The position numbers and the translations under genes are program-made. From an uncultured Mycoplasmatota bacterium (GTDB taxonomy: Bacteria > Bacillota_I > Bacilli_A > RF39 > UBA660), in assembly GCA_948434005.1 (NCBI GenBank), contig CAOJEH010000006.1, positions 1 through 64,000 of the forward strand: a DNA stretch of 64,000 nucleotides, in the 5' to 3' direction. Position 1 is the stretch's first letter, and every line of letters starts with the position of its first letter. Shown piece by piece: positions 1-64,000 of this stretch. The notes under the pieces are model-generated. The model was given only the letters and a program-made list of their open reading frames with translations. It did not search any database and had not been told where the DNA came from.

Positions 1-2
1 GC

Positions 3-80
3 CTTTATTTATAAGGGTTTGCTAGGGGGTTGCAATAAATCGTAATCAACCAGTTGATTGTCGTATTTTGTCGATTTTCG
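3..80. repeat. ~80 bp dispersed repeat, copy A
   Basis: This copy matches 716-793 over its whole length without gaps between the anchors: both begin with CTTTATTTATAAGG, have CGTAATC exactly 38 bases further on, and end in TTTGTCGATTTTC. The last 40 bases are identical at 33 positions. The core AATCAAC-CA-GTTGATT is a 7 bp inverted repeat. Together with copy B it brackets the Nudix gene. A related right-hand end, CTTTATTTATAAGGG, recurs at 29847 next to rlmD. It looks like a recombination or cassette boundary, but no recombinase gene lies in the window. Confidence 0.7.
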
Positions 81-101
81 TTATTCATTTTGTTTCACTT
101 C

Positions 102-662
102 CTATCTATTACTTTTTAATTTTTCTACTATATTTCCATAGTTTTTATCTTTACTTAATTCATTAGACGAAATCCACTTATAATCTTTACATTCTTCTTC
201 ATCTAAAATTATATTATCTACATTATCGACAAAGAATAAGTATCTAAAGTCGAAATGATAATGACTAGGCATATTAATTCTATCATTATTTGGAATAATA
301 TGAATATCAATATCAAATGGTAATACTTCGTTATTTATATATAAAAATTTTACATTATTTAATCCAGTTTCCTCTTTTAATTCTCTTTTTGCAGCATCAA
401 GCATAGTCTTATCATCTTTATCAATATGACCTCCTGGATATAAGTACATTTCTAAATCTTTATGATATAAAACTAGAAATTTATCTGCGTTTTTACAATA
501 CACAAATGCTCCAACAGTTAAATGCCCGTCTGTATTATCCCAATCTACTATTTGCTCATTATTAGATTTATTTAAATAATCTAATAGTAAAAATAGTCTT
601 TCTTTTTCATTTGGAAACTTTTCTAAATATTTGTTAATAATCAATCTTATATTTTCTTTCAC
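102..662 (-). CDS. Nudix hydrolase
   Basis: A 186-residue Nudix family protein, which hydrolyses nucleoside diphosphates linked to another moiety. The Nudix box (GX5EX7REUXEEXGU) is present at about residues 77-99, reading GGHIDKDD through REL then EETGL, so the catalytic Mg-binding glutamates are intact. The substrate cannot be told from sequence; the family covers damaged nucleotides, NADH, ADP-ribose and others. The gene stands alone between two ~80 bp repeats (copies A and B), like a gene cassette, and is read away from the truncated glycosyltransferase on the same strand. Confidence 0.9.
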   Translation of the reverse strand: MKENIRLIINKYLEKFPNEKERLFLLLDYLNKSNNEQIVDWDNTDGHLTVGAFVYCKNADKFLVLYHKDLEMYLYPGGHIDKDDKTMLDAAKRELKEETGLNNVKFLYINNEVLPFDIDIHIIPNNDRINMPSHYHFDFRYLFFVDNVDNIILDEEECKDYKWISSNELSKDKNYGNIVEKLKSNR

Positions 663-715
663 TATTTCACCAACTTTTTAATGTGTAATATACAAGATCT
701 AAATTGAATAATTTT

Positions 716-793
716 CTTTATTTATAAGGCTTTAAAGGTGTTATTAATTAGATCGTAATCATCCAGCTGATTGATGTGGTTTGTCGATTTTCC
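716..793. repeat. ~80 bp dispersed repeat, copy B
   Basis: Second copy of the repeat seen at 3-80, with the same spacing and orientation. Its inverted-repeat core is weaker (AATCA / TGATT). In both copies one minus-strand frame reads K-S-T-x3-N-Q-L-x-D-Y-D-L and then ends about nine codons later, with no start codon, so the element may derive from the 3' end of a coding sequence. It lies immediately beyond the broken 3' end of the glycosyltransferase at 821. Confidence 0.7.
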
Positions 794-820
794 ATTTATA
801 TAACTTCCTTCAATTTAAAT

Positions 821-1177
821 TTATCCAATATCTTTTATATGTTTTTTTGATTTTGCATCATAATAATTATTTTCATTTGGTACAACAAATTCATCTATAT
901 CAATAAATCCCATATATTTTGATTCTTCTTTATGCCTTGTAACTGCATCAGTATATACTACATTTTGCATTCTTTTTCCAGGTGAAGAATGATATACTAC
1001 AATTCCACTTTTAATATATGGATTTAGTAGTTCTTTTAAATTATCGGAGCTTTCGTTATCATATATATAGAATTTATCTACGCCAACTAATCTGTGAAAT
1101 TCAATCCATTCTACAATGTAGGGTGCCTCATTTTTCACAATTGCAACAAATGATAATTTATTTTTATAATCTTCCAT
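821..1177 (-). pseudogene. Truncated GT92-like glycosyltransferase
   Basis: The 118 residues match the N-terminal part of the glycosyltransferase family 92 / Glyco_tranf_2_4 group: VAIVKNEAPYIVEWIEFH, then YIYDNESSDN, then the metal-binding D-I-D-E-F motif near residue 94. Full-length family members are usually over 250 residues, so the C-terminal half is missing. Only 28 bp separate its stop codon from repeat copy B, which suggests that the repeat or its cassette replaced the 3' part. It could still be translated, but activity is doubtful. Confidence 0.75.
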
Positions 1178-1207
1178 TTTATATCAACTCCACTTACTTA
1201 ATAGTGT

Positions 1208-1732
1208 TTATAATTTGTATTTTTTTATTTCACAATTTTTTAAACCTCTATTTAAAAATTTACCATCTGATATTCCTTCAAAGTAGGCACTAAAAGCTTT
1301 CGATACACCACTATGTGCAACTATCAAAACATCTTCGTAATCTTTTTTCTTTAATTCATCTAAAAAATTAAATATTCTTTCAAAAAAATCTTTTATATTT
1401 TCATTTATTCCATAATCTATATCACTATAATAATTCCAATATTCTTCTCGATTAGTTACTTCTAGGTTTTCGCCACTTAGAGTACCACAACTTCTTTCTC
1501 TTAATCGTTCATCTGTAATTATACTATCATCATAATTAGTTAGTATATATTCTGTATGTGTGGCTCTAAGTAGTGGGGATGAAATAACTATATCAAAATG
1601 AATATCTTTAATCTTTTTTCTTAACTCTTCTGCTTGTTTTATTCCTAATTCATTTAAGTCTTCATCTTTGCTACTATATTTTCCTAATGCATTATGTGGT
1701 ACTTGCCCATGTCTTACTATATATACATTCAT
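1208..1732 (-). CDS. Histidine phosphatase family protein
   Basis: A 174-residue member of the histidine phosphatase (phosphoglycerate mutase-like) superfamily. The phosphate-accepting histidine sits in V-R-H-G near residue 8, a second arginine/glutamate region reads RLRERSCGTLSG, and the C-terminal catalytic histidine is in VAHSGVSKAF. The short length and the lack of cofactor-dependent PGM features suggest a broad-specificity phosphatase, for example of the CobC/GpmB type, rather than glycolytic mutase. The substrate is not predictable. Confidence 0.88.
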   Translation of the reverse strand: MNVYIVRHGQVPHNALGKYSSKDEDLNELGIKQAEELRKKIKDIHFDIVISSPLLRATHTEYILTNYDDSIITDERLRERSCGTLSGENLEVTNREEYWNYYSDIDYGINENIKDFFERIFNFLDELKKKDYEDVLIVAHSGVSKAFSAYFEGISDGKFLNRGLKNCEIKKYKL

Positions 1733-1846
1733 TATAAGCTCCTTTTCAGTTAATAACTTACTATTATTTCAATTATATCATAAAATTATTATCTGCATTA
1801 TATTTTTGAACAAAATACCTATACTATAACTTAAACTAATTAAAGT

Positions 1847-1886
1847 AAAAGGATTAATTCTTAATACAAGCAATTAATCCTTTTTT
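1847..1886 (-). terminator. Intrinsic terminator after the PP2C-like gene
   Basis: GGATTAATT (1851-1859) pairs with AATTAATCC (1872-1880). T-rich flanks on both strands make it potentially bidirectional. It lies directly downstream of the minus-strand gene ending at 1888. Confidence 0.75.
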
Positions 1887-1887
1887 A

Positions 1888-2727
1888 TTATTTATATATT
1901 GCAATTGTTTTTTCCATACCATATTTATCTTTATCTTCTTTTTCTTTTTTCGATAAATAATTTATAAAGTCTTTTTCATTAAAATTAATTATATTATTAA
2001 TAAATTCCTTTTCTTTTAAAAAGTTAGTAAAACCATCACTATATATAATCACAATATCTTTATTATCTAATAATATAGTTCCTTCTTTAATGAAATACTC
2101 TGCATTTTCTTCTCCTGTTAATGCTCCGTAGGATACACATTTTCCATCTATTATATTATCTATGTTATTTCTAAATTCTTTTCTTACTAATATTCTAGCC
2201 TCTTTTAAGTTCCATGATAAATGATTTATATTTGCCTTATTGTTTATATATGGATCAACAAGAGCTTTATCATCATCCGTTTGGAATTTTATATTTCCAT
2301 CTTTATCATATATAATAATCCCACAATCACATATATATGAATAATAAAGTTTATTGTCATCTATTTTAAGAGATGCTGCTACTGCGGCATAATAATCATT
2401 CTCTAAATAATCACATTTTTTAATATATTTATTATTTATTTCTTTTACAGCTTCATTACACTTTATCATTCTTTCTCTTAATGTTCCTGTGCTTATTTTA
2501 AATGTTTTTATAATTTCTTCTGCTGCAATAGCTGCACCTGATGGATTAGGATATCTATTTACTAATTCATCAAATGAGACACTATTAAAATCAGTTATAC
2601 CAATAGGATCTCTTGTAATTCCATCTGCTATAATTGCTTCATTATCGGTAGCATATATTTTATCTTCTTGTGGCACTTTATCTTTCGTTTTAACATTATC
2701 GAATGTATTTTTATATATTAACTTCAT
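1888..2727 (-). CDS. PP2C-like (PPM) phosphatase
   Basis: A 279-residue protein with PPM-type phosphatase features: an early acidic motif IIADGITRD (about residues 32-40), a middle segment with AAVAASLKI and YSYICDCGI, and a C-terminal IIYSDGF (about residue 230) that matches the metal-binding D-G motif of PP2C/SpoIIE-type phosphatases. It is soluble with no membrane segment. Its ATG overlaps the end of lepB by one base, so the two are co-transcribed. A PrpC or SpoIIE-like role is possible but not shown. Confidence 0.7.
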   Translation of the reverse strand: MKLIYKNTFDNVKTKDKVPQEDKIYATDNEAIIADGITRDPIGITDFNSVSFDELVNRYPNPSGAAIAAEEIIKTFKISTGTLRERMIKCNEAVKEINNKYIKKCDYLENDYYAAVAASLKIDDNKLYYSYICDCGIIIYDKDGNIKFQTDDDKALVDPYINNKANINHLSWNLKEARILVRKEFRNNIDNIIDGKCVSYGALTGEENAEYFIKEGTILLDNKDIVIIYSDGFTNFLKEKEFINNIINFNEKDFINYLSKKEKEDKDKYGMEKTIAIYK

Positions 2728-3242
2728 TATTCTTTATTTCCTAATCTATTAAATGGAAAAATTGTTAGAGAAGTTTTACCTAAAATTTGTTTTTTAGGAA
2801 TAAAACCTATAATTCTACTATCTTTAGAGTTAACTCTATTATCACCTAATACAAAATAGCAATCTTCTGGAATCTTTGTAGCTTCTAATTCATTTATAGA
2901 AAAATCATCTGTTTCTTTATGAGAAAATTTCTCTTTAATATATTTACCATTGACATATAGTTTATTATTTTTATATTCTATATATTCACCTGGCAAACCT
3001 ATAACTCTTTTAATAATTAATTCCTCTTTATCATCAATTACTACAATATCAAACCTTTTTATATCATTAAATCTATAAGTTAGTTTATTTAATATCATTA
3101 TATCACTATCATGTAATGTATCTATCATAGATGTTCCATTTACTTTTACAGGTGTAACTATATATGCTTTTATTAAAATAATTAATATTATTAAGACTAT
3201 ATATATCCAAAACTCTTTAATAACCTCTTTTGCCCTTCTCAT
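2727..3242 (-). CDS. lepB: Signal peptidase I
   Basis: A 171-residue type I signal peptidase. One N-terminal membrane anchor (about residues 12-31) is followed by box B, VNGTSMIDTL, with the nucleophile Ser. Box D, IIKRVIGLPGE, carries the general-base Lys, and box E, VLGDNRVNSKDSR, completes the active site. It cleaves signal peptides on the outer face of the membrane. The length and single anchor are those of the Gram-positive P-type. It lies between rplS and the PP2C-like gene and is read with them. Confidence 0.95.
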   Translation of the reverse strand: MRRAKEVIKEFWIYIVLIILIILIKAYIVTPVKVNGTSMIDTLHDSDIMILNKLTYRFNDIKRFDIVVIDDKEELIIKRVIGLPGEYIEYKNNKLYVNGKYIKEKFSHKETDDFSINELEATKIPEDCYFVLGDNRVNSKDSRIIGFIPKKQILGKTSLTIFPFNRLGNKE

Positions 3243-3290
3243 CTAATCCTCCATAGTATTATTATAAAATTATATGTATTTTATTTCAAG

Positions 3291-3316
3291 AAAAAAGCGC
3301 ATTTTTATGCAGCTTT
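3291..3316 (-). terminator. rplS terminator
   Basis: The last codons and stop of rplS form a GC-containing hairpin (CTGCAT / ATGCGC) followed on the minus strand by TTTTTT. It is typical of a rho-independent terminator overlapping a stop codon. Confidence 0.75.
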
Positions 3317-3682
3317 ATTTTCATCTTTTTTAGAAACTTTTTGTCCTCTTTCTTTAATCTTATATTGACCAACATAATTTTTCAAGAAAGTTAATTTAGC
3401 ACGTCTTACTTTTCCTTTACGTACAACTGTAAGCTTGTCAATCTTTGGTGAATTTACTGGGAATGTTCTTTCAACTCCTACACCAGAAGATATCTTACGA
3501 ACTGTAAATGTTTCAGATACTGAACCATTACGTTTTGCTACTACAGTTCCTTCAAAAGCTTGAATACGTTCTCTTTTTCCTTCTATAATCTTATAGTCTA
3601 CTTTTACAGTATCACCTACACGAAATTCAGGAATGTCATTTCTAATTTGTTTTTCATTAATTTTGTCAATAATATTACTCAT
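3305..3682 (-). CDS. rplS: 50S ribosomal protein L19
   Basis: A 125-residue L19. It has the family signatures [20 protein letters not shown] and [28 protein letters not shown], followed by [24 protein letters not shown]19 sits at the 30S-50S interface. In most Firmicutes it follows rimM-trmD directly, but here that pair lies 5 kb away. It has its own strong promoter (3758-3786) and terminator, so it is transcribed independently. Confidence 0.97.
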
Positions 3683-3757
3683 AGTTAATCTCCTTTCCTA
3701 ATCTACCCAATAATCATAAATATATAAATTCAGCGGATTATTTTCCTGACGAGTTAA

Positions 3758-3786
3758 ATTATAACACATTTTTAAATTCAATGCAA
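3758..3786 (-). promoter_or_regulatory. rplS promoter
   Basis: On the minus strand, -35 TTGCAT (3781-3786), a 17 bp spacer and -10 TATAAT (3758-3763). The 70-base leader between this and the rplS start contains a GTCAGGAAAATAATCC segment that may fold; I could not assign it to a known L19 leader. Confidence 0.75.
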
Positions 3787-3805
3787 ATGTATTTATTAAT
3801 TTATA

Positions 3806-3836
3806 TGTAAAAAGAAAAGAAGTATTTCTACTTCTT
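3806..3836 (-). terminator. xfp terminator
   Basis: AGAAGTA / TACTTCT hairpin (3818-3835) overlapping the stop codon of the phosphoketolase gene, followed on the minus strand by TTCTTTTTAC. Confidence 0.75.
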
Positions 3837-6194
3837 GTTCCATACCCAATTTTTAATATATGGCATATCTTCACCAAATTCTTTTATATACTTTTTATGT
3901 TTATCTAGCATATCATTACACCAATTTATTAAAATATCAGCATTCTTTTTATATCTTGGCATTTCGTTTAGAGCAGATATAACCAAATGGAATCTATCAA
4001 TTTCATTTTGAACTCTAATATCAAAAGTTGTTGTTATAGTTCCTTCTTCTTTATAACCATGTACATGTATATCCCTATTATTTCTTTTATAAGTTAATTG
4101 ATGAATTAGTGAAGGATAGCCATGAAAATTAAATAGGATTGGCTTATTTTTAGTAAATATCTTATCATACTCATCATCACTCATACCATGTGGATGCTCT
4201 GAATTTGATTGTAATTTCATTAAATCTACAACATTAACTACTCTTATTTTTATATCTTTAACAGCGGTTTTTAAAATATCTACTGCCGCTAGTGTTTCTA
4301 AAGTTGGAGTTTCACCACAACATGCCATTACAATATCAGGATTATCAGTATCATCACTTGCAAAATCCCAAATACTTACACCTTTAGTACAGTGTTTTTT
4401 AGCTTGAGCTTTAGTTAACCATTGTGGTCTTGGATGTTTAGATGCTACTATGACATTTATTTTATCTTTAGTTCTAATGCAATGATCAAAACATGATAGT
4501 AAGCAGTTAGTATCTGGTGGTAAATACATTCTAACAATATCGGCTTTTTTTGTAACTAAATGATTTAAAAATCCAGGATCTTGATGAGTATAACCATTGT
4601 GATCTTGTTGAAATACATGTGATATTAACAAGAAATTTAATGAAGAAATGCTCTTTCTCCAAGCGATTTCTTTTGAAACTTTCAGCCATTTAGCATGTTG
4701 TGATACCATAGAATCTATAATTCTAGCAAAAGCTTCATAACTATGTATAAATCCATGTCTTCCTGTTAATAAATAACCTTCTAACATTCCTTCACAGACA
4801 TGTTCTGATAAAAATGAATCCATTACTCTGCCATTTGATGATAAAAATTCATCACTTCGATATGCTTTAGCATTCCAAGTTCTATTTTCTACTTCAAAAA
4901 CATGGTTAAATCTATTAGACAGTGCTTCGTCTGGCCCAAAGAATCTGAAATTTTTATTCTTATTGTTCATTTTAAATACATCTCTAATATAATTGCCTAA
5001 TTCAATTGTATCCTGTCTAATAATAACGCCTGGTGCAGGAACTTTAATAGCATAATCTTCCCAGTTTGGTAGTTCTAATTCTTTTAATAAAAGTCCTCCA
5101 TTAGCATATTGACTAGCGCCCATACATTTAGTTGGAGAAGGTACTAAATCTTTTAATCTTTTAACTAATCTGCCTCTTTCATCAAATAATCTTTCAGGAT
5201 GATAACTTTTTAACCAGTTTTCTAATAAAGATATATTATCAATATGTAGGTTATCTACTGCTATTGGGACTTGATGAGCTCTAAAGCTTCCTTCTATTTG
5301 TTTTCTCTCAATATTTTTAGGACCAGTCCATCCTTTTGGAGTAGTTAATATTATCATTGGATACATTATTTTTTTTGTTTCTCCGGATTTTATTTTTTTA
5401 ATATCTCTAACTACCATATCTAGAGTTCTTGCCATTGCATCATGCATTTTATATGGATCAGTTCCTGATACATGATAAACCTTATACCCACATCCAGTAA
5501 AGAAATAATCCAAATCCATTTCACTCATTCTACCAAATATAGTAGGGCTTGCGATTTTATAACCATTTCTATGTAATATAGGTAATACTACTCCATCAGT
5601 TTTAGGATTTAAAAATTTATTTATATGCCAACTTGTTGCAAGTGGACCAGTTTCAGCCTCACCATCACCAACACAACAAGCCGCGATTAAATCTGGGTTA
5701 TCTAAAACTGCACCATATGCATGTGCTAAACTATATCCTAGCTCTCCACCTTCATTAATACTACCTGGAGTCTCTGGAGCCACATGAGAAGATATTCCAA
5801 ATGGAAAAGAAAACTGCTTAAATAGTTTTTTCATACCATCTATATCTTCTGTTATTTCTGGATAAAATTTTGTATAAGTACCTTCTAAATAGTTATTTGC
5901 AACCATTGCTTGTCCACCATGACCTGGACCTGATACATATATCATTTTTAAATTATACTTTTTAATTATTCTATTTAAGTGAACATATATAAAATTTTGC
6001 CCTGGTGCAGTACCCCAATGACCTACTACATTAGGTTTTATATCATTCATACTTAATTTTCTTTTCAATAATGGATTATCTAATAGATATAATTGTCCTA
6101 CAGATAAATAATTTGTAGCATTCCAATAATCATTTATATTTACTAATTCCTCTTTTGTTAGAGCTTTCATAGTAAATGTTTTCATCTTACTCAT
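3828..6194 (-). CDS. xfp: Xylulose-5-phosphate/fructose-6-phosphate phosphoketolase
   Basis: A 788-residue thiamine-diphosphate enzyme that splits xylulose-5-P (and often fructose-6-P) with phosphate to give acetyl-phosphate. Length and motifs are those of Xfp: VVGHWGTAPGQNFIYVHLN, YVSGPGHGGQAM, the ThDP motif CCVGDGEAETGPLATSWH, RMYLPPDTNCLL and SKHPRPQW. It implies a heterofermentative or phosphoketolase route making acetyl-P and hence ATP via acetate kinase, which is not in this window. It is monocistronic, with a TATAAT-type -10 about 25 bases upstream of its start and a terminator at its end. Confidence 0.97.
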   Translation of the reverse strand: MSKMKTFTMKALTKEELVNINDYWNATNYLSVGQLYLLDNPLLKRKLSMNDIKPNVVGHWGTAPGQNFIYVHLNRIIKKYNLKMIYVSGPGHGGQAMVANNYLEGTYTKFYPEITEDIDGMKKLFKQFSFPFGISSHVAPETPGSINEGGELGYSLAHAYGAVLDNPDLIAACCVGDGEAETGPLATSWHINKFLNPKTDGVVLPILHRNGYKIASPTIFGRMSEMDLDYFFTGCGYKVYHVSGTDPYKMHDAMARTLDMVVRDIKKIKSGETKKIMYPMIILTTPKGWTGPKNIERKQIEGSFRAHQVPIAVDNLHIDNISLLENWLKSYHPERLFDERGRLVKRLKDLVPSPTKCMGASQYANGGLLLKELELPNWEDYAIKVPAPGVIIRQDTIELGNYIRDVFKMNNKNKNFRFFGPDEALSNRFNHVFEVENRTWNAKAYRSDEFLSSNGRVMDSFLSEHVCEGMLEGYLLTGRHGFIHSYEAFARIIDSMVSQHAKWLKVSKEIAWRKSISSLNFLLISHVFQQDHNGYTHQDPGFLNHLVTKKADIVRMYLPPDTNCLLSCFDHCIRTKDKINVIVASKHPRPQWLTKAQAKKHCTKGVSIWDFASDDTDNPDIVMACCGETPTLETLAAVDILKTAVKDIKIRVVNVVDLMKLQSNSEHPHGMSDDEYDKIFTKNKPILFNFHGYPSLIHQLTYKRNNRDIHVHGYKEEGTITTTFDIRVQNEIDRFHLVISALNEMPRYKKNADILINWCNDMLDKHKKYIKEFGEDMPYIKNWVWNKK

Positions 6195-6260
6195 ATTATC
6201 CCTCTATTCTTCTATAATAATTATAACATAAAAAATAAATTCGTCTATAACGAATCTATT

Positions 6261-7157
6261 TTATTTTACTTTTTCTACACTTACAAAGTAATAATTATTT
6301 GTATCATCTTTAAAAAACTTATATTTATATATTGTAAAGTCATTGTAATTATCTTCATCTATACTAAATTCTTCTGCTTCTTTTTCACTGACTTCTTCTT
6401 TATATATAGCACTACTATATCCTCTATATATATTTAATTTTTTTTCACTACTATTAATATTATTATTTAAAAATGCAGTTCCTACACTAACATATACGTA
6501 AGCATAATTATCTTCTTTAGTATATTTAATATCATAAGTATATTCCTTATTAAGAGTAGTTCCTTTAGTACATTTAGTCATTATATAATAAACATTATTA
6601 ATTGAATCATATAAATATGTAGGGCAACCTTCAACATGATAAAATTTGTCTATATTAGAACCAAATAACTCTTTATATCTTTGTTTTACTTTATCAATAG
6701 TTATTTGTTTATTATCTTCTAATACATTATTAATATAATATGAACCTATACTTTTTTCAATCTCTTCTTTTGGTATTGTAATAGATGTATAACTATTATT
6801 TAAGGATTCTAAAACTATATTTAATTTTTCTTGTTCACCAATATATGTAATTTTTTCTTCCTTATATAAATTTGGAATAATATGATTCATATATATTTTA
6901 TTAGCATTAAGATAATTTATTTTATTTTTTAAATCTACTATAAGATTACTATCTGTAATAGTTTCTTCTTTAATTTTAGTGTTATTATCTTTTTTAATAA
7001 TATCAATTACATCTTCATTTTTATTAATAGTAATAAAACCTTCATCTATAGCAATATATAGAAATAGGCTTGCTGCTACTATAATTAATACTAAAATTAT
7101 ACTAAATATAACTAATCCTCTACATGATTTTTTCTTTATTTTTTCTTCTTTTACCAT
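6261..7157 (-). CDS. Membrane-anchored protein, paralogue family member 1
   Basis: A 298-residue protein of unknown function. It has a short lysine-rich cytoplasmic N-terminus, one membrane segment (about residues 14-34), then an extracytoplasmic domain with two cysteines (VEGCPTYLYD and MTKCTKGTT). The end reads NNYYFVSVEKVK, nearly the same as the end of the protein at 57460 and similar to the neighbour at 7171. The three share the layout anchor, linker, beta-rich C-terminal domain. It lies 13 bp downstream of member 2, so the two form one transcript. Confidence 0.7.
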   Translation of the reverse strand: MVKEEKIKKKSCRGLVIFSIILVLIIVAASLFLYIAIDEGFITINKNEDVIDIIKKDNNTKIKEETITDSNLIVDLKNKINYLNANKIYMNHIIPNLYKEEKITYIGEQEKLNIVLESLNNSYTSITIPKEEIEKSIGSYYINNVLEDNKQITIDKVKQRYKELFGSNIDKFYHVEGCPTYLYDSINNVYYIMTKCTKGTTLNKEYTYDIKYTKEDNYAYVYVSVGTAFLNNNINSSEKKLNIYRGYSSAIYKEEVSEKEAEEFSIDEDNYNDFTIYKYKFFKDDTNNYYFVSVEKVK

Positions 7158-7170
7158 AATTTAACTCCTA

Positions 7171-7935
7171 TTATTTTACTCTAATACTTTCTAATTTATA
7201 TCTTCCTTTATTTTTTATAAATGTATAAGTAGTTAGTGGAAATTCATCTTTTGAATCTTTATAATCACTTCTTCTATAATAAACTGGATTACTACCATTA
7301 ACTACATCTTTATATGATTTATAGTAACCTCCTTCCTTATTACATGTATCATTACAATAGTTACTATAAACAATATGTGTATCTATAATATAGTTATCAT
7401 CTTCGATTTTTCCTTTTATAAAGTAAGTATCCATATCAAGCGTCATTATACCATGAGCATGCTCACCTTTTTCTGTATATGTTTTAGTATTAGTATTTAG
7501 TTCATATAAATCATCATCCTTTGTGGGACATTCGATATTTTCATATATAGCACTAAATCCATCTATAAAGAAGTTTTTATATACCTCTTTCATATCTTCT
7601 ATTTTATAATAATTATTTATATTTTCAGTCTCTTTTAATGCATATATACCAAACCTTAATTTTAATTGATTATCTATATCATTAATATTTTCTATTGGAT
7701 ATGTTCCTTTAAAAATATAATTATACATATCAATTTGATTCATAATATCTTCTACTTCACTATAATATAATTCTTCTCTTTTTTTATCTTCTATTGGTTC
7801 AGTTTTATTTAATAACTCTTGATATTTTGTATATCCTATGTAAGATAGTGCTACTAGTAAAAGAAGAATTAATATTACTATTACAACTGTTTTCCCAGTT
7901 GACTTTTTATAAAATATTTTAGCTTTTTCTTCCAT
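7171..7935 (-). CDS. Membrane-anchored protein, paralogue family member 2
   Basis: About 254 residues, unknown function. One N-terminal membrane segment (about residues 15-36) precedes an extracytoplasmic region with cysteines in ENIECPTKDDD and YSNYCNDTCNKEGG. The C-terminus (TFIKNKGRYKLESIRVK) matches the family pattern seen at 6261 and 57460. I chose the ATG at 7935 because the upstream in-frame GTG at 7944 falls in the likely ribosome-binding region. It may bind a ligand or act in envelope sensing, but nothing specific can be said. Confidence 0.65.
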   Translation of the reverse strand: MEEKAKIFYKKSTGKTVVIVILILLLLVALSYIGYTKYQELLNKTEPIEDKKREELYYSEVEDIMNQIDMYNYIFKGTYPIENINDIDNQLKLRFGIYALKETENINNYYKIEDMKEVYKNFFIDGFSAIYENIECPTKDDDLYELNTNTKTYTEKGEHAHGIMTLDMDTYFIKGKIEDDNYIIDTHIVYSNYCNDTCNKEGGYYKSYKDVVNGSNPVYYRRSDYKDSKDEFPLTTYTFIKNKGRYKLESIRVK

Positions 7936-7993
7936 ATATACCACACTCTATTCTAACTAGAAAATATCATATATTTACTAGTTATTCAATTAA

Positions 7994-8028
7994 ATAAAAA
8001 AAATAAGATGTAAATTTACAACTTATTT
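7994..8028 (-). terminator. Terminator after the rimM-trmD operon
   Basis: AATAAG(T)TGTAAA / TTTACA(T)CTTATT hairpin followed by eight T on the minus strand. It closes the 8.0-12.3 kb operon. Confidence 0.8.
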
Positions 8029-8469
8029 TGAAGATCTACCTTTAGACATTTCATTATTAATTAAAGCATTTTGTATTTCCATAATTTTACTTTTAGCAGT
8101 TTTTTGCATTACAGATAATTGTTTAGACATTACCTCTAAGTCTTTTCTAGTAAGATATTCTCTATACTTATTCTTAATAATTTGTCTAAATCTTTCTATC
8201 TCAGTAAGAGCCTGCATTTGACATCTTCCAGTATCATCATCACTTATTAATAGTTCAGTAAGTTCTGCTATTAATTTTTGATATTTTTTACTAACTTGTT
8301 TTGATACTATAGGATGAGCTAACTTCTTATTATATATTATTAATTTTGATACTTCATGTCCCTTAATCTTATGAACTCTATTAGATCCAAATTGAAAACC
8401 ACTTATAGATTCTAAGGCATCTCTATTAATTAATTTATATTTAATTTTTTTATTTTCTATAATATACAT
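8023..8469 (-). CDS. Conserved hypothetical protein downstream of trmD
   Basis: About 148 residues, not recognised. The N-terminal part is beta-rich (MYIIENKKIKYKLINRDAL), and the C-terminal ~70 residues are predicted helical and charged (LTEIERFRQIIKNKYREYL through KSKIMEIQNALI), possibly a coiled coil. The ATG at 8469 is preferred over the GTG at 8478, because AGGTGG lies 5 bases upstream of it and overlaps the GTG. The SD sits in the last codons of trmD, so it is translationally linked to that operon. A role in RNA modification or ribosome work is only a guess from context. Confidence 0.65.
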   Translation of the reverse strand: MYIIENKKIKYKLINRDALESISGFQFGSNRVHKIKGHEVSKLIIYNKKLAHPIVSKQVSKKYQKLIAELTELLISDDDTGRCQMQALTEIERFRQIIKNKYREYLTRKDLEVMSKQLSVMQKTAKSKIMEIQNALINNEMSKGRSSK

Positions 8470-8478
8470 AAAATCCAC

Positions 8479-9147
8479 CTACTTTTCTAATAAATCTGGT
8501 CTTAATTCTTTAGTCTTCTTTATACTTTCTTCTTTTCTATATTCTTCTATTTTTTTATGATCACCTGATAACAATATATCTGGAACTTCCATTCCTCTAA
8601 ATACTCTAGGTTTAGTATATGTTGGATAATCTAGAAGATAATGATCATTAAATGAATCATCTAGATGACTTCTTTCTTTAATAACACCTGGTAGTAGTCT
8701 TACTATAGAGTCAGTTAATACCATTGCAGGAATTTCTCCTCCTGTTAAAACATAGTCTCCTATACTTATTTCTAAATCTGCAAGAGTTCTAATTCGCTCA
8801 TCAAAGCCTTCATAATGACCACATATCATAATTAAATGTTTTTCATGCGATAAATCATAAGCCATCTTTTGTTTATATGGTTTACCTGATGGAGTTAATA
8901 AAATTACTTTGGAATATTTAGTTTTAAGAGATTCAACACAGTCAAAGATAGGCTGTGCCATAAGTACCATCCCACATCCTCCTCCATATGGTGTATCATC
9001 TACTTTATTATGAGGATCAAGCGTATAGTCTCTAAAATTATGTGTTTTTATTTCTACTTTTTTATCAACTTGTGCTCGTTTAATTATTGATTCATTAAAT
9101 ACTTTATCAAACATATCAGGAAATAATGATAATATATCTATTTTCAT
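8479..9147 (-). CDS. trmD: tRNA (guanine-N1)-methyltransferase TrmD
   Basis: A 222-residue SPOUT methyltransferase that makes m1G37 in tRNAs and prevents +1 frameshifting. Signatures present: [14 protein letters not shown], the region [27 protein letters not shown], and the trefoil-knot motif [16 protein letters not shown]. It directly abuts rimM (stop/start adjacent at 9147/9148), as is usual in Firmicutes. Confidence 0.97.
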
Positions 9148-9633
9148 CTAAATCATCCCATCTATTAATTCTACTTCAACTATTTTTTTATCTTTATTTA
9201 TATTTTTAATCATAGGAGAATTCATTGGTATTAATACTTCTTTGTCAAATAGTACTCTCATAATTTTATTTTTACTACTTGCCAAAAATATTTCCTTTAT
9301 TATACCACTTTTTTTATTTTTATCAATAACTTTATAATTTAATAATTCACTATCTAATATCTCATTACCAGATAAATTTAATTCTTCTTTATCTTTATAT
9401 ACATCTTCTTTTAATAAATATAATACTTCATTAATATTTGTATAATTACCTATAGTAATCATATCATAATTTTTATGAGTTCTATATGATTTGATTTGAT
9501 GCACTTCATCTTTTATATATAAGTTTGTACCTACTTTAAAAGCTTTGTCTTTAAACTCAAAATTACTTAATATTCTAATTTCTCCTTTAATACCATGAGT
9601 ATTTACTACTTTTCCAATATATACTTTTTCCAT
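9148..9633 (-). CDS. rimM: 16S rRNA processing protein RimM
   Basis: A 161-residue 30S maturation factor. The N-terminal RimM domain begins KVYIGKVVNTHGIKGEIRIL, and the C-terminal PRC-barrel ends with MRVLFDKEVLIPMNSPMIK. It binds S19 during 30S head assembly. It is followed without gap by trmD and preceded by 4 bp from the TrmH-family gene, so all are in one operon. Confidence 0.95.
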   Translation of the reverse strand: MEKVYIGKVVNTHGIKGEIRILSNFEFKDKAFKVGTNLYIKDEVHQIKSYRTHKNYDMITIGNYTNINEVLYLLKEDVYKDKEELNLSGNEILDSELLNYKVIDKNKKSGIIKEIFLASSKNKIMRVLFDKEVLIPMNSPMIKNINKDKKIVEVELIDGMI

Positions 9634-9637
9634 ATGA

Positions 9638-10360
9638 TCACCTTAATTCATATAATAATATACTTGTTGCAACTGCGACATTTAAGCTTTCTACATTTTT
9701 ATTTGTATTTATACATATACTGTAATCTGCAAGTTTTGAAATATCTTTGCTTACTCCGCTACCTTCATTACCAACTATTAAAACGAATTGATTACTTTTT
9801 TCTACATCTTTTATATCTATACCATTTGATACATTAGTTGTATATATACTATAGTTTTTGTCTTTTAATTTAGTTATTTCTTCTTTTATATCTTTTCTTA
9901 TAATATTAATGTTAAAAAGCATTCCTTGAGTACTTCTAATAACTTTTGGATTATATATATCTACAGTATCATTAGATAAAATAATTGTATCTATATTAAA
10001 AGCTACTGCACTTCTAATAATAGTTCCAAGATTACCTGGATCTTGTACTCCATCCAAAACTAATACTTTATCTCCTACTTCTTTTTCTTTTAATAAACTA
10101 CATATTCCTATTACTTTAGGTGGTGTATCTAAGTTAGAGACTTTTTTCATTACATCATAACTTACATATATTTTTTCTATATCTATTTCTATATTTTCAT
10201 TTTCTAATAAAAATATTTTTTTTAATAAACCCTTCTTATATGATTCCTCTACTAAATGTTCACCCTCAACTATAAACTCTTTTTCTAATTCTCTATATTT
10301 TTTACTATTTAGTTTAGATACTCTTTTAATCTCTTTATTATCTGAACTTGTTATTATCAT
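9638..10360 (-). CDS. TrmH/SpoU-family RNA 2'-O-methyltransferase
   Basis: About 240 residues with the N-terminal substrate-binding domain (KYRELEKEFIVEGEHLVEE) and the C-terminal knot: motif 1 LVLDGVQDPGNLGTIIRSA, motif 2 LIVGNEGSGVSK, motif 3 SLNVAVATSILLYEL. This is the 23S rRNA guanosine-2'-O type (RlmB/YsgA-like); the exact target nucleotide is not clear. The start at 10360 (MIITSSDNK) is chosen because AAAGGAG lies 6 bases upstream; the longer frame from 10393 would overlap the preceding gene. Confidence 0.9.
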   Translation of the reverse strand: MIITSSDNKEIKRVSKLNSKKYRELEKEFIVEGEHLVEESYKKGLLKKIFLLENENIEIDIEKIYVSYDVMKKVSNLDTPPKVIGICSLLKEKEVGDKVLVLDGVQDPGNLGTIIRSAVAFNIDTIILSNDTVDIYNPKVIRSTQGMLFNINIIRKDIKEEITKLKDKNYSIYTTNVSNGIDIKDVEKSNQFVLIVGNEGSGVSKDISKLADYSICINTNKNVESLNVAVATSILLYELR

Positions 10361-10377
10361 ATATTTCTCCTTTAGAT

Positions 10378-10950
10378 TTACTTTTTCCACCAAGCATCAC
10401 TACTTCTTTTTCGCTTCCATTTACTAAGTTGTTTTTGCCTTTTCTTCTTTTGTTCATATTCATTTTTAAAAGGTTCATTTTCCCTATTAAAATCACTTGT
10501 ATTAGAATTACCAATTGTTATTGGAGAATCCCTTTCTATTACTGTATATGGATTAGGATATTCTTGTTTATGCTTTAACATTTCTTCATATTGAGATTTT
10601 AAAGATGCTCTAGGATTATATAAAATTTTTCCAATTACATTTTGATATTCATTTTCTAAATTCACTTTATCAGAAGAACAAATAATAGTATCAATATTTA
10701 TAGTTTTTCTTTGCATTGCTTTTAAAATTTCTTCACCCATACCAACTTCTGGCATACCTTGATCAAAATTTGGAAAATTCCAATCTAAAACAATTAAATC
10801 GATAATACTTTTACATTCATTTAAAAATTTAAGTGCACTATTTTTTGAATAAAATTCAAAAAACTCTGGATTTTCATAGATACTTGATAAAATCATTTTA
10901 TTATTCTCTATTTTATAATCATTATCATCTATTATTAATATTTTTATCAT
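10378..10950 (-). CDS. Orphan receiver-domain protein with basic tail
   Basis: About 190 residues. The first ~120 look like a response-regulator receiver domain: IKILIIDDND at the start (acidic pair), LIVLDWNFP with the likely phospho-acceptor Asp near residue 58, TIICSSDK for the Ser/Thr switch and IGKILYNP for the conserved Lys. The C-terminal ~60 residues are low-complexity and strongly basic (QKKKRQKQ, KWKRKRSS, AWWKK) with no DNA-binding output domain. No histidine kinase is nearby. It sits inside a tRNA/rRNA-modification operon. RNA binding by the tail is possible. Confidence 0.65.
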   Translation of the reverse strand: MIKILIIDDNDYKIENNKMILSSIYENPEFFEFYSKNSALKFLNECKSIIDLIVLDWNFPNFDQGMPEVGMGEEILKAMQRKTINIDTIICSSDKVNLENEYQNVIGKILYNPRASLKSQYEEMLKHKQEYPNPYTVIERDSPITIGNSNTSDFNRENEPFKNEYEQKKKRQKQLSKWKRKRSSDAWWKK

Positions 10951-10959
10951 CATTATCAC

Positions 10960-11598
10960 CTAAAAATCTTTCATTTCTTTTCTTATTTTTTTATAATCTT
11001 TATAGTTTTTTTCAACTAATGACCAAAACTTACTCGAATGATTAGCTTCTATTAAATGTGATAATTCATGTACTATTACATAATCTAAATATTTAATATC
11101 TCTTTTTATTAATTCTAAATTTAAGGTTACTACCTTTAATCTTGTATTACATACTCCCCATCTAGTAGTCATTTTCCTAATTCTTAAATCTGGATATGGT
11201 ATATTTTCTGTATATTCATTATATATTTCATCTAGTCTGTTTTTAAATAACACTTTTGCTTGCTTTTTATACCATTTATCTATATCTAAATTCTTATTTA
11301 AAAATACTTTAGCATCTCCAAATGAAATATCACAATAATCAACATATACTATATCATACTTTTTACCTAAATAATTAAAACCTTCATTACTCTTTTGTTT
11401 TACAACTTGCTGTTTTATCATTTTTACTATACTAGAATAATTATCTATTAGTAACTTTTCTATATCTTTATCTCTTGTAAAATAATTAGTAGTAACATAT
11501 ATTTTCATATCTTTTTTTACTCTAATATATGTATTTTTATTAGTACGTTTTTTTTCTATTATTACTTGATATGAATTATCTTCATAATTAAAAATCAT
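10960..11598 (-). CDS. YgjP-like (DUF45/SprT-type) zinc metallopeptidase
   Basis: A 212-residue protein of the YgjP / M48-like DUF45 family. The C-terminal half has KMTTRWGVCNTRLKVVTLNLEL followed by VIVHELSHLIEANHSSKFW, in which HELSH and the downstream His are the zinc ligands. Members are often linked to restriction or translation genes, but their substrates are not well defined. It is translated just before the receiver protein, with 10 bp between them. Confidence 0.9.
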   Translation of the reverse strand: MIFNYEDNSYQVIIEKKRTNKNTYIRVKKDMKIYVTTNYFTRDKDIEKLLIDNYSSIVKMIKQQVVKQKSNEGFNYLGKKYDIVYVDYCDISFGDAKVFLNKNLDIDKWYKKQAKVLFKNRLDEIYNEYTENIPYPDLRIRKMTTRWGVCNTRLKVVTLNLELIKRDIKYLDYVIVHELSHLIEANHSSKFWSLVEKNYKDYKKIRKEMKDF

Positions 11599-11606
11599 TA
11601 TATTTC

Positions 11607-12254
11607 CTACTTTCTTTTTGGAACTGTATTAATTTTTGATATATCTTCTCCATCTAATATAAGACCATCTGGTTTATAATCATGAATATCTTTATAATTT
11701 GGATTTCTTATTATATTACCTACCATTCCTTTTTCACCTAGTGGAATATATCCATATATGTATTCAGGCATTAATCTCATAACACCGTTATCGTTATAAT
11801 AAATTGGTTTTGTTGGTTCTTTATTAATACCAATTTCTATATAATCTTCTGGTATTTTAACAATTACTGCCCCTGTTGTACATCCTTTATAATTACATGC
11901 AGTTTTTATCATTCCTATGAAAATAGTAAAGTCATTCTCGAAATCAACTGTCTTTGTGGTATTAACATACTTTCGTTGAGCCCCTTGCATGCTATCACCA
12001 TAATTTTTTAAACCTCTTGTAAATAAATCATTTATATCTTCTTCATCATAATTTTTATAACCGGTTCTATGAATTCCTACTTTATATCCTTTTTCTTTTA
12101 ATAAAGAATTTAATTCATTACCTAATTCTTTTGATATAAATCCGTAATCATCATACTTTTTAGATAATGTCCTTATATATTTATTTTTAAATCTATTTTT
12201 TTTTATTAGCTTATATGGTTCATTACTAGTGTCTTTAAAAAAATTGATTTTCAT
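11607..12254 (-). CDS. Hypothetical protein
   Basis: About 215 residues, not assigned to a family with confidence. Visible elements are YKVGIHRTGYKNYDE, DLFTRGLKNYGDSMQG, GAVIVKIPEDYIEIG and a C-terminal RLMPEYIYGYIPLGE. The combination 'H-R-T-G ... G-L ... V-I-V-K-I-P ... P-E-Y-I-x-G-Y' recalls small ADP-ribosyltransferase-like proteins, but no catalytic glutamate motif is certain. The ATG at 12254 (MKINFF) is preferred over the GTG at 12269, with GGGA as a weak SD. It is the first gene of the operon running to 8023. Confidence 0.55.
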   Translation of the reverse strand: MKINFFKDTSNEPYKLIKKNRFKNKYIRTLSKKYDDYGFISKELGNELNSLLKEKGYKVGIHRTGYKNYDEEDINDLFTRGLKNYGDSMQGAQRKYVNTTKTVDFENDFTIFIGMIKTACNYKGCTTGAVIVKIPEDYIEIGINKEPTKPIYYNDNGVMRLMPEYIYGYIPLGEKGMVGNIIRNPNYKDIHDYKPDGLILDGEDISKINTVPKRK

Positions 12255-12346
12255 ATTATCACGTCCCACTATATTATACTAAAATTTTATGAATATTTAA
12301 AGAGCACATCTATAAAATATCGACATAAATTACTATAGGTGATTAT

Positions 12347-13108
12347 ATGTATTATAACAAAGATGATATTTCTATGTATTATGAGAAATATGGTGATAAA
12401 GGTAAAACTATTTTAATTTTACCGGGATGGGGTGATACTAGAAAAACATTTAGATATATGATTGATTATTTAAAAAGTAATTATACTGTCTATATTTTTG
12501 ATTATCCTGGTTTTGGTAATAGTATATTTCCTAATAGAGATTTAACTATATATGATTATACTAATATTATTAGAGATTTTATTAAAGATGAAAACATTAT
12601 TAATCCTATCATTATAGCCCATTCTTTTGGAGGAAGAATTGCTACTTTAATAGCAGGATATTATAAAGATAGAATTAATAAACTAATTATGATAGATACT
12701 TCTGGTATTAAACCTCGTAAAGGTCCTATTAAATTATTAAAACAATATACTTATAAATTATTAAGAAAGTTAAGTATATTGATACCTAGAAGAAAAAGAA
12801 ATCTATATCTAAAAAGATTAATTAAAATATTTGGATCAACTGATTATAAAAGATTAGATAAGAATATGTATAATAGTTTTAAGAATATAGTAAATGAAGA
12901 CTTAAAATATTATATTAACAACATTAATATTAAAACTTTAATTATATGGGGTAAAAAAGATTATGATACACCCTTAAGATATGGTAAATATATGCAGAAA
13001 AAAATAAGAAAAGCACGCTTAGTAATACTTCCTACTGCAGGACACTTTTCCTATTTAAATTATTCTACTCTTACTCATAAATTGATTGGTGAATTTTTAA
13101 AAGATTAA
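12347..13108 (+). CDS. Alpha/beta hydrolase
   Basis: A 253-residue alpha/beta-fold hydrolase, one of few plus-strand genes. The oxyanion strand reads ILILPGWGDTRKTF; the nucleophile elbow is IAHSFGGRIA (Ser near residue 93); the acid is in IIWGKKDYDTP and the His in PTAGHFSYL. A basic stretch (IPRRKRNLYLKRLIK) lies in the lid region. It is likely an esterase or lipase-like enzyme with unknown substrate. AGGTG precedes the ATG. Its 3' end overlaps the convergent small gene by 4 bp. Confidence 0.88.
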   Translation: MYYNKDDISMYYEKYGDKGKTILILPGWGDTRKTFRYMIDYLKSNYTVYIFDYPGFGNSIFPNRDLTIYDYTNIIRDFIKDENIINPIIIAHSFGGRIATLIAGYYKDRINKLIMIDTSGIKPRKGPIKLLKQYTYKLLRKLSILIPRRKRNLYLKRLIKIFGSTDYKRLDKNMYNSFKNIVNEDLKYYINNINIKTLIIWGKKDYDTPLRYGKYMQKKIRKARLVILPTAGHFSYLNYSTLTHKLIGEFLKD

Positions 13109-13323
13109 TTAGAAGTAGTCTTGTGATTACTTCTTTTTATATTTTGTTTATTTTTTGTTTTCTTTTCTCTAGAAGAAACATTATTTTTAATTTTTCTATT
13201 TAATGCATACATCATTTCGTCATAACTACCATATAAAGGCATTCCAGTTAAATCACGGTATAAATCTAATTCTTCTTTACTATAATATCTTTGATTCACA
13301 TCATAAAACGAATTTTTTTCCAT
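13105..13323 (-). CDS. Small hypothetical protein
   Basis: A 72-residue protein of unknown function: an acidic-aromatic N-terminal half (NSFYDVNQRYYSKEELDLYR) and a strongly basic, Ser/Asn-rich tail (KKTKNKQNIKRSNHK). The ATG at 13323 lies 9 bases after AGGAG; a longer frame reaching 13407 would run into aspS. It is the last gene of the hisS-aspS transcript. The terminator of the convergent hydrolase gene lies within its 3' end. Confidence 0.6.
   Translation of the reverse strand: MEKNSFYDVNQRYYSKEELDLYRDLTGMPLYGSYDEMMYALNRKIKNNVSSREKKTKNKQNIKRSNHKTTSN
13111..13140 (+). terminator. Terminator of the plus-strand hydrolase gene
   Basis: AGAAGTA / TACTTCT hairpin followed by TTTTTAT, 3 bases after the stop codon; it sits inside the convergent small gene. 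Confidence 0.75.
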
Positions 13324-13354
13324 CCAAATCATCTCCTGAAATTTAATACTTTTA

Positions 13355-14674
13355 TTATGGATTAATTCTATTAGGACCCCTAAATAAGAATTGTGTTTCT
13401 TTAACACTTGGTATATTTAAAAGTAACATAGTAAGTCTATCAACTCCTATTGCAAAACCACCGTGTGGAGGGCATCCATATTTAAAGAATTCCAAATAAA
13501 ATTCTACGTCTTTTTCTAATCCCTTTTCTTTAGCATTTTTTACAATTTCATTATATCTATGTTCTCTCTGAGCTCCTGTTGTTATTTCTACACCTTTCCA
13601 TATTAAGTCATATCCTTGAAGTTTTCCTTCGTTATCTCTCATATGATAGAACGCACGTTTTTCTGCAGGATAATCAGTTACAAATAAGAATTCATGATTA
13701 TATTTTTCTTTGGCTAATTTATAACATAGTTTTTCTGCTTCTGTTGTTAAATCATTTTTTTCTTCTTCAGCTATTTTATAATTATATCTTTCTTCTAATT
13801 CTTTATAAACTTCACTTAAAGTCATTGTAGGAAATGGTAGTTTAGGTACTACTAATTCTTCATTAAATACTTCTTTTATTGTATCATTATACTTTTCTTT
13901 TAATTTTGATAAACCATATTCAAGCATTTCTGCTTCTAAATTCATAACATCTTCATAGGAATCAATATATGAAAATTCAACATCAAAACTAGTATATTCT
14001 GTAGCATGTCTATTAGTATTTGAGTTTTCTGCTCTAAAACATGGTGCTACTTCAAATATTTTAGACATACCACTAGCCATAGCCATTTGTTTATAAAATT
14101 GTGGAGATTGAGCAAGATAAGCTGCTCTATCAAAATATTTTATTTCAAAAACTTCAGATCCACTTTCACTAGCTGCACCTATAAGTTTAGGAGTATGAAT
14201 TTCAGTAAAATCATTATTGTATAAATACTCTCTCATATATTTTACTAAATCACTTTGAATTTTAAACATTAATTGATTCTTATCATTTCTTAAATCTATA
14301 AAACGATAATCAAGCCTGGTATCTAGGTTTACTCCTTCTAAATCTTTATAATTAAATGGTAATTCTAAAGCACTTGTACTTGTTACTTCAATAGTATCTG
14401 GAATTATTTCCATTCCATTTAATTTTACTTTAGGAGATTCCATTAAGGTTCCGTATACTTTTACAGTACTATCTAGAGCCAAATTACTAATTAGTTCAAC
14501 CATTTCTTTATTTTTTTCTTCTGATTTTTCAATGGTTACTTGAACTTTACCAGTTGAATCTCTAAGTATTACAAATTGTACCCATTGTAAATCTCTAATG
14601 TTATCTACGAAACCACTAAATTCTATTTTTTCTCCATAATGATTCTTTAATTCTTCTGCATATATTTTTTTCAT
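13355..14674 (-). CDS. aspS: Aspartyl-tRNA synthetase, archaeal type (probably non-discriminating)
   Basis: A 439-residue class II synthetase with an N-terminal OB-fold (KIEFSGFVDNIRDLQWVQFVILRD) and motifs PKLIGAASESGSEVFEIKYF, AYLAQSPQFYKQMAMASG, FRAENSNTNRHATEYTSFDV and the end CPPHGGFAIGVDRLTMLLL. Length and motifs are those of archaeal/eukaryal AspRS, lacking the ~100-residue insertion of the usual ~590-residue bacterial enzyme. In bacteria this form (AspS2) often also charges tRNA-Asn with Asp for amidation by GatCAB. It is read with hisS under one T-box. AsnRS is excluded by the end and the SAASESGSEVF motif type. Confidence 0.85.
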   Translation of the reverse strand: MKKIYAEELKNHYGEKIEFSGFVDNIRDLQWVQFVILRDSTGKVQVTIEKSEEKNKEMVELISNLALDSTVKVYGTLMESPKVKLNGMEIIPDTIEVTSTSALELPFNYKDLEGVNLDTRLDYRFIDLRNDKNQLMFKIQSDLVKYMREYLYNNDFTEIHTPKLIGAASESGSEVFEIKYFDRAAYLAQSPQFYKQMAMASGMSKIFEVAPCFRAENSNTNRHATEYTSFDVEFSYIDSYEDVMNLEAEMLEYGLSKLKEKYNDTIKEVFNEELVVPKLPFPTMTLSEVYKELEERYNYKIAEEEKNDLTTEAEKLCYKLAKEKYNHEFLFVTDYPAEKRAFYHMRDNEGKLQGYDLIWKGVEITTGAQREHRYNEIVKNAKEKGLEKDVEFYLEFFKYGCPPHGGFAIGVDRLTMLLLNIPSVKETQFLFRGPNRINP

Positions 14675-14691
14675 TATATCACCTTTTCTTA

Positions 14692-16029
14692 TTAAATTTC
14701 TTCATCATGATTGCAGTGACAGTCGCATTCCCCATCACAATCACATGAATGTTCATCTATATCATCTATTAACTTTTCATCTAAATAATAAATTATGGCA
14801 TCAAGAGATATTATTTCTTCTTCTTTTGTTATATTATTTTTAATTTTAATTTCATTATTATTTAAATCATCACTATTTAATACGGCAATATATTTTGCGT
14901 TTAATCTGTCAGCTTGTTTAAACTGCGCTTTTAGACTACGGTTAGTATATTCTGTATCAACTACATATCCCGCCATACGTAATTCTTGTGATAAATAAGC
15001 GGCATATTTTTTCTCATCTTCTGATACATAAAGTAAGAATAAATCTATATCTTCTTTTATTGGAATATTAACTTCTTCAAGTTCTAGTGCCATTGCAAGT
15101 CTACTAATACCTGATGCAAAACCAACACCTGGAGTAGCTGGACCATCTAATATTTCACATAATCCATTATATCTTCCACCTGCTCCAATAACATTATTTG
15201 AACCAAATCCCTCTATGTCAGCCTCTATTTCAAATACTGTGTGACTATAATAATCAAGTCCTCTTACAATATTAGGATTAACTATATACTCTATTTGTAA
15301 TAAATCTAAGTATTCTTTTACTTTATCAAATCTTTTTTTACTATCATCATTTAAATAATCTATTGTAGTAGGAGCATTTTTTAATATTTCGTTATCCTTA
15401 TCTACCTTACAATCTAAGATTCTTAATGGATTTTTATTAAGTCTTTCCTTGCAGTCTTCACAGAAGCTATCAATATGTGGTGTAAAATAATCTATTAATG
15501 CTTTACGATAATTATTTCTAGATTCGGTATCACCTAAAGTATTTATATTTACTTTGATTCCTTTTAAACCTAACATCTTATAAATATTTACAGCAACTGA
15601 TATAACTTCTGAATCAATAAGTGGGTCATCACTTCCAAGTACTTCCATACCAAACTGAGTAAGCTCCCTTTCTCTTCCAGATTGAGGTCTTTCATAACGA
15701 TACATTGTTCCATTATAGTAAAGTTTTACTGGGTTTAGTTCACCATACATTTTATTTTCAATATAACTTCTAACTACTCCGGCAGTACCTTCTGGTCTTA
15801 AAGTAATATTTCTTTCTCCTCTATCTTTAAAATCATACGTTTCTTTAGTTACTATATCAGAAGTATCTCCAACTCCTCTATGAAATAATTCTGTTGATTC
15901 AAATATGGGAGTACGAATATAATTATAATTATATTTTTCCATTACAGAATCTACTACTGTATCAATATATTTCCATATTTTTGCTTCTCTTCCATAAATA
16001 TCTTTACATCCTTTTGGTTTTGTTATCAT
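14692..16029 (-). CDS. hisS: Histidyl-tRNA synthetase with Cys/His-rich tail
   Basis: A 445-residue class II HisRS. Motif 2 is in RYERPQSGRERELTQFG, the histidine-binding motif A is LVNPNIVRGLDYYSHTVFEIE (RGLDYY), and motif 3 is GVGFASGISRLAMAL; the anticodon-binding domain follows. The last ~18 residues are an added tail rich in Cys, His and acids: HSCDCDGECDCHCNHDEE, with six Cys and three His. Such a tail is not part of normal HisRS and could bind a metal. The gene is controlled by the T-box at 16050-16238. Confidence 0.95.
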   Translation of the reverse strand: MITKPKGCKDIYGREAKIWKYIDTVVDSVMEKYNYNYIRTPIFESTELFHRGVGDTSDIVTKETYDFKDRGERNITLRPEGTAGVVRSYIENKMYGELNPVKLYYNGTMYRYERPQSGRERELTQFGMEVLGSDDPLIDSEVISVAVNIYKMLGLKGIKVNINTLGDTESRNNYRKALIDYFTPHIDSFCEDCKERLNKNPLRILDCKVDKDNEILKNAPTTIDYLNDDSKKRFDKVKEYLDLLQIEYIVNPNIVRGLDYYSHTVFEIEADIEGFGSNNVIGAGGRYNGLCEILDGPATPGVGFASGISRLAMALELEEVNIPIKEDIDLFLLYVSEDEKKYAAYLSQELRMAGYVVDTEYTNRSLKAQFKQADRLNAKYIAVLNSDDLNNNEIKIKNNITKEEEIISLDAIIYYLDEKLIDDIDEHSCDCDGECDCHCNHDEEI

Positions 16030-16049
16030 ACTATTTTCCTCCTATAAAA

Positions 16050-16238
16050 TAAAAAGATGGCTAATCCTAAGGGCGAATATATCGCGGTGCCACCTTATTT
16101 ATACTCATTATACTTATATCGTAGTTACACGCTTCTTTTTTATGTAAGTGTCTTCAGATTTAGTTATTAAATGTTTTCACCTACCACATTTTCTCTATAA
16201 ATAAACTAAATTTTACTCTTCTTACAAGAAGTTTTATA
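16050..16238 (-). promoter_or_regulatory. T-box riboswitch of hisS-aspS
   Basis: The minus strand holds the T-box antiterminator sequence AAGGTGGCACCGCGA (around 16080-16096), which pairs back through TCGC and CCTT. The competing terminator pairs GGTGGC with GCCATC and is followed by TTTTTATTTT (around 16047-16060). Upstream are the usual AGAGA and GGTGAAA stem I elements. After a GAA in the specifier region the RNA reads GACAC (16148-16152), which holds GAC (Asp) and CAC (His) in overlapping register. It senses uncharged tRNA and controls hisS-aspS. Confidence 0.9.
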
Positions 16239-16244
16239 TTATTA

Positions 16245-16273
16245 ATTATACACTATGACAATTAATTTAACAA
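16245..16273 (-). promoter_or_regulatory. Promoter of the hisS-aspS operon
   Basis: -35 TTGTTA (16268-16273), 17 bp spacer, -10 TATAAT (16245-16250) on the minus strand, placing the RNA start near 16238 at the 5' end of the T-box. Confidence 0.7.
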
Positions 16274-16283
16274 TATTATAATT

Positions 16284-17459
16284 TTATTTTTTAATAAGAA
16301 CATTTTTATTAGTTGATTCTATTTCATCAGTTATTATATCAGACATTTCTTGAGTAGATGTACCAAGTCTATCAAAAAAGTTTGAAGAAATGTATCCTGT
16401 TCTTAAACTCATGAATTTAGATAACTTATCTTGGTAACTATATTTATCTGCTTTTCTTAATGCATCTAAATATATTGCGATAGCAGTTCCATATCCATAT
16501 CTAGGATTATCTATAATACTATATTCTTCTGGTTCAGGTAAAAAGGTATCACTACTATCATATAACATTCCTGGAACATTATTATAAAAATCTTCTTTTG
16601 TCATACTAGCATATTTATCACGTCTTAACATATTATCTGGAATTAAAGACAAAACTGTAATTTTAGGTAAATTATCATACATTTTTTGATATAGATTTGT
16701 TAACAAATTTATTGAATTTATCTTATCGATACCTTCTTCTATTAAAAATTCAATAAATCTTTTTTCTTCTAATATTGCAAGTGTTTCTACATATGGAGAT
16801 ATAGATAAATATTTACTTCTCATATTTTCACTTTTATTATGCATATTACAATTATCACAAACATGACCTAATTCATGAACAAGTGTAGCCAAAAGTCTAA
16901 TACTATTATTTTTTTCTATTAGTAATATATGATTCTTTTTCATATAATTATTCCAAATAGTATATCCACAAGTATCTTCGTTATCCTTAATTACGGCCCA
17001 ATAGATTCTCTTGTCTTTAATCATTTCATCCAAAAAATTTAATCCAGATTCATTATATTTTTTTAAATAATCTGATACTATTTCATATATTTCATTCTCA
17101 TCAAATAGTAACTCATCTGTACTAGATTTTTCATACATAAAATTAACTTCTACATCCTCACTAAATAATGCATCAGAAAAAGATAAAGTCATATCTCGTG
17201 ATTTTAAATAAGCCTCTACACTATTATTATAAAGTGTATTAGCATATCTTGCTTGTTCACAGTAAAAGTGTTTATTTTTTTCAAACTTTTTAGTATATTT
17301 TTTAGCATTATCAGTTAGTAGTTCATAAAATTCTAATAAAGTATATAATGATCTAAACAAAATATACGATTCATATTTATTGTTACATCTAGATATAGAT
17401 TCTAATAAATAATTTATATCTTGCTCCATCGAGCTTAAATCCCCTGAAAATATTTCCAT
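16284..17459 (-). CDS. M3-like zinc metallopeptidase
   Basis: A 391-residue protein with a zinc-binding HELGH in LATLVHELGHVCDNCNMH (about residues 190-208) and a likely third ligand glutamate in SPYVETLAILEEKRF about 25-30 residues later. This spacing and the helical character fit the M3/M32 gluzincin type (oligoendopeptidase-like), though the protein is shorter than PepF (~600). It has no signal peptide and is probably cytoplasmic. It lies 4 bp after queH in the same direction. Confidence 0.75.
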   Translation of the reverse strand: MEIFSGDLSSMEQDINYLLESISRCNNKYESYILFRSLYTLLEFYELLTDNAKKYTKKFEKNKHFYCEQARYANTLYNNSVEAYLKSRDMTLSFSDALFSEDVEVNFMYEKSSTDELLFDENEIYEIVSDYLKKYNESGLNFLDEMIKDKRIYWAVIKDNEDTCGYTIWNNYMKKNHILLIEKNNSIRLLATLVHELGHVCDNCNMHNKSENMRSKYLSISPYVETLAILEEKRFIEFLIEEGIDKINSINLLTNLYQKMYDNLPKITVLSLIPDNMLRRDKYASMTKEDFYNNVPGMLYDSSDTFLPEPEEYSIIDNPRYGYGTAIAIYLDALRKADKYSYQDKLSKFMSLRTGYISSNFFDRLGTSTQEMSDIITDEIESTNKNVLIKK

Positions 17460-17462
17460 ATT

Positions 17463-18071
17463 CTACTCCTTTTTGCTATCTCTTTTTGAGTAAATACAAC
17501 CACAATAGTCTTGTCTGTATAGATTAAATTTTCTAGATAATTCTATACTTCTTTTATATCCATTTTTCTTTTTAAAATCTGAATATAAAAATTTAGTATT
17601 ATACTTATCATTTAATTCTTTTCCTATTTCATTTATCCAATTACTATTCTTATATGGGCTTAATGAAAGTGTTGTAGTAAAATAGTCAAAGTTTTTTTCT
17701 TTAGCTATCTTCGCAGTTTCTTCTAGTCTTAGGCTATAACATTTATAGCATCTTTTACCTCGCTCTTTTTCATTTTCTAATCCTTTTGATATATCAAAAA
17801 ATTCATTAGGATTATATCTACCATCCAAAATATTTATTTCATATTTTGTTTTAATTTTTTTTATAAACTTGTGTATTTCATCAAGACGTTTTTTATATTC
17901 AACTTCTTCTGTTATGTTAGGATTATAATATAAAATAGTTATTTTAAAAATATTACCAAGTGTTTCTATAACAGAAGATGAACAAGGTGCACAACAAGCA
18001 TGCAGTAGTAAAGTTTTCGCATCATCTTTTACTTTTTTTATTTCTTCTTCCATTAATAAATTATAATTCAT
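17463..18071 (-). CDS. queH: Epoxyqueuosine reductase QueH
   Basis: A 202-residue QueH (DUF208), which reduces epoxyqueuosine to queuosine at tRNA position 34 without cobalamin. The signatures are LLLHACCAPCSSSVIE (C-C-x-x-C near residue 26), YYNPNITEEVEYKKRLDE, GKRCYKCYSLRLEET and the final YRQDYCGCIYS, giving the cysteines that bind the iron-sulfur and second metal site. No other queuosine gene is present here, so the precursor may be salvaged or made elsewhere. Confidence 0.95.
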   Translation of the reverse strand: MNYNLLMEEEIKKVKDDAKTLLLHACCAPCSSSVIETLGNIFKITILYYNPNITEEVEYKKRLDEIHKFIKKIKTKYEINILDGRYNPNEFFDISKGLENEKERGKRCYKCYSLRLEETAKIAKEKNFDYFTTTLSLSPYKNSNWINEIGKELNDKYNTKFLYSDFKKKNGYKRSIELSRKFNLYRQDYCGCIYSKRDSKKE

Positions 18072-18147
18072 TTAACCACATCCAAAATAAGTATTTGTAT
18101 TTTAACATATTATTGCATTTTTATCAATATAAATCATATTATTTACT

Positions 18148-18882
18148 ATGACTAATATACAATTTTCATTTTTAATAACCTCCATTGCAGGTTTATCTAC
18201 AATGCTTGGAATGATACCAATTTTTCTTAAAATAAAAAATAAAGATAACATTATTAATGCATCTTTAAGTTTTGCTAGTGGAGTAATGCTATCAGTTTCT
18301 ATATTTTCTCTTCTTCCAGAAAGTTTAGATTTACTTGGAAATAAATATAATAGTAAAGGAATACTAGTAGTAGTTTTGTTATTCGTAATTATAGGAATAT
18401 TTTTGGCAAGTTTTATTGATAAAATATTTAAAAATATTGATAATAGATTATATAAATTAGGTATTATAAATTGTATTGCCCTAATGCTTCATAATATTCC
18501 TGAAGGAATCTTAACTTTTAGTACTACAACAGTTAATGTAAGTTTAGGTATAACACTAGCACTTTCAATACTATTCCATAATATTCCTGAAGGTATAAGT
18601 ATTTCTATTCCTATATATTATTCTACTAATAGTAAATTTAAAGCATTTTTATATACTTTTATATCTGGTTTTTCTGAGATTTTAGGTGCTGTTATAACAT
18701 ATGTTTTTCTATATAAATATATAGATAATTCATTTATTGGTGTTGTTCTTTCCTTAACTGTAGGAATTATGTCTTATATTTCATTACAGGAATTACTTCC
18801 TACTGCAATTAAATATAAAAATAAAAAAATTACTATATTATTTTTTATAATTGGGTTTATATTCATGTTGTTTTTTAAGTAA
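18148..18882 (+). CDS. ZIP family metal transporter
   Basis: A 244-residue membrane protein with about eight hydrophobic segments. Two copies of the metal-binding HNIPEG motif occur (in LMLHNIPEGILTF and ILFHNIPEGISIS), the hallmark of TM4 and TM5 of ZIP/ZupT importers of zinc and other divalent metals. No clear Shine-Dalgarno is visible before the ATG, so initiation may be weak or use a very short leader. It converges with the methyltransferase gene with one base between. Confidence 0.92.
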   Translation: MTNIQFSFLITSIAGLSTMLGMIPIFLKIKNKDNIINASLSFASGVMLSVSIFSLLPESLDLLGNKYNSKGILVVVLLFVIIGIFLASFIDKIFKNIDNRLYKLGIINCIALMLHNIPEGILTFSTTTVNVSLGITLALSILFHNIPEGISISIPIYYSTNSKFKAFLYTFISGFSEILGAVITYVFLYKYIDNSFIGVVLSLTVGIMSYISLQELLPTAIKYKNKKITILFFIIGFIFMLFFK

Positions 18883-18883
18883 T

Positions 18884-19486
18884 TTATTTTTCTATAACTA
18901 TAATTGTCCAAGAAAATGAAGTAAATACGGTAGTTTTATATTTATTATTAATTTCATTATTTATAAAACGTTCAAATTTATTTTTAGACCATCTATTAAT
19001 ATGATCTGGGGGATTACCAAGACGACATACATTTTTTAGACTTAGTAAGTTACCAAGTGAGAAATATGGTTCGTTAGGTACACTAATTATTAACTTCTTT
19101 TTAGCAACTCTTATAATTTCTTTCAAGGCTTTTTTAGGATTATCTAAATGTTCTAATACTTCTAAAGTCATAACTATATCAAATTGTTTGTCTTTAAAGC
19201 TAAGTTTATAAATATCATCTTTTTTATATTTAATTTTTTTATTAATACTACTAGCAAAATCTAGGGAATCCTTATTTATATCTATTCCTGTAATATTTTT
19301 AATTTTAGTATTATTATAGATATAATCAGCTATAAAACCTTCTCCACAACCTGCATCTAAAATAGATGTATTTTTATTTTCATTTTCTAATAATTTAAGT
19401 AGTTTTTCTTGAAATCTTTTAATCATAATTTGCTTTAACTTATTTTTAGAATTATACTTTTGATAATTTGATGTTTCTTCATTCAT
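18884..19486 (-). CDS. Class I SAM-dependent methyltransferase
   Basis: A 200-residue methyltransferase of the Methyltransf_11 type: motif I SILDAGCGEGFIADYI, an acidic motif II ITGIDINKDSLDFA, then FDIVMTLEVLEHLDNPKKAL and the typical RVAKKKLIISVPNEPYF. The C-terminal NRWSKNKFERFI is common in methyltransferases located in cell-surface glycan clusters. The substrate is unknown. It overlaps pnuC by 4 bp. Confidence 0.85.
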   Translation of the reverse strand: MNEETSNYQKYNSKNKLKQIMIKRFQEKLLKLLENENKNTSILDAGCGEGFIADYIYNNTKIKNITGIDINKDSLDFASSINKKIKYKKDDIYKLSFKDKQFDIVMTLEVLEHLDNPKKALKEIIRVAKKKLIISVPNEPYFSLGNLLSLKNVCRLGNPPDHINRWSKNKFERFINNEINNKYKTTVFTSFSWTIIVIEK

Positions 19487-20142
19487 TTTACTTTCTTCTT
19501 TCTTTTAACGTGCCATTTTATTATACCATATATATTTATTAATAAATAACCAATTGATGTTAAAAGCATCATTATAGAGTTTTCTCCATTATTTATTGTT
19601 GTAATAATCCATATTATTAAATCTATAGTATTATTGGTAAGCCATATCCACCAGGCTTCTTTATAGCGCATTATTAATAATACTACTCCACATAAATTAA
19701 TTATATTAGATGATGCATCAAGGAATGCTAGTCTCTCGGTTGGTATTAAAGTTAATAAGTATCCTAGTAAAAAGCTTCCTATAATACATGAACTTATAAT
19801 AATAATTGAATTTTTTAAAGTAAATTCTCTAGTTTTTACATTATTATTTTTATCTAAGTTTTTATTCCAAGAAATAAAACCGCTAATTTGTAGTGGAGAA
19901 AATATAAGAATATAAAATAAAAAAATACCAAATAAATTATTTTTATATGAAACATATCCCATTAATAAATAATTTATTAGGCCAAATATATAATTTATCC
20001 TTTTACCAACACTTGCAAAATAAGCACATAAAAGACCTGTTAATAATGTAGTACTACCAATGATTATATCATTAGAACTGATACCTAATATAATTGATAT
20101 TATTAAACATATTATAATTATTATAAGATTTCTTTTATTCAT
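19483..20142 (-). CDS. pnuC: PnuC-like nicotinamide riboside transporter
   Basis: A 219-residue protein with about seven membrane segments and PnuC signatures: YFASVGKRINYIFGLINYLL, PLQISGFISWNKN and the C-terminal RYKEAWWIWLTNNTIDLIIW. PnuC proteins facilitate uptake of nicotinamide riboside or related vitamins, trapped by phosphorylation inside. The gene just upstream encodes a P-loop protein (20147-20683) which could do that job, although it lacks clear NrtR/NadR kinase features. No riboswitch is seen ahead of it. Confidence 0.85.
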   Translation of the reverse strand: MNKRNLIIIIICLIISIILGISSNDIIIGSTTLLTGLLCAYFASVGKRINYIFGLINYLLMGYVSYKNNLFGIFLFYILIFSPLQISGFISWNKNLDKNNNVKTREFTLKNSIIIISSCIIGSFLLGYLLTLIPTERLAFLDASSNIINLCGVVLLIMRYKEAWWIWLTNNTIDLIIWIITTINNGENSIMMLLTSIGYLLINIYGIIKWHVKRKKKVK

Positions 20143-20146
20143 AAAA

Positions 20147-20683
20147 TCACTTCTTTTTATTTAAAATTATACCATATTCTTCTAATGCTTCTTTTAAAAA
20201 TTGTCCAGATTTCATTACTATTTTTTCATAATTCTTTGCATTATCAAATAAATCCATTAAACTGGAAAACTCTTTTTCTCTTCTAGCAATAAACTCACTA
20301 CTACTTCCTCTTTTTTTAAATCTTTCTACATACTCATTAAAATTATTTCTTTCAGGACAAACTAATATAATTCTTAAATCCTGAATTTGGGATTTAATAT
20401 TAGAATCATCATAAGCCTTAAATACATGATCTATAAATGGAGATACAACTATTTTACCTTCATTAAGTAATTTAGTTGCATCATCAAGAAAGTTTTTAGG
20501 ATAATCAGGGTTTTCAGTTCTTAGGTTCACATTTCCTTTTCTCTGTTCAAGTGGTAGATGTCTAATTGATTCATCATAAATATATTTATAATCTTGAAAA
20601 TCAAAATCTACTACATTATCATAATTCTTTTCCAACTCTGTTTTGCCAGTTCCCATATAAGCCATTATTAATAATTTTTGCAT
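20147..20683 (-). CDS. P-loop ATP-binding protein, possible small-molecule kinase
   Basis: About 178 residues with a Walker A MAYMGTGKTELEK at the N-terminus and VVDFDFQDYKYIYD shortly after, similar to phage-type and adenylate-kinase-like P-loop proteins. A helical C-terminal half follows (RREKEFSSLMDLFDNAKNY). The ATG at 20683 is preceded at 7 bases by AGGTG; the longer frame to 20707 would overlap the upstream SDR gene. Lying 4 bp upstream of pnuC, it may phosphorylate the imported nucleoside, which is inference only. Confidence 0.7.
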   Translation of the reverse strand: MQKLLIMAYMGTGKTELEKNYDNVVDFDFQDYKYIYDESIRHLPLEQRKGNVNLRTENPDYPKNFLDDATKLLNEGKIVVSPFIDHVFKAYDDSNIKSQIQDLRIILVCPERNNFNEYVERFKKRGSSSEFIARREKEFSSLMDLFDNAKNYEKIVMKSGQFLKEALEEYGIILNKKK

Positions 20684-20693
20684 AATAATACAC

Positions 20694-21362
20694 CTAATTT
20701 CTTTCAATTATTATATCCGCTACATTTAAGTTTAAATCACTAAAAATATTATCACAAATTATTTTAGCTACATCACTAGGGTTCATAAAAGTATTTTGTT
20801 TTTCTTTTGTAACATAATCTCTACTATTTTTATAAAACTCTGTATTAATGCCTCCAGGATATACACCAATTACTTTTACACTTGTTCCTTTATATGCTAC
20901 TTTTAAACTTTCAGTATATCCTTTTTCACCCCATTTAGTAGCACAGTAAACAGCTTCTTGTTTATTACCTCTTAGAGCTGCAGAAGACATTATATTTACT
21001 ATTTTTAAGTCCTGTTCATTTTTTATCTTTAGGGTATTTGCAGAACATAATATCATTCCTTGTAAACCTTTAAAACATTTTTCTATATCCGATTTTTCAT
21101 ACTCATCAGGTAATTTAAATGAAGGTTCACCAGCATTATTTATAAGATATTTTATATTTCCTAATTTAGATATTTCATTAATTGATTGTATAATAAAGTC
21201 TTCATTAGATATATCACCAATAAACTCTTTATAATTCATATTATTTATACTAGATTGTTCTTTATCTAAATTACAAACAATTAAGTCTTTATCTAGTGAG
21301 TATTCTACAATTGCTTTTCCTAAGCCATTAGAACCTCCTGTTACTATAATAATATTTTTCAT
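20694..21362 (-). CDS. Short-chain dehydrogenase/reductase
   Basis: A 222-residue classical SDR. The NAD(P)-binding motif is VTGGSNGLGKAI, followed by D in CNLDKE, the NNAGEP motif, the catalytic Ser in VNIMSSAALRG and Y-x-x-x-K in YCATKWGEKG. Its substrate is unknown. The Asp after beta-2 favours NAD over NADP. It lies in a run of small-molecule enzymes with short gaps. Confidence 0.9.
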   Translation of the reverse strand: MKNIIIVTGGSNGLGKAIVEYSLDKDLIVCNLDKEQSSINNMNYKEFIGDISNEDFIIQSINEISKLGNIKYLINNAGEPSFKLPDEYEKSDIEKCFKGLQGMILCSANTLKIKNEQDLKIVNIMSSAALRGNKQEAVYCATKWGEKGYTESLKVAYKGTSVKVIGVYPGGINTEFYKNSRDYVTKEKQNTFMNPSDVAKIICDNIFSDLNLNVADIIIERN

Positions 21363-21378
21363 AATTCCACTTCCTCAT

Positions 21379-22515
21379 TTACTTTTTTATCTTCTTACTA
21401 TCAATGTTAACATCGTCATTAAGATTAAATATTTCGGATAGTTCCTCTAAATGTTTTCCTCCTTTTTCAATCATACTCTTTAAAAATGGTGTTTGTTCAT
21501 ATGTATATCTTTTTACTCTTAATGCCATTTTTGAAATAGTATAACGAAGTCTCATTAACTGAAACATTTCATCAAAATTATCATATATAGGAGTTTCACT
21601 AAAATATCCTTTTAGAAAAGGTTTTATTCTTTCAGGATCAAAAAATGTTGACCAACAAGCTATTTCTTCTATAGGATGTCCAGCAACACATTCATCCCAA
21701 TCAATAATACCAGTTATAGTATTACCATCAGTTAATAAATTCCAATCAGCAAAATCATTATGAATTAAAACTGACATATCTGAATTAAGTAATTCATTAT
21801 TATCAAATAGTTTTTTCATTTTCTCTGCTATTTCTTTAGTTAATATATTATATGTAACTAATCTTTCAAGATTTTCTTCTAATCCAGCATTAACAGAATC
21901 ATTTAGAGTTTTATGTATTCCTTCTAAATTACCATTCTTAGCTTTATTATTATCAAAAGGACCAAATCCATTAACTTGTATTTTATGAAGTCTTGCCATA
22001 GTTTTTCCCATTTCAATAACAAGATTTTCCTCTCTTTCAGGATGTTCTTTTAAGCAAAATTGAACTGTATTTCCATCTAATTTTTCTATAACTTGATAAG
22101 AAATATCTCCTTCTCCTTCTCTTTCTAATTCATGAATTAAGTAAGTATTATAAGCAGGAAGTCCATTATCTAATGCAATTCGTGAAGCTAGGCTTTCAGC
22201 ATAAAAATAGCCATTTCTAACACCTTTTGGATGACATCTAATTATTACTTCTTTTTCGTTTTCTAAAACACCTACTCTGATAGAATTAACATTACCTAAA
22301 CTTGTCTCTGCATTTTCATCAAATGGTTTAATGTATGATAATTTATTTTCCTTTAATTCTTTATTAATATTATCAAATAGCTCTTCGTTAGTAATAGCAG
22401 AATGTCTATCTTTCCATATCATGGCTGCCTCTTCTGCACTTATCTTTCTATCAGTTTGCCAATAAAAACAATCTGTTCTATCACTAATTCTTTGATTTAT
22501 TTCATTTAAATTCAT
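21379..22515 (-). CDS. APH-family phosphotransferase
   Basis: A 378-residue protein with the aminoglycoside phosphotransferase/choline kinase fold. The catalytic loop reads VLIHNDFADWNLL (H-x-D-x(4)-N) and the metal-binding motif GIIDWDECVAGHPIEEIA. The first ~75 residues are an extra, charged region (ERISDRTDCFYWQTDRKISAEEAA) with no assigned function. It could phosphorylate a sugar, amino alcohol or antibiotic. Resistance should not be assumed, since no close family match is visible. Confidence 0.85.
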   Translation of the reverse strand: MNLNEINQRISDRTDCFYWQTDRKISAEEAAMIWKDRHSAITNEELFDNINKELKENKLSYIKPFDENAETSLGNVNSIRVGVLENEKEVIIRCHPKGVRNGYFYAESLASRIALDNGLPAYNTYLIHELEREGEGDISYQVIEKLDGNTVQFCLKEHPEREENLVIEMGKTMARLHKIQVNGFGPFDNNKAKNGNLEGIHKTLNDSVNAGLEENLERLVTYNILTKEIAEKMKKLFDNNELLNSDMSVLIHNDFADWNLLTDGNTITGIIDWDECVAGHPIEEIACWSTFFDPERIKPFLKGYFSETPIYDNFDEMFQLMRLRYTISKMALRVKRYTYEQTPFLKSMIEKGGKHLEELSEIFNLNDDVNIDSKKIKK

Positions 22516-22537
22516 ACAATTTTCCTTTCTTTTTAAA

Positions 22538-23092
22538 TTATATATACTTTAGTAATTCACTAAACTCTTCATATCCTGATTCACTATTAAGATGTCCTCC
22601 ATCTTTTATTATTACTTGATTATTAGTAATTGTATCAGCAAATTCTTTTTCGGCGTCATATTTTACATAAGGGTCATTTTCACTATAGTAACAAACTATG
22701 TCATCACAATAGTTTTTAATATCTTCTAAATTATTTAAATACATGCTTTTATTAACGGCATCATAATCATCATCTATACCTAAATAGTTATTAAACCCAC
22801 AAACGAATACTAATCTTTTTACTTTTATTTTATTTTCTATTAAGAATTTGCAGATGAATACTGGTGCGATAGAATGAGCAAATATAACTGTATTTTCATT
22901 TATTAAGTTTGCATCTAAATAAACCTTTAATAGTTTACTCCAATTATTATAATTTTGATAACCTACTCCTATTGGAAAGTCTGGTGTATATACTCCTAAA
23001 CCTTTACTTTCAATTTGTTTTCTTAAATATGGAAACCAATTTGAAAATGGACTTCCAAAACTACCATGTATTATAAAATAATTATCTTTCAT
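22538..23092 (-). CDS. RBBP9/YdeN-like serine hydrolase
   Basis: A 184-residue small alpha/beta hydrolase of the RBBP9/YdeN group: IIHGSFGSPFSNWFPYLRK at the N-terminus, nucleophile Ser in VIFAHSIAPVF, acid in CYYSENDPYVKY and catalytic His in IKDGGHLNSESGY. These are small esterases of largely unknown role. It is read with its neighbours on the minus strand. Confidence 0.9.
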   Translation of the reverse strand: MKDNYFIIHGSFGSPFSNWFPYLRKQIESKGLGVYTPDFPIGVGYQNYNNWSKLLKVYLDANLINENTVIFAHSIAPVFICKFLIENKIKVKRLVFVCGFNNYLGIDDDYDAVNKSMYLNNLEDIKNYCDDIVCYYSENDPYVKYDAEKEFADTITNNQVIIKDGGHLNSESGYEEFSELLKYI

Positions 23093-23120
23093 ATAATATT
23101 CCTCCTACTAATAATTATAT

Positions 23121-23940
23121 TTAACATAAATCAATTACTTCTAAATCATCTGGTACTAAGACATTACCATTAAAATATTTTTTTCCTTCTTTAATATATA
23201 ATTCTTTTCTATTTTTATGAGTTTCTTCTGTATGAAATAAAATTAAATTCTTAATGTTTAAATCATTAAAGTTTTCACAACTTGATTTAACTGTTGAATG
23301 GTGTATATCATAAGGTTTGAATATATCAGCTTCACTATCTAAGCAAAAAGCTTCATGCATTACATATTCACTATTTCTAATTTTTTCATATAAGCTTGGA
23401 TTACAAGTTTCATCACCTAAAAATACTAATTTCTTATTATTATCTAAAATTGTCTCAAAACCATATAATAAATTACCTCTAGCTTTAACATCAAAAAAAG
23501 TATATTTTCTATTTGTAATTTCTAAAGTATCTCCATCTGATACGACTATGATATTTAAATAATTTTTGATTTCATCTACCATTGGTTTAGGATATAAATT
23601 TGGATATATTGCTAAAATAGCATCCCTTACTTCACTATTGCAATAAATATTAAAAATACCGTTATGTACACCACGTTTAGTTCTTTTTCCTGTTATCATT
23701 CCAGTTATTAGTTTTAATATCCAAAACAGTCCTAAAATATGGTCTGTATGACAGTGAGATATAAATATATTATGTATTTTATCAAGACCTATTCCCGACT
23801 TTTTTAGATTTTCTATTATATTGATACCCCCCCCCCGTGTGAATCAAAAAGTATTCATCATCATTTTGTATAGCAAAACAAGTATTGTATAAACTTATAG
23901 TACTTCCCATACCTGTTCCTAACATTATAATTTTTTGCAT
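23121..23940 (-). pseudogene. MBL-fold hydrolase broken (or switched) at a G10 tract
   Basis: The reading frame starts at 23940 (AAAGGAG 7 bases upstream; begins MQKIIMLGTGMGSTIS) and runs to a homopolymer of ten C on the plus strand at 23827-23836. With ten G the frame ends about 18 codons later. With nine it continues as T-G-G-G-I-N-I-I-E-N through ISHCHTDHILG, the metallo-beta-lactamase H-x-H-x-D-H motif, into the rest of the gene ending at 23121. The whole is about 272 residues and RNase Z-like. A shorter in-frame ATG at 23699 would lack the metal site. Confidence 0.85.
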
Positions 23941-24018
23941 ATAGTATTCTCCTTTCTGATTATTATATCATACTATTTATATTTAACTAATATTATTTAT
24001 AACATTTACTTTTACATA

Positions 24019-25236
24019 TTAAACTATTTTTCTATAAGTTATTTTCTTTTTTCTTCTTTTATTTTTATAAGTTAAAAATGTAATAATTAATAAAACTATT
24101 ACTACAACATAGTGAAAATTATAAGTTATAAATCCACCTATTGAATAAGAAATCTTTTTATCCAATTTTATATCTATAGTATCTATTTCTTTATTTTTAT
24201 ATAAAACATGAATTTTACCTATTTTTTCATTTTTCTTCATTTTAGGTATTACTACTTTTTTACCTTCATATTTTAAAGATATATCTTTTTTAGAATAGTT
24301 ATTATTTAAATAATATTTAACATTATCTTTAGCATAAAACTCTACTTTCTTTGTTTTAGAATATTCAACTGGTAAAGTTAAAAGTAAATCATTTTTCTTT
24401 ACTATATTTTGATATTTATAGTTATCAAAATAATATTTATAAGTTTTAGTAGCATCTTCTAAATAAGCTGGATTACTTTCTGCATTAGTAGTAACTAATA
24501 AGTATTTAATATTATTTTTTTTATCAATACTAATGGATGCTAGAGCATGACCGGCATTACCTGTATAACCTGTTTTTGAACCTATTATATAACTATCATC
24601 TACACCTAGTTTTTTTGCTTGTTTATGTAGAGAGTTAGTTATAGTTAATGGTTCATTTTCAAAGGTGTAACTTTTAGTAGTGAATACTTCTTTAAACTTT
24701 TTATTCTTTAATGCTTCTTTTAGAATGATTGCTACTTCATTAACGGTTGAATAATGCATCTCATCATCTAAACCTACAGGATTAGTAAAACTTGTACTTT
24801 TAAGTCCTATATCTTTAGCTTTTTTATTCATAAGTTTAACAAAAGCTTCTTCACTACCTGCTACTTTTATTGCTATTGCAACAGTTGCATCTGCACCACT
24901 TGTTAAAAACATACCATGTACTAAATCGTCATATGTTACTCTCATACCATCCGTTAGTCCCATAACATATGCTCCTGTTCCTTCTAAACTTTCAAACATT
25001 TCTTTTTTTATAATTACTTCTTTATTGTAGTCATCTATATTTTCTATTGCTACTAAAGTAGTCATAATTTTAGTTAAACTAGCAATACTAGTTTTTTTAT
25101 TTTTTTGTTTTTCATATAAAATAGTATCTTCTTCTAAATTATATAATACTGCATATTTACTATTTAATTCTAATGCTTCTACATTAGGCATAATTAAAAA
25201 TAATAAACTAAATAAAATAAAACTAATTTTTTTCAT
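24019..25236 (-). CDS. dacF: D-alanyl-D-alanine carboxypeptidase (DacF/PBP5-like)
   Basis: About 405 residues. A signal peptide (residues 1-20, cut near VEA) precedes the penicillin-binding domain with S-L-T-K (S53 nucleophile), a second motif S-G-A in LTSGADATVAIA, and K-T-G in GSKTGYTGNAG. The C-terminal region ends with a membrane segment (YVVVIVLLIITFLTY) and basic residues, which anchors it. It trims pentapeptide side chains of peptidoglycan and in spore formers may act on cortex. The ATG at 25236 is chosen over a TTG at 25248. Confidence 0.92.
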   Translation of the reverse strand: MKKISFILFSLLFLIMPNVEALELNSKYAVLYNLEEDTILYEKQKNKKTSIASLTKIMTTLVAIENIDDYNKEVIIKKEMFESLEGTGAYVMGLTDGMRVTYDDLVHGMFLTSGADATVAIAIKVAGSEEAFVKLMNKKAKDIGLKSTSFTNPVGLDDEMHYSTVNEVAIILKEALKNKKFKEVFTTKSYTFENEPLTITNSLHKQAKKLGVDDSYIIGSKTGYTGNAGHALASISIDKKNNIKYLLVTTNAESNPAYLEDATKTYKYYFDNYKYQNIVKKNDLLLTLPVEYSKTKKVEFYAKDNVKYYLNNNYSKKDISLKYEGKKVVIPKMKKNEKIGKIHVLYKNKEIDTIDIKLDKKISYSIGGFITYNFHYVVVIVLLIITFLTYKNKRRKKKITYRKIV

Positions 25237-25271
25237 ATAAAACTTCAACTGCCTTACTTAATCTTTTGTTT

Positions 25272-26066
25272 TTACCAATCGCTACTCCAATTGGTACTAC
25301 CACTATCCCAACTACTACCTGAATCCCAGTTGCTATCTGAATCCCAATCGCTACTTGATGTTGATGATGCCCAACTATCAGATACTTTACTATCATATAT
25401 ATCTTCTCCACCAAATGTTGTATCTGAATAATTAGATCCTTCATAGTAATCTTTATAATTATTATAAAAATTATTATTTATATTATCTTTTGAAACTTCA
25501 CTCCAACCACTGTTATCATTATATATGTACCAAGTATTAAATCTTTTATAATACTCTGTACCTTCATAGTCATAATAGCCATTATTTCTAGAAGTAATTA
25601 TACCAAAAGCAAACGTAGCCATTATAATAAACATAGTGAAAACTATGATCTTTAATCCGTCTCCTCCATATGTCTTTTTATTATTATTTTTACTATTTCT
25701 ATTCTTTTGATTTTGAATTTCTTCTTTTAATTTCATATATAGTTCATTAACTGCGTATACTTCATCTTTTCCTTCATATCTTATTGCACGTTCTCCAGTA
25801 TCTTTATTTTTATATACTATAAAGTTTCCATCTGAATTTTTATATATTCCAAATGCTTTTGGCTTTTGATAATCTTCACCAATAAAAAAACGTGTCACTT
25901 CTGGAGCAGGAAGATTATGGGCCGTATACCACTGTTTTAATTCTTCTATTGTTTTAGGAACACCATCACCAACTCTTTTCAAGTTTTCATTTGGTGCATT
26001 ACAATGTTCACATTTTTCCTTTGTCTCATCTGTCATATTACCGCAATAATTACATTTTATTTTCAT
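25272..26066 (-). CDS. Zinc-ribbon membrane protein with Trp/Ser/Asp-rich tail
   Basis: A 264-residue protein: an N-terminal zinc ribbon (KCNYCGNMTDETKEKCEHC, two C-x2-C knuckles), a basic Asn-rich linker, one membrane segment (about residues 138-158, IIVFTMFIIMATFAFGII), then an outside part very rich in Tyr, Asn, Ser, Asp and Trp. The last ~35 residues repeat the pattern S-x-W-D-S-x-S with five or six Trp. The tail may bind wall glycans or other proteins. The family is unknown to me. It is 35 bp upstream of dacF and read in the same direction. Confidence 0.75.
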   Translation of the reverse strand: MKIKCNYCGNMTDETKEKCEHCNAPNENLKRVGDGVPKTIEELKQWYTAHNLPAPEVTRFFIGEDYQKPKAFGIYKNSDGNFIVYKNKDTGERAIRYEGKDEVYAVNELYMKLKEEIQNQKNRNSKNNNKKTYGGDGLKIIVFTMFIIMATFAFGIITSRNNGYYDYEGTEYYKRFNTWYIYNDNSGWSEVSKDNINNNFYNNYKDYYEGSNYSDTTFGGEDIYDSKVSDSWASSTSSSDWDSDSNWDSGSSWDSGSTNWSSDW

Positions 26067-26125
26067 AACATTACCTCTACTTTATCTACTATACTAAGTA
26101 TATATTTTTTTCTAGTTTTTTTCAA

Positions 26126-26152
26126 TAATAAAAAGTATTAACAAATACTTTC
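26126..26152 (-). terminator. Terminator after the ABC exporter gene
   Basis: AAAGTATT / AATACTTT hairpin with a four-base loop, followed on the minus strand by TTATTATT, just beyond the stop at 26156. Confidence 0.6.
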
Positions 26153-26155
26153 TAT

Positions 26156-27880
26156 TTACATTTCATTCATATATAGGCTTTTATAAACTTTATTATCTTT
26201 TAATAATTCTTTATGAGTACCATGTCCTTTTAATTTTCCTTTATCTATAACACATATAATATCTGCATCTACAATAGTACTTAGTCTATGAGCTACTATA
26301 ATTATTGTATGATCTTTTACTAATTCATCTATTGTCTTTTTGATATATTCTTGTGACTCATTATCTAGGGCACTTGTTGCTTCATCAAATAGTATAATTT
26401 TAGTATTTAAAAGTAGTGTTCTTGCAATAGCTAGACGTTGTTTTTGTCCTCCTGATAAATTTATACCACCTTCACCAATAATTGTATTGTATTTTTTAGG
26501 TAGACTCATAATATAGTCATCTATATAAGCTTTTTTACATACTTCTCTTATTTCTTCTAAAGTAACATCTTCTTTTACTAATTTAAAATTATCTATAACA
26601 CTTAAATTAAATAAGAAGGGACTTTGTCTTATAATAGAAATATTTTCTCTTAATGATTTTTCTGTTAAATCCTTTATATTAATCCCATCTATTAATATTT
26701 CACCATTAGTCGAATCAAAATATCTAAGAAGTAAATTAAATATTGTACTTTTACCATTACCACTTCTACCAATAACAGCATTTTTCATATTTGGCTCTAA
26801 TTTTAAATCTAGACCATTTAGGGTATAATCTTCATCATCTCTATATTTAAATTTAACTTTTTTAAATTCAATAATTCCTTTTGGATTTTCTAAATCTATA
26901 TCTCCATATTTTTCATCTTCATATAATTTATTATTTAAAATTTCTCCTATTCTTTTTAGAGAAACAGTTACTTTATTATAACTTACACCAAAATCACTTA
27001 TACTTTCAACTACTTCATCAACTCTCCAAATATATGATTCCATCATTAAAAATATACTTAAAGGGATTTTGCCTTCTACAAAATATTTACCACAAGTTAG
27101 AAATATAATAAATTGAATAATAAAATAAGCTAGATTATTTAAGGCATAGTACCATCTTTCATATTTTTTTACTCTACTAATATTTTTATATAGTTTATCA
27201 ATTACTCCAAATACATTTCTTTCTATGTTTTGTTTAATACCTAAAGATTTTATTTCTCTAATACCCGTAATGTTTTCTGTTGCTACTTTTACATATTCAT
27301 CGCTTTCTTTTTTTATTTTCTCATGATTTTTTTTAATTTTAGGAAAGAACTTTGTTGATATAAAACACATGATTACTGCTAAAAATAATACTTCCATACC
27401 TAATAGTATTGATATTTTAAATGAAAATACTAAGACAATAACTACTACTACAGATTTACACATTAAACGAATCATTTTAGAAAGTAATTCCATTATTCTA
27501 TCTGGATCTGTATATAACCTATTAATAAATTCTCCTACTCCCATATCTTCAAAAGCGATTGCAGGCATTTTATCTATTTTTTGATATAAGTCTTTACTTA
27601 CACTTTTATTAAATCTAATTTCTAATTGTTGATACAAGCTATCTCTAGGTATTTGTAAAAATGTATATAAAAATATATAAGTTGCTTGATTAATTATTAA
27701 GAAAATAATAAATTTATTAAAATCTAGATTAGATAAAGCTTCTATTGCTATACCCCAAAAAGTAACTGCTAATAGTGCTGGTATATAAGTTAGCGCAACT
27801 AATAGCATATAAAGAAATAGTTTTAACTTATCTTCCTTAATATAAGTCCAAAATATTTTAAATGTTTGTAATTTTTTCAT
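26156..27880 (-). CDS. ABC exporter, fused membrane and ATPase domains
   Basis: A 574-residue type IV ABC exporter half-transporter: six membrane segments in the first ~320 residues, then the nucleotide-binding domain with Walker A AVIGRSGNGKSTIFNLLL, Q-loop SIIRQSPFLF, signature NLSGGQKQRLAIARTLLL, Walker B IILFDEATSALD and the switch His in IVAHRLSTI. It is probably a homodimer exporting a lipid, peptide or drug. No substrate gene is adjacent. Confidence 0.92.
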   Translation of the reverse strand: MKKLQTFKIFWTYIKEDKLKLFLYMLLVALTYIPALLAVTFWGIAIEALSNLDFNKFIIFLIINQATYIFLYTFLQIPRDSLYQQLEIRFNKSVSKDLYQKIDKMPAIAFEDMGVGEFINRLYTDPDRIMELLSKMIRLMCKSVVVVIVLVFSFKISILLGMEVLFLAVIMCFISTKFFPKIKKNHEKIKKESDEYVKVATENITGIREIKSLGIKQNIERNVFGVIDKLYKNISRVKKYERWYYALNNLAYFIIQFIIFLTCGKYFVEGKIPLSIFLMMESYIWRVDEVVESISDFGVSYNKVTVSLKRIGEILNNKLYEDEKYGDIDLENPKGIIEFKKVKFKYRDDEDYTLNGLDLKLEPNMKNAVIGRSGNGKSTIFNLLLRYFDSTNGEILIDGINIKDLTEKSLRENISIIRQSPFLFNLSVIDNFKLVKEDVTLEEIREVCKKAYIDDYIMSLPKKYNTIIGEGGINLSGGQKQRLAIARTLLLNTKIILFDEATSALDNESQEYIKKTIDELVKDHTIIIVAHRLSTIVDADIICVIDKGKLKGHGTHKELLKDNKVYKSLYMNEM

Positions 27881-27910
27881 CTTTTTAACTCCTTATGATA
27901 CTTTTTTTAT

Positions 27911-28474
27911 TTAAATACTATTTATTTTTAAAATTCTTTGTTTTAGTTTGGTTCCTAACTTTTTTTCTTTTGTAATATCATCTATCAATTCATAGATGTT
28001 ACATCCGAATGGTAGGCTTTCATACTGATATAAATCTATATCTAACATACTAGTATCCTTAAGTTGTTTTCTTTTATAATTAGTTATTGCATCATCTAAA
28101 CTAGTTGCTTGATCTATACCATTATATTTTTCTATTGTTCTTTCAAATGAATAATAATTTGCTCCATCTTTATATACTAAAAACACATGATTATGATATG
28201 GAGTATAATAGGTAAATACTTCATAATTATGGCTACTAAACCAATACCTTTCTAACTCCACTTGATCATAACAAATTCCATAGCCACTCTTTAAGCATTC
28301 TTTTGGTCTTTGTAAATAATATGTGTTAAATAGTAACGCCTCATATAAAGTATCATTATTTAATTCTTTTCTTGCATAGGTTTTAAAATCTTTATTAGAA
28401 ACAAAGCCATATTTTATATTATTTTTCATATATGTATATAATTGTTCTGGATTTTCTAGTTTATCAAAAGTCAT
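27911..28474 (-). CDS. Transglutaminase-like cysteine protein
   Basis: A 187-residue protein resembling the transglutaminase-like superfamily: a Cys in SGYGICYDQVELERYWF (near residue 103), a His in YHNHVFLVYKDGANYYSFE about 35 residues later, and a downstream acidic residue. It has no signal peptide. The spacing of Cys, His and acid fits a papain-like fold, but the substrate and whether it is a peptidase are unknown. AGGTG precedes the ATG at 6 bases. Confidence 0.7.
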   Translation of the reverse strand: MTFDKLENPEQLYTYMKNNIKYGFVSNKDFKTYARKELNNDTLYEALLFNTYYLQRPKECLKSGYGICYDQVELERYWFSSHNYEVFTYYTPYHNHVFLVYKDGANYYSFERTIEKYNGIDQATSLDDAITNYKRKQLKDTSMLDIDLYQYESLPFGCNIYELIDDITKEKKLGTKLKQRILKINSI

Positions 28475-28594
28475 TTTATCACCTATTCTTTATTAAAATT
28501 TCGTAATTAGTTTTTCCTATATTTTACATCATTTTTATGTGTATATTCAAGTTTTATTTATAAACCTAATACTATCTATATATAAGTACAATAT

Positions 28595-28671
28595 TTTTAC
28601 CCTATTAAATAGTATTTTTTCATTTATTATAAGGTCTATCTTTATTTAACAAACACATGCATTCAACATGA
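28595..28671. repeat. Duplicated 3' end of rlmD, distal copy (attachment-site-like)
   Basis: Positions 28643-28671 match 29870-29898 at 23 of 29 bases in the same orientation. Read on the minus strand this copy encodes SHVECMCLLNK, the same kind of tail as the real rlmD end (YHVECVCVLNR); most differences are at third codon positions. The similarity continues for about 45 bases beyond the stop (CCTTATAATAAAT, then ACTATTTAATAGGG). The two copies bracket a 1.2 kb segment that holds only the ORF6N gene. Confidence 0.75.
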
Positions 28672-28793
28672 CTAGAACGTACATTATGAATAGTTGACCT
28701 TTATATGTTTGGGTATAACTGACTATGTCATAATATACAAACATACTAGGTACAATGTTTATTATGAACACATATAATAGTTATTAATATACA

Positions 28794-29669
28794 TCACTTT
28801 TTAATTTCATCTAAAACATCATTTAAAATTTTGTTGCTTTCTATTTTATTAATAGCAAAACACTTCTTTCCTAAATCTTTAAAACTACTACCACAGTGAT
28901 ATATGTCCTTGCTGTCTATAATAATAAATCTATCATGAAATTTATTATTAAATACTAAATCGACATTACTATATTGTTTTTTATATTTTTTAATTAATGT
29001 TTCATTCATATTTGCAGAATAAATTGTTATATTAACATTTACTTCTTTTAAAATGTCTAACAATTCTTTACTAGCATAATTATCAATAATAATTATTTCT
29101 TTTTTTGAACTCTTTAAAATATCTAAAAGTAAAGAATATGCATCATAAATCTGTCCATCAAAGAATATTGCATTACTTTTTTCTTTTTCTTGTAATTTAT
29201 CAAAAGAATCTTTTAGTAACTTTATTTCTTCATCATGCTTATAAACTAAATCATTTATAAAACTTTGATTTACCATTGTACTTGAAATAAATTTTCTCAT
29301 AACAACAAAAGCATCAATTATTTGAACATTTACTTTGGCAGCTACATCACTTTTAAGAAGTCCAGATAACATCATTATTCCCTGTTCAGTTAAAACATAA
29401 GGTAAATATCTTATTCCGCCATGTGCTATTTCATTTCTTAAACTTGAGGTCACAAATTGTGATCTCAAGTTTATCACTTCTTCCATAGTTAATTGAAAAC
29501 AAAATGATTCTGGAAATCTCATAATATTTCTTTTAATCGTTTGATTTATAATTCTTGTTTCTGTTTTATATAATTTTGCAACATCTGATGATAAAATAAC
29601 TTGCTTTCCTCTTATTTCAAAAATCATGTCCTCAATTTTTATATTTTCTTTTACTAATAATTCATTCAT
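28794..29669 (-). CDS. ORF6N-domain protein with C-terminal PLD-like domain
   Basis: A 291-residue protein. Residues 10-125 form the ORF6N (phage antirepressor-type) DNA-binding domain: MIFEIRGKQVILSSDVAKLY, RFPESFCFQLT, YVLTEQGIMMLSGLL. After a helical linker, the C-terminal domain reads DGQIYDAYSLLLDIL, KKEIIIIDNYAS and HDRFIIID followed by GSSFKDLGKKCFAI; H-x-R-x(4)-D resembles one HKD motif of phospholipase D/nuclease-like proteins with Lys replaced by Arg. It is the only gene between the duplicated rlmD ends. It could be a phage-derived regulator or a defence effector. Confidence 0.85.
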   Translation of the reverse strand: MNELLVKENIKIEDMIFEIRGKQVILSSDVAKLYKTETRIINQTIKRNIMRFPESFCFQLTMEEVINLRSQFVTSSLRNEIAHGGIRYLPYVLTEQGIMMLSGLLKSDVAAKVNVQIIDAFVVMRKFISSTMVNQSFINDLVYKHDEEIKLLKDSFDKLQEKEKSNAIFFDGQIYDAYSLLLDILKSSKKEIIIIDNYASKELLDILKEVNVNITIYSANMNETLIKKYKKQYSNVDLVFNNKFHDRFIIIDSKDIYHCGSSFKDLGKKCFAINKIESNKILNDVLDEIKK

Positions 29670-29695
29670 AACCTAAAACCTCCTTTATAATTTTA

Positions 29696-29726
29696 ATTAT
29701 ACAACACATACCAGTTAGGGTGGTAT
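29696..29726 (-). promoter_or_regulatory. Promoter and operator of the ORF6N gene
   Basis: A -10 TATAAT (29696-29701, minus strand) lies 27 bases upstream of the start, with AAAGGAGG between. A perfect inverted repeat ATACCA-N7-TGGTAT (29708-29726) fills the region between -10 and -35, and no good -35 hexamer is visible. This looks like a repressor- or activator-controlled promoter, perhaps autoregulated. Confidence 0.6.
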
Positions 29727-29819
29727 AATGAAACATATTCTCCACAAACAACCTATGCGATATTTTTTCAAAAATTAGTAAAAATATCAATAATTTACTC
29801 GTTTTTTCACCATTTTTTT

Positions 29820-29898
29820 GACCCCTACTGAATAGTTGATTTTCCCTTTATTTATAAGGGTTTACCCTCTATTTAACACGCATACACACTCAACATGA
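29820..29898. repeat. Duplicated 3' end of rlmD, proximal copy
   Basis: The real end of rlmD plus about 45 bases beyond its stop (CCCTTATAAATAAAGGG, then ACTATTCAGTAGGGGTC on the minus strand). It corresponds to the diverged copy at 28595-28671. The CTTATAAATAAAG part also occurs in repeats A and B at the left edge of the window. Confidence 0.7.
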
Positions 29899-31052
29899 TA
29901 TGTATTAGGAAACATATCATATGGTTTTATGTGTTCTATATTATAAGCATTTTCTAATAGTTTTAAATCTCTTACTAAAGTATTTGGATTACATGATATA
30001 TAAATTATATTTTTAGGTTTTATCTTATTTATTACTTCAATTACCTTTTTATGCAGACCAATTCTTGGAGGATCTACTATAATTGCATCAATATTAATAT
30101 CTATTTCTTTTATCTTATCTTCTACTTTACCTAATTTAAATATAATGTTATCTATATTATTTATTTTTTTATTATATCTAGCATCTTCTATAGCATCACT
30201 TACTACTTCAATACCTATTACTTTATCTACTAAATCAGCTATATAAATACCAATAGTTCCTGTACCACAATATAGATCTAATACATTCTTTGAATTTAGT
30301 TTTTTAATATTATTTCTAATCTCATTATATATTTTTTCTGTAATAGAAGGATTTACTTGAAAGAATGAATCTTTACTAATTTTATATTTTTTATTACCTA
30401 TAATTGATATAATATAGTCTTTTTTAGTTACTACTTTATTATTTATAATTAATACATCTACAGTATTTAATAACATGTTATAATCTTCAATTACTCCTTC
30501 AAGAATTAACATAACCTCTTCAGTAATATTCCCTAATTTAATAGTAGCACTTTTTAAATTCAATTCATTCTTAATTACTTCTTTTAATACTTTAATAACA
30601 TCATTTATTTTATTATTTACAAGTAAACACTTATCTATTTCTACTAACTCATTACTTTTATTCTTATATAGACCTAATCTATCTTTATCAATGTGTATTA
30701 CTATCTTATTTCTATAATTATAAAGATTAGAATACTCTATTTTATTATAATCTTTAATATCTATAAATCTTGATAATTCTTTAATTTTATTTTCTTTAAA
30801 TTCTTCTTGTAATTTTTCTTTTAAATGAGATATATTACAACCACCACAAATATTATAATACTTGCATTTTACATCTACTCTGTCTGGGGATTTTTTTAAA
30901 TATTTTATTACTCTTGCTTCATTATACTTTTTACTTTCTTTTAAAATTTTTATATCTACATCTTCTAAAGGTAGTGCATTATGAATAAATGTTACTTTAT
31001 TATTTACTTTAGCTATACCTCTACCATAATAATCTAATTTTTCTATTTGCAT
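29862..31052 (-). CDS. rlmD: 23S rRNA (uracil-5-)-methyltransferase, RlmD/RumA family
   Basis: A 396-residue enzyme that makes m5U in 23S rRNA. It has an N-terminal TRAM-like domain (KLDYYGRGIAKVNNKVTFI), iron-sulfur-type cysteines in VKCKYYNICGGCNISHL, the SAM site VLDLYCGTGTIGIYIA, DPPRIGLHKKV and the catalytic Cys in YISCNPNTLVRDLKLL. The 3' end of this gene family is a known integration site for mobile elements, and here a diverged copy of the end lies 1.2 kb downstream. Confidence 0.95.
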   Translation of the reverse strand: MQIEKLDYYGRGIAKVNNKVTFIHNALPLEDVDIKILKESKKYNEARVIKYLKKSPDRVDVKCKYYNICGGCNISHLKEKLQEEFKENKIKELSRFIDIKDYNKIEYSNLYNYRNKIVIHIDKDRLGLYKNKSNELVEIDKCLLVNNKINDVIKVLKEVIKNELNLKSATIKLGNITEEVMLILEGVIEDYNMLLNTVDVLIINNKVVTKKDYIISIIGNKKYKISKDSFFQVNPSITEKIYNEIRNNIKKLNSKNVLDLYCGTGTIGIYIADLVDKVIGIEVVSDAIEDARYNKKINNIDNIIFKLGKVEDKIKEIDINIDAIIVDPPRIGLHKKVIEVINKIKPKNIIYISCNPNTLVRDLKLLENAYNIEHIKPYDMFPNTYHVECVCVLNRG

Positions 31053-31076
31053 AATCTTTTCCTCAATTTAATTATA

Positions 31077-31105
31077 GCATATAAACTGTTTTTTTCACCA
31101 TACTA
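31077..31105 (+). promoter_or_regulatory. Possible sigma-G-type promoter of the ger operon
   Basis: GCATA (31077-31081), 17 bases, CATACTA (31099-31105) fits the forespore sigma-G consensus as I recall it (GHATR, 17-18, CATNHTA). It would be expected for germinant receptors. The predicted start would leave a leader of only ~10 bases before the ATG at 31121, which weakens the call. Confidence 0.35.
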
Positions 31106-31120
31106 ATTATAGGTGATTGT

Positions 31121-32527
31121 ATGGATAAAATCGTTAATAAAGTTAAAGAAAAATTAGGTTATAGTACTGATTATATATTTAAAGAAATTGTTATTGATAA
31201 GAAAAAAGTATACTTTATATTTTGTGAAGTTTTATGTAATGGTAGTGATATAAATGAATTTATTTTAGAAAAGTTTTCTAATTTTAATAAAAAAGATTTA
31301 AAAAATCTTATAAATATTTTACCTGATAATAATATAAAAGAAATTAAAGAAGAAGAAATTACTACTTTTATTAATAATGGTTTTCTAATATGTATAGCTG
31401 ATAATAAAATATTAGCAATAGAAGTTAGAGCAATACTAGAACGTGGTGTTACAACAATTGAAAGTGAACTTTCCATAAGTGGTCCAAAAGATTCTTTTTC
31501 TGAAAATTTTAATACTAATTTGGGACTTATTAGAAAAAGAATTAAATCTAGTAATTTATGGTGGAAAGAACTACCAGTTGGTAAAAGCAGTGAAACTAAA
31601 GTTGGAATTATGTATATGAATGATATAGTTGATAAAGACTTAGTTACTAAAGTAGCAAATAAGATATCTTCTATAGATATTGATGCGATTATAGATTCAT
31701 CTTACATAAAAGACGTATTAGAAGATAATAATAGTTTTTTTCCTACAATTATGTCTACAGAACGTCCTGATAAAGTATCTATGGCTTTACTTGAAGGTAA
31801 AATTGCAATACTTATTGATATGTCTTCTTACGTTTTAATTCTGCCTAATTTCTTTATAGATTTTTTTCATACCGTAGATGATTATTATCAAAAATCTATT
31901 AATACTACTTTTATTAGAATAATTAGAATTTTTGCCTTTTTTATAGCAATACTTCTTCCTGCTTTTTATATTGCAGTTACTACATATAATCAAGATGCAA
32001 TTCCAATGTCCTTACTTCTCTTACTAAAAGCTCAACGTAGTTTTGTTCCATTTCCTGCAGTAGTTGAGGCATTATTCATGATAGTATCTTTTGAAATACT
32101 TAGAGAAAGTGATCTTAGAATGTCATCAACTACAGGTAGTGCTATTTCAATATTAGGTGGTTTAATTTTAGGTGATGCTGCAGTATCTGCAGGTATAATG
32201 TCTCCTATTATGATAATTATTATAGCTCTATCTTCTATCGCAGGTTTTGTTTTTACATCAATTGAACTTGTTAATGCAATTAGAATATATAGAATAATTC
32301 TTTTAATTCTATCATGTATTTTAGGTCTATATGGAATCTATTTAGGAAGTGTTTATCTACTTTATAAACTAATAACTCTAACTTCTTTAAATAAACCTTA
32401 TTTAGCACCTTTTTCTCCTTTTATTAAAAGTGAAATTAAAGACTCTATATATAAAGAGTCTAATACTAATAAAAAATATAGAAACCCTATTCTTACAAAA
32501 AATAAATATAGGGGGAAATATAAATGA
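31121..32527 (+). CDS. gerAA: Spore germination protein, GerA subunit
   Basis: A 468-residue GerA-family subunit of a nutrient germinant receptor of the spore inner membrane. The N-terminal soluble half has ISGPKDSFSENFNTNLGLIRKR. The C-terminal half has about five membrane segments with the family's conserved block, FPAVVEALFMIVSFEILRES followed by GSAISILGGLILGDAAVSAG. The length is near normal. It is the first gene of a three-gene ger operon and overlaps gerC by 4 bp. It is direct evidence that the organism forms endospores. Confidence 0.95.
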   Translation: MDKIVNKVKEKLGYSTDYIFKEIVIDKKKVYFIFCEVLCNGSDINEFILEKFSNFNKKDLKNLINILPDNNIKEIKEEEITTFINNGFLICIADNKILAIEVRAILERGVTTIESELSISGPKDSFSENFNTNLGLIRKRIKSSNLWWKELPVGKSSETKVGIMYMNDIVDKDLVTKVANKISSIDIDAIIDSSYIKDVLEDNNSFFPTIMSTERPDKVSMALLEGKIAILIDMSSYVLILPNFFIDFFHTVDDYYQKSINTTFIRIIRIFAFFIAILLPAFYIAVTTYNQDAIPMSLLLLLKAQRSFVPFPAVVEALFMIVSFEILRESDLRMSSTTGSAISILGGLILGDAAVSAGIMSPIMIIIIALSSIAGFVFTSIELVNAIRIYRIILLILSCILGLYGIYLGSVYLLYKLITLTSLNKPYLAPFSPFIKSEIKDSIYKESNTNKKYRNPILTKNKYRGKYK

Positions 32528-33090
32528 AAAAGGTAATATATATAATTATATTTTTATGCTTAATATTTGGTACTAATAACTATCAAGAATTAAACAGTAT
32601 TTCTATTATTACTAATATTGGTATTGAGAAAAATAAAAGTAACTATAAATTAATTTATCAAGAAGTAATTCCTGTAAGAGAAGATAATACTATTAATAAT
32701 AAGTATAAATACTATGAGTCTTTAGGAGAAAGTCTAGAAGAATGCCAAAAGAAGCTAAATGAAAAGATAGTTAAAAAAGTATATTTAGATCATTTAGAAA
32801 ACATAGTTATAAATACTGATTCTAAAGAGCTTTTTTATAATTTAGACCATCTATTTGATGAAGAATTTGATAACTTCAATATATATCTATCAGATAATAA
32901 AGTTAAAGATATAATTTCATATAGTAATAATTATAAATATATTAATTCTATAGCAGATAGAAAAATAACTTATAAAAAAATTAAAATAAATAGAAATGAA
33001 AAAAGAAAATCTCTAATACCTATAATTGGCATTAAAGATAAAAATTTAATTTTTTATAAATATAAGAATCTAGGTGATATAAATGATTAA
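32524..33090 (+). CDS. Short GerC-like germination protein without lipobox
   Basis: A 188-residue Ger(x)C-type protein. After a hydrophobic N-terminus it reads NNYQELNSISIITNIGIEK, which matches the start of mature GerC (C-W-D-x-R-E-L-N ... G-I-D-K), and IYQEVIPVRE. The lipobox Cys, normally just before this block, is absent (the sequence is FGTNNYQEL), so it is probably not lipidated. It is about half the usual length of ~370-400 and lacks domains 2 and 3. It overlaps both gerA and gerB by a few bases. Confidence 0.8.
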   Translation: MKKVIYIIIFLCLIFGTNNYQELNSISIITNIGIEKNKSNYKLIYQEVIPVREDNTINNKYKYYESLGESLEECQKKLNEKIVKKVYLDHLENIVINTDSKELFYNLDHLFDEEFDNFNIYLSDNKVKDIISYSNNYKYINSIADRKITYKKIKINRNEKRKSLIPIIGIKDKNLIFYKYKNLGDIND

Positions 33091-33853
33091 AAGAGATATT
33101 TCGATGATAGCATTAATATTTTTTCTAACAAGAACTTTTTTTAGTCTATATACTTTTACAAATATATATAGTTATTTAATTACTTTTTTTTCTATATTTA
33201 TATCTATTATTATAATAAAGAAAATAAAAGTAGATTTTTTAAAAAGTAAAATTGCTAAAATAATATATTTATTAATAATACTTTTTTCTTTTATAATTAT
33301 TTTAAATAATACTATTATATTTATAAATATGAATTATTTTAAATATAATAATTACTTTGTTACTTTGTTATCTCTTCTTTTAATAACTTATATTATAGGT
33401 AAAAATGATATTAAAACAATTGGTTCTATGAGTGAAGTATTTATGGTTATTTTTGTTATTATTTCTATTATTATATATATAGGTCTTATATCATTAGTTG
33501 ATATTAGAAACTATAATACTTATATTAATATAAATAAATTATCTATTAATTTTATTCCTATGTTAATTATATTTATCATCTATTATATTAGACATAATAA
33601 TATTATATTTGGTTATATTATTGGAGCATCATCTTTTCTAGTAGATAACTTTTTACTAATAGGATCTTTAGGTACAAAGTTAATACTAACTTATAAATTT
33701 CCTGGTATTTCTATATTAAAATCACTTAATTTTTTTAATTTTGTTAATCATTTAGATAAGTTATTTTCTTTTATATACTTATTTGAATATACAATTACTT
33801 TATCATTAATCATATATATTTTTAAAGATACAATAAAAAGGCTTAAAAACTAG
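33083..33853 (+). CDS. GerB-family germination permease, short
   Basis: A 256-residue protein, nearly all hydrophobic, with about eight membrane segments. Position in the operon and features such as ISMIALIFFLTRTF, GSMSEVFMVIFVIISI and a mid-protein DIRNYNT fit the GerB/GerAB family of APC-like transporters, which bind the germinant. Usual members are about 365 residues with ten segments, so two or so are missing. The assignment relies largely on context. Confidence 0.7.
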   Translation: MIKRDISMIALIFFLTRTFFSLYTFTNIYSYLITFFSIFISIIIIKKIKVDFLKSKIAKIIYLLIILFSFIIILNNTIIFINMNYFKYNNYFVTLLSLLLITYIIGKNDIKTIGSMSEVFMVIFVIISIIIYIGLISLVDIRNYNTYININKLSINFIPMLIIFIIYYIRHNNIIFGYIIGASSFLVDNFLLIGSLGTKLILTYKFPGISILKSLNFFNFVNHLDKLFSFIYLFEYTITLSLIIYIFKDTIKRLKN

Positions 33854-33865
33854 CCTTTTGTTATT
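33835..33865. terminator. Bidirectional terminator between gerB and the convergent gene
   Basis: AAAAGGCT / TAGCCTTTT hairpin (33836-33859) with T-rich flanks, covering both stop codons of the two convergent genes. Confidence 0.7.
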
Positions 33866-34359
33866 TCGCAACTATATCCCATATACTCATAAAAACCTTT
33901 TTGATTTGTTATATCTTGAAAATAATAGTTAAAGCCCTCTTCGTTTAAATTATCATTTGCAATATCTTTATCAATTACTATTTTTGTCATATTTCCGTTT
34001 GTTTCTACATTAGCATTTTTCATATTAGATAAATTTTGATACTCTTGTTCATAACTTTGATTATCATTACTATTGTTTATATTAGTTTCTACTTTATTAT
34101 TTATATTATTAGAGTTAATTACAAATTCTATAGTATTAGTTATAAGTTCATTATTAATATATTTACTTTTACTTGTACCTATATGAATATTATCAGAAAA
34201 AGTTTTATTACATGTTAATATTTCTATACTCTTTTTATTCTTATTACTTTTTGATTTTTCTTTAGGAATATATTTTCTAAATACTGGTGGTGCTATTATT
34301 AAAAGTAATAATAAAAACATACATAAAATAACTAGTACAAGTGGTTTTTCTTTTTTCAT
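33850..34359 (-). CDS. Hypothetical single-pass membrane protein
   Basis: A 169-residue protein with a cytoplasmic KKEK start, one membrane segment (about residues 6-27) and an outside domain. It has two Cys (ILTCNKTF and GYSCEITKG), which could form a disulphide, and an Asn-rich middle (NINNSNDNQSYEQEYQ). No family recognised. It converges with gerB and lies 9 bp downstream of the next membrane protein gene. Confidence 0.6.
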   Translation of the reverse strand: MKKEKPLVLVILCMFLLLLLIIAPPVFRKYIPKEKSKSNKNKKSIEILTCNKTFSDNIHIGTSKSKYINNELITNTIEFVINSNNINNKVETNINNSNDNQSYEQEYQNLSNMKNANVETNGNMTKIVIDKDIANDNLNEEGFNYYFQDITNQKGFYEYMGYSCEITKG

Positions 34360-34368
34360 TTAAACCTC

Positions 34369-34881
34369 CTATAATAGTTCAATTTCTTCTTTTGTTTCTT
34401 TAGATGAGCTACTTTGTTCCTCGTCCTTTTTATTTGTATCAATATCTTTTATATCATTATATTTTTCTATATCTTCGTATTTTTCTTCTATCTTATTAGT
34501 CTCTAATTCATCATTACCTGGTATAGTTTTGACTAATCTAGTTATTAAATATATTAAAAATATGAATGGAATTACTGGACTAAGTATTATTATATAATAA
34601 ATTATTTTATTAGTTTGTATAAGATTTTGACTTTTCATAACATTAATAAAGTTTACAGAAAATATTACTGTTATAGCAAGTAAAACTAATGTTACTACTA
34701 TAGATATTAATGAAGCATGAAAATTAATTTTATTGTTGTATCCTTTTATACCTTTTTTCTCTGCATTTTTTTTATACAACCATAAAACTATACCAACAAT
34801 AATTACAATTATAAGTATTGGTAAAAAAACTTTTACAATTAATTCAATAAACTCTTTCTTTGAAAAATTGAGACCCTTCAT
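34369..34881 (-). CDS. Hypothetical membrane protein
   Basis: A 170-residue protein with three membrane segments (about residues 15-34, 54-78 and 90-113) and a charged acidic C-terminal tail (NKIEEKYEDIEKYNDIKDID, then DEEQSSSSKETKEE). No family recognised. It is co-directional with its neighbours. Confidence 0.6.
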   Translation of the reverse strand: MKGLNFSKKEFIELIVKVFLPILIIVIIVGIVLWLYKKNAEKKGIKGYNNKINFHASLISIVVTLVLLAITVIFSVNFINVMKSQNLIQTNKIIYYIIILSPVIPFIFLIYLITRLVKTIPGNDELETNKIEEKYEDIEKYNDIKDIDTNKKDEEQSSSSKETKEEIELL

Positions 34882-34919
34882 ATTCTATCACCTATTCTAA
34901 ATATAGCATAAATACCTAG

Positions 34920-35314
34920 TTATTTCAATTTATTTTTTATAATTACTAAAATATCTATTAATATGATTATAACTCCTATTATTATTAAATATATACCATA
35001 TTTTGATATAGTGCCATCTGTATAATGACTTGGATTATTCTTATCACAATATATTTTTATATCATCACTTAATTTTATATTTTATCTTTAGTATTTATTA
35101 CTCCTTTATACTCTTTATTATTTATATTATACATAATATATAGAGTTTTTAAATTACTATTTTTAGATATTTGATATATATCAGCATTTATTATATAAGC
35201 ATTCTTTTTATAGTTTATTTCATTTATTTGATATATAATACCATTTATTATTAAGATTACTGCGACTAAAACAGATATAATTATATGGAAATTACTTTTA
35301 ATATTTTTTATCAT
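34920..35314 (-). pseudogene. DUF3592-like membrane protein with a one-base frameshift
   Basis: The 5' part (from 35314) encodes one membrane segment and an outside domain, stopping at 35075. Adding one A in the tract GATAAAATATA joins it to the next frame, which continues K-L-S-D-D-I-K-I-Y-C-D-K-N-N-P and a second membrane segment (SKYGIYLIIIGVIIILIDI), ending at 34920. The joined ~131 residues have the two-segment layout and the Y-x-D-P-x-N-P-like motif of DUF3592 proteins. The break may be real decay or a sequencing error. Confidence 0.65.
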
Positions 35315-35337
35315 AATATCTCCTTTTAAATAATTAA

Positions 35338-35358
35338 AAAGTGTATAATTTATACACC
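35338..35358 (-). terminator. Terminator after the lipoprotein gene
   Basis: GTGTATAA / TTATACAC hairpin followed on the minus strand by TTTTTAATTATTT, directly after the stop at 35360. Confidence 0.8.
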
Positions 35359-35359
35359 C

Positions 35360-35887
35360 TTAATCCGAACACATTGTTCCATATTTTTTGGCAAAACTTT
35401 TCCAATCATCTATTTTAATTTTGCCATCCGATATTTTAACGTTATTTTCTGTACCTTCTATTTCTATAATCTTATCCATATCTACTTTTCCATAATTAAT
35501 ATAAGTAGTACTGGTAACCCTATTATTGGCCTCTTCTATTGAGTTTTCATAATACTTTATATTTTTATAAGCAGAATAAACTTTTTCATAAGCATTTTTA
35601 TATTCAGTTAGTATAGTTTTATCTTTACTTTTTACAACTTCTTTAGTTTTCAAAACTTTTAAATAACCATCCGAATCATAATAAGCATTTATTTTTATAT
35701 CAACGTCTATTCCATCAGATGTTTCTGTATCTCTTTCACACTTTATTTCTTTTAATCCTTTTGTTTCATATTTACTATCATCAATTTTACTAGTAGTTAT
35801 TTCTTCTTTAGTTTTATTTTCACAGCCTATAATAGAAATACATAATACAATCATTACAAAAATTTTTATTAGACTATTTTTTCTCAT
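35360..35887 (-). CDS. Lipoprotein of unknown function
   Basis: A 175-residue lipoprotein: signal peptide with lipobox I-S-I-I-G-C (Cys near residue 22), then KIDDSKYETKG, a beta-strand region (VDIKINAYYDSDGYLKVLKT) and the C-terminal KIDDWKSFAKKYGTMCSD. The general layout resembles the YehR/DUF1307-type lipoproteins, but I am not certain. Its start overlaps the DUF1003 gene by 14 bp, so the two are translationally coupled. Confidence 0.75.
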   Translation of the reverse strand: MRKNSLIKIFVMIVLCISIIGCENKTKEEITTSKIDDSKYETKGLKEIKCERDTETSDGIDVDIKINAYYDSDGYLKVLKTKEVVKSKDKTILTEYKNAYEKVYSAYKNIKYYENSIEEANNRVTSTTYINYGKVDMDKIIEIEGTENNVKISDGKIKIDDWKSFAKKYGTMCSD

Positions 35888-36392
35888 TGTCAGACACCTC
35901 TTCTAATAATTTTAATATTTTTCTTTGATTTTTTGAAAGTTTTTCTAAGTCATCATGTAATGATTCAAGTATCAATTCACTTTTTAAATCGGTTCTATAA
36001 TCATTTTGGTTTCTAAGACTATCCTTTTGAGCTTGTCTATTTTGACTCATCATTATAATAGGTGCTTGTAATGCTGCGATACAAGATAATACTAAATTAA
36101 GTAAAATAAATGGATACGGGTCTATTTGATCTTTACCACTCAAAACAATTGTATTTAGTATAATCCATCCAAGTAAAAAAAATACAAATAGGAATATAAA
36201 ACCCCAACTACCTGCTATTTCACTTATCTTATCTGCAATTTTATCTCCAAAAGTCATCTTTGATTCTTCTAATTTATCAACATCTATTGATATAGGTTGA
36301 TCTATTAGTAAATCAAGTAATTCTTCTTCATCTTGTTCTAATAAATCTGCATTTAATAACATTTTTACTATTTCTTTTTTAGTTTTTGCCAT
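35874..36392 (-). CDS. DUF1003 family membrane protein
   Basis: A 172-residue DUF1003 protein. The core FGDKIADKISEIAGSWGFIF runs into two membrane segments (GFIFLFVFFLLGWIILNTIV and PFILLNLVLSCIAALQAPII), ending with MMSQNRQAQKDSLRNQNDYR, the family hallmark. The N-terminal ~50 residues are acidic. The function of DUF1003 is unknown. Confidence 0.92.
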   Translation of the reverse strand: MAKTKKEIVKMLLNADLLEQDEEELLDLLIDQPISIDVDKLEESKMTFGDKIADKISEIAGSWGFIFLFVFFLLGWIILNTIVLSGKDQIDPYPFILLNLVLSCIAALQAPIIMMSQNRQAQKDSLRNQNDYRTDLKSELILESLHDDLEKLSKNQRKILKLLEEVSDNEKK

Positions 36393-36394
36393 AA

Positions 36395-37018
36395 TTAACC
36401 TCCTATTATATAATCATTAATTGCCGTATATATACGGTTATTTAATAATGTATTTTTACCATCAAAAAAATCATTTAAATACATCTCCGTAAATTTATAA
36501 TTATTAAGTGATTTATTATCACTATCTTGATTCATAACTATTAAACTTTTATTAATAGTATTTTTATTTAATGAGATAGTGGGTTCTAATAATATTGATT
36601 TACTTACTTTAAAATCCTTTGTTTTAATAGATTTATTTATAATATATTCTTCTATATCACTGCCTTCATTATCTGTCATTATAGTAATATTTTTATCGTC
36701 TACCATCTCATCTAAATTATTATAAATATATCTTACAGAATTATAGCAAGTATCTTTATTATCATCATAGTTTAGAACTACAACTAAATTATTTGTGTTT
36801 AGTGCTAGTTCATCATATAAATTATTTGTATCATAACCACTTGGTATATAAATTATTATATTATCAGTTTTGATATCCTTTTTTGGATAATATACTTCTA
36901 TTGGTAATATCGAATCATCTAATATAATACTGTAATCAGAAATATTTTTTCTAGATATTGTAGGATTTATAATATCATATAAACTTCTATATAGTTTATA
37001 TTTATCACATATTTTCAT
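36395..37018 (-). CDS. Degenerate alpha/beta-hydrolase-like protein
   Basis: A 207-residue protein. The order of elements recalls the HSL/carboxylesterase branch of alpha/beta hydrolases: IIIYIPSGYDTNNLYDELAL, LVVVLNYDDNKDTCYNSVRY, then NITIMTDNEGSDIEEYI where the nucleophile elbow should be. HGGG is replaced by I-P-S-G and G-x-S-x-G by D-N-E-G-S, so a normal active site is missing. It may be an inactive relative with a binding role. It lies directly beside another inactive-looking enzyme (37098). Confidence 0.5.
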   Translation of the reverse strand: MKICDKYKLYRSLYDIINPTISRKNISDYSIILDDSILPIEVYYPKKDIKTDNIIIYIPSGYDTNNLYDELALNTNNLVVVLNYDDNKDTCYNSVRYIYNNLDEMVDDKNITIMTDNEGSDIEEYIINKSIKTKDFKVSKSILLEPTISLNKNTINKSLIVMNQDSDNKSLNNYKFTEMYLNDFFDGKNTLLNNRIYTAINDYIIGG

Positions 37019-37039
37019 GTTACCACCCGCTTTTATTTT

Positions 37040-37079
37040 AACATAAAAAGGAAAGATTAATACTATACTTTCCTTTTAC
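37040..37079 (-). terminator. Terminator after the iPGM-like gene
   Basis: AAAAGGAAAG / CTTTCCTTTT hairpin (37045-37077) with a T-rich tail on the minus strand. Confidence 0.75.
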
Positions 37080-37097
37080 TTTACATATCTATTTACA

Positions 37098-38471
37098 TTA
37101 TTCTTTAAAGAATGCTATTATACCTTTTTTTCTAAATAGAGTTTTAATATTTGGATTATTTGTAATTGAATTAAATATTGTGTTTGATAAATCATGCGTA
37201 TCACCATATTTAATAGTATATTTTGATGCTGGATAATTATTATTGATTATAACTAGAGGTAGTTCTTTTGAATAATCTAATTTTACCTTCTTATCAACAC
37301 CAACTATATATTCTTTATATAAACCATATAATGAAGAAATATAAAAATTATAGCTATTTTGGTCACAGTTTTTATAAATTTCATCTATTTGATTATCTAG
37401 TATCATTAAAAAGTCTTTTATTTTACTTATCTCTTTGAAATTACCTATATCATAATCAAAGATAATATATTGATAATTTTTACTTATAACATCAGTTATA
37501 TTTAAGTCTTTATTATTTATATTTTCATAGTCGATATTAGGAGATTTTTCATCTTTTAATCCACATAAATTATATGTTATAGTAGGAATTCTTTCTTCTG
37601 TAGTTAGGATTAAACATTTTAAGTTGTTTTGTTCTAATGATTTTGAAAAATACTCATTTGGTGGAATTTCGTTATATATATTAACTGCATATGAATATGA
37701 CTTCATTGGAAATAATGTATATAGTTTTACATTATATAATTTCTTTATAAATTCATCACAATCTACATCTTCATAATTAAGGAATAATGAAATGTCATTT
37801 GGTTCTAATTTAAAACCTACATTTATATAGAATGGTTCTAAATCACGTGGGATAGTACCTTCAGTTTTTTCATAATTAAGTTTTCTACTATAATCCGGCC
37901 ACTTTCCTCCTGATTGTTTATTTAATAGATCATAAAATTTATCTGAATTAATTTGTCTTTCCCCTACTAAAGCCCCTATTTGAACATTTTCGGCTAAAGT
38001 TATCTTGTCTTCTAGTTGTTTAATCATTTTTATTATACTATCGTAATCAACTATATCTTTTTGCCTTATAACAATATGAACGAAAATATTGAAATTACCT
38101 CTTGGTCTTAAAACATTAACTATTTTTACAACTTGATTAATTACTTGTTCATTATCTAAAAAGCAAAATAGATGTACCTTAGTATGATTATTTATCGCAT
38201 CATTTGCTATATTAATGATTGTTGGGTTATTTTGAAAATTAGTATCACTTTCTAAAATATGATATGTAGGCAATAAATCATTTCCTAAACTAAAGTTTCT
38301 AAAACCATTTTTATAGTTATAGTTTTTATTTTCTAATTTAGCAAAAATATAATTTCCCATAAGCATGCTTAAGTTTGGCATCATATCATTAAATTTAATA
38401 TCAAATGAATCTTTTGATGCTACACCTAAACCATTAATTAAAAATAGAATTGATTTTGTACTATTATTCAT
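37098..38471 (-). CDS. Catalytically degenerate iPGM-like protein
   Basis: A 457-residue protein whose layout follows cofactor-independent phosphoglycerate mutase (~510 residues). Matches in order: SILFLINGLGVASKD for the LILDGWG start, FRNFSLGND for the GNSEVGH Ser region, VHLFCFLDNEQ and GALVGERQ for the inserted domain, SLFLNYEDVD for FFNFRPDR, LTTEERIPTITYNLCG for ETEKYAHVTYFFNGG, FDYDIGN for DMVGH, ISSLYG for ADHGN. The metal and catalytic residues (Asp of DGWG, Asp-His of ADHGN, His of DMVGH) are replaced. It is unlikely to be an active mutase and may be regulatory or structural. Confidence 0.65.
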   Translation of the reverse strand: MNNSTKSILFLINGLGVASKDSFDIKFNDMMPNLSMLMGNYIFAKLENKNYNYKNGFRNFSLGNDLLPTYHILESDTNFQNNPTIINIANDAINNHTKVHLFCFLDNEQVINQVVKIVNVLRPRGNFNIFVHIVIRQKDIVDYDSIIKMIKQLEDKITLAENVQIGALVGERQINSDKFYDLLNKQSGGKWPDYSRKLNYEKTEGTIPRDLEPFYINVGFKLEPNDISLFLNYEDVDCDEFIKKLYNVKLYTLFPMKSYSYAVNIYNEIPPNEYFSKSLEQNNLKCLILTTEERIPTITYNLCGLKDEKSPNIDYENINNKDLNITDVISKNYQYIIFDYDIGNFKEISKIKDFLMILDNQIDEIYKNCDQNSYNFYISSLYGLYKEYIVGVDKKVKLDYSKELPLVIINNNYPASKYTIKYGDTHDLSNTIFNSITNNPNIKTLFRKKGIIAFFKE

Positions 38472-38602
38472 ATAACCACCTACTTTTATTATTCTATTAA
38501 TATACTAACTCTATTTAATAAGAATTTCAATAAATTAGTCTTAGTGTTTACTTGTTTAGACATTTATATACTAATAGTTTGCTTATTTTAAATATATATA
38601 TT

Positions 38603-38632
38603 CAAATAAAAATGGATTGTAGTAATCCATTA
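38603..38632 (-). terminator. Terminator after the uracil-DNA glycosylase gene
   Basis: AATGGATT / AATCCATT hairpin (38611-38631) with TTTTTATTTG on the minus strand. Confidence 0.7.
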
Positions 38633-38653
38633 ATTAATATTTAAAAACTGGTT

Positions 38654-39352
38654 TTATATGTATTTCCAAATCCTTTGATATTGTTTTAGTTGTTCACTCT
38701 TTTTAATTTGGGCTACTGGATGATATAAAGGAATTATTATAAAATCATCTAAAATAATTTCTGGGTTATTATTAATAGTATCTTTTAAAGTTTTTTCTAT
38801 ATTAAATTTATAAGTTTTAGATAATGATAATAGTGGATAATAACCAAGCGTTAATATTACTTTTGGTTTTATTATATCTATTTGTTTTAACAAATACTTA
38901 CTACAATTATTAGTAGACTTTTTTAAACCAATATTATCACCACGATAATTATTTCCTTTTCTAGCACACATTATAGCATTAGTAATAAATATGTCATCCA
39001 AGTTATATTTATTTTTTGAAGACTCTCTTACAAAGTAGTCTAGTAGTCTTTTAGTAGTACTCTTTTCTTGTTCAATTAAATAATTCCAATTTTCTTTATT
39101 AGGTTTTTTTCTATAATGATCATTTAATCTTTTCATATCATTATATGGTCCCCAATCTTGACCTATTATCATTATTTTGGAATCCAACCTATTATACCAA
39201 TCAGTCCAAACGGATGGAATATTTTTACAAAATTCATCTACCTGATAAATATTTATAAGCGAACAATCTTTTCCGTCTTTCTTTTTTAAACTTATACACT
39301 TAGAACATTTAGACATTTCGTTAATTAATTCATCAAATAATGTATTTTTCAT
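38654..39352 (-). CDS. Uracil-DNA glycosylase superfamily protein (family 4-like)
   Basis: A 232-residue UDG-superfamily protein: motif A IMIIGQDWGPYND, motif B IIPLYHPVAQ. Cysteines occur as C-x2-C near the N-terminus (SKCSKCISLKK) and as C(x~15)C in IMCARKG ... NNCSKYLLKQ, which fits the four-Cys iron-sulfur site of family 4/5 enzymes. It probably removes uracil or another damaged base from DNA. It lies 3 bp after the SnoaL-like gene. Confidence 0.85.
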   Translation of the reverse strand: MKNTLFDELINEMSKCSKCISLKKKDGKDCSLINIYQVDEFCKNIPSVWTDWYNRLDSKIMIIGQDWGPYNDMKRLNDHYRKKPNKENWNYLIEQEKSTTKRLLDYFVRESSKNKYNLDDIFITNAIMCARKGNNYRGDNIGLKKSTNNCSKYLLKQIDIIKPKVILTLGYYPLLSLSKTYKFNIEKTLKDTINNNPEIILDDFIIIPLYHPVAQIKKSEQLKQYQRIWKYI

Positions 39353-39355
39353 ATT

Positions 39356-39700
39356 TTATTTAACCATTTCCCAACTCTTAAAATAAATGCATTCGTTCAA
39401 TTCATTAAACTTAATCTCATAAATACCATCAAAATCCTTATCATTTTGTTTTAGAACCCATTGAACAATTAATGTATTACCATCTATTGCTAGTATATTA
39501 AATTCAATATTTTGTATGTTTTCATTTTTTATATGTTGCCATTCATGATTTATTTCATCGATTGAAGTATATGGTTCCATAAATGGTGTTTCTTGATAGA
39601 AAGTTGTTTTAGTAAATAATGATACTGCACTTTCTATATCTTTATTAAACCAATATTTTTTCAACTTATTTAACCATTCTTCTGCAAATAACTTATCCAT
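39356..39700 (-). CDS. SnoaL/NTF2-like domain protein
   Basis: About 114 residues forming one NTF2-like cone fold: WLNKLKKYWFNKDIESAVSLF, TPFMEPYTSIDEINHEW, then beta strands LIVQWVLK and DGIYEIKFNE and the end YFKSWEMVK. Such domains bind small molecules or act as simple enzymes; no catalytic residue is certain. The ATG at 39700 follows GAGGTGAT by 4 bases; the GTG upstream lies inside that SD. Confidence 0.8.
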   Translation of the reverse strand: MDKLFAEEWLNKLKKYWFNKDIESAVSLFTKTTFYQETPFMEPYTSIDEINHEWQHIKNENIQNIEFNILAIDGNTLIVQWVLKQNDKDFDGIYEIKFNELNECIYFKSWEMVK

Positions 39701-39719
39701 TTTTATCACCTCATCTATA

Positions 39720-41474
39720 CTATTTTAATTTTCCATTATACATATCTTTAAATATACCTGGTGTCTCAATTAATTCATTATATTTTCCTGATTGAATTAT
39801 TTTTCCTTCATTAAATACTAATATTGAATCACAATTTTGTAATGTAGTCAATCTATGCGCTATTGATATTATTGATATGTTATCTTCCTTTTTTAACCTT
39901 TCTATTTGTTTTTGAATATACTTTTCTGAAGTATTATCTAAAGCACTAGTTGCCTCATCTAATATTAATATTCTTGGTTTTCTTAAAAATACTCTAGCAA
40001 TAGCTATACGTTGTCTTTGTCCTCCTGATAAATTACTACCTCCCTCTGATAAAACAGTATCATATCCATTAGGAAGACTCTCTATAAAGTCATCTATATA
40101 AGCTTTTTTAGCTGCTTCTTTAATATCTTTTTCATCTACTTCTTTATTAATTCCATAACAAATATTTTCTTTTATAGTACTTGCGATAAGAAATGGATTT
40201 TGAGGAACTAACGCTATAATATTTGCTATATCCTTACGAGATAGACTTTCCATTTGTTTGCCATCAATTATAATTTTTCCTGAATTATTTTTCTCTAATT
40301 TTGTTAATAATTTTATAAAAGTTGATTTTCCACATCCAGAAGGCCCTGCTATACCAATAAATTCTCCTTTATTAATATCTAAATTTAAATCTGTAATTAT
40401 TTTTTTAGTACTATTTTTATATGAAAAATTAGTATTTTCTATATGTATTAGTGATTTTAAATTGGAACTTTTCTTATTACTTTTAATATTTTTATATGAA
40501 AAATCTTTTTCTAAATCAATTATATTAAAATATTCTCTTGCTAAAATAGTAGATTCTGATAATTCATCAAAAATACGATGTAGTTCACGAAGTGGTGTTG
40601 TTAATTGAACAAAACATAAATATGCAGTTAAGACTGTACCAACACTAATTATACCTTCACCTGCTAGATATGCTGATGTACCAATTACTAAAACTGTAAA
40701 TAAAGCTTCATTTACAAACTTTAGACAATCGTAAAATGCCATTGCTTTATGATGTTTCATTTCCTTAATGCGTAAATATTCAGATTTACCAGTAAATCTA
40801 TCAACTTCTGTTTCTGCATTATTAGTAACACGAATTACTTCTATTCCATTTATTAATTCAACCATAGTTCCATCCATTAGTGATTTTTCTTCCATAAGTT
40901 CTACTCTAATTCCTTTTTGAGTAGATATTTGTCTGAATGTTATTGCTACACCTATTGGAATAACTAAAAGCATTGGTACTGCCAAAAATAATGGTAATTT
41001 CGTAAAAATGACTATGATGGCTGCTACTCCACTAAATACGGCAGGTGCAAAATCCATAAATAAAAGTTTTAAAAGTTTGATAGTACCGTCCAAGCTACGA
41101 TTCAATTTTCCATGAATATTACCTGTCATATTTTCTTTAAAATAGGTTATTGGAGCATGTAAAAGTGCACTTACAGCATTTGATCTAGAATTTTTTTCAC
41201 ATCTAGTACAAGTATCTTCTACAATCACACGACGAATTACTTTTATAATTTCATTAGAGACTGTTACTACTAGTATAAAAATTAAAAAAGGAACAATTTG
41301 GATAAATGATAAACTCTCTTGATTCAATACATCATCTGTTAACTTTCCAATTGATAATGGTAATAATTGGCTTAGAAATGCTGATACAATCATGATAATT
41401 ATGATAATAACAAAATTTATTTTTTGTCGCTTATTTAACATTTGATATATTCTTTTTACTAAACTTTTTTGCAT
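39720..41474 (-). CDS. ABC exporter, fused membrane and ATPase domains
   Basis: A 584-residue type IV ABC exporter: six membrane segments, then Walker A GIAGPSGCGKSTFIKLL, LVPQNPFLIAST, signature NLSGGQRQRIAIARVFL, Walker B ILILDEATSALD and IISIAHRLTTL. It is about the same length as the exporter at 26156 but clearly diverged from it. Its promoter carries a palindromic operator, which suggests substrate-induced control, as for drug or peptide exporters. Confidence 0.92.
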   Translation of the reverse strand: MQKSLVKRIYQMLNKRQKINFVIIIIIMIVSAFLSQLLPLSIGKLTDDVLNQESLSFIQIVPFLIFILVVTVSNEIIKVIRRVIVEDTCTRCEKNSRSNAVSALLHAPITYFKENMTGNIHGKLNRSLDGTIKLLKLLFMDFAPAVFSGVAAIIVIFTKLPLFLAVPMLLVIPIGVAITFRQISTQKGIRVELMEEKSLMDGTMVELINGIEVIRVTNNAETEVDRFTGKSEYLRIKEMKHHKAMAFYDCLKFVNEALFTVLVIGTSAYLAGEGIISVGTVLTAYLCFVQLTTPLRELHRIFDELSESTILAREYFNIIDLEKDFSYKNIKSNKKSSNLKSLIHIENTNFSYKNSTKKIITDLNLDINKGEFIGIAGPSGCGKSTFIKLLTKLEKNNSGKIIIDGKQMESLSRKDIANIIALVPQNPFLIASTIKENICYGINKEVDEKDIKEAAKKAYIDDFIESLPNGYDTVLSEGGSNLSGGQRQRIAIARVFLRKPRILILDEATSALDNTSEKYIQKQIERLKKEDNISIISIAHRLTTLQNCDSILVFNEGKIIQSGKYNELIETPGIFKDMYNGKLK

Positions 41475-41521
41475 AATAAAATCCTACCTCACATACTTAT
41501 TTCCTTGTAAATAAAAATAGA

Positions 41522-41579
41522 TAGTTAACTATAAAATTTAACTAACTATAGTATATTATATATTTATCTCTTATATCAA
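41522..41579 (-). promoter_or_regulatory. Promoter and operator of the ABC exporter gene
   Basis: -35 TTGATA (41574-41579), 18 bp spacer, -10 TATACT (41550-41555) on the minus strand. Just downstream lie the perfect palindrome TAGTTAACTA (41522-41531) and a related half-site TATAGTTA (41543-41550) 20 bases away, overlapping the start of transcription. This is the usual place for a repressor such as MarR or GntR type; no regulator gene is adjacent. Confidence 0.55.
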
Positions 41580-41619
41580 TATTTTATTTTAATAATTAAT
41601 TAAAAAATACTTAGATATA

Positions 41620-42471
41620 TTATTGTTTAATTATAAAGATGCCAATAATAATTAGAGTACTTGCAATTAATTTTTTTAATATACTTTTTCTGTTTTTCAA
41701 AAATATAAATGCAAATAAAACATTTAGAATAACAGTAAGACTACATAAAGGCGCAATCTTAGTTACTTCACCTAACTGATAGGACCTAATTTTTGAAATC
41801 ATCATAAAGGACCAACTAATACCTGTTAATAAAATTAAAGATTTTGAGTTTGTTTTCCACTCACTAATAATTTCTTTTATTTTTATTCTTTCTATAGTAA
41901 AACTTAAAATTGCAGGAACTAATAAAGTAATTGAAACATATAAAGCTAAATTAAAGCAATTTGAATTATTTACATCTAAAAATAGAGCTATTCCCATACA
42001 TAAATTAGCAAGAATTCCTAACCAAAGATAACGATTATTTTTCCATGTTTTCTTTTTATAAAAAATTATAATATTACTTCCAATTAAAAGGATAGAACCT
42101 ATTATTTTTTGAAATGTTAATTCTTCTTTTAGAAAAATAAAACCCATAATTATAACAAATACATTAGATAGTTGTTTTATTATACTATAAGCTGATGCTT
42201 CCATTCCGCTTCTTGAAGTAGTTGCAAGTCTATTTTGAAGAGCATAAAAAATAATTGCTAAACCTAGTAAAATATATACTTTAAAATCTGTTGAAAATTT
42301 CATTTCGAAAAAAGGGATCCATAATAAACTAAAAATACCCGCTATGAGTTCTACTAGTATTGTTAAGGCACCTGCACTCTTCATATTTTGTGATATTATT
42401 TTATAACTTTCATTAAATATAACTGTAACAAATAAGTAAATAAGTAAAAATATATAAGCTCCTTTTAACAT
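41620..42471 (-). CDS. EamA/DMT-superfamily permease
   Basis: A 283-residue membrane protein with ten hydrophobic segments in two EamA-like repeats, for example ALTILVELIAGIFSLLWIPF and VFVIIMGFIFLKEELTFQKI in the first, and a second ending with VLFAFIFLKNRKSILKKLIAS. The F-L-K-E-x-x-T-x-x-x-x-x-G motif closes each repeat. It is probably an exporter or importer of small metabolites, with unknown substrate. Confidence 0.85.
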   Translation of the reverse strand: MLKGAYIFLLIYLFVTVIFNESYKIISQNMKSAGALTILVELIAGIFSLLWIPFFEMKFSTDFKVYILLGLAIIFYALQNRLATTSRSGMEASAYSIIKQLSNVFVIIMGFIFLKEELTFQKIIGSILLIGSNIIIFYKKKTWKNNRYLWLGILANLCMGIALFLDVNNSNCFNLALYVSITLLVPAILSFTIERIKIKEIISEWKTNSKSLILLTGISWSFMMISKIRSYQLGEVTKIAPLCSLTVILNVLFAFIFLKNRKSILKKLIASTLIIIGIFIIKQ

Positions 42472-42579
42472 ATAATAACTCCTTTCGAGAGTATTATATT
42501 CATTACAACATAAAATGACCTTTTTACAATTATGTTTTAAAACTAGTAAATTTTAATTGTATTTAATTTTTTACTAACT

Positions 42580-42604
42580 AAAAAAGAGATTCTTAAATCT
42601 CTAA
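42580..42604 (-). terminator. Terminator after the S51 peptidase gene
   Basis: AGAGATT / AATCTCT hairpin with TTTTTTAG on the minus strand, just beyond the stop at 42614. Confidence 0.75.
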
Positions 42605-42613
42605 TAATTAAAT

Positions 42614-43363
42614 TTATTGTTTATGAACTAACGATTTTTCTAACTTTTTAAAATCAGTTGTATCATAAGTTTTATTTTCATAATATTTATTATCCTGAAA
42701 ATATGATATTATTCCACATGATTTTTCCTTATTTGAATAAAATGGAGAATTATAATCTTCATTACTTGTAATTATTCTATATTTATCATCTACTATTTCA
42801 ATAGCAGCTCCATTTGTTAATAGAATTCCAAGTCTATTATTTTCTAAAATTGCTTGTTTTGCAAATTCATAGGCACCTTTTTCTTGCCCATGTACTGTTA
42901 AGTGTGCATCTATAAAATTTAATCCTTCAGCAGTATTTAATATTCCTTCATTATTTGTAGAAAATGACTGAAACCAACATAATGCACCTGCTGATGTGCC
43001 ACATAATAATTTTTCTTTTTGCCATTCTTCTTTAAGCATCTCATCGAAACCATATTTTTTCCATGTCTGAATCATATCTACTGTATTTCCTTCACTAACA
43101 TATATAATATCAGATGAAGAAAGCATTTCTCTTGTCTTTTTCAAATCAGCCAATGTATCACTCTTTAACAATTCTATTTTGCACCCCGAATCCATGTACA
43201 AAAAACGATTATACATTCTATCATAATTAGGCTGTTGTTTATTTAATGGAACTGCATGTGGAACTAGTAAAACATGTGGATTTTTTATTCCTGATAATTG
43301 AAACATTTCACTATAAATTTCTAATTCTCTTCCTCCACCTATTGCAAATATCTTCCTAGACAT
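42614..43363 (-). CDS. Peptidase family S51 (dipeptidase E / cyanophycinase-like)
   Basis: A 249-residue S51 serine peptidase. The N-terminus MSRKIFAIGGGRE and the nucleophile elbow LLCGTSAGALCWF (Ser near residue 137) are typical, with the catalytic His in FIDAHLTVHGQEKGAYEF. It belongs to the alpha-aspartyl dipeptidase (PepE) type that hydrolyses small peptides. It is monocistronic with its own terminator. Confidence 0.88.
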   Translation of the reverse strand: MSRKIFAIGGGRELEIYSEMFQLSGIKNPHVLLVPHAVPLNKQQPNYDRMYNRFLYMDSGCKIELLKSDTLADLKKTREMLSSSDIIYVSEGNTVDMIQTWKKYGFDEMLKEEWQKEKLLCGTSAGALCWFQSFSTNNEGILNTAEGLNFIDAHLTVHGQEKGAYEFAKQAILENNRLGILLTNGAAIEIVDDKYRIITSNEDYNSPFYSNKEKSCGIISYFQDNKYYENKTYDTTDFKKLEKSLVHKQ

Positions 43364-43472
43364 ATTGAACCTCTTTTCTTAGAATTATTATGAATTCCTA
43401 TTGGTATTTATTCTACTATATTCTAAATTACATTGCAAATTAAATATTATATAATTTTACTTCTAAAAATCA

Positions 43473-43501
43473 TTGTGCTAAAAACAAATGTTTGATATAA
43501 T
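43473..43501 (+). promoter_or_regulatory. Promoter of the small hydrophobic-peptide mRNA
   Basis: -35 TTGTGC (43473-43478), 17 bp spacer, -10 TATAAT (43496-43501). The RNA would start at about 43508, exactly where the 5' pairing element GGAACATTTAATA begins. Confidence 0.8.
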
Positions 43502-43507
43502 ATTTTT

Positions 43508-43745
43508 GGAACATTTAATAGTTGGGTGATTGCCAAACTTCATAAAAGAAGGGAGGCGATATAATGAACAAGAAGAATTTTTTAATTCTATCTTTAGTAA
43601 TTCTTATCTTCCTATTAATATTATTACTATTTATAGTTTTAATATAAAGAAAATCACCTAACTCAGCATTGAATTAGGTGAACCATATTCTATGGCAACA
43701 CTCAACACGCTAATATTGAATGTTCCATTTTTATTTTATGCAAGT
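43508..43745 (+). ncRNA. Toxin mRNA with 5'-3' long-range pairing
   Basis: The predicted transcript starts GGAACATTTAATA (43508-43520) and GTTGGGTGATTGCC (43521-43534). Its 3' region holds GGCAACACTCAAC (43694-43706) and TATTGAATGTTCC (43714-43726), which pair with those two blocks: 13 of 13 and 13 of 14 bases, allowing G-U. Alternatively ATTGCC (43529-43534) pairs with GGCGAT (43555-43560) and would cover the Shine-Dalgarno region. The 3' block can also form a local hairpin followed by ATTTTTATTTT, a likely terminator. Fold-back of this kind is typical of type I toxin mRNAs. Confidence 0.7.
43564..43647 (+). CDS. 27-residue hydrophobic peptide, candidate type I toxin
   Basis: ATG at 43564 follows GGGAGG by 9 bases. 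The peptide is 27 residues: M-N-K-K-N-F followed by an unbroken run of Leu, Ile, Val and Phe with a single Ser, ending at TAA 43647. It would span the membrane once, as do Fst, TxpA and BsrG-type toxins, though it lacks the charged C-terminal tail of those. The surrounding RNA signals (own promoter, masked SD, antisense transcript) make a toxin-antitoxin role likely. The sequence is not one I recognise. Confidence 0.7.
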   Translation: MNKKNFLILSLVILIFLLILLLFIVLI

Positions 43746-43756
43746 TTCCTTGACAT
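43645..43756 (-). ncRNA. Candidate antisense RNA antitoxin
   Basis: Predicted from the minus-strand promoter at 43761-43789 to a terminator hairpin TCACCTAA / TTAGGTGA (43654-43681) followed by TTTTCTTTATATT. The ~110-base RNA is complementary to the 3' half of the peptide mRNA, including the 3' pairing elements. It contains a second hairpin AACATTCAA / TTGAGTGTT. Binding would block or remove the fold-back and recruit RNase III, by analogy with BsrG/SR4 and TxpA/RatA. Confidence 0.65.
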
Positions 43757-43760
43757 ATTC

Positions 43761-43789
43761 ATCATACCATAAAAACGGCCTTTTGACAA
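43761..43789 (-). promoter_or_regulatory. Antisense RNA promoter
   Basis: -35 TTGTCA (43784-43789), 17 bp spacer, -10 TATGAT (43761-43766) on the minus strand. It is stronger than the sense promoter at the -35, as expected for an antitoxin RNA. Confidence 0.8.
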
Positions 43790-43833
43790 GTCGTTTTACT
43801 TAATACTCGAAAAGTTCGAGTTTCCTATCAATC

Positions 43834-43910
43834 TGGTGTCCTCGGGGAGATTCGAACTCCCGACCTATCGCTTAGGAGGCGATTGCTCTATCCAGCTGAG
43901 CTACGAGAAC
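43834..43910 (-). tRNA. tRNA-Arg (CCU anticodon)
   Basis: A full 77-base cloverleaf: acceptor GTTCTCG / CGAGGAC, D-arm GCTC/GAGC, anticodon stem ATCGC/GCGAT with loop CTCCTAA (anticodon CCU, reading AGG), T-arm GGGAG TTCGAAT CTCCC, discriminator A and encoded CCA. The candidate toxin-antitoxin locus lies directly beside it, and tRNA genes are common insertion sites. Confidence 0.96.
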
Positions 43911-43952
43911 AAATATAATTCTAGTTAATCATATCATAAAATTTTATTTATT

Positions 43953-43980
43953 TCAAAAAAAATAAGCCTAGCTTATTTTT
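43953..43980 (-). terminator. Terminator of the HD-domain gene
   Basis: AAATAAGC / GCTTATTT hairpin followed by T-rich sequence on the minus strand, overlapping the stop at 43973. Confidence 0.75.
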
Positions 43981-44482
43981 GAATAACATTTATAAAAAAT
44001 ATTAATAAGAAGTTCATTGCTGCTTTAAATTGTACACAACTACTCTTATATCTTTCATAGATACTAGCAGCATCATCAACAATATCAACAATCCAACTTT
44101 CCATATATTTTGGTGGAGTAAAGGTTACTGGAAACATATGTGTTTTTATTATATCCTCTTCTCTATCTGTTAAATTATAATACTTTTTAGCATTTTCTAA
44201 AGCATATGTTGGATGCTGTCTTAATGCTTTTATTTGTGATTTTCCTTCAGTTTCATCTGTAAAGAAATCATGAAGTAGTCCTGCACGTGCAGTTTCTTTA
44301 TAATTTAATCTACAAAATCTTGTAATGATATATGAAAAATATGATACTCTCATTAAATGATCTAATCTATTAATACCATGATGAACACTTTCCTTTGTCT
44401 TTAAGAATTCATCATTTTCTATTATTGGATTTATGATTTCAGTAAATTCTTCTCTGTATTTATCTATCATTTGGTAATTCAC
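43973..44482 (-). CDS. HD-domain protein (predicted metal-dependent phosphohydrolase)
   Basis: A 169-residue HD-superfamily protein: first ligand in VHHGINRLDHLMRVSY, the HD pair in ARAGLLHDFFTDETEG, further His in RQHPTYALENAKKYY and IIKTHMFPVTF, and a final Asp in WIVDIVDDAASIYER. This is the set of the YedJ/PgpB-unrelated HD hydrolases acting on nucleotides or phosphates. The substrate is unknown. Confidence 0.88.
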   Translation of the reverse strand: MNYQMIDKYREEFTEIINPIIENDEFLKTKESVHHGINRLDHLMRVSYFSYIITRFCRLNYKETARAGLLHDFFTDETEGKSQIKALRQHPTYALENAKKYYNLTDREEDIIKTHMFPVTFTPPKYMESWIVDIVDDAASIYERYKSSCVQFKAAMNFLLIFFINVIQK

Positions 44483-44554
44483 CCTTTATATTTTTTCGTT
44501 TTACTTTTAAATGATAACATAGGTGTAAATAAAATACAAGCAAATAAAACTTCC

Positions 44555-45046
44555 TTATTTTTCCTCTATTTTTAAGATTGGATAGTAGCAATCTGATTTG
44601 TTTTTATTCTTATCTAACCACAACTTCATTGAGAAATGCTTTGTTTCATAAGGATTTATTTCATCTTTATAGATAATTCCATCTCTTCTTACATTCCTAT
44701 CTATAGTATAATTATCTGATTCTTTAATATGATATTTTAAGTAATTATTTGACAAAACTTTACAATCTTTTAAAAGGCTTTTTCTATAATCATTTACAAG
44801 TATTATTTCATACTCACTTTTATAACCCTTTTTATTAGTCACACTAAAATTATATGTATCTTTATTATAATTTAATATATCTTTACTATTTATTACTATG
44901 TTTTTATTTACTACCTTAGAGTCATTAATGCTCATAGCAGCATAAACTATTTTTTCTCTAGGTCCAAATATAAACCATGTAGTAAAACTTAATAAAGATA
45001 GTAAGTATATAATTGAAAATATTTCTCTTCTTATATATTTGTTCAT
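44555..45046 (-). CDS. Hypothetical membrane-anchored protein
   Basis: A 163-residue protein with one N-terminal membrane segment (about residues 11-27) and a beta-rich outside domain (SKVVNKNIVINSKDIL, YNFSVTNKKGYKSEYEIILV). Two Cys (KDCKVL and SDCYYP) could form a disulphide. No family recognised. It follows dnaB on the same strand after 47 bp. Confidence 0.6.
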   Translation of the reverse strand: MNKYIRREIFSIIYLLSLLSFTTWFIFGPREKIVYAAMSINDSKVVNKNIVINSKDILNYNKDTYNFSVTNKKGYKSEYEIILVNDYRKSLLKDCKVLSNNYLKYHIKESDNYTIDRNVRRDGIIYKDEINPYETKHFSMKLWLDKNKNKSDCYYPILKIEEK

Positions 45047-45093
45047 GATATTATCCCCTTTATCGGGTATGTATTATATCATAAAAGAAAGAA

Positions 45094-46395
45094 TTAGACA
45101 AGTTCTTTTAGAATGCTTTCTAACTCTTCTTTTTCACTATCAGTGGGCTTTTCATTTTCAATATTTTTATCAAACCATGCAGGTAATGGTTCCTCTTTAT
45201 TACTCTTTGTAAATTTAGGTGTTTTATTTATCATCTTTTTCATCTTTTTATGTTCTTTTTCAGTTATTTTCATAGCGTCTTCTACAGTTTCTATATTTAA
45301 TCTTTTCCATTGACCTACTATTGATTCAATAAAGTTTTTATTTAGTTTTTGATTATTTACTTTTAATACATATGCGAGTAATACGTTAACAACACCTGGT
45401 GATAATTTTTGATCTATTAATAAGTTCTCTACTAATTTTAAATCTCTTGTTGTTGGTTCTGCCCCTTTATACTTTGCTCTTAAATAATCATATGGACTTG
45501 TATTTTCAAATGTATATACCATTCTAGCCCATTTACTATTATCACCTGTAGGTTTTTTCAAATAATCAGGTTGCCTATTATATATAAGTGTTGGTAGCCT
45601 TCCGGCTGATTCAAATTGATAATAGTTTCTAGCGCTCTTTCTAATAAGAGTTTTATCTATCATTCCCTTTTCATTTAAAGAATCTCTTACTAATGAAATT
45701 ATTGTACTCTCATCTAAATTATATGTAAAAACTAAAGAATTGATTAGTGTCTTTATCTCATTTGTAAAGCATTTTTCATTAATCATATCTTTTGGTATAC
45801 TTGAAATTAGTAAATTAAAATCAATACTTTTTTCTAATAAAATTTCACCCTTATTTTTATCAGTTATATCTTCATTAATATCAAAATTCTTTCCTGGTGT
45901 AGTGGAAAAAACTTTATCAAACTTAGAAGTTATATCATCATAATCTTTTAAATTCAATCTAGGAACTTTATAATATGAAATTAATTTATCATATTCAGCT
46001 TTTCCTAAGTTATTATATAATACAATATTTAAGATTGGATGATTAAAGAATTCATTTGCAGATATAGGTGAAAACAATAAATATACATAGTGATTTACAT
46101 TAGCTTTTTTAAAATATGTTTTTAATAGTCCTACTGCTTCTAGTTTTTCTCTAGCTTTTATAATAGTTTCTAATTTTAATTGCATTGTTGCCATTAAATG
46201 ATGATGTGTTAAATCATCACTTATAAGTTCTAATTTATCTAAATCATCTATTAAAGTAAAATAAAGACTAGTTGCAGTATAACCAATTATAGGTTGATAT
46301 AACATTGTAATAAGTTTTCTATCATTATTATTTAAAATTGTCTTATTTACAACTGTATATGTATCCGCTGGCAAAATTGTTAAATTATTTTTCAT
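45094..46395 (-). CDS. dnaB: Replication initiation/membrane attachment protein DnaB
   Basis: A 433-residue Firmicutes DnaB, which works with DnaD and DnaI to load the replicative helicase at oriC. The N-terminal winged-helix region is LTILPADTYTVVNKTILNN ... LYQPIIGYTATSLYFTL; the DnaD/DnaB C-terminal domain is at SPYDYLRAKYKGAEPTTRD ... LLIDQKLSPGVVNVLLAYVL. The usual partner dnaI is not next to it here. The acidic C-terminal tail is variable in the family. Confidence 0.9.
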   Translation of the reverse strand: MKNNLTILPADTYTVVNKTILNNNDRKLITMLYQPIIGYTATSLYFTLIDDLDKLELISDDLTHHHLMATMQLKLETIIKAREKLEAVGLLKTYFKKANVNHYVYLLFSPISANEFFNHPILNIVLYNNLGKAEYDKLISYYKVPRLNLKDYDDITSKFDKVFSTTPGKNFDINEDITDKNKGEILLEKSIDFNLLISSIPKDMINEKCFTNEIKTLINSLVFTYNLDESTIISLVRDSLNEKGMIDKTLIRKSARNYYQFESAGRLPTLIYNRQPDYLKKPTGDNSKWARMVYTFENTSPYDYLRAKYKGAEPTTRDLKLVENLLIDQKLSPGVVNVLLAYVLKVNNQKLNKNFIESIVGQWKRLNIETVEDAMKITEKEHKKMKKMINKTPKFTKSNKEEPLPAWFDKNIENEKPTDSEKEELESILKELV

Positions 46396-46427
46396 CTATA
46401 TCACCTTTTCTATATAATAAACTAATT

Positions 46428-46455
46428 TTAAAAAAAAAGAAAGTATAACTTTCTT
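46428..46455 (-). terminator. Terminator after the prepilin peptidase gene
   Basis: AAGAAAGT-ATA-ACTTTCTT hairpin followed by a run of T on the minus strand; overlaps the stop at 46454. Confidence 0.75.
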
Positions 46456-47221
46456 ATAGACCTAACCATTTAATTATATCAACACTTGTTATTTTAGTAA
46501 AAAAGATAAAGGCAAAACCTAAAAGAAGGAATGGACCAAATGGAATAACTCTTTCATTTTTAGATAAATATAATCCTATTGATATAGGTAGTGCAAATAA
46601 ACTACCTAAAAATATTGTTAGGGCACCTAATAGTGGATCTAATACTAAACCGAAGAGAAACATCATTTTAACGTCTCCTCCACCCATACTTTCTTTCTTA
46701 AAAGCTTTATTTCCTATAATCATTATTAAATACATTATAACAAATAGAAATAAACCTACTGCTAAATGGTATAGTACTCCACTTATTCCTGATAAAATAA
46801 ACTGTATGATTATAAAGTATATTGCAAAAAATACTAAGACTTCATCTGGAATTATTAAATATGTTAAATCACTTACTATAATGATTACTAATAATGATAC
46901 AACACCTATTGCTAATAATAATTCTACTGAAATACCAAAACTATGGTATGCAACTAAAAATAGTAATCCTGTAAAAAATTCTATATATGTTGATAAAATG
47001 TCTATTTTACTTTTACAATATCTACATCTTCCTTTTAAAAAGATATATGATAATAATGGTATCATATCAAATAATGATAAAGTATGTTTACATTCATCAC
47101 ATTTTGATCTAGATAATATAAATGGTTCATTTTTTGGTAATCTTAAACCTACAACAGTATAAAATGATCCCATATAAGTACCTAGTATAAAAAATAATAT
47201 ATAATACATAATACTTTCCAT
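46454..47221 (-). CDS. Prepilin leader peptidase / N-methyltransferase
   Basis: A 255-residue polytopic aspartyl protease (PilD/ComC family). The N-terminal cytoplasmic loop carries two C-x2-C pairs (KCDECKHTL and GRCRYCKSK), as in methylating PilD enzymes. The catalytic Asp residues are in VSDLTYLIIPDEVL and the GGGDVKMM motif. About eight membrane segments. It processes type IV pilin-like or competence pseudopilins. It follows the PilC-like gene by 8 bp. Confidence 0.92.
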   Translation of the reverse strand: MESIMYYILFFILGTYMGSFYTVVGLRLPKNEPFILSRSKCDECKHTLSLFDMIPLLSYIFLKGRCRYCKSKIDILSTYIEFFTGLLFLVAYHSFGISVELLLAIGVVSLLVIIIVSDLTYLIIPDEVLVFFAIYFIIIQFILSGISGVLYHLAVGLFLFVIMYLIMIIGNKAFKKESMGGGDVKMMFLFGLVLDPLLGALTIFLGSLFALPISIGLYLSKNERVIPFGPFLLLGFAFIFFTKITSVDIIKWLGL

Positions 47222-47229
47222 AACTTCAC

Positions 47230-48642
47230 CTATTTTATCTTTCCATAAATATCAAACATTGGAACTACTATTGATAATAATATAACACCTACTATTATTG
47301 CTAAAACTATTATCATAAGTGGTTCTATTAAACTTTTCATTTGATTAACTAAGGTTCTATGTAACTCTTGAAAGTGGTCAGCTACTTTTTCCATCATAAG
47401 ACCTAATTGTCCTGTATTTTCACCTGTTACCAACATTTCATATGCAACTATTGGAATAGCCCATTCTCCATTAAATGCAGATGAGATAGATTCTCCCCTA
47501 CTTAAATTAGTTAGTGATTTCGCAATTATATCTTTATATACTTCATTATTAGTAATTTTAGATAATATTTCCATACTATCAGTTATAAATACACCATGAT
47601 TTAGAAGTGATGCAAATGTTTTTGTAAAATTTGCTATTTCGTTATATATAATTATATTTCCAAATACAGGAATATGCATTATTATTCTTTGAACTGTTAT
47701 TCTAAACTCTTTTACATTGTTATATAAATAAACTAATAATATAATTGTAGCAATAGTAACAATTATTAATATAATATAATTATTCTTAATAAAATCACTA
47801 GCTCCCATTACAAATAAGGTTATAGCTGGTAGTGTAGCATCTTGGCTTTCAAACATTTGAACAAATTGTGGTACAAGATAAATTAACATAAATATAAGTA
47901 CACCTATAGCAAGTGTTATAACAACAGCAGGATACGTCATAGCACTAATCATTTGCTTTCTAGTTTTTTCCATTGATGTATAGTAGTCGGCCATATCATC
48001 TAATATTGTAGGTAGGTCTCCTGTCATCTCGGCAGTCTTTATCATATTTATTAATAATTTAGGGAATTTTTTTCCTTGCTTTATCATAGCATCTGATAAA
48101 TTCTCACCTTTTAATAAATCATATACTAATCTTTCATAAGCTCTTCTTTCATTTTGTTTATGAGATTGTCTTGCTAAAATTCTTACAGCATCTACTAAAG
48201 GAATACCTGCTTTTATATATGTAGATAGCTGAGTTAGAGAAAATGATAATGAACCTGCTTTTAAAGCTCCATTTCCTCCTATTTCAATATCATAGGACTT
48301 CTTTTTTTCTACTTTTAATACTTGATAGCCCTGACTCTCAAAGAACCCCTTAACATCTCCTTCACTTTCAGCATCAAATAAACCTGTTTCTTTTCTTTTA
48401 TTAGCACCCATTATTGTATATCTATAAGATATTAATGGTTTTTCTTCTTTTTTCTTAGTTAAGCCTTCAAAGTTATTAGATTCAGCTTTAACAGTATCTT
48501 CTTTTATACCTTTTTCTATTTTTTTTGCTTCTATATCTTCTTTAATATTGTTACTAGTATTTTTTAATAATTTAGATGGAAAGCTTAGGACTTTGCTAAC
48601 CATATGATATATTGCAATAAATGGTTTCATAACATTATCCAT
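47230..48642 (-). CDS. Type II secretion / type IV pilus platform protein (GspF/PilC/ComGB)
   Basis: A 470-residue inner-membrane platform protein. After a ~70-residue charged N-terminus comes a MARTS-type motif region (YRYTIMGANKRKETG) and two GspF domains (FSLTQLSTYIKAGIPLVDAV ... EMTGDLPTILDDMADY; FTKTFASLLNHGVFITDSM ... GENTGQLGLMMEKVAD), with three membrane segments. It forms the base on which the pilus is assembled by an ATPase. No ATPase or pilin gene is in the window. Confidence 0.92.
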   Translation of the reverse strand: MDNVMKPFIAIYHMVSKVLSFPSKLLKNTSNNIKEDIEAKKIEKGIKEDTVKAESNNFEGLTKKKEEKPLISYRYTIMGANKRKETGLFDAESEGDVKGFFESQGYQVLKVEKKKSYDIEIGGNGALKAGSLSFSLTQLSTYIKAGIPLVDAVRILARQSHKQNERRAYERLVYDLLKGENLSDAMIKQGKKFPKLLINMIKTAEMTGDLPTILDDMADYYTSMEKTRKQMISAMTYPAVVITLAIGVLIFMLIYLVPQFVQMFESQDATLPAITLFVMGASDFIKNNYIILIIVTIATIILLVYLYNNVKEFRITVQRIIMHIPVFGNIIIYNEIANFTKTFASLLNHGVFITDSMEILSKITNNEVYKDIIAKSLTNLSRGESISSAFNGEWAIPIVAYEMLVTGENTGQLGLMMEKVADHFQELHRTLVNQMKSLIEPLMIIVLAIIVGVILLSIVVPMFDIYGKIK

Positions 48643-48760
48643 AGCTCATCCTCCTTATTATTCTATTCTAATTAATTATAGCATAATTTAATTACTACAA
48701 CAATATTTTTTATTAACATTGTAGTCATAATAACATATATTGTATTAGAGGTGGATTTAT

Positions 48761-49108
48761 ATGTTTAATAACCCAGCGTTTTATCAAAACATGGCTAGAC
48801 CAGGCTTACTTTCAAGATTATTTGGAGGGGCTAGTGCAGCTAGAGCAGCTGGTGGAGCTGCAAGAGCAGGAATCAATTGGGGGACTCTTTTAAGTAACAC
48901 CCAAAAATCTTTAGGTATTATTAATCAAGCCATACCTATTGTATATCAAGTAAAACCAATTATAAATAACGCTAAAACTATGTTTAGGATTGCAGGTGCA
49001 GTAAAAGATGATAATATCTCTAATTCTAATGTTACTAACACTAATACTATTGATTCTACGAATTCTAATAATATAGAAAATGATAATAAACCTATTTTTT
49101 ACATATAA
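48761..49108 (+). CDS. YqfQ/VrrA-like small protein
   Basis: A 115-residue protein beginning FNNPAFYQNMARPGLLSRLF with a Gly/Ala-rich run, then GTLLSNTQKSLGIINQAIPI and YQVKPIINNAKTMFRIAG, which is the pattern of YqfQ/VrrA proteins of spore formers (L-S-N-T-Q-K ... Q-x-x-P-x-I-x-N ... M-x-x). The C-terminal third is Asn/Ser/Thr-rich. The role is unknown but spore association has been suggested for the family. AGAGGTGG lies upstream of the ATG. Confidence 0.7.
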   Translation: MFNNPAFYQNMARPGLLSRLFGGASAARAAGGAARAGINWGTLLSNTQKSLGIINQAIPIVYQVKPIINNAKTMFRIAGAVKDDNISNSNVTNTNTIDSTNSNNIENDNKPIFYI

Positions 49109-49127
49109 AAAAGTAATTCATTTAGAA

Positions 49128-49838
49128 CTACTTAATTAACTCATTTATTACATAATTTCCTATTAATAACCCTGCTACTGGTGGTACAAACGAATTTGAT
49201 GCTAAAATATTACCATTTGATATTGGTACTTCTTTTGATGATAGTACCATTATTTTTTTTGTAATATTGTTATCTTTTACATATTTTCTTATAATTCTTG
49301 CAATAGGATCATTTATTGTTTTTCTTATATCTACTATTTCTAACTTAGTAGAATCTAATTTATTAGCAGTACCCATACAAGATATAAAACTAATATTTTT
49401 TTCTAAAGCTTCTCTTATTATAAGTTTCTTACTATCTATAGTATCACAACTATCTATAATAAAATCAATTCTATTATTTAATATTTCATCTTTTGTTTCT
49501 TTATTAAAGTATTTATTATATTTAATAATATTACAATTAGGATTTATATCATTAATTCTTTCTTCTGCAACATCTACTTTATTTTTACCAATAGTAGAAT
49601 TAAGGGCTAAAATTTGTCTATTTATATTAGTTTCATCTATGGTATCAGGATCTACTATAATAATAGTTCCTATATTACTTCTAGCAAGTGACTCTAATAC
49701 ATAACTTCCTACTCCACCAATACCTATTATTAAAATACTTTTATTACTTAATATATCTAATTTATCTTTACCTATTAAAGATTCTAATCTATTAAAATAA
49801 TTATGCTGCATTTTTATTTGAATTTGATCCTCTATCAT
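49128..49838 (-). CDS. tcdA: tRNA threonylcarbamoyladenosine dehydratase
   Basis: A 236-residue E1-like ThiF-family protein of the TcdA type, which cyclises t6A37 of tRNA to ct6A. It has the nucleotide-binding motif ILIIGIGGVGSYVLESLARS, VDPDTIDETNINRQI, and IDSCDTIDSKKLIIREA; the catalytic Cys is in SFISCMGTANK. The end PPVAGLLIGNYVINELI is typical. The start overlaps the upstream gene by 38 bp. Confidence 0.9.
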   Translation of the reverse strand: MIEDQIQIKMQHNYFNRLESLIGKDKLDILSNKSILIIGIGGVGSYVLESLARSNIGTIIIVDPDTIDETNINRQILALNSTIGKNKVDVAEERINDINPNCNIIKYNKYFNKETKDEILNNRIDFIIDSCDTIDSKKLIIREALEKNISFISCMGTANKLDSTKLEIVDIRKTINDPIARIIRKYVKDNNITKKIMVLSSKEVPISNGNILASNSFVPPVAGLLIGNYVINELIK

Positions 49839-50655
49839 TAGATGTTACTTCATCTTTAGTTTTTATTAGTATTTTTTGTTTTTTCGGGTTTTCTATTAAT
49901 CCTAATGGTTTATTATATAATATTTTACTTATTCTTGTAAGTTTATCATATACTTCTTTATTTTCTTCTGCGATCATATAGAAATTAGCTAGGGCTTTTG
50001 TTTCTTTTGTTCTTATAATTTTAAATGAATTCAAAATAGATTTATATTCTTCTACACTCATAGTTGCGCCACTAACAATTTGGAATCTAAATTCCTTTAA
50101 ATAATCTATTATATTTTTTAAATCACTTACACCATGAAATTGCATTAATTCTAATCTTTTTTGTGGATCTTTTTCTGTTTTCATTATATATTCTAATTTA
50201 GAGATTTTATCTTCAGTTATACCTTTATCTATACCAAGTTTTTTAAGTGAAATTGTCTTTCCTTTTTCATTATCTGGAGACTCATTTTTCATATCTAATA
50301 TTACACTACCAAATAGATTATCGGCTCCTGAACTTATTTTACTTCCAGGCATATCAACTTTATATAAATCATAAAGAGTTGAATCTGCGTACTCTTTTGT
50401 AGTAATTAGAAAATCTCTTTTATCACTTCTATAGTTAAAGTTTCTAAGAAAATTTACTGTTTTATTTGGATCTCCACCTGGTGTATTATATACTGAGGTA
50501 TTAAATGATACTCCATTTGAAATAATATCTGACGGATTATAACCTTTTAGAATAACTCCTTGTTTTATCTTTGTTGCATTCTTTCTAGTAACTTTAACAA
50601 CACAAATTCTTTCATGTCCATTTCTACTTCTATTTGTTATAGGCAATCTTAACAT
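49801..50655 (-). CDS. Hypothetical protein
   Basis: A 284-residue soluble protein, not recognised. The N-terminal part reads KIKQGVILKGYNPSDIISNG and YNTPGGDPNKTVNFLRN; a central stretch KKLGIDKGITEDKISKLEYI looks like a helical or short SAP-like segment; the C-terminal half is helical and basic. It is preceded by GAGGTGAT at good distance from the ATG and overlaps tcdA, so it is expressed and coupled. Confidence 0.55.
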   Translation of the reverse strand: MLRLPITNRSRNGHERICVVKVTRKNATKIKQGVILKGYNPSDIISNGVSFNTSVYNTPGGDPNKTVNFLRNFNYRSDKRDFLITTKEYADSTLYDLYKVDMPGSKISSGADNLFGSVILDMKNESPDNEKGKTISLKKLGIDKGITEDKISKLEYIMKTEKDPQKRLELMQFHGVSDLKNIIDYLKEFRFQIVSGATMSVEEYKSILNSFKIIRTKETKALANFYMIAEENKEVYDKLTRISKILYNKPLGLIENPKKQKILIKTKDEVTSNDRGSNSNKNAA

Positions 50656-50710
50656 TATATATCACCTCTCCGCCTAGATATTATATCATATTCACTAAAT
50701 TATTGCAATA

Positions 50711-50887
50711 AAAAAAGTCCAAAAGCGCGTCTTAGCAAAACGATAAAACCTGCATTATTACAGGTGGGTGTCCATACGTCAACTTTAGGATCCCTAATTA
50801 AAGGTATTCAACACCGCTGACAGATCCGAACTCCCGTATCGTCAATTTAGTCGGTTTTATAAGTTGCTAGTCTCGCATCCTTTAGAC
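50711..50887 (-). ncRNA. Structured RNA, probably 6S RNA
   Basis: An independent ~175-base transcript: minus-strand promoter at 50894-50921, 3' terminator TTTTGGAC + TTTTTT at 50711-50720. The 5' and 3' ends pair over a long interrupted stem (GTCTAAA with TTTGGAC; AGCAA with TTGCT; ATAAAACC with GGTTTTAT), a short hairpin ACCTG/CAGGT sits on the 3' side, and the apex is a long rod (GGTGT/ACACC with TTAGG/CCTAA). Length, rod shape and side hairpin fit 6S RNA. SRP RNA, RNase P and tmRNA motifs are absent. Confidence 0.55.
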
Positions 50888-50893
50888 AATTTA

Positions 50894-50921
50894 ATTATAT
50901 CATATCTAAATTTTATTTCAA
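50894..50921 (-). promoter_or_regulatory. Promoter of the 6S-like RNA
   Basis: -35 TTGAAA (50916-50921), 16 bp spacer, -10 TATAAT (50894-50899) on the minus strand. Confidence 0.75.
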
Positions 50922-51060
50922 TATTTTAAGAATAATATAGTATTTTTTTATAGATTTTGTTACTATTATTAGACTTTATATATGTAAATTTACATTTTTC
51001 TTACTATTATTGTATAAAATATCTTTATTTATATCACTATAAAGATGAGGAGGATAAAAT

Positions 51061-51282
51061 ATGGGTATAAGAGATTATATAATTAATAATTTCAAAGGCG
51101 ATGATTATGATAGTTTACAAAAAGCTATTAATGAATCAATTGAATCAAAGGATGAGGTTACTCTACCTGGTATGGGAGTATTTTTTGAAATAATATGGAG
51201 TGGCGCTGATCAAGAATTAAAAAATAAGATGTTAGAAATTATAAAGACACGTGTTAGCCAAGGAGAAAAAGAAAACGGATAA
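51061..51282 (+). CDS. sspI: Small acid-soluble spore protein SspI
   Basis: A 73-residue SspI-family protein: RDYIINNFKGDDYDSLQKAI leads to the family signature LPGMGVFFEIIWSGAD and LKNKMLEIIK. SspI is made in the forespore and found in the spore core. In Bacillus it lies near pheST as it does here (pheST starts 3 kb away on the other strand). AGGAGG precedes the ATG. This is the clearest sporulation marker together with the ger operon. Confidence 0.92.
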   Translation: MGIRDYIINNFKGDDYDSLQKAINESIESKDEVTLPGMGVFFEIIWSGADQELKNKMLEIIKTRVSQGEKENG

Positions 51283-51300
51283 TCCCGTTTTTTTATTTTT
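51271..51300 (+). terminator. sspI terminator
   Basis: AAAACGG / CCCGTTTT hairpin overlapping the sspI stop codon, followed by TTTTATTTTTT. Confidence 0.85.
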
Positions 51301-52268
51301 TATAAATCATTATGTTTTCAGTAGGTAATTTTTTAAATTTATATTTTGTTTTATCTCTAAATTCATATTCTACTCTATCATCTAAATTCAAACAATAAAT
51401 ATAACTTAAAACTATACCAGTTGAAGTTAAATTAAACTTATCCAATAATTGTCTATATTCAAAAAAACTAGAATAATCTATTATATTTGATAAGTTAACT
51501 AAATCATACGAATCATTAAAATTATCTATCTCTTGAAAAATATTTCCTATATGATGATTAACAGTACAACTAACTATTTTAGATCTTAAATCATTATATG
51601 TATCTTCATCTTTTAAATATATGGCATTACAATAATTACCAGTAATTATTTGATATATAGCTTTTATATCTGTTTTTCTAAAGAGTTCACTTTGATATAT
51701 AGTATATGGATTATATAATTTTACTAATTCATCCCAAAAAATTTTATTTTCAGATGAAAGATTAGAATTAAGTGCATAATACATCTCTGATAAATCTCTT
51801 TTTACTTTTGTATTTGGTATGTTATTTGTAAAAAAAAGTTTTAATACAAGTTCCTTATACATCCCTTTATTTTTATATTTTTCAGTAATATCATTAATAT
51901 GTTCTTGCTCTTCTATTTCAGGTACAAAAAATCTAATATATTCTTCTAAGGATAAACTCATAATAGCTGCTTTTTTTAATTCTAAATAGTACTTAGGAAA
52001 TCTGCTAATATCTATACAATCTATTTTTTTTTGCTCCAAATAAAATACTACTTAATACTTGATCTCCTGAAGCAGTCACTGAAAGTACTCTTTCTTTATT
52101 TTCTAAATATGATTGATACAGACTAATATCCTCATTGCTAAAACTATAAATCCTTGAATTCGAATTAAATAGACTATCTAGAGAAAATGAATCTTCAGTA
52201 TATAATTCATCGTTAATTGCTTTTTTTGCTATATCAATATCTTCTTTTACCATATCTATGCAAGACAT
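51293..52268 (-). pseudogene. DUF3419-like protein split by a frameshift at an A9 tract
   Basis: The frame opens at 52268 (AAGGAGG upstream) and reads RIYSFSNEDISLYQSYL, RVLSVTASGDQVLSSILFGAKK, then meets nine A (plus-strand T at 52024-52032). With nine the frame ends NRLYRY. With eight it continues I-D-C-I-D-I-S-R-F-P-K-Y-Y-L-E-L-K-K-A-A to 51293, giving ~325 residues. The joined SASGDQVL ... DIS ... YLELK pattern is that of DUF3419 (BtaA-like aminocarboxypropyl transferase/methyltransferase fold). Slippage on A9 could restore it. Confidence 0.8.
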
Positions 52269-52307
52269 CTAAATCCCTCCTTAAAAATCTTTGTTATTAT
52301 ATCACAA

Positions 52308-52342
52308 AATAAAAAAGATGTAAATTATTTTCTACATCTTTA
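52308..52342 (-). terminator. pheT terminator
   Basis: AAAGATGTA / TACATCTTT hairpin followed by TTTTATTTT on the minus strand. Confidence 0.8.
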
Positions 52343-54706
52343 TTTATCTCTTAAAATAGCATTATGAGTTTTTTCTACCTTTTCTATAATACTATTAAAT
52401 ACCTGCATTACTTCATCATCATTAAGTGTTTTTTTACTATCTTCAAAATATAGTGAGAATGCAATTGATTTTTCATTTTCTTTAATTTTATCACCTGTAT
52501 AAATATCAAATATATTAATGTCTTTTATAAGTTTTCCACCGGCTTTTTTTATTGTAGAAATAACATCTCCAGCGGCAATATTTTTATCTAGGATAAATGC
52601 TAAATCTTTACTAACTCCAGGAAATTTAGAAATTTCTTTATACTTCATTTTACTAACTCTTTTTTCTAGTAGTTTATCTAAATTTATTTCAAGTACATAA
52701 ACATCATCTTTAGTAACACTAGGGTGAACTTTTCCTATGATACCAACTATATCATTATTAACTTTTATAGAAGCAGATGCACCTGGATGTAATTCTTTAG
52801 GTATGTTATCGTTTACTAGACTATATCTATTTTCATATCCTAAGTAATCTAATAATTCTTCTAATATACCTTTTATAATATAGAAATCTACTGTTTTTTT
52901 ATTACCTATTCCATAATAGTAATTTCCATACATTAAGACACATAATTTATTATTTTCACCATAAGTATCTTTTTTATAAAAACCTTTACCTATTTCAAAT
53001 ATTGAAATATCTTTTACATTTCTTTTTTTATTATATTTAAATATTTTCATTAATGAAGGTATCATAGAATATCTTAGGGTATTTCTATCTTCTGTTAGTG
53101 GATCTAACAATTTTACTTCTTCAAAGGAATCATTTGTATATTTATGAACATCTTTATCATTGATTAAGATATATGATAGTACTTCATTTAGTCCTAAAGA
53201 AATCATTTTATTTCTTATCTCTCTAGTTGTTACATCATAACTACCTTTTTTCATAGGTACAATTGGTAGTTTTCCTTTGATATTATTAACTCCATATATT
53301 CTACCTACTTCTTCTATTAAATCTTCTTTTATAGAGATATCTAATCTTCTAGTAGGTGCGGTTACAATTATACTATCTTTACTAGCTTTAGTTTTAAAAT
53401 CTAATCTTCTAAATATATCTACTACTTCATCAAGGGTTAGACTTGCTCCTAAAACATCATTTATATTTTTTAAAGTTATAGGTATATCTTTTTCAGATAC
53501 TTTAGTTTTATCATATGTAACTTTTCCGCCCATGATTGTAGCATTTGCATATTTTTCTAATAATGTACAGGCTCTTTCTATTGCCATATTAGTTCTATTA
53601 GGATCAAGTCCTTTTTCAAATCTATTAGAGGCTTCACTTCTTAATATTTTGTTAGAAGTTCTTCTAACTAATATTGAATCAAAGATGGCTGACTCTATAA
53701 TAATATTTTTAGTATCGTCTTCTACTTCTGTAGATAATCCTCCCATAACTCCTGCTAAACCAATTGCTTTTTTCTTATCTGCTATTACGATATCTGTATC
53801 AGATAAAATTCTTTTTTCATTATCTAATGTAGTTAATTCCTCACCTTCTTCTGCCATTCTAACTACTAGAGTATCACCTAATCTATCAGCATCATAAAAA
53901 TGAAGGGGTTGACCTGTTTCTAACATTACATAATTTGATATATCAACAACATTATTTATTGGTCTTATACCTGATGCAATTAATCTGTTTTTTATAAAGT
54001 TAGGGCTTTCTTTAATTTCTACATTAAGAGCTTTCTTTGATAAAAATAGGCTACAATTATCTGTTTTAATATCTACTTTAAATATATTATTAATATCTTC
54101 ATTATTCTCATTATAAGATAAATCTATAGATTTAACTTTTTTATCATAAATAGCACCTATTTCATATGCCATACCTAATATTGATAATAAATCTCCTCTA
54201 TTTGCAGTTAAATCAAAATCTATTACTTCATCATCAAGTTCTAAATATTTTATGGGATCTTCACCTAATTTAGCATCATCATCTAACTCTTTAATTCCAT
54301 TAATATCTTCATCCTTTAAGAATTTATGGTCTAGTCCTAATTCTTCTGTTGCACACATCATTCCATTAGATTCAACACCACGTATCATTCCTTTTTTTAT
54401 TGTACCACCAGGTAATTTGGCACCATCTAAGGCAACAATTACTTTTATTCCACTTCTAGCATTTGGTGCTCCACATACAATTTGTAAAACTTCACTACCA
54501 ATATCTACTTTACATACTTTTAAATGGTCACTATCAGGATGAGGAGTGCATTCTATAATTTTACCTATAGTAAGATTAGTTGCATTGATTAGTTTTTCTG
54601 CACTATCAAATTCATTACCAAGCGATGTTAATCTATTAGCTAAATCTTTTATATCTACTTCATTTGGAATATCAATATAATCACTTACAAATTTTCTACT
54701 TAATAG
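52340..54706 (-). CDS. pheT: Phenylalanyl-tRNA synthetase beta subunit
   Basis: About 788 residues. B1 domain start MLLSRKFVSDYIDIP, the EMAP/tRNA-binding-like domain VGKIIECTPHPDSDHLKVCK ... NVRSGIKVIVAL-type region, B3/B4 region RNRFEKGLDPNRTN, B5, and the C-terminal anticodon-binding domain (FPGVSKDLAFILDK). The ATG at 54706 with AAAGGATG upstream overlaps the end of pheS by 11 bases; longer frames to 54730 are not needed. Works as alpha2-beta2 with PheS. Confidence 0.97.
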   Translation of the reverse strand, partial: LLSRKFVSDYIDIPNEVDIKDLANRLTSLGNEFDSAEKLINATNLTIGKIIECTPHPDSDHLKVCKVDIGSEVLQIVCGAPNARSGIKVIVALDGAKLPGGTIKKGMIRGVESNGMMCATEELGLDHKFLKDEDINGIKELDDDAKLGEDPIKYLELDDEVIDFDLTANRGDLLSILGMAYEIGAIYDKKVKSIDLSYNENNEDINNIFKVDIKTDNCSLFLSKKALNVEIKESPNFIKNRLIASGIRPINNVVDISNYVMLETGQPLHFYDADRLGDTLVVRMAEEGEELTTLDNEKRILSDTDIVIADKKKAIGLAGVMGGLSTEVEDDTKNIIIESAIFDSILVRRTSNKILRSEASNRFEKGLDPNRTNMAIERACTLLEKYANATIMGGKVTYDKTKVSEKDIPITLKNINDVLGASLTLDEVVDIFRRLDFKTKASKDSIIVTAPTRRLDISIKEDLIEEVGRIYGVNNIKGKLPIVPMKKGSYDVTTREIRNKMISLGLNEVLSYILINDKDVHKYTNDSFEEVKLLDPLTEDRNTLRYSMIPSLMKIFKYNKKRNVKDISIFEIGKGFYKKDTYGENNKLCVLMYGNYYYGIGNKKTVDFYIIKGILEELLDYLGYENRYSLVNDNIPKELHPGASASIKVNNDIVGIIGKVHPSVTKDDVYVLEINLDKLLEKRVSKMKYKEISKFPGVSKDLAFILDKNIAAGDVISTIKKAGGKLIKDINIFDIYTGDKIKENEKSIAFSLYFEDSKKTLNDDEVMQVFNSIIEKVEKTHNAILRDK

Positions 54707-55763
54707 CATCACAATCATCCTTTCTATCAAATTCTTCTAAAAATCTTATATCATTTGTATATAAATATCTCATATCAGGAATACCATATCTAAACATAGT
54801 AAGTCTCTCAAGACCTGGACCAAAGGCAAAGCCTCCCCACTCTTCGGGATCATATCCATTCATTCTTAATACATTAGGATGAACTATTCCTGCTCCTAGT
54901 ATTTCAATCCAACCTGTATCTTTACATAATGGGCATCCTTTACCGCCACATTTGAAACAAGATACATCAACCTCATATGATGGCTCAGTAAATGGGAAAT
55001 AACTTGGTCTAAATCTTAAATCTAAGTTATCACCAATTACTTCTTTAACAAATACTTCTAAAGTACCTTTTAAATCTGCTAGGGAAACATGGTTTTCTTT
55101 TCTATCAATAACTAGGCCTTCACATTGACAAAATTGATGAGAATGAGTTGCATCATCTTCTTTTCTATAAGTCTTACCTGGTACTATTTCTCTTATTGGT
55201 TTTGGGTCTTCTTTATTTGCAAGAAGTGTTCTAGCTTGAACTGCACTTGTTTGGGTTCTAAGTAAATATTCATCTGTAATATAGAAACTATCTTGCATAT
55301 CTCTTGCAGGATGTCCCTTAGGCAAGTTTAATCTTTCAAAACAAAATTCGTCTGTTTCAAGTTCAGGTCCTGTCATAACATCATAACCCATAGATACAAA
55401 TAAATCTTCTATTTTTTCAATCATTCTATTTACAGGATGTTTACTACCTCTTTTTGTCTTAACCGCAGGTAATGTTATGTCTATAGCTTCCTTTTCTAAT
55501 CTTTCATTTAATAATTCTTCTTCAAATATATCTTTCTTTTCTTCATAGTAATTATTAAATATAGTTCTAAGTTCATTTACACTTTGTCCAAAAGCTTTCT
55601 TTTCTTCATTTGGAATATCTTTTATTAAACTATTTAACTGGGTAATTAATCCCTTTTTTCCTAAATATTTAACTTTTAAATCATTAAGTTCATTTATATT
55701 AGAAATATTTTTTTTATCTTCTTCTAATAAGCTTTTTACTTCTTTTATTTTATCATTTTTCAT
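54696..55763 (-). CDS. pheS: Phenylalanyl-tRNA synthetase alpha subunit
   Basis: A 355-residue class II catalytic subunit: N-terminal coiled coil, then HPVNRMIEKIEDLFVSMGYD, TSAVQARTLL, RKEDDATHSHQFCQCEGL (motif 2), FPFTEPSYEVDVSC and FAFGPGLERLTMFRYGIPD (motif 3). Two C-x2-C pairs (SCFKCGGKGCPLCKDTGWIE) form the zinc-like insert seen in some Firmicutes. It is in one operon with the HAD gene and pheT under the Phe T-box. Confidence 0.97.
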   Translation of the reverse strand: MKNDKIKEVKSLLEEDKKNISNINELNDLKVKYLGKKGLITQLNSLIKDIPNEEKKAFGQSVNELRTIFNNYYEEKKDIFEEELLNERLEKEAIDITLPAVKTKRGSKHPVNRMIEKIEDLFVSMGYDVMTGPELETDEFCFERLNLPKGHPARDMQDSFYITDEYLLRTQTSAVQARTLLANKEDPKPIREIVPGKTYRKEDDATHSHQFCQCEGLVIDRKENHVSLADLKGTLEVFVKEVIGDNLDLRFRPSYFPFTEPSYEVDVSCFKCGGKGCPLCKDTGWIEILGAGIVHPNVLRMNGYDPEEWGGFAFGPGLERLTMFRYGIPDMRYLYTNDIRFLEEFDRKDDCDAIK

Positions 55764-55774
55764 AATAATCCTCC

Positions 55775-56401
55775 TTAATATAATTCCTTTATTTTTACTA
55801 GATTTTTTATAACATCTTTACTTTCTTTAAAATCCCCCTTAGGTCGATATAAAATAGCATTCATTCCTAGATTCTTTGGAATATAAAAATCCTTTTCATA
55901 ATTATCACCTATTATGGTACAGTCTTTTATATCATAGTTTCCACAAGCATTTAAATAAGCTTTCTTATTAGGTTTTATATGGATATCTCCAGTATATATA
56001 TCATCAAAATATTTTCTTATACCCATATTTTCTAATCTTTTAATTTGGAAATCCCCAAACCAATTTGTAAGTACTGCTAGGCTCTTATTTTTTTGTTTTA
56101 AATATTCTAGTGTTTCTATAGCTCCACTACTCAATTCTGTAGGAAAACTAGCTCCTAAATCAATCCATTTTTCAACTATATCTTTTGTTATTAAAACACC
56201 CGAGTTTATAGTTAAAAATCTACTTAATAAATTAATATCATAATATGGATATAATTCTTCATATCTATTTAATAATTCTGGTATTTTAGGTATAAACTTT
56301 TTACTATCTTTTGTACTTAAAACTTCTTTAAAATATTCCCTTTCACTATCATATTCATTAATAAAAATAGTTCCATCTAAATCAAATATAAACCTTTCCA
56401 T
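55775..56401 (-). CDS. HAD-family hydrolase
   Basis: A 208-residue HAD phosphatase: motif I FIFDLDGTIFI, motif II VLTNWFGD, Lys in IKPNKKAYL, motif III IIGDNYEKDFYIPK. Helical cap of subfamily I. It resembles YjjG/Gph-type phosphatases; the substrate is unknown. It is the first gene of the T-box-controlled operon ahead of pheS (11 bp gap), which is an unusual position. Confidence 0.88.
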   Translation of the reverse strand: MERFIFDLDGTIFINEYDSEREYFKEVLSTKDSKKFIPKIPELLNRYEELYPYYDINLLSRFLTINSGVLITKDIVEKWIDLGASFPTELSSGAIETLEYLKQKNKSLAVLTNWFGDFQIKRLENMGIRKYFDDIYTGDIHIKPNKKAYLNACGNYDIKDCTIIGDNYEKDFYIPKNLGMNAILYRPKGDFKESKDVIKNLVKIKELY

Positions 56402-56429
56402 AATATAGCACCTCTTTTACTAATAAAAC

Positions 56430-56640
56430 AAAAAATAACTATAACTTAAGGACGAACTATCCGTGGTACCACCTTAATTTATAGTTATTACTATACACTC
56501 TAATCTTTTAACGCAAGATATACGCTTACTATTAATAAGGACTCCTAAGATGAATTCATAAACTATTATTAATTGTTTTCACCAACCACAATCTCTCTTG
56601 AAAATAAATCATTCATTACTACTTCTTAATCAAAGTCGAT
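56430..56640 (-). promoter_or_regulatory. Phe-specific T-box riboswitch
   Basis: On the minus strand: T-box sequence AAGGTGGTACCACGGA (around 56459-56475) in an antiterminator closed by CCTT, and a competing terminator AATAACTATAA / TTATAGTTATT followed by TTTTG. In stem I, GAA is followed directly by TTC (56552-56554), the Phe specifier codon. It controls the HAD-pheS-pheT operon in response to uncharged tRNA-Phe. Confidence 0.92.
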
Positions 56641-56646
56641 ATGCAT

Positions 56647-56675
56647 ATTATAACACAATTTTATAAATATGTTAA
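56647..56675 (-). promoter_or_regulatory. Promoter of the pheST operon
   Basis: -35 TTAACA (56670-56675), 17 bp spacer, -10 TATAAT (56647-56652) on the minus strand. The -35 is in the intergenic DNA just after the small membrane ORF at 56683. Confidence 0.75.
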
Positions 56676-56682
56676 TAGAAAT

Positions 56683-56772
56683 TTAAAACATTAGTCCCAT
56701 TAATATCATGGCAAGACCAATTATTACTAAAATCATTCCTATTGTAATACCATTTTTATTCTTCTTTTCCAT
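56683..56772 (-). CDS. 29-residue membrane peptide
   Basis: ATG at 56772 is preceded by AGGAG at 5 bases. The peptide has a basic start (M-E-K-K-N-K-N) and a hydrophobic helix (ITIGMILVIIGLAMILMGLM), with small Gly and Met residues as in single-pass small membrane proteins. It lies 16 bp downstream of frr and probably shares its transcript. Function unknown. Confidence 0.6.
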   Translation of the reverse strand: MEKKNKNGITIGMILVIIGLAMILMGLMF

Positions 56773-56788
56773 ATTTACTCCTACTTTC

Positions 56789-57334
56789 TTATACAGTAAG
56801 TAATTCCTGTTCTTTATCCTTTAAAATCGAATCGATTCTTTTATTGTATTCATTTACTAAATCTTGAATCTCTTTTTCAATACCTTTAGCTTCATCTTCT
56901 GGCAATTCTTCTTTTTTTAGAGCATCTAAGCCATCATGTCTTGCATTTCTAATTGAAACTTTAGCATCTTCTGCAATTACTTTTACTTGTTTAGTTAACT
57001 CTTTTCTTCTATCTTCAGTTAGTGCTGGTATAGTTATTCTAATTGATTCTCCATCATTATTTGGAGTATATCCTAGATTTGATTCAAATATAGCCTTTTC
57101 TATATCTTTTAAACAACTTTTATCAAAAGGTTTTATTAATAATTGAGTAGCTTCTGGTACTGATACTGTAGCAAGTTGTTTTAATGGTGTTAGGGTTCCA
57201 TAATAATCAACTGATACGCCGTCTAGGCTTGATGGATTAGCTCGTCCTGCTCTTACAGTCCTAAGTCTTGCCTCATATGATTCAATAGCATTATCCATTT
57301 TTACCTTTACATCTGGAATAATCATATCATTCAT
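56789..57334 (-). CDS. frr: Ribosome recycling factor
   Basis: About 181 residues: KVKMDNAIESYEARLRTVRA, GRANPSSLDGVSVDYYGT, PLKQLATVSVPEATQLLI, EDRRKELTKQVK and IRNARHDGLDALKKEE, the complete RRF fold. It splits post-termination ribosomes with EF-G. The usual pyrH neighbour is absent; tsf and rpsB are nearby but separated by two other genes. The second Met is preferred for spacing from AAGGAG. Confidence 0.96.
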   Translation of the reverse strand: MNDMIIPDVKVKMDNAIESYEARLRTVRAGRANPSSLDGVSVDYYGTLTPLKQLATVSVPEATQLLIKPFDKSCLKDIEKAIFESNLGYTPNNDGESIRITIPALTEDRRKELTKQVKVIAEDAKVSIRNARHDGLDALKKEELPEDEAKGIEKEIQDLVNEYNKRIDSILKDKEQELLTV

Positions 57335-57424
57335 TTTCATCTCTCCTTAGTAATTATATATTAATTTTTAATTATTTATATAATATCTCTATAAACTATA
57401 TTATAATACATCTTTTTTTGAAAA

Positions 57425-57453
57425 TAAAGAAAAAGTAGAAATTAATTCTACTA
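57425..57453 (-). terminator. Terminator after the 57460 gene
   Basis: AGTAGAA / TTCTACT hairpin with TTTTCTTTATTTT on the minus strand. Confidence 0.7.
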
Positions 57454-57459
57454 ATTATA

Positions 57460-58413
57460 TCATTTTACTAATTCTATGCTTACAAGATAATAGTTATTAT
57501 TATCTTTATCATAATTAAAAGTATATTTATATTGATTTAAATCTGTATAGTCTTTATCAATATCAAATGTTGTAGCAACTACATTATCTACTTCTTCTAA
57601 TTCTTTTTCATCTTCACTATAGTTTTTATAAACCTTATCTTCATTACTATCAATTACAGCAACAGCTACATTTACAGTAAGAATATCGTCATCTAGTTTT
57701 GTCTTTACTATCTTTCTTTTTAAGCTCATTGTAGATGCCCCACCGCATTCTCCTTCTACATAGCTATATACATTGTCACTATATTTTAGTGAAATACACC
57801 CTTTATTGTAACTTATTTTATCATCGTCAAATTCTATTTCATCACCATATAATAACTTAGTAGCATTTTTAAATTCTTCATCTGTAAATCTACCTGTAAC
57901 TCCAGATGCTTTATTTGCAGCTAGAACTTTTAAATAATCTTCATCTATATCTTTTATAGTTGTTTTTTCTTCTTTATATAAAAGTTCATATATATTTACA
58001 TCTGATGAAGAATCTTTCTGATCATATCTTGAAACTAATTCTTCTACATATAATCCTTCTGGATTTAATTCTTCTTTTGTTTCTTTTTCTGTTTTTGCAT
58101 TTGTTTTTGTTTTTTCTGTTGTAGTTTCTTCTTTATCCATTACTTTAAAAAGATAATATCCTCCTGAGACTCCTACAATAAGTGATATTATAGCTACAAT
58201 TACTATTAATACTGCAGGTGAACTTGTTTTTTTGCCTTCTTCATAATAATCTATTTTTCTATTATCTTCTATTTTTTCACTACTATTTTTTTCTTCTTTT
58301 TTAGTAATTTCTATATCATCGAATTTATCGTCTGCAATAGCTGATTTTTGTCCTACTTCTGCAATAAATGTTTGACTCATATCTTCTTCTATTTTTTTCT
58401 TACTCTTAGTCAT
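57460..58413 (-). CDS. Membrane-anchored protein, paralogue family member 3
   Basis: About 317 residues. A long charged cytoplasmic N-terminus (~65 residues), one membrane segment (PAVLIVIVAIISLIVGVSGG), a Thr/Lys/Glu linker and an outside domain with two Cys (KGCISLKY, EGECGGAS). Its end NNYYLVSIELVK matches those of the proteins at 6261 and 7171. Function unknown. The ATG at 58413 follows AAAGGAG by 8-9 bases; the upstream GTG overlaps that SD. Confidence 0.7.
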   Translation of the reverse strand: MTKSKKKIEEDMSQTFIAEVGQKSAIADDKFDDIEITKKEEKNSSEKIEDNRKIDYYEEGKKTSSPAVLIVIVAIISLIVGVSGGYYLFKVMDKEETTTEKTKTNAKTEKETKEELNPEGLYVEELVSRYDQKDSSSDVNIYELLYKEEKTTIKDIDEDYLKVLAANKASGVTGRFTDEEFKNATKLLYGDEIEFDDDKISYNKGCISLKYSDNVYSYVEGECGGASTMSLKRKIVKTKLDDDILTVNVAVAVIDSNEDKVYKNYSEDEKELEEVDNVVATTFDIDKDYTDLNQYKYTFNYDKDNNNYYLVSIELVK

Positions 58414-58467
58414 ATTATCCACTCCTTTATTCTAGTTATATTTTATAATATTTTTTAATAAATGTAA

Positions 58468-58500
58468 ATAAAAAAGTGCCTAATTACAATCAGTGCACTC
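58468..58500 (-). terminator. Terminator after the lipoprotein gene
   Basis: AGTGC / GCACT arms (58475-58499) around the stop codon with TTTTTTATTTA on the minus strand. Confidence 0.65.
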
Positions 58501-59034
58501 TTTATAATTTAATATATCTTTGTATTCTTTCTTTATCCTATTTAATCTTTTTTTTGTTAGTTTTTCTTCAGATAATTCACTTTCTTTAGAAAAATAATTA
58601 TTATATCCTACAATATTGCCATTTTTTACTGATAGTAATATAGGAAGATTTAATTTATAATCATCTTCTTTTTCATCCTTTTCTAAATACTCTTCTAACT
58701 TTTTAATTAATTTATTATATTTTTTAGGACTTTTTTCTTTAATTTTTTTAGGATTATAATAATATATTTTTTTAATATCATTTTCTTTAGCAACATCTAT
58801 TATGATCTTAATAGCTTTTTGTGATCCATTTGAATCTGGTGTTGCTAGAAGAATAATCCCATTGGTTTTAAAAATATTATCTATATCTTCGTACGTTGCA
58901 TAAATAAATGGATTTTTTTCTTCTATATTATATTCTGTTGCAAACTTTTCCGAATCAGTTAACTCTTTAACTTTTTTTACAGAACATCCAGTTATTATAA
59001 ACAAACATAATACAATAACTACTATTTTTTTCAT
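58480..59034 (-). CDS. Lipoprotein with degenerate thioredoxin-like fold
   Basis: A 184-residue lipoprotein: signal with lipobox I-I-T-G-C, then NPFIYATYEDIDNIFKTNGI, ILLATPDSNGSQKAIKIIIDVAKEN and IKKIYYYNPKKIKEK. This order (strand, T-P-D-S-N-G-S-Q loop, long helix, I-Y-Y-x-N) follows small extracytoplasmic thioredoxin-like proteins, but the C-x2-C is replaced by D-S-N-G, so no thiol redox site remains. A C-terminal C-x2-C (YKECTDCN) lies at the very end. It follows tsf by 12 bp. Confidence 0.65.
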   Translation of the reverse strand: MKKIVVIVLCLFIITGCSVKKVKELTDSEKFATEYNIEEKNPFIYATYEDIDNIFKTNGIILLATPDSNGSQKAIKIIIDVAKENDIKKIYYYNPKKIKEKSPKKYNKLIKKLEEYLEKDEKEDDYKLNLPILLSVKNGNIVGYNNYFSKESELSEEKLTKKRLNRIKKEYKDILNYKECTDCN

Positions 59035-59046
59035 ATAATCTAACTA

Positions 59047-59919
59047 TTATCCTTTAATTTGATTCATTACCTCTTCAGCAAAGTTTTCTTCTTTCTTTTC
59101 AATCCCTTCACCTACAGCAAATCTTACCATTGATACAATCTTTCCTCCTGCATTTTCAACATATTGTTTTACTGATAGATTATTATCTTTAATAAATTGT
59201 TGTTCTTCTAAACATATTTCTTTATAAAATTTATTAAGTCTTCCTGTAACCATTTTTTCTGCGATATCTTCTGGTTTACCTTCTTGCATAACTTGTTCTT
59301 TAATTACTTTAGATTCTCTTTCAATCACTTCATTTGGAACATCTTCTCTTACTATAGCAGTTGGATTCATTGCAGCAGTATGCATTGCAACGTCTTTTGC
59401 TACTTCTTCATTTGTATCAGAAAGTACTACTAAAGCACCAATTCTACCACCCATATGTTTATATGCTCCAAATACTTCATTATCTTTCTTTTCAATCTTT
59501 TCAAAACGTCTAAAATCAATCTTTTCACCAATCTTAGCTATCTTAGAAACTATCTTATCGTTAATTGTTTCTCCACCATCTGTGTAGTTTAATACTTCCT
59601 CATTTGTTTTAAAGTCATTTTTCAAAATAGTTGTAGCTAAATAATCTACAAAACTTGTAAATTCTTCATTTTGCGCTACGAAATCTGTTTCTGAATTAAC
59701 TTCAATAATTACAGCTTTATTACCTTCTGTTTTTATTTCACAAAGTCCTTCTGCAGCAACTCTTCCTGACTTTTTAGCTGCTTTAGAAATTCCCTTTTCT
59801 CTTAACCAATCTATTGATTTTTCTATATTACCTTCACAGGCTTCTAATGCTTTTTTACAATCCAGCATCCCTGCTCCTGTTCTTTCTCTTAAATCCTTAA
59901 CATCACTTGCTTTAAACAT
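59047..59919 (-). CDS. tsf: Translation elongation factor Ts
   Basis: A 290-residue EF-Ts: UBA-like start KDLRERTGAGMLDCKKALEA, VNSETDFVAQNEEFTSFV, GRIGALVVLSD, VAMHTAAMNPTAIV and IADNNLSVKQYV-type end. It exchanges GDP for GTP on EF-Tu. It follows rpsB with a hairpin between them. Confidence 0.97.
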   Translation of the reverse strand: MFKASDVKDLRERTGAGMLDCKKALEACEGNIEKSIDWLREKGISKAAKKSGRVAAEGLCEIKTEGNKAVIIEVNSETDFVAQNEEFTSFVDYLATTILKNDFKTNEEVLNYTDGGETINDKIVSKIAKIGEKIDFRRFEKIEKKDNEVFGAYKHMGGRIGALVVLSDTNEEVAKDVAMHTAAMNPTAIVREDVPNEVIERESKVIKEQVMQEGKPEDIAEKMVTGRLNKFYKEICLEEQQFIKDNNLSVKQYVENAGGKIVSMVRFAVGEGIEKKEENFAEEVMNQIKG

Positions 59920-59943
59920 TTAAATCCTCCTAATCTTTTTATT

Positions 59944-59972
59944 TACACAAAAGAAGGTAGTTTTCTACCTTT
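59944..59972 (-). terminator. Hairpin between rpsB and tsf
   Basis: AAGGTAG-AAAA-CTACCTT hairpin (59954-59971) followed on the minus strand by CTTTTGTG. It is a partial terminator or processing site, allowing different S2 and EF-Ts levels. Confidence 0.6.
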
Positions 59973-59978
59973 TTAAAT

Positions 59979-60956
59979 TTACTTACTTAACGCCTCAACT
60001 AAATCTGCTTTTTTCATTGTTGAGTATCCCTTTATTCCTAGTTCTTTTGCTTTTGCTTTTAAGTCTGCTAAAGTTAGACTAGATAAGTCTTCCGTTTTAG
60101 ACTCTTTCTTTACTTCTTTCTTTTCTTCAACCTTCTTAGGTTTTTCTTCCTTTTTATCTACTTTTTCCTCTTTTACAACTTCTTCTTTAGTTTCTTTTTT
60201 CTCTTCTATTTTTTTAGGTTTATCTTCTTTTTTAGATTTACTCTTATCTTCTTCATTTACATAATCTATTACTTCATTACCATTAACTTCTGCTACTGCA
60301 TTAGTTAGAGCACCTATTAATAATTTAACAGCACGAACTGCATCATCGTTACCAGGTATTACATAATCAACTACATCTGGATCACAATTAGTGTCAACTA
60401 TACCAAATACTGGTATACCTAAAATATGAGCTTCTTTAATTGCTATTTCTTCTTTACGAGGATCAACTATAACCATAGCTTGTGGAGCTTTTTTCATCTC
60501 ACGAATTCCTCTTAAGTTTTTATTTAACTTATCATATTCTTTTCTAATCTTAATTACTTCTTTTTTAGGTAATAAATCAAAAGTTCCATCTTCTTCCATT
60601 TTTTCAATTTCTTCTAATCTTCTAATTCTACCTCTAATAGTTTTGAAATTAGTTAATGTTCCACCTAACCATCTTTCGTTCATAAAATACATATTTGTTC
60701 TTGCTGCTGCTTCTTCTACTGCTTCTTGAGCTTGTTTTTTTGTTCCTACAAATAAAACTTTTCCTCCAGCTTCTGCGATAGATTTTAAAGCCTCATATGC
60801 TTCTTCTAATTTCTTAACTGTTTTAGCTAAGTCAATTATATATATGTCATCTCTTGTTGTGTAGATGTATTCCTTCATTTTTGGATTCCATCTTCTTTTT
60901 TGGTGTCCAAAATGTACACCAGCTTCTAATAAATAATTCATTGATATTACTGTCAT
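59979..60956 (-). CDS. rpsB: 30S ribosomal protein S2 with Rho_N/SAP-like C-terminal extension
   Basis: A 325-residue S2. The S2 core (residues ~1-235) is normal: [69 protein letters not shown]. It is followed by a ~50-residue Lys/Glu-rich linker and a terminal ~35-residue domain, [20 protein letters not shown] and [10 protein letters not shown], which matches the Rho N-terminal (SAP/HeH-like) nucleic-acid-binding motif. The same domain ends L20 (61043): 26 of 33 aligned residues are identical. Confidence 0.95.
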
Positions 60957-61042
60957 TTTATTTTTCTCCTTTTCGTTTTCCTTCTACTAGTTTCTAATAT
61001 TTATCACCCGTAGGCACTAGATAAATAAATTCACTAATATGT
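60957..61042 (-). promoter_or_regulatory. rpsB leader
   Basis: The 86 bases between rplT and rpsB can fold on the minus strand through CTAGT / ACTAG with GCCTACGGGTGATA in the loop, followed by AAAAGGAG. It may be an autoregulatory S2 leader; I could not match it to a known one. Confidence 0.35.
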
Positions 61043-61606
61043 TTATTTTAAAGCATCAATTAAATCTGCTTTTTTCATTGTTGAATATCCTTTTACCCCT
61101 TTATCTTTAGCTTTAGCTTTTAAATCTGCTAGTGATAATTTAGATAAATCTTCTTTTTTTGGATCTGCCTTTTTAGTTGTAGTAGATTTCTTTTCACTAC
61201 CTTTTATAGTTACTTCAGACTCTATTACTTTTTCACTTTTAGTAACTTTTCCTGCTTTACCATCCAATGCTACTTTAACTAATTCTGTAAAAGCTTTTGG
61301 ATCATTTATAGCAATTTCAGATAACATCTTACGATTTATCTCTACTCCTGCTTTTGTTAATCCTTCAATAAATCTTGAATATGAAATATCATTTTGTCTA
61401 CAAGCTGCATTAATTCTTGTAATCCATAATTTTCTAAATTCTCTTTTCTTTTGTTTTCTATCTCTATATGCATATTGTCCAGAATGCATTAATTGTTCTT
61501 TAGCAGTTTTATATAATCTATGTTTACTACCAAAGTAACCTTTAGCTTGTTTTAATACTTTTTTATGACGAGCTTTTGTTACTGCTCCATTCTTTACTCT
61601 TGCCAT
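61043..61606 (-). CDS. rplT: 50S ribosomal protein L20 with Rho_N/SAP-like C-terminal extension
   Basis: A 187-residue L20. The first ~118 residues are normal ([54 protein letters not shown]), then a Ser/Lys/Thr linker and a ~34-residue terminal domain [20 protein letters not shown] + [10 protein letters not shown], nearly the same as that of S2. Normal L20 ends near residue 120. L20 is essential early in 50S assembly and represses its own operon, so an added RNA-binding tail could influence either function. Confidence 0.95.
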
Positions 61607-61630
61607 TTTATTTCCTCCTCTAATTTTTTA

Positions 61631-61819
61631 TTAAATAATATCTTTTAATCTGTTATAGTCTGCTCTTGATAGAGTAGATCCTTTTCTACAGCTTCTATTG
61701 AATTTAGCTGATTTTTTTCCAGTATTATGTCTACTGCTTGGTTTACCAATTTTAGTAACTTTATTCTTGTTAGTTCTAAATACTTTTTTTGTACCTTTAT
61801 GTGATTTTATTTTTGGCAT
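61631..61819 (-). CDS. rpmI: 50S ribosomal protein L35
   Basis: A 62-residue L35: MPKIKSHKGTKKVFRTNKNK, ending SRADYNRLKDII, very basic. It is the middle gene of infC-rpmI-rplT. Confidence 0.96.
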   Translation of the reverse strand: MPKIKSHKGTKKVFRTNKNKVTKIGKPSSRHNTGKKSAKFNRSCRKGSTLSRADYNRLKDII

Positions 61820-61833
61820 TTAAATTCCTCCTA

Positions 61834-62364
61834 TTACTTATCTTTTTTTGGTTCTAACATCATAGTCATAACTCTACCATCAAGTTTTGGTTGATCTTTT
61901 ACTTCTGCATATTCATTAACTCTTTCGGCAAAGCGCATTAGTACCTCTTTTCCTAATTCAGTATGGGCCATTTGACGACCTTTAAATCTAATTGTTAGTT
62001 TAACACGATCACCTTTTTGTAAATATTTAGTAGCATTTCTAAGTTTTGTTTCGAAATCTCCTACATCTATTACTGGTGATAATCTGAATTCTTTTAATTC
62101 AGACATATTAGCTCTTTGTTTCTTCTGAGCTTCCTTTGCTTTTTTTTGTCTTTCGTAACGATATTTATTATAATCCATTACTTTACAAACCGGTGGATTT
62201 GCATTTGGGCTAATTAGTACTAAATCAAGTGATGCATAAGATGCTAAGGTTTTAGCATCCTCTATTGGTTTTATCCCTACCTGCTCTCCATTTGGGCCAA
62301 TAACTAAAACTTCACGAGCTTTAATTTGCTCGTTAATCATTAAGTTATCATTATTCTTTGCGAT
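61834..62364 (-). CDS. infC: Translation initiation factor IF-3, probable AUC start
   Basis: About 176 residues: LMINEQIKAREVLVIGPNGE, SLDLVLISPNANPPVCKVMD, KRANMSELKEFRLSPVID and RVKLTIRFKGRQMAHTELG. GGAGGTG is followed after 6 bases by ATC GCA AAG; the first in-frame ATG (62379) and GTG lie in or before this SD, so AUC at 62364 is the likely start. A non-AUG start allows IF-3 to repress its own translation, as known for infC with AUU in other bacteria. Confidence 0.93.
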   Translation of the reverse strand: MAKNNDNLMINEQIKAREVLVIGPNGEQVGIKPIEDAKTLASYASLDLVLISPNANPPVCKVMDYNKYRYERQKKAKEAQKKQRANMSELKEFRLSPVIDVGDFETKLRNATKYLQKGDRVKLTIRFKGRQMAHTELGKEVLMRFAERVNEYAEVKDQPKLDGRVMTMMLEPKKDK

Positions 62365-62379
62365 AACTAACACCTCCAT

Positions 62380-62528
62380 AAATTAAGAAAAGTGGATACC
62401 AAATGATATCCACTAAAAAACCTAATAATAATTATAATTCTCATTATTTATTGGCCTTTTACCCATTGCTACTTCATAATTGATAAGCTAATCAGGTGGA
62501 TATCAAAATCGCTTTCCTTTTCTTGACT
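62380..62528 (-). promoter_or_regulatory. infC-rpmI-rplT leader (L20-type attenuator)
   Basis: The ~150-base leader ends in a terminator, AGTGGATATC / GGTATCCACT (62391-62414), with TTTTCTTAATTT. An upstream GATATCCACC (around 62489-62501) is complementary to the first arm of that hairpin and can form an antiterminator. This matches the L20-responsive leader of Firmicutes infC operons. Confidence 0.75.
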
Positions 62529-62534
62529 AGTAAA

Positions 62535-62563
62535 ATTATATGATAAAACTATTAAAAAGTCAA
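62535..62563 (-). promoter_or_regulatory. infC operon promoter
   Basis: -35 TTGACT (62558-62563), 17 bp spacer, -10 TATAAT (62535-62540) on the minus strand; among the best promoters in the window. Confidence 0.85.
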
Positions 62564-62570
62564 CTACTTT

Positions 62571-63770
62571 TTATATTTTTTTCTTTTCTAATAATTTCAT
62601 ATCTTTATTATGTCTATATAGATTTTTGGTCATCTCATATAATTTCATATTATTTAAATGGCCATATGCATAATAGGCTTTCTCCCTTATTCCTATATAA
62701 TTAAATCCCAAATGTTCGTTGACACCTCTTGATAAATAATTAAAATCAAAAACACTACTTAATAAGTTATTATATGTACCATTTGCATACATTTCTTCTA
62801 AAAATAAATCTTTAGCTTCTTTACCAAAACCCTGATTATGTAATTCAGAATATCCAATTACGGTTTCTATATTAGCAGTTTTATTTCTATCATTTTTATT
62901 AAATAACGTGATAGAACCTATTAATTTATTACTACTATCATTTAACATTATTGCATAATTAACTTGTTCCAAATACTCTTTAGCAGCATCAATTGTCCAA
63001 TTGGTTTTAAATTCACCTAAAGGTATTGCTATTTCAGGATTTGACATATATTCTGCAACCACACTTGCTTCCCTACTTATATCTATGCATGAAGGTTTTA
63101 CTAAGCGTATTTTATTACCTATTATAATATTTCTTGTTGTATCAGTATCATTTAGGGTTATTCTTTTCTTTTGACTACTTAAATCAACTGTTCTTTCTGA
63201 TTTGTCTTTTATATATGTAATGTCATTATATATAGTTGGATTACATTCATATAATATTGTATTATCAAACACATCGTCTTTTAATCTAACTGCCTCACTT
63301 TTTGTTGCTATATATCTCATTTGTGATTTTTCACAAATACCCCTAGTTTGTTCAATAACTGCAGGATATTCTAATACTATACTATATAGATTAAGGTAAT
63401 CAAAACAATATTTCATCATCATATTTAGTGATTCTGCACCTTTATTTATTTGATTATTGAAATCAATAGCTGTATCGATTTTAATCCAAATATTACTTCT
63501 TTGATTATTTTGTAATGTATTTGATAAACCTATTAAACCTATAAATTCATTATTACTTTTATCAATAATAGCAAATGCATTTTCTTGTTCATATTGCCTC
63601 ATTTTATCATGAGCTTGCTCCTCAGTAATATTACCATTAATATATTTATCAAAAACAAAATATGAATCATCATCTCTATTACACCATTCCATATATTTTA
63701 AATAATCTTTTTCTACATCTATAGGTGATAAATATACACCAGTTCCTTCCAATTTTTTATAATATGCCAT
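62571..63770 (-). CDS. Tandem GNAT acetyltransferase
   Basis: A 399-residue protein made of two GNAT folds. The first (residues ~1-170) includes AFAIIDKSNNEFIGLIGLSN and INKGAESLNMMMKYCFDYL; the second (~210-385) has GNKIRLVKPSCIDI, IGSITLFNKNDRNKTANIET and the better acetyl-CoA motif ELHNQGFGKEAKDLFLEEMY. The second looks like RimJ/RimL type. The first lacks the typical Q/R-x-x-G-x-G/A signature and may be inactive. Substrate unknown. Confidence 0.85.
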   Translation of the reverse strand: MAYYKKLEGTGVYLSPIDVEKDYLKYMEWCNRDDDSYFVFDKYINGNITEEQAHDKMRQYEQENAFAIIDKSNNEFIGLIGLSNTLQNNQRSNIWIKIDTAIDFNNQINKGAESLNMMMKYCFDYLNLYSIVLEYPAVIEQTRGICEKSQMRYIATKSEAVRLKDDVFDNTILYECNPTIYNDITYIKDKSERTVDLSSQKKRITLNDTDTTRNIIIGNKIRLVKPSCIDISREASVVAEYMSNPEIAIPLGEFKTNWTIDAAKEYLEQVNYAIMLNDSSNKLIGSITLFNKNDRNKTANIETVIGYSELHNQGFGKEAKDLFLEEMYANGTYNNLLSSVFDFNYLSRGVNEHLGFNYIGIREKAYYAYGHLNNMKLYEMTKNLYRHNKDMKLLEKKKI

Positions 63771-63795
63771 ATTATATACCTTCTTTTTTATAATA

Positions 63796-64000
63796 TTATT
63801 TTCTATTATCTACTAATTTTTTACTTTCATATATTTTTCTAAAAACTTTAGATAATTTTACGCATTGTATATCCTTTTCTATTTTTTCATCAGCATTAAA
63901 CTTAGATAATATTTCAGAATATGGATCTTCTAGATTAAAAATAGAACATAGAAGAGTCATTTCTTTTCTACTAGTTGCTATAAATCCGGATTTATCAAGC
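63796..64000 (-). CDS. Partial hypothetical protein at the window edge
   Basis: An open frame of 67 codons enters from the right edge and stops at 63796. It reads LDKSGFIATSRKEMTLLCSI, LEDPYSEILSKFNADEKIEK and ends YESKKLVDNRK. It is helical and charged; not recognised. The start lies outside the window. Confidence 0.5.
   Translation of the reverse strand, partial: LDKSGFIATSRKEMTLLCSIFNLEDPYSEILSKFNADEKIEKDIQCVKLSKVFRKIYESKKLVDNRK

Follow-up and report, generated by a model that had tools for sequence, protein, structure and literature searches.

A ten-G tract that sets the reading frame of an RNase-Z-like hydrolase gene is a probable contingency locus in an uncultured Mycoplasmatota genome

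Does a run of ten G inside a hydrolase gene switch that gene on and off, or does it mark a gene on its way out or a slip in the assembly? The question was raised by an initial annotation of the window (the whole 64-kb stretch of DNA that was analysed), which had placed such a run inside an MBL-fold hydrolase gene and held that nine G would give a full-length protein and ten an early stop. The elements concerned lie on the minus strand:

23827–23836, minus strand: G10 tract (C10 on the plus strand), the proposed switch; read directly
23121–23940, minus strand: RNase-Z-like MBL-fold hydrolase gene, out of frame as assembled; frame test, and Pfam on the read-through protein
23785–23940, minus strand: product as written, 51 aa and then TGA, directly followed by TAA; frame test
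23739–23756, minus strand: HCHTDH metal-site motif, after the tract; read directly, frame test
23949–23953, minus strand: AGGAG ribosome-binding site, preceding the ATG at 23938–23940; read directly
23839–23841, minus strand: CAC (His) codon, Asp in 16/16 aligned homologues (DTGG loop); alignment
22538–23092, minus strand: serine hydrolase gene, directly downstream of the hydrolase gene; gene order

The plus strand does read C10 at 23827–23836, within the minus-strand gene, and the tract was rightly singled out in such AT-rich DNA. No other run of G or C in the window reaches 7, and the longest runs of A and of T are 9 bases even though T makes up 43% of the sequence; under a first-order Markov model, about 0.0008 G/C runs of at least 10 would be expected per window. 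The tract is thus longer than composition predicts, and it passes the poly-G cut-off of at least 9 for repeat tracts, which we took from PMC5953494.

The frame test agreed with both lengths given in the annotation, as 9 or 12 G yield a protein of 272 aa, 10 G yield 51 aa and 11 G yield 41 aa. A single-unit change in the tract switches the reading frame, as is the case in a translational contingency locus, and in the sequence as written the metal-site motif, which the tract precedes by about 70 bases, is out of frame, again as annotated. A non-standard genetic code was considered as an escape from truncation and ruled out; TAA directly follows TGA in the 10-G frame, so the truncation at 10 G holds however TGA is read.

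The read-through protein matches Pfam Lactamase_B_2 and Lactamase_B at 40.0 and 37.8 bits (cut-offs 27 and 22.7) and carries the HxHxDH motif of the MBL-fold superfamily. Its best NCBIfam model is ribonuclease Z (TIGR02651), at 78.1 bits against an equivalog cut-off of 292.95. The likeness to ribonuclease Z extends to an LGTG start and the HxHxDH, GDE, HEAF and HST motifs, but 78 bits fall well short of the 293-bit cut-off and the gene is sporadic, not universal in its host family; we call the predicted product RNase-Z-like, as an RNase Z identity is unproven. All motifs 3′ of the tract are intact (HxHxDH, GDE, HEAF, HST and HTEE), and in an alignment with 16 homologues only 1 of the 28 invariant columns departs in this protein. 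Here the Asp of the DTGG loop is replaced by His, two codons ahead of the first Gly and just before the tract, at what we take to be the motif-I Asp of the MBL superfamily; that residue is therefore missing here where all 16 aligned homologues have it. It is possible that the in-frame protein is impaired by this His, or that the base is a sequencing error beside the homopolymer. The serine hydrolase gene possibly shares a transcript with the hydrolase gene.

We consider it reasonably probable (about 0.62) that G10 is a phase-variation tract of the translational kind; the genome has about 14 distinct G-tract loci, this one included. Slipped-strand mispairing during replication would add or remove single G's at the tract; lengths of 3n (9 or 12) would give the full-length hydrolase and the ON state, while other lengths would stop translation before the metal site, leaving fragments of 51 or 41 aa and the OFF state, in which the assembled sequence would be found. 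Other tracts in the genome would act on transcription, through promoter spacers. We infer that the population is mixed in tract length and that this has consequences for the cell. The annotation had called such tracts classical phase-variation sites, a view that gains strong circumstantial support from the 14 distinct loci with at least eight G, at least four of them in promoter spacers, and from the open, conserved sequence of the gene 3′ of the tract; most relatives lack the tract, which does not help it. Contingency genes mostly shape the cell surface, and MBL hydrolases are atypical among them.

The strongest support for phase variation is this genome-wide set of tracts, which comes from outside the window. 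The genome comprises 1,446,823 bases in 17 contigs and holds 16 G tracts of at least eight (lengths 8–11), where about 0.7 would be expected from the window Markov figure scaled up; they represent 14 distinct loci, as 52 kb of contig C1 occurs again in contig C9. Runs of exactly 6, 7, 8, 9, 10 and 11 number 12, 6, 3, 7, 5 and 1, a bimodal distribution with a second mode at 9–10 instead of a steady decay. Four distinct tracts of G9–G11 lie exactly between TTGACA (−35) and TATGAT (−10), and a reversed-pattern control for such spacers gave 0 matches:

C1:280544 (L043): promoter-spacer G tract before a paralogous secreted-type protein
C2:236120 (L046): promoter-spacer G tract before a DrrA-type ABC transporter
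C4:127272 (L048): promoter-spacer G tract before a protein with a type-IV-pilin-like N-methylation motif
C11:3799 (L054): promoter-spacer G tract before a serpin

From their placement these four are likely transcriptional phase-variation loci, and a further tract (L047) looks like a degenerate version of the same arrangement. Six tracts lie in coding frames, and those outside the window affect the reading frame as G10 does:

RNase-Z-like hydrolase gene (G10): out of frame
2-hydroxyacid dehydrogenase (L044): out of frame
DUF6020 membrane protein (L045): in frame
Inositol monophosphatase-like protein (L049): out of frame
HipA_C-like protein, slightly below the Pfam cut-off (L051): out of frame
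DegT aminotransferase–PglD fusion (L056): in frame

With two of the six (L045 and L056) in frame and four out of frame, the split is as random phase would predict and by itself cannot separate biology from error. In the fusion gene, a G8 (positions 4008–4015 of L056; C11:35907–35914) joins a DegT/DnrJ/EryC1 aminotransferase and a PglD-type acetyltransferase in one frame; a change of one base either way would split the two domains, and the tract may switch the fusion rather than the gene. Elsewhere, a G10 (positions 4007–4016 of L055; C11:9606–9615) sits behind an upstream gene, in the place of a ribosome-binding site immediately ahead of an ATG, and might alter translation through spacing. A G9 near a DUF6056 membrane-protein gene (positions 3995–4003 of L042; C1:114694–114702) has no length that joins the upstream start, and this may be a decayed switch.

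The repeated contig sequence was looked at separately. C9:5609–57918 repeats C1:260695–313004, the end of C1, over 52 kb with 4 mismatches, all at the ends and none internal. We rejected the idea of C9 as a second haplotype, given an overlap identical except for 4 end bases; the repeat is probably a redundancy of the assembly and would then count as contamination. As a duplicate, the overlap is uninformative on length variation, and it also excludes the hydrolase locus.

Comparison of the homologous gene in relatives, as the annotation had proposed, gave a mixed answer. The gene is sporadic: among 386 genomes of the family 21 have it, its own genome counted. Querying genome contigs with the read-through protein turned up no relative. 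The closest homologue (L246 in genome G235; 58–60% identity) reads GGC GGG GGG GTA, a G7 that is in frame and sits at the same glycine codons as G10, whereas the other homologues covering the site lack the tract and mostly use mixed glycine codons with no G run. Of the Gly codons in the genome studied here 6% are GGG, and of the Thr codons 3% are ACG, so ACG-GGG-GGG is an unexpected spelling. G10 seems to have grown out of glycine codons in the conserved DTGG loop, and the origin of the tract would be the Thr-Gly-Gly-Gly codons of the family's DTGG(G) loop. Since G tracts come and go between species, their absence in relatives is a weak refutation test. On the side of switching we therefore count the open frame after the tract, with 27 of 28 otherwise invariant columns kept, the G7 at the same codons in the closest homologue and the many G9 tracts in relatives; against it stand the absence of the tract in most homologues, the His at the motif-I Asp and the several homologues broken in other ways, which would fit a gene that is possibly just decaying.

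That last possibility, a recent pseudogene, with a dispensable gene on its way out and a frameshift that happened to fall at a long G run, is the alternative that survives best, though we consider it unlikely. Three homologues are broken without a G tract (in G121, within an A run, and in G326 and G306), and in G004, of the same genus, only a 3′ remnant of the gene is left, adjoining the same serine hydrolase. Going by these sequences, the hydrolase gene is dispensable over evolutionary time, and this keeps decay alive as a rival; the sporadic distribution and the Asp-to-His change fit it as well. However, the remainder of the gene is intact and conserved, and decay leaves unexplained both why G10 is written in rare codons (GGG 6%, ACG 3%) and why there are 13 other distinct tracts.

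An assembly or sequencing error, with a true tract of nine G and a gene that is always on, is also improbable in our view, and we rank it behind gene loss. Homopolymer length is error-prone, and the sole other unusual residue of the protein, the His for Asp, adjoins the tract; other tracts read alike in their two copies on C1 and C9, but the two contigs appear to be duplicates of each other. Even if the assembly were off by one base, a G9 would still be left, which PhasomeIt counts as phase-variable (at least 9; PMC5953494), and the genome's set of tracts stands whatever their exact lengths.

The tract could instead set the −35/−10 spacing of a promoter inside the gene and so act on the genes behind it, a reading that we hold to be quite doubtful. 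The element in question is:

23815–23843, minus strand: promoter-like TTCACA – 17 nt (holding G10) – TATAAT, a candidate that is possibly due to chance; 11/12 match

With an 11/12 consensus match at 17-nt spacing, it belongs to a set of just 13 such sites across both strands of the window. Same-direction genes follow closely (serine hydrolase, APH-type kinase and short-chain dehydrogenase), and promoter tracts nearer the −35, as here, occur in other genomes (G088, G109 and G141). We keep this reading low because the −35-like sequence follows from the family's Ile-Asp-Thr codons, the Asp-to-His change weakens that sequence and does not improve it, and the closest homologue with its G7 lacks such spacing. 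Least probable of all, and barely credible, is a single tract with two outputs, whose length would govern both the hydrolase frame and the spacer of the internal promoter, an either/or switch in which the hydrolase would be on at 16-nt spacing and the downstream genes best expressed at 17-nt spacing with the hydrolase off.

Returning to translational phase variation, a close known parallel is Campylobacter jejuni, in which G/C tracts measure G8–G11, with G9–G10 the commonest, and vary mostly in single-base steps that shift coding frames, a minority being intergenic (PMC8355987). Like that species, the genome studied here is AT-rich, and the mode at 9–10 seen above falls on the lengths at which C. 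jejuni tracts are held (PMC8355987). It differs in phylum and in the gene concerned, and C. jejuni is without functional mismatch repair whereas MutS is present here. MutS is intact here, as it is nearly throughout the family, and the long tracts are therefore not due to MutS loss; mismatch-repair loss as their cause is rejected as far as MutS goes. A second parallel is Neisseria meningitidis, where a homopolymer lies between the −35 and −10 of porA, fetA and opc (PMC2791445). At least four other distinct tracts of our genome are placed in this way; G10 itself lies in a coding part, and its promoter-like surroundings may be chance.

The hydrolase tract is probably a contingency locus within a large G-tract repertoire. 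One library, searched for papers describing switching at G tracts in uncultivated RF39- or Mollicutes-like lineages, yielded none, a weak sign of novelty, and the repertoire is apparently so far undescribed. If true, 14 distinct G-tract loci in so small a genome, from a family whose other members have up to 140 nine-G matches, would broaden the picture, and a switchable RNase-Z-like hydrolase would be an unusual contingency gene.

Among 145 genomes of the same family, 80 have one G9 or more; the number of overlapping nine-G matches per genome ranges from 0 to 140. The promoter-spacer pattern is found in 16 of the 145 against 0 of 145 for the reversed control. Beyond the family, the matches listed for this pattern include named Bacilli, Clostridia, Saccharibacteria, Streptobacillus, Helicobacter and others, some of which may be chance. 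Two genomes of the same genus are worth describing. In G006, eight contigs (L293–L300) start within a G tract or one base before it, near similar promoter sequence, and it is possible that repeats or mixtures of tract lengths stopped the assembler there; we set these starts aside as a sign of length mixtures, since the promoter sequence recurs at most of the breaks and repeats explain them at least equally well. G007, with 155 eight-G matches in its genome, contains clusters of paralogous secreted-type genes (L302 on C13 and L303 on C7) spaced about 1.0–1.1 kb apart, each gene preceded by a TTGCAA-like −35, a G9 and TATAAT, and from this arrangement the clusters look like a large switchable surface-protein repertoire.
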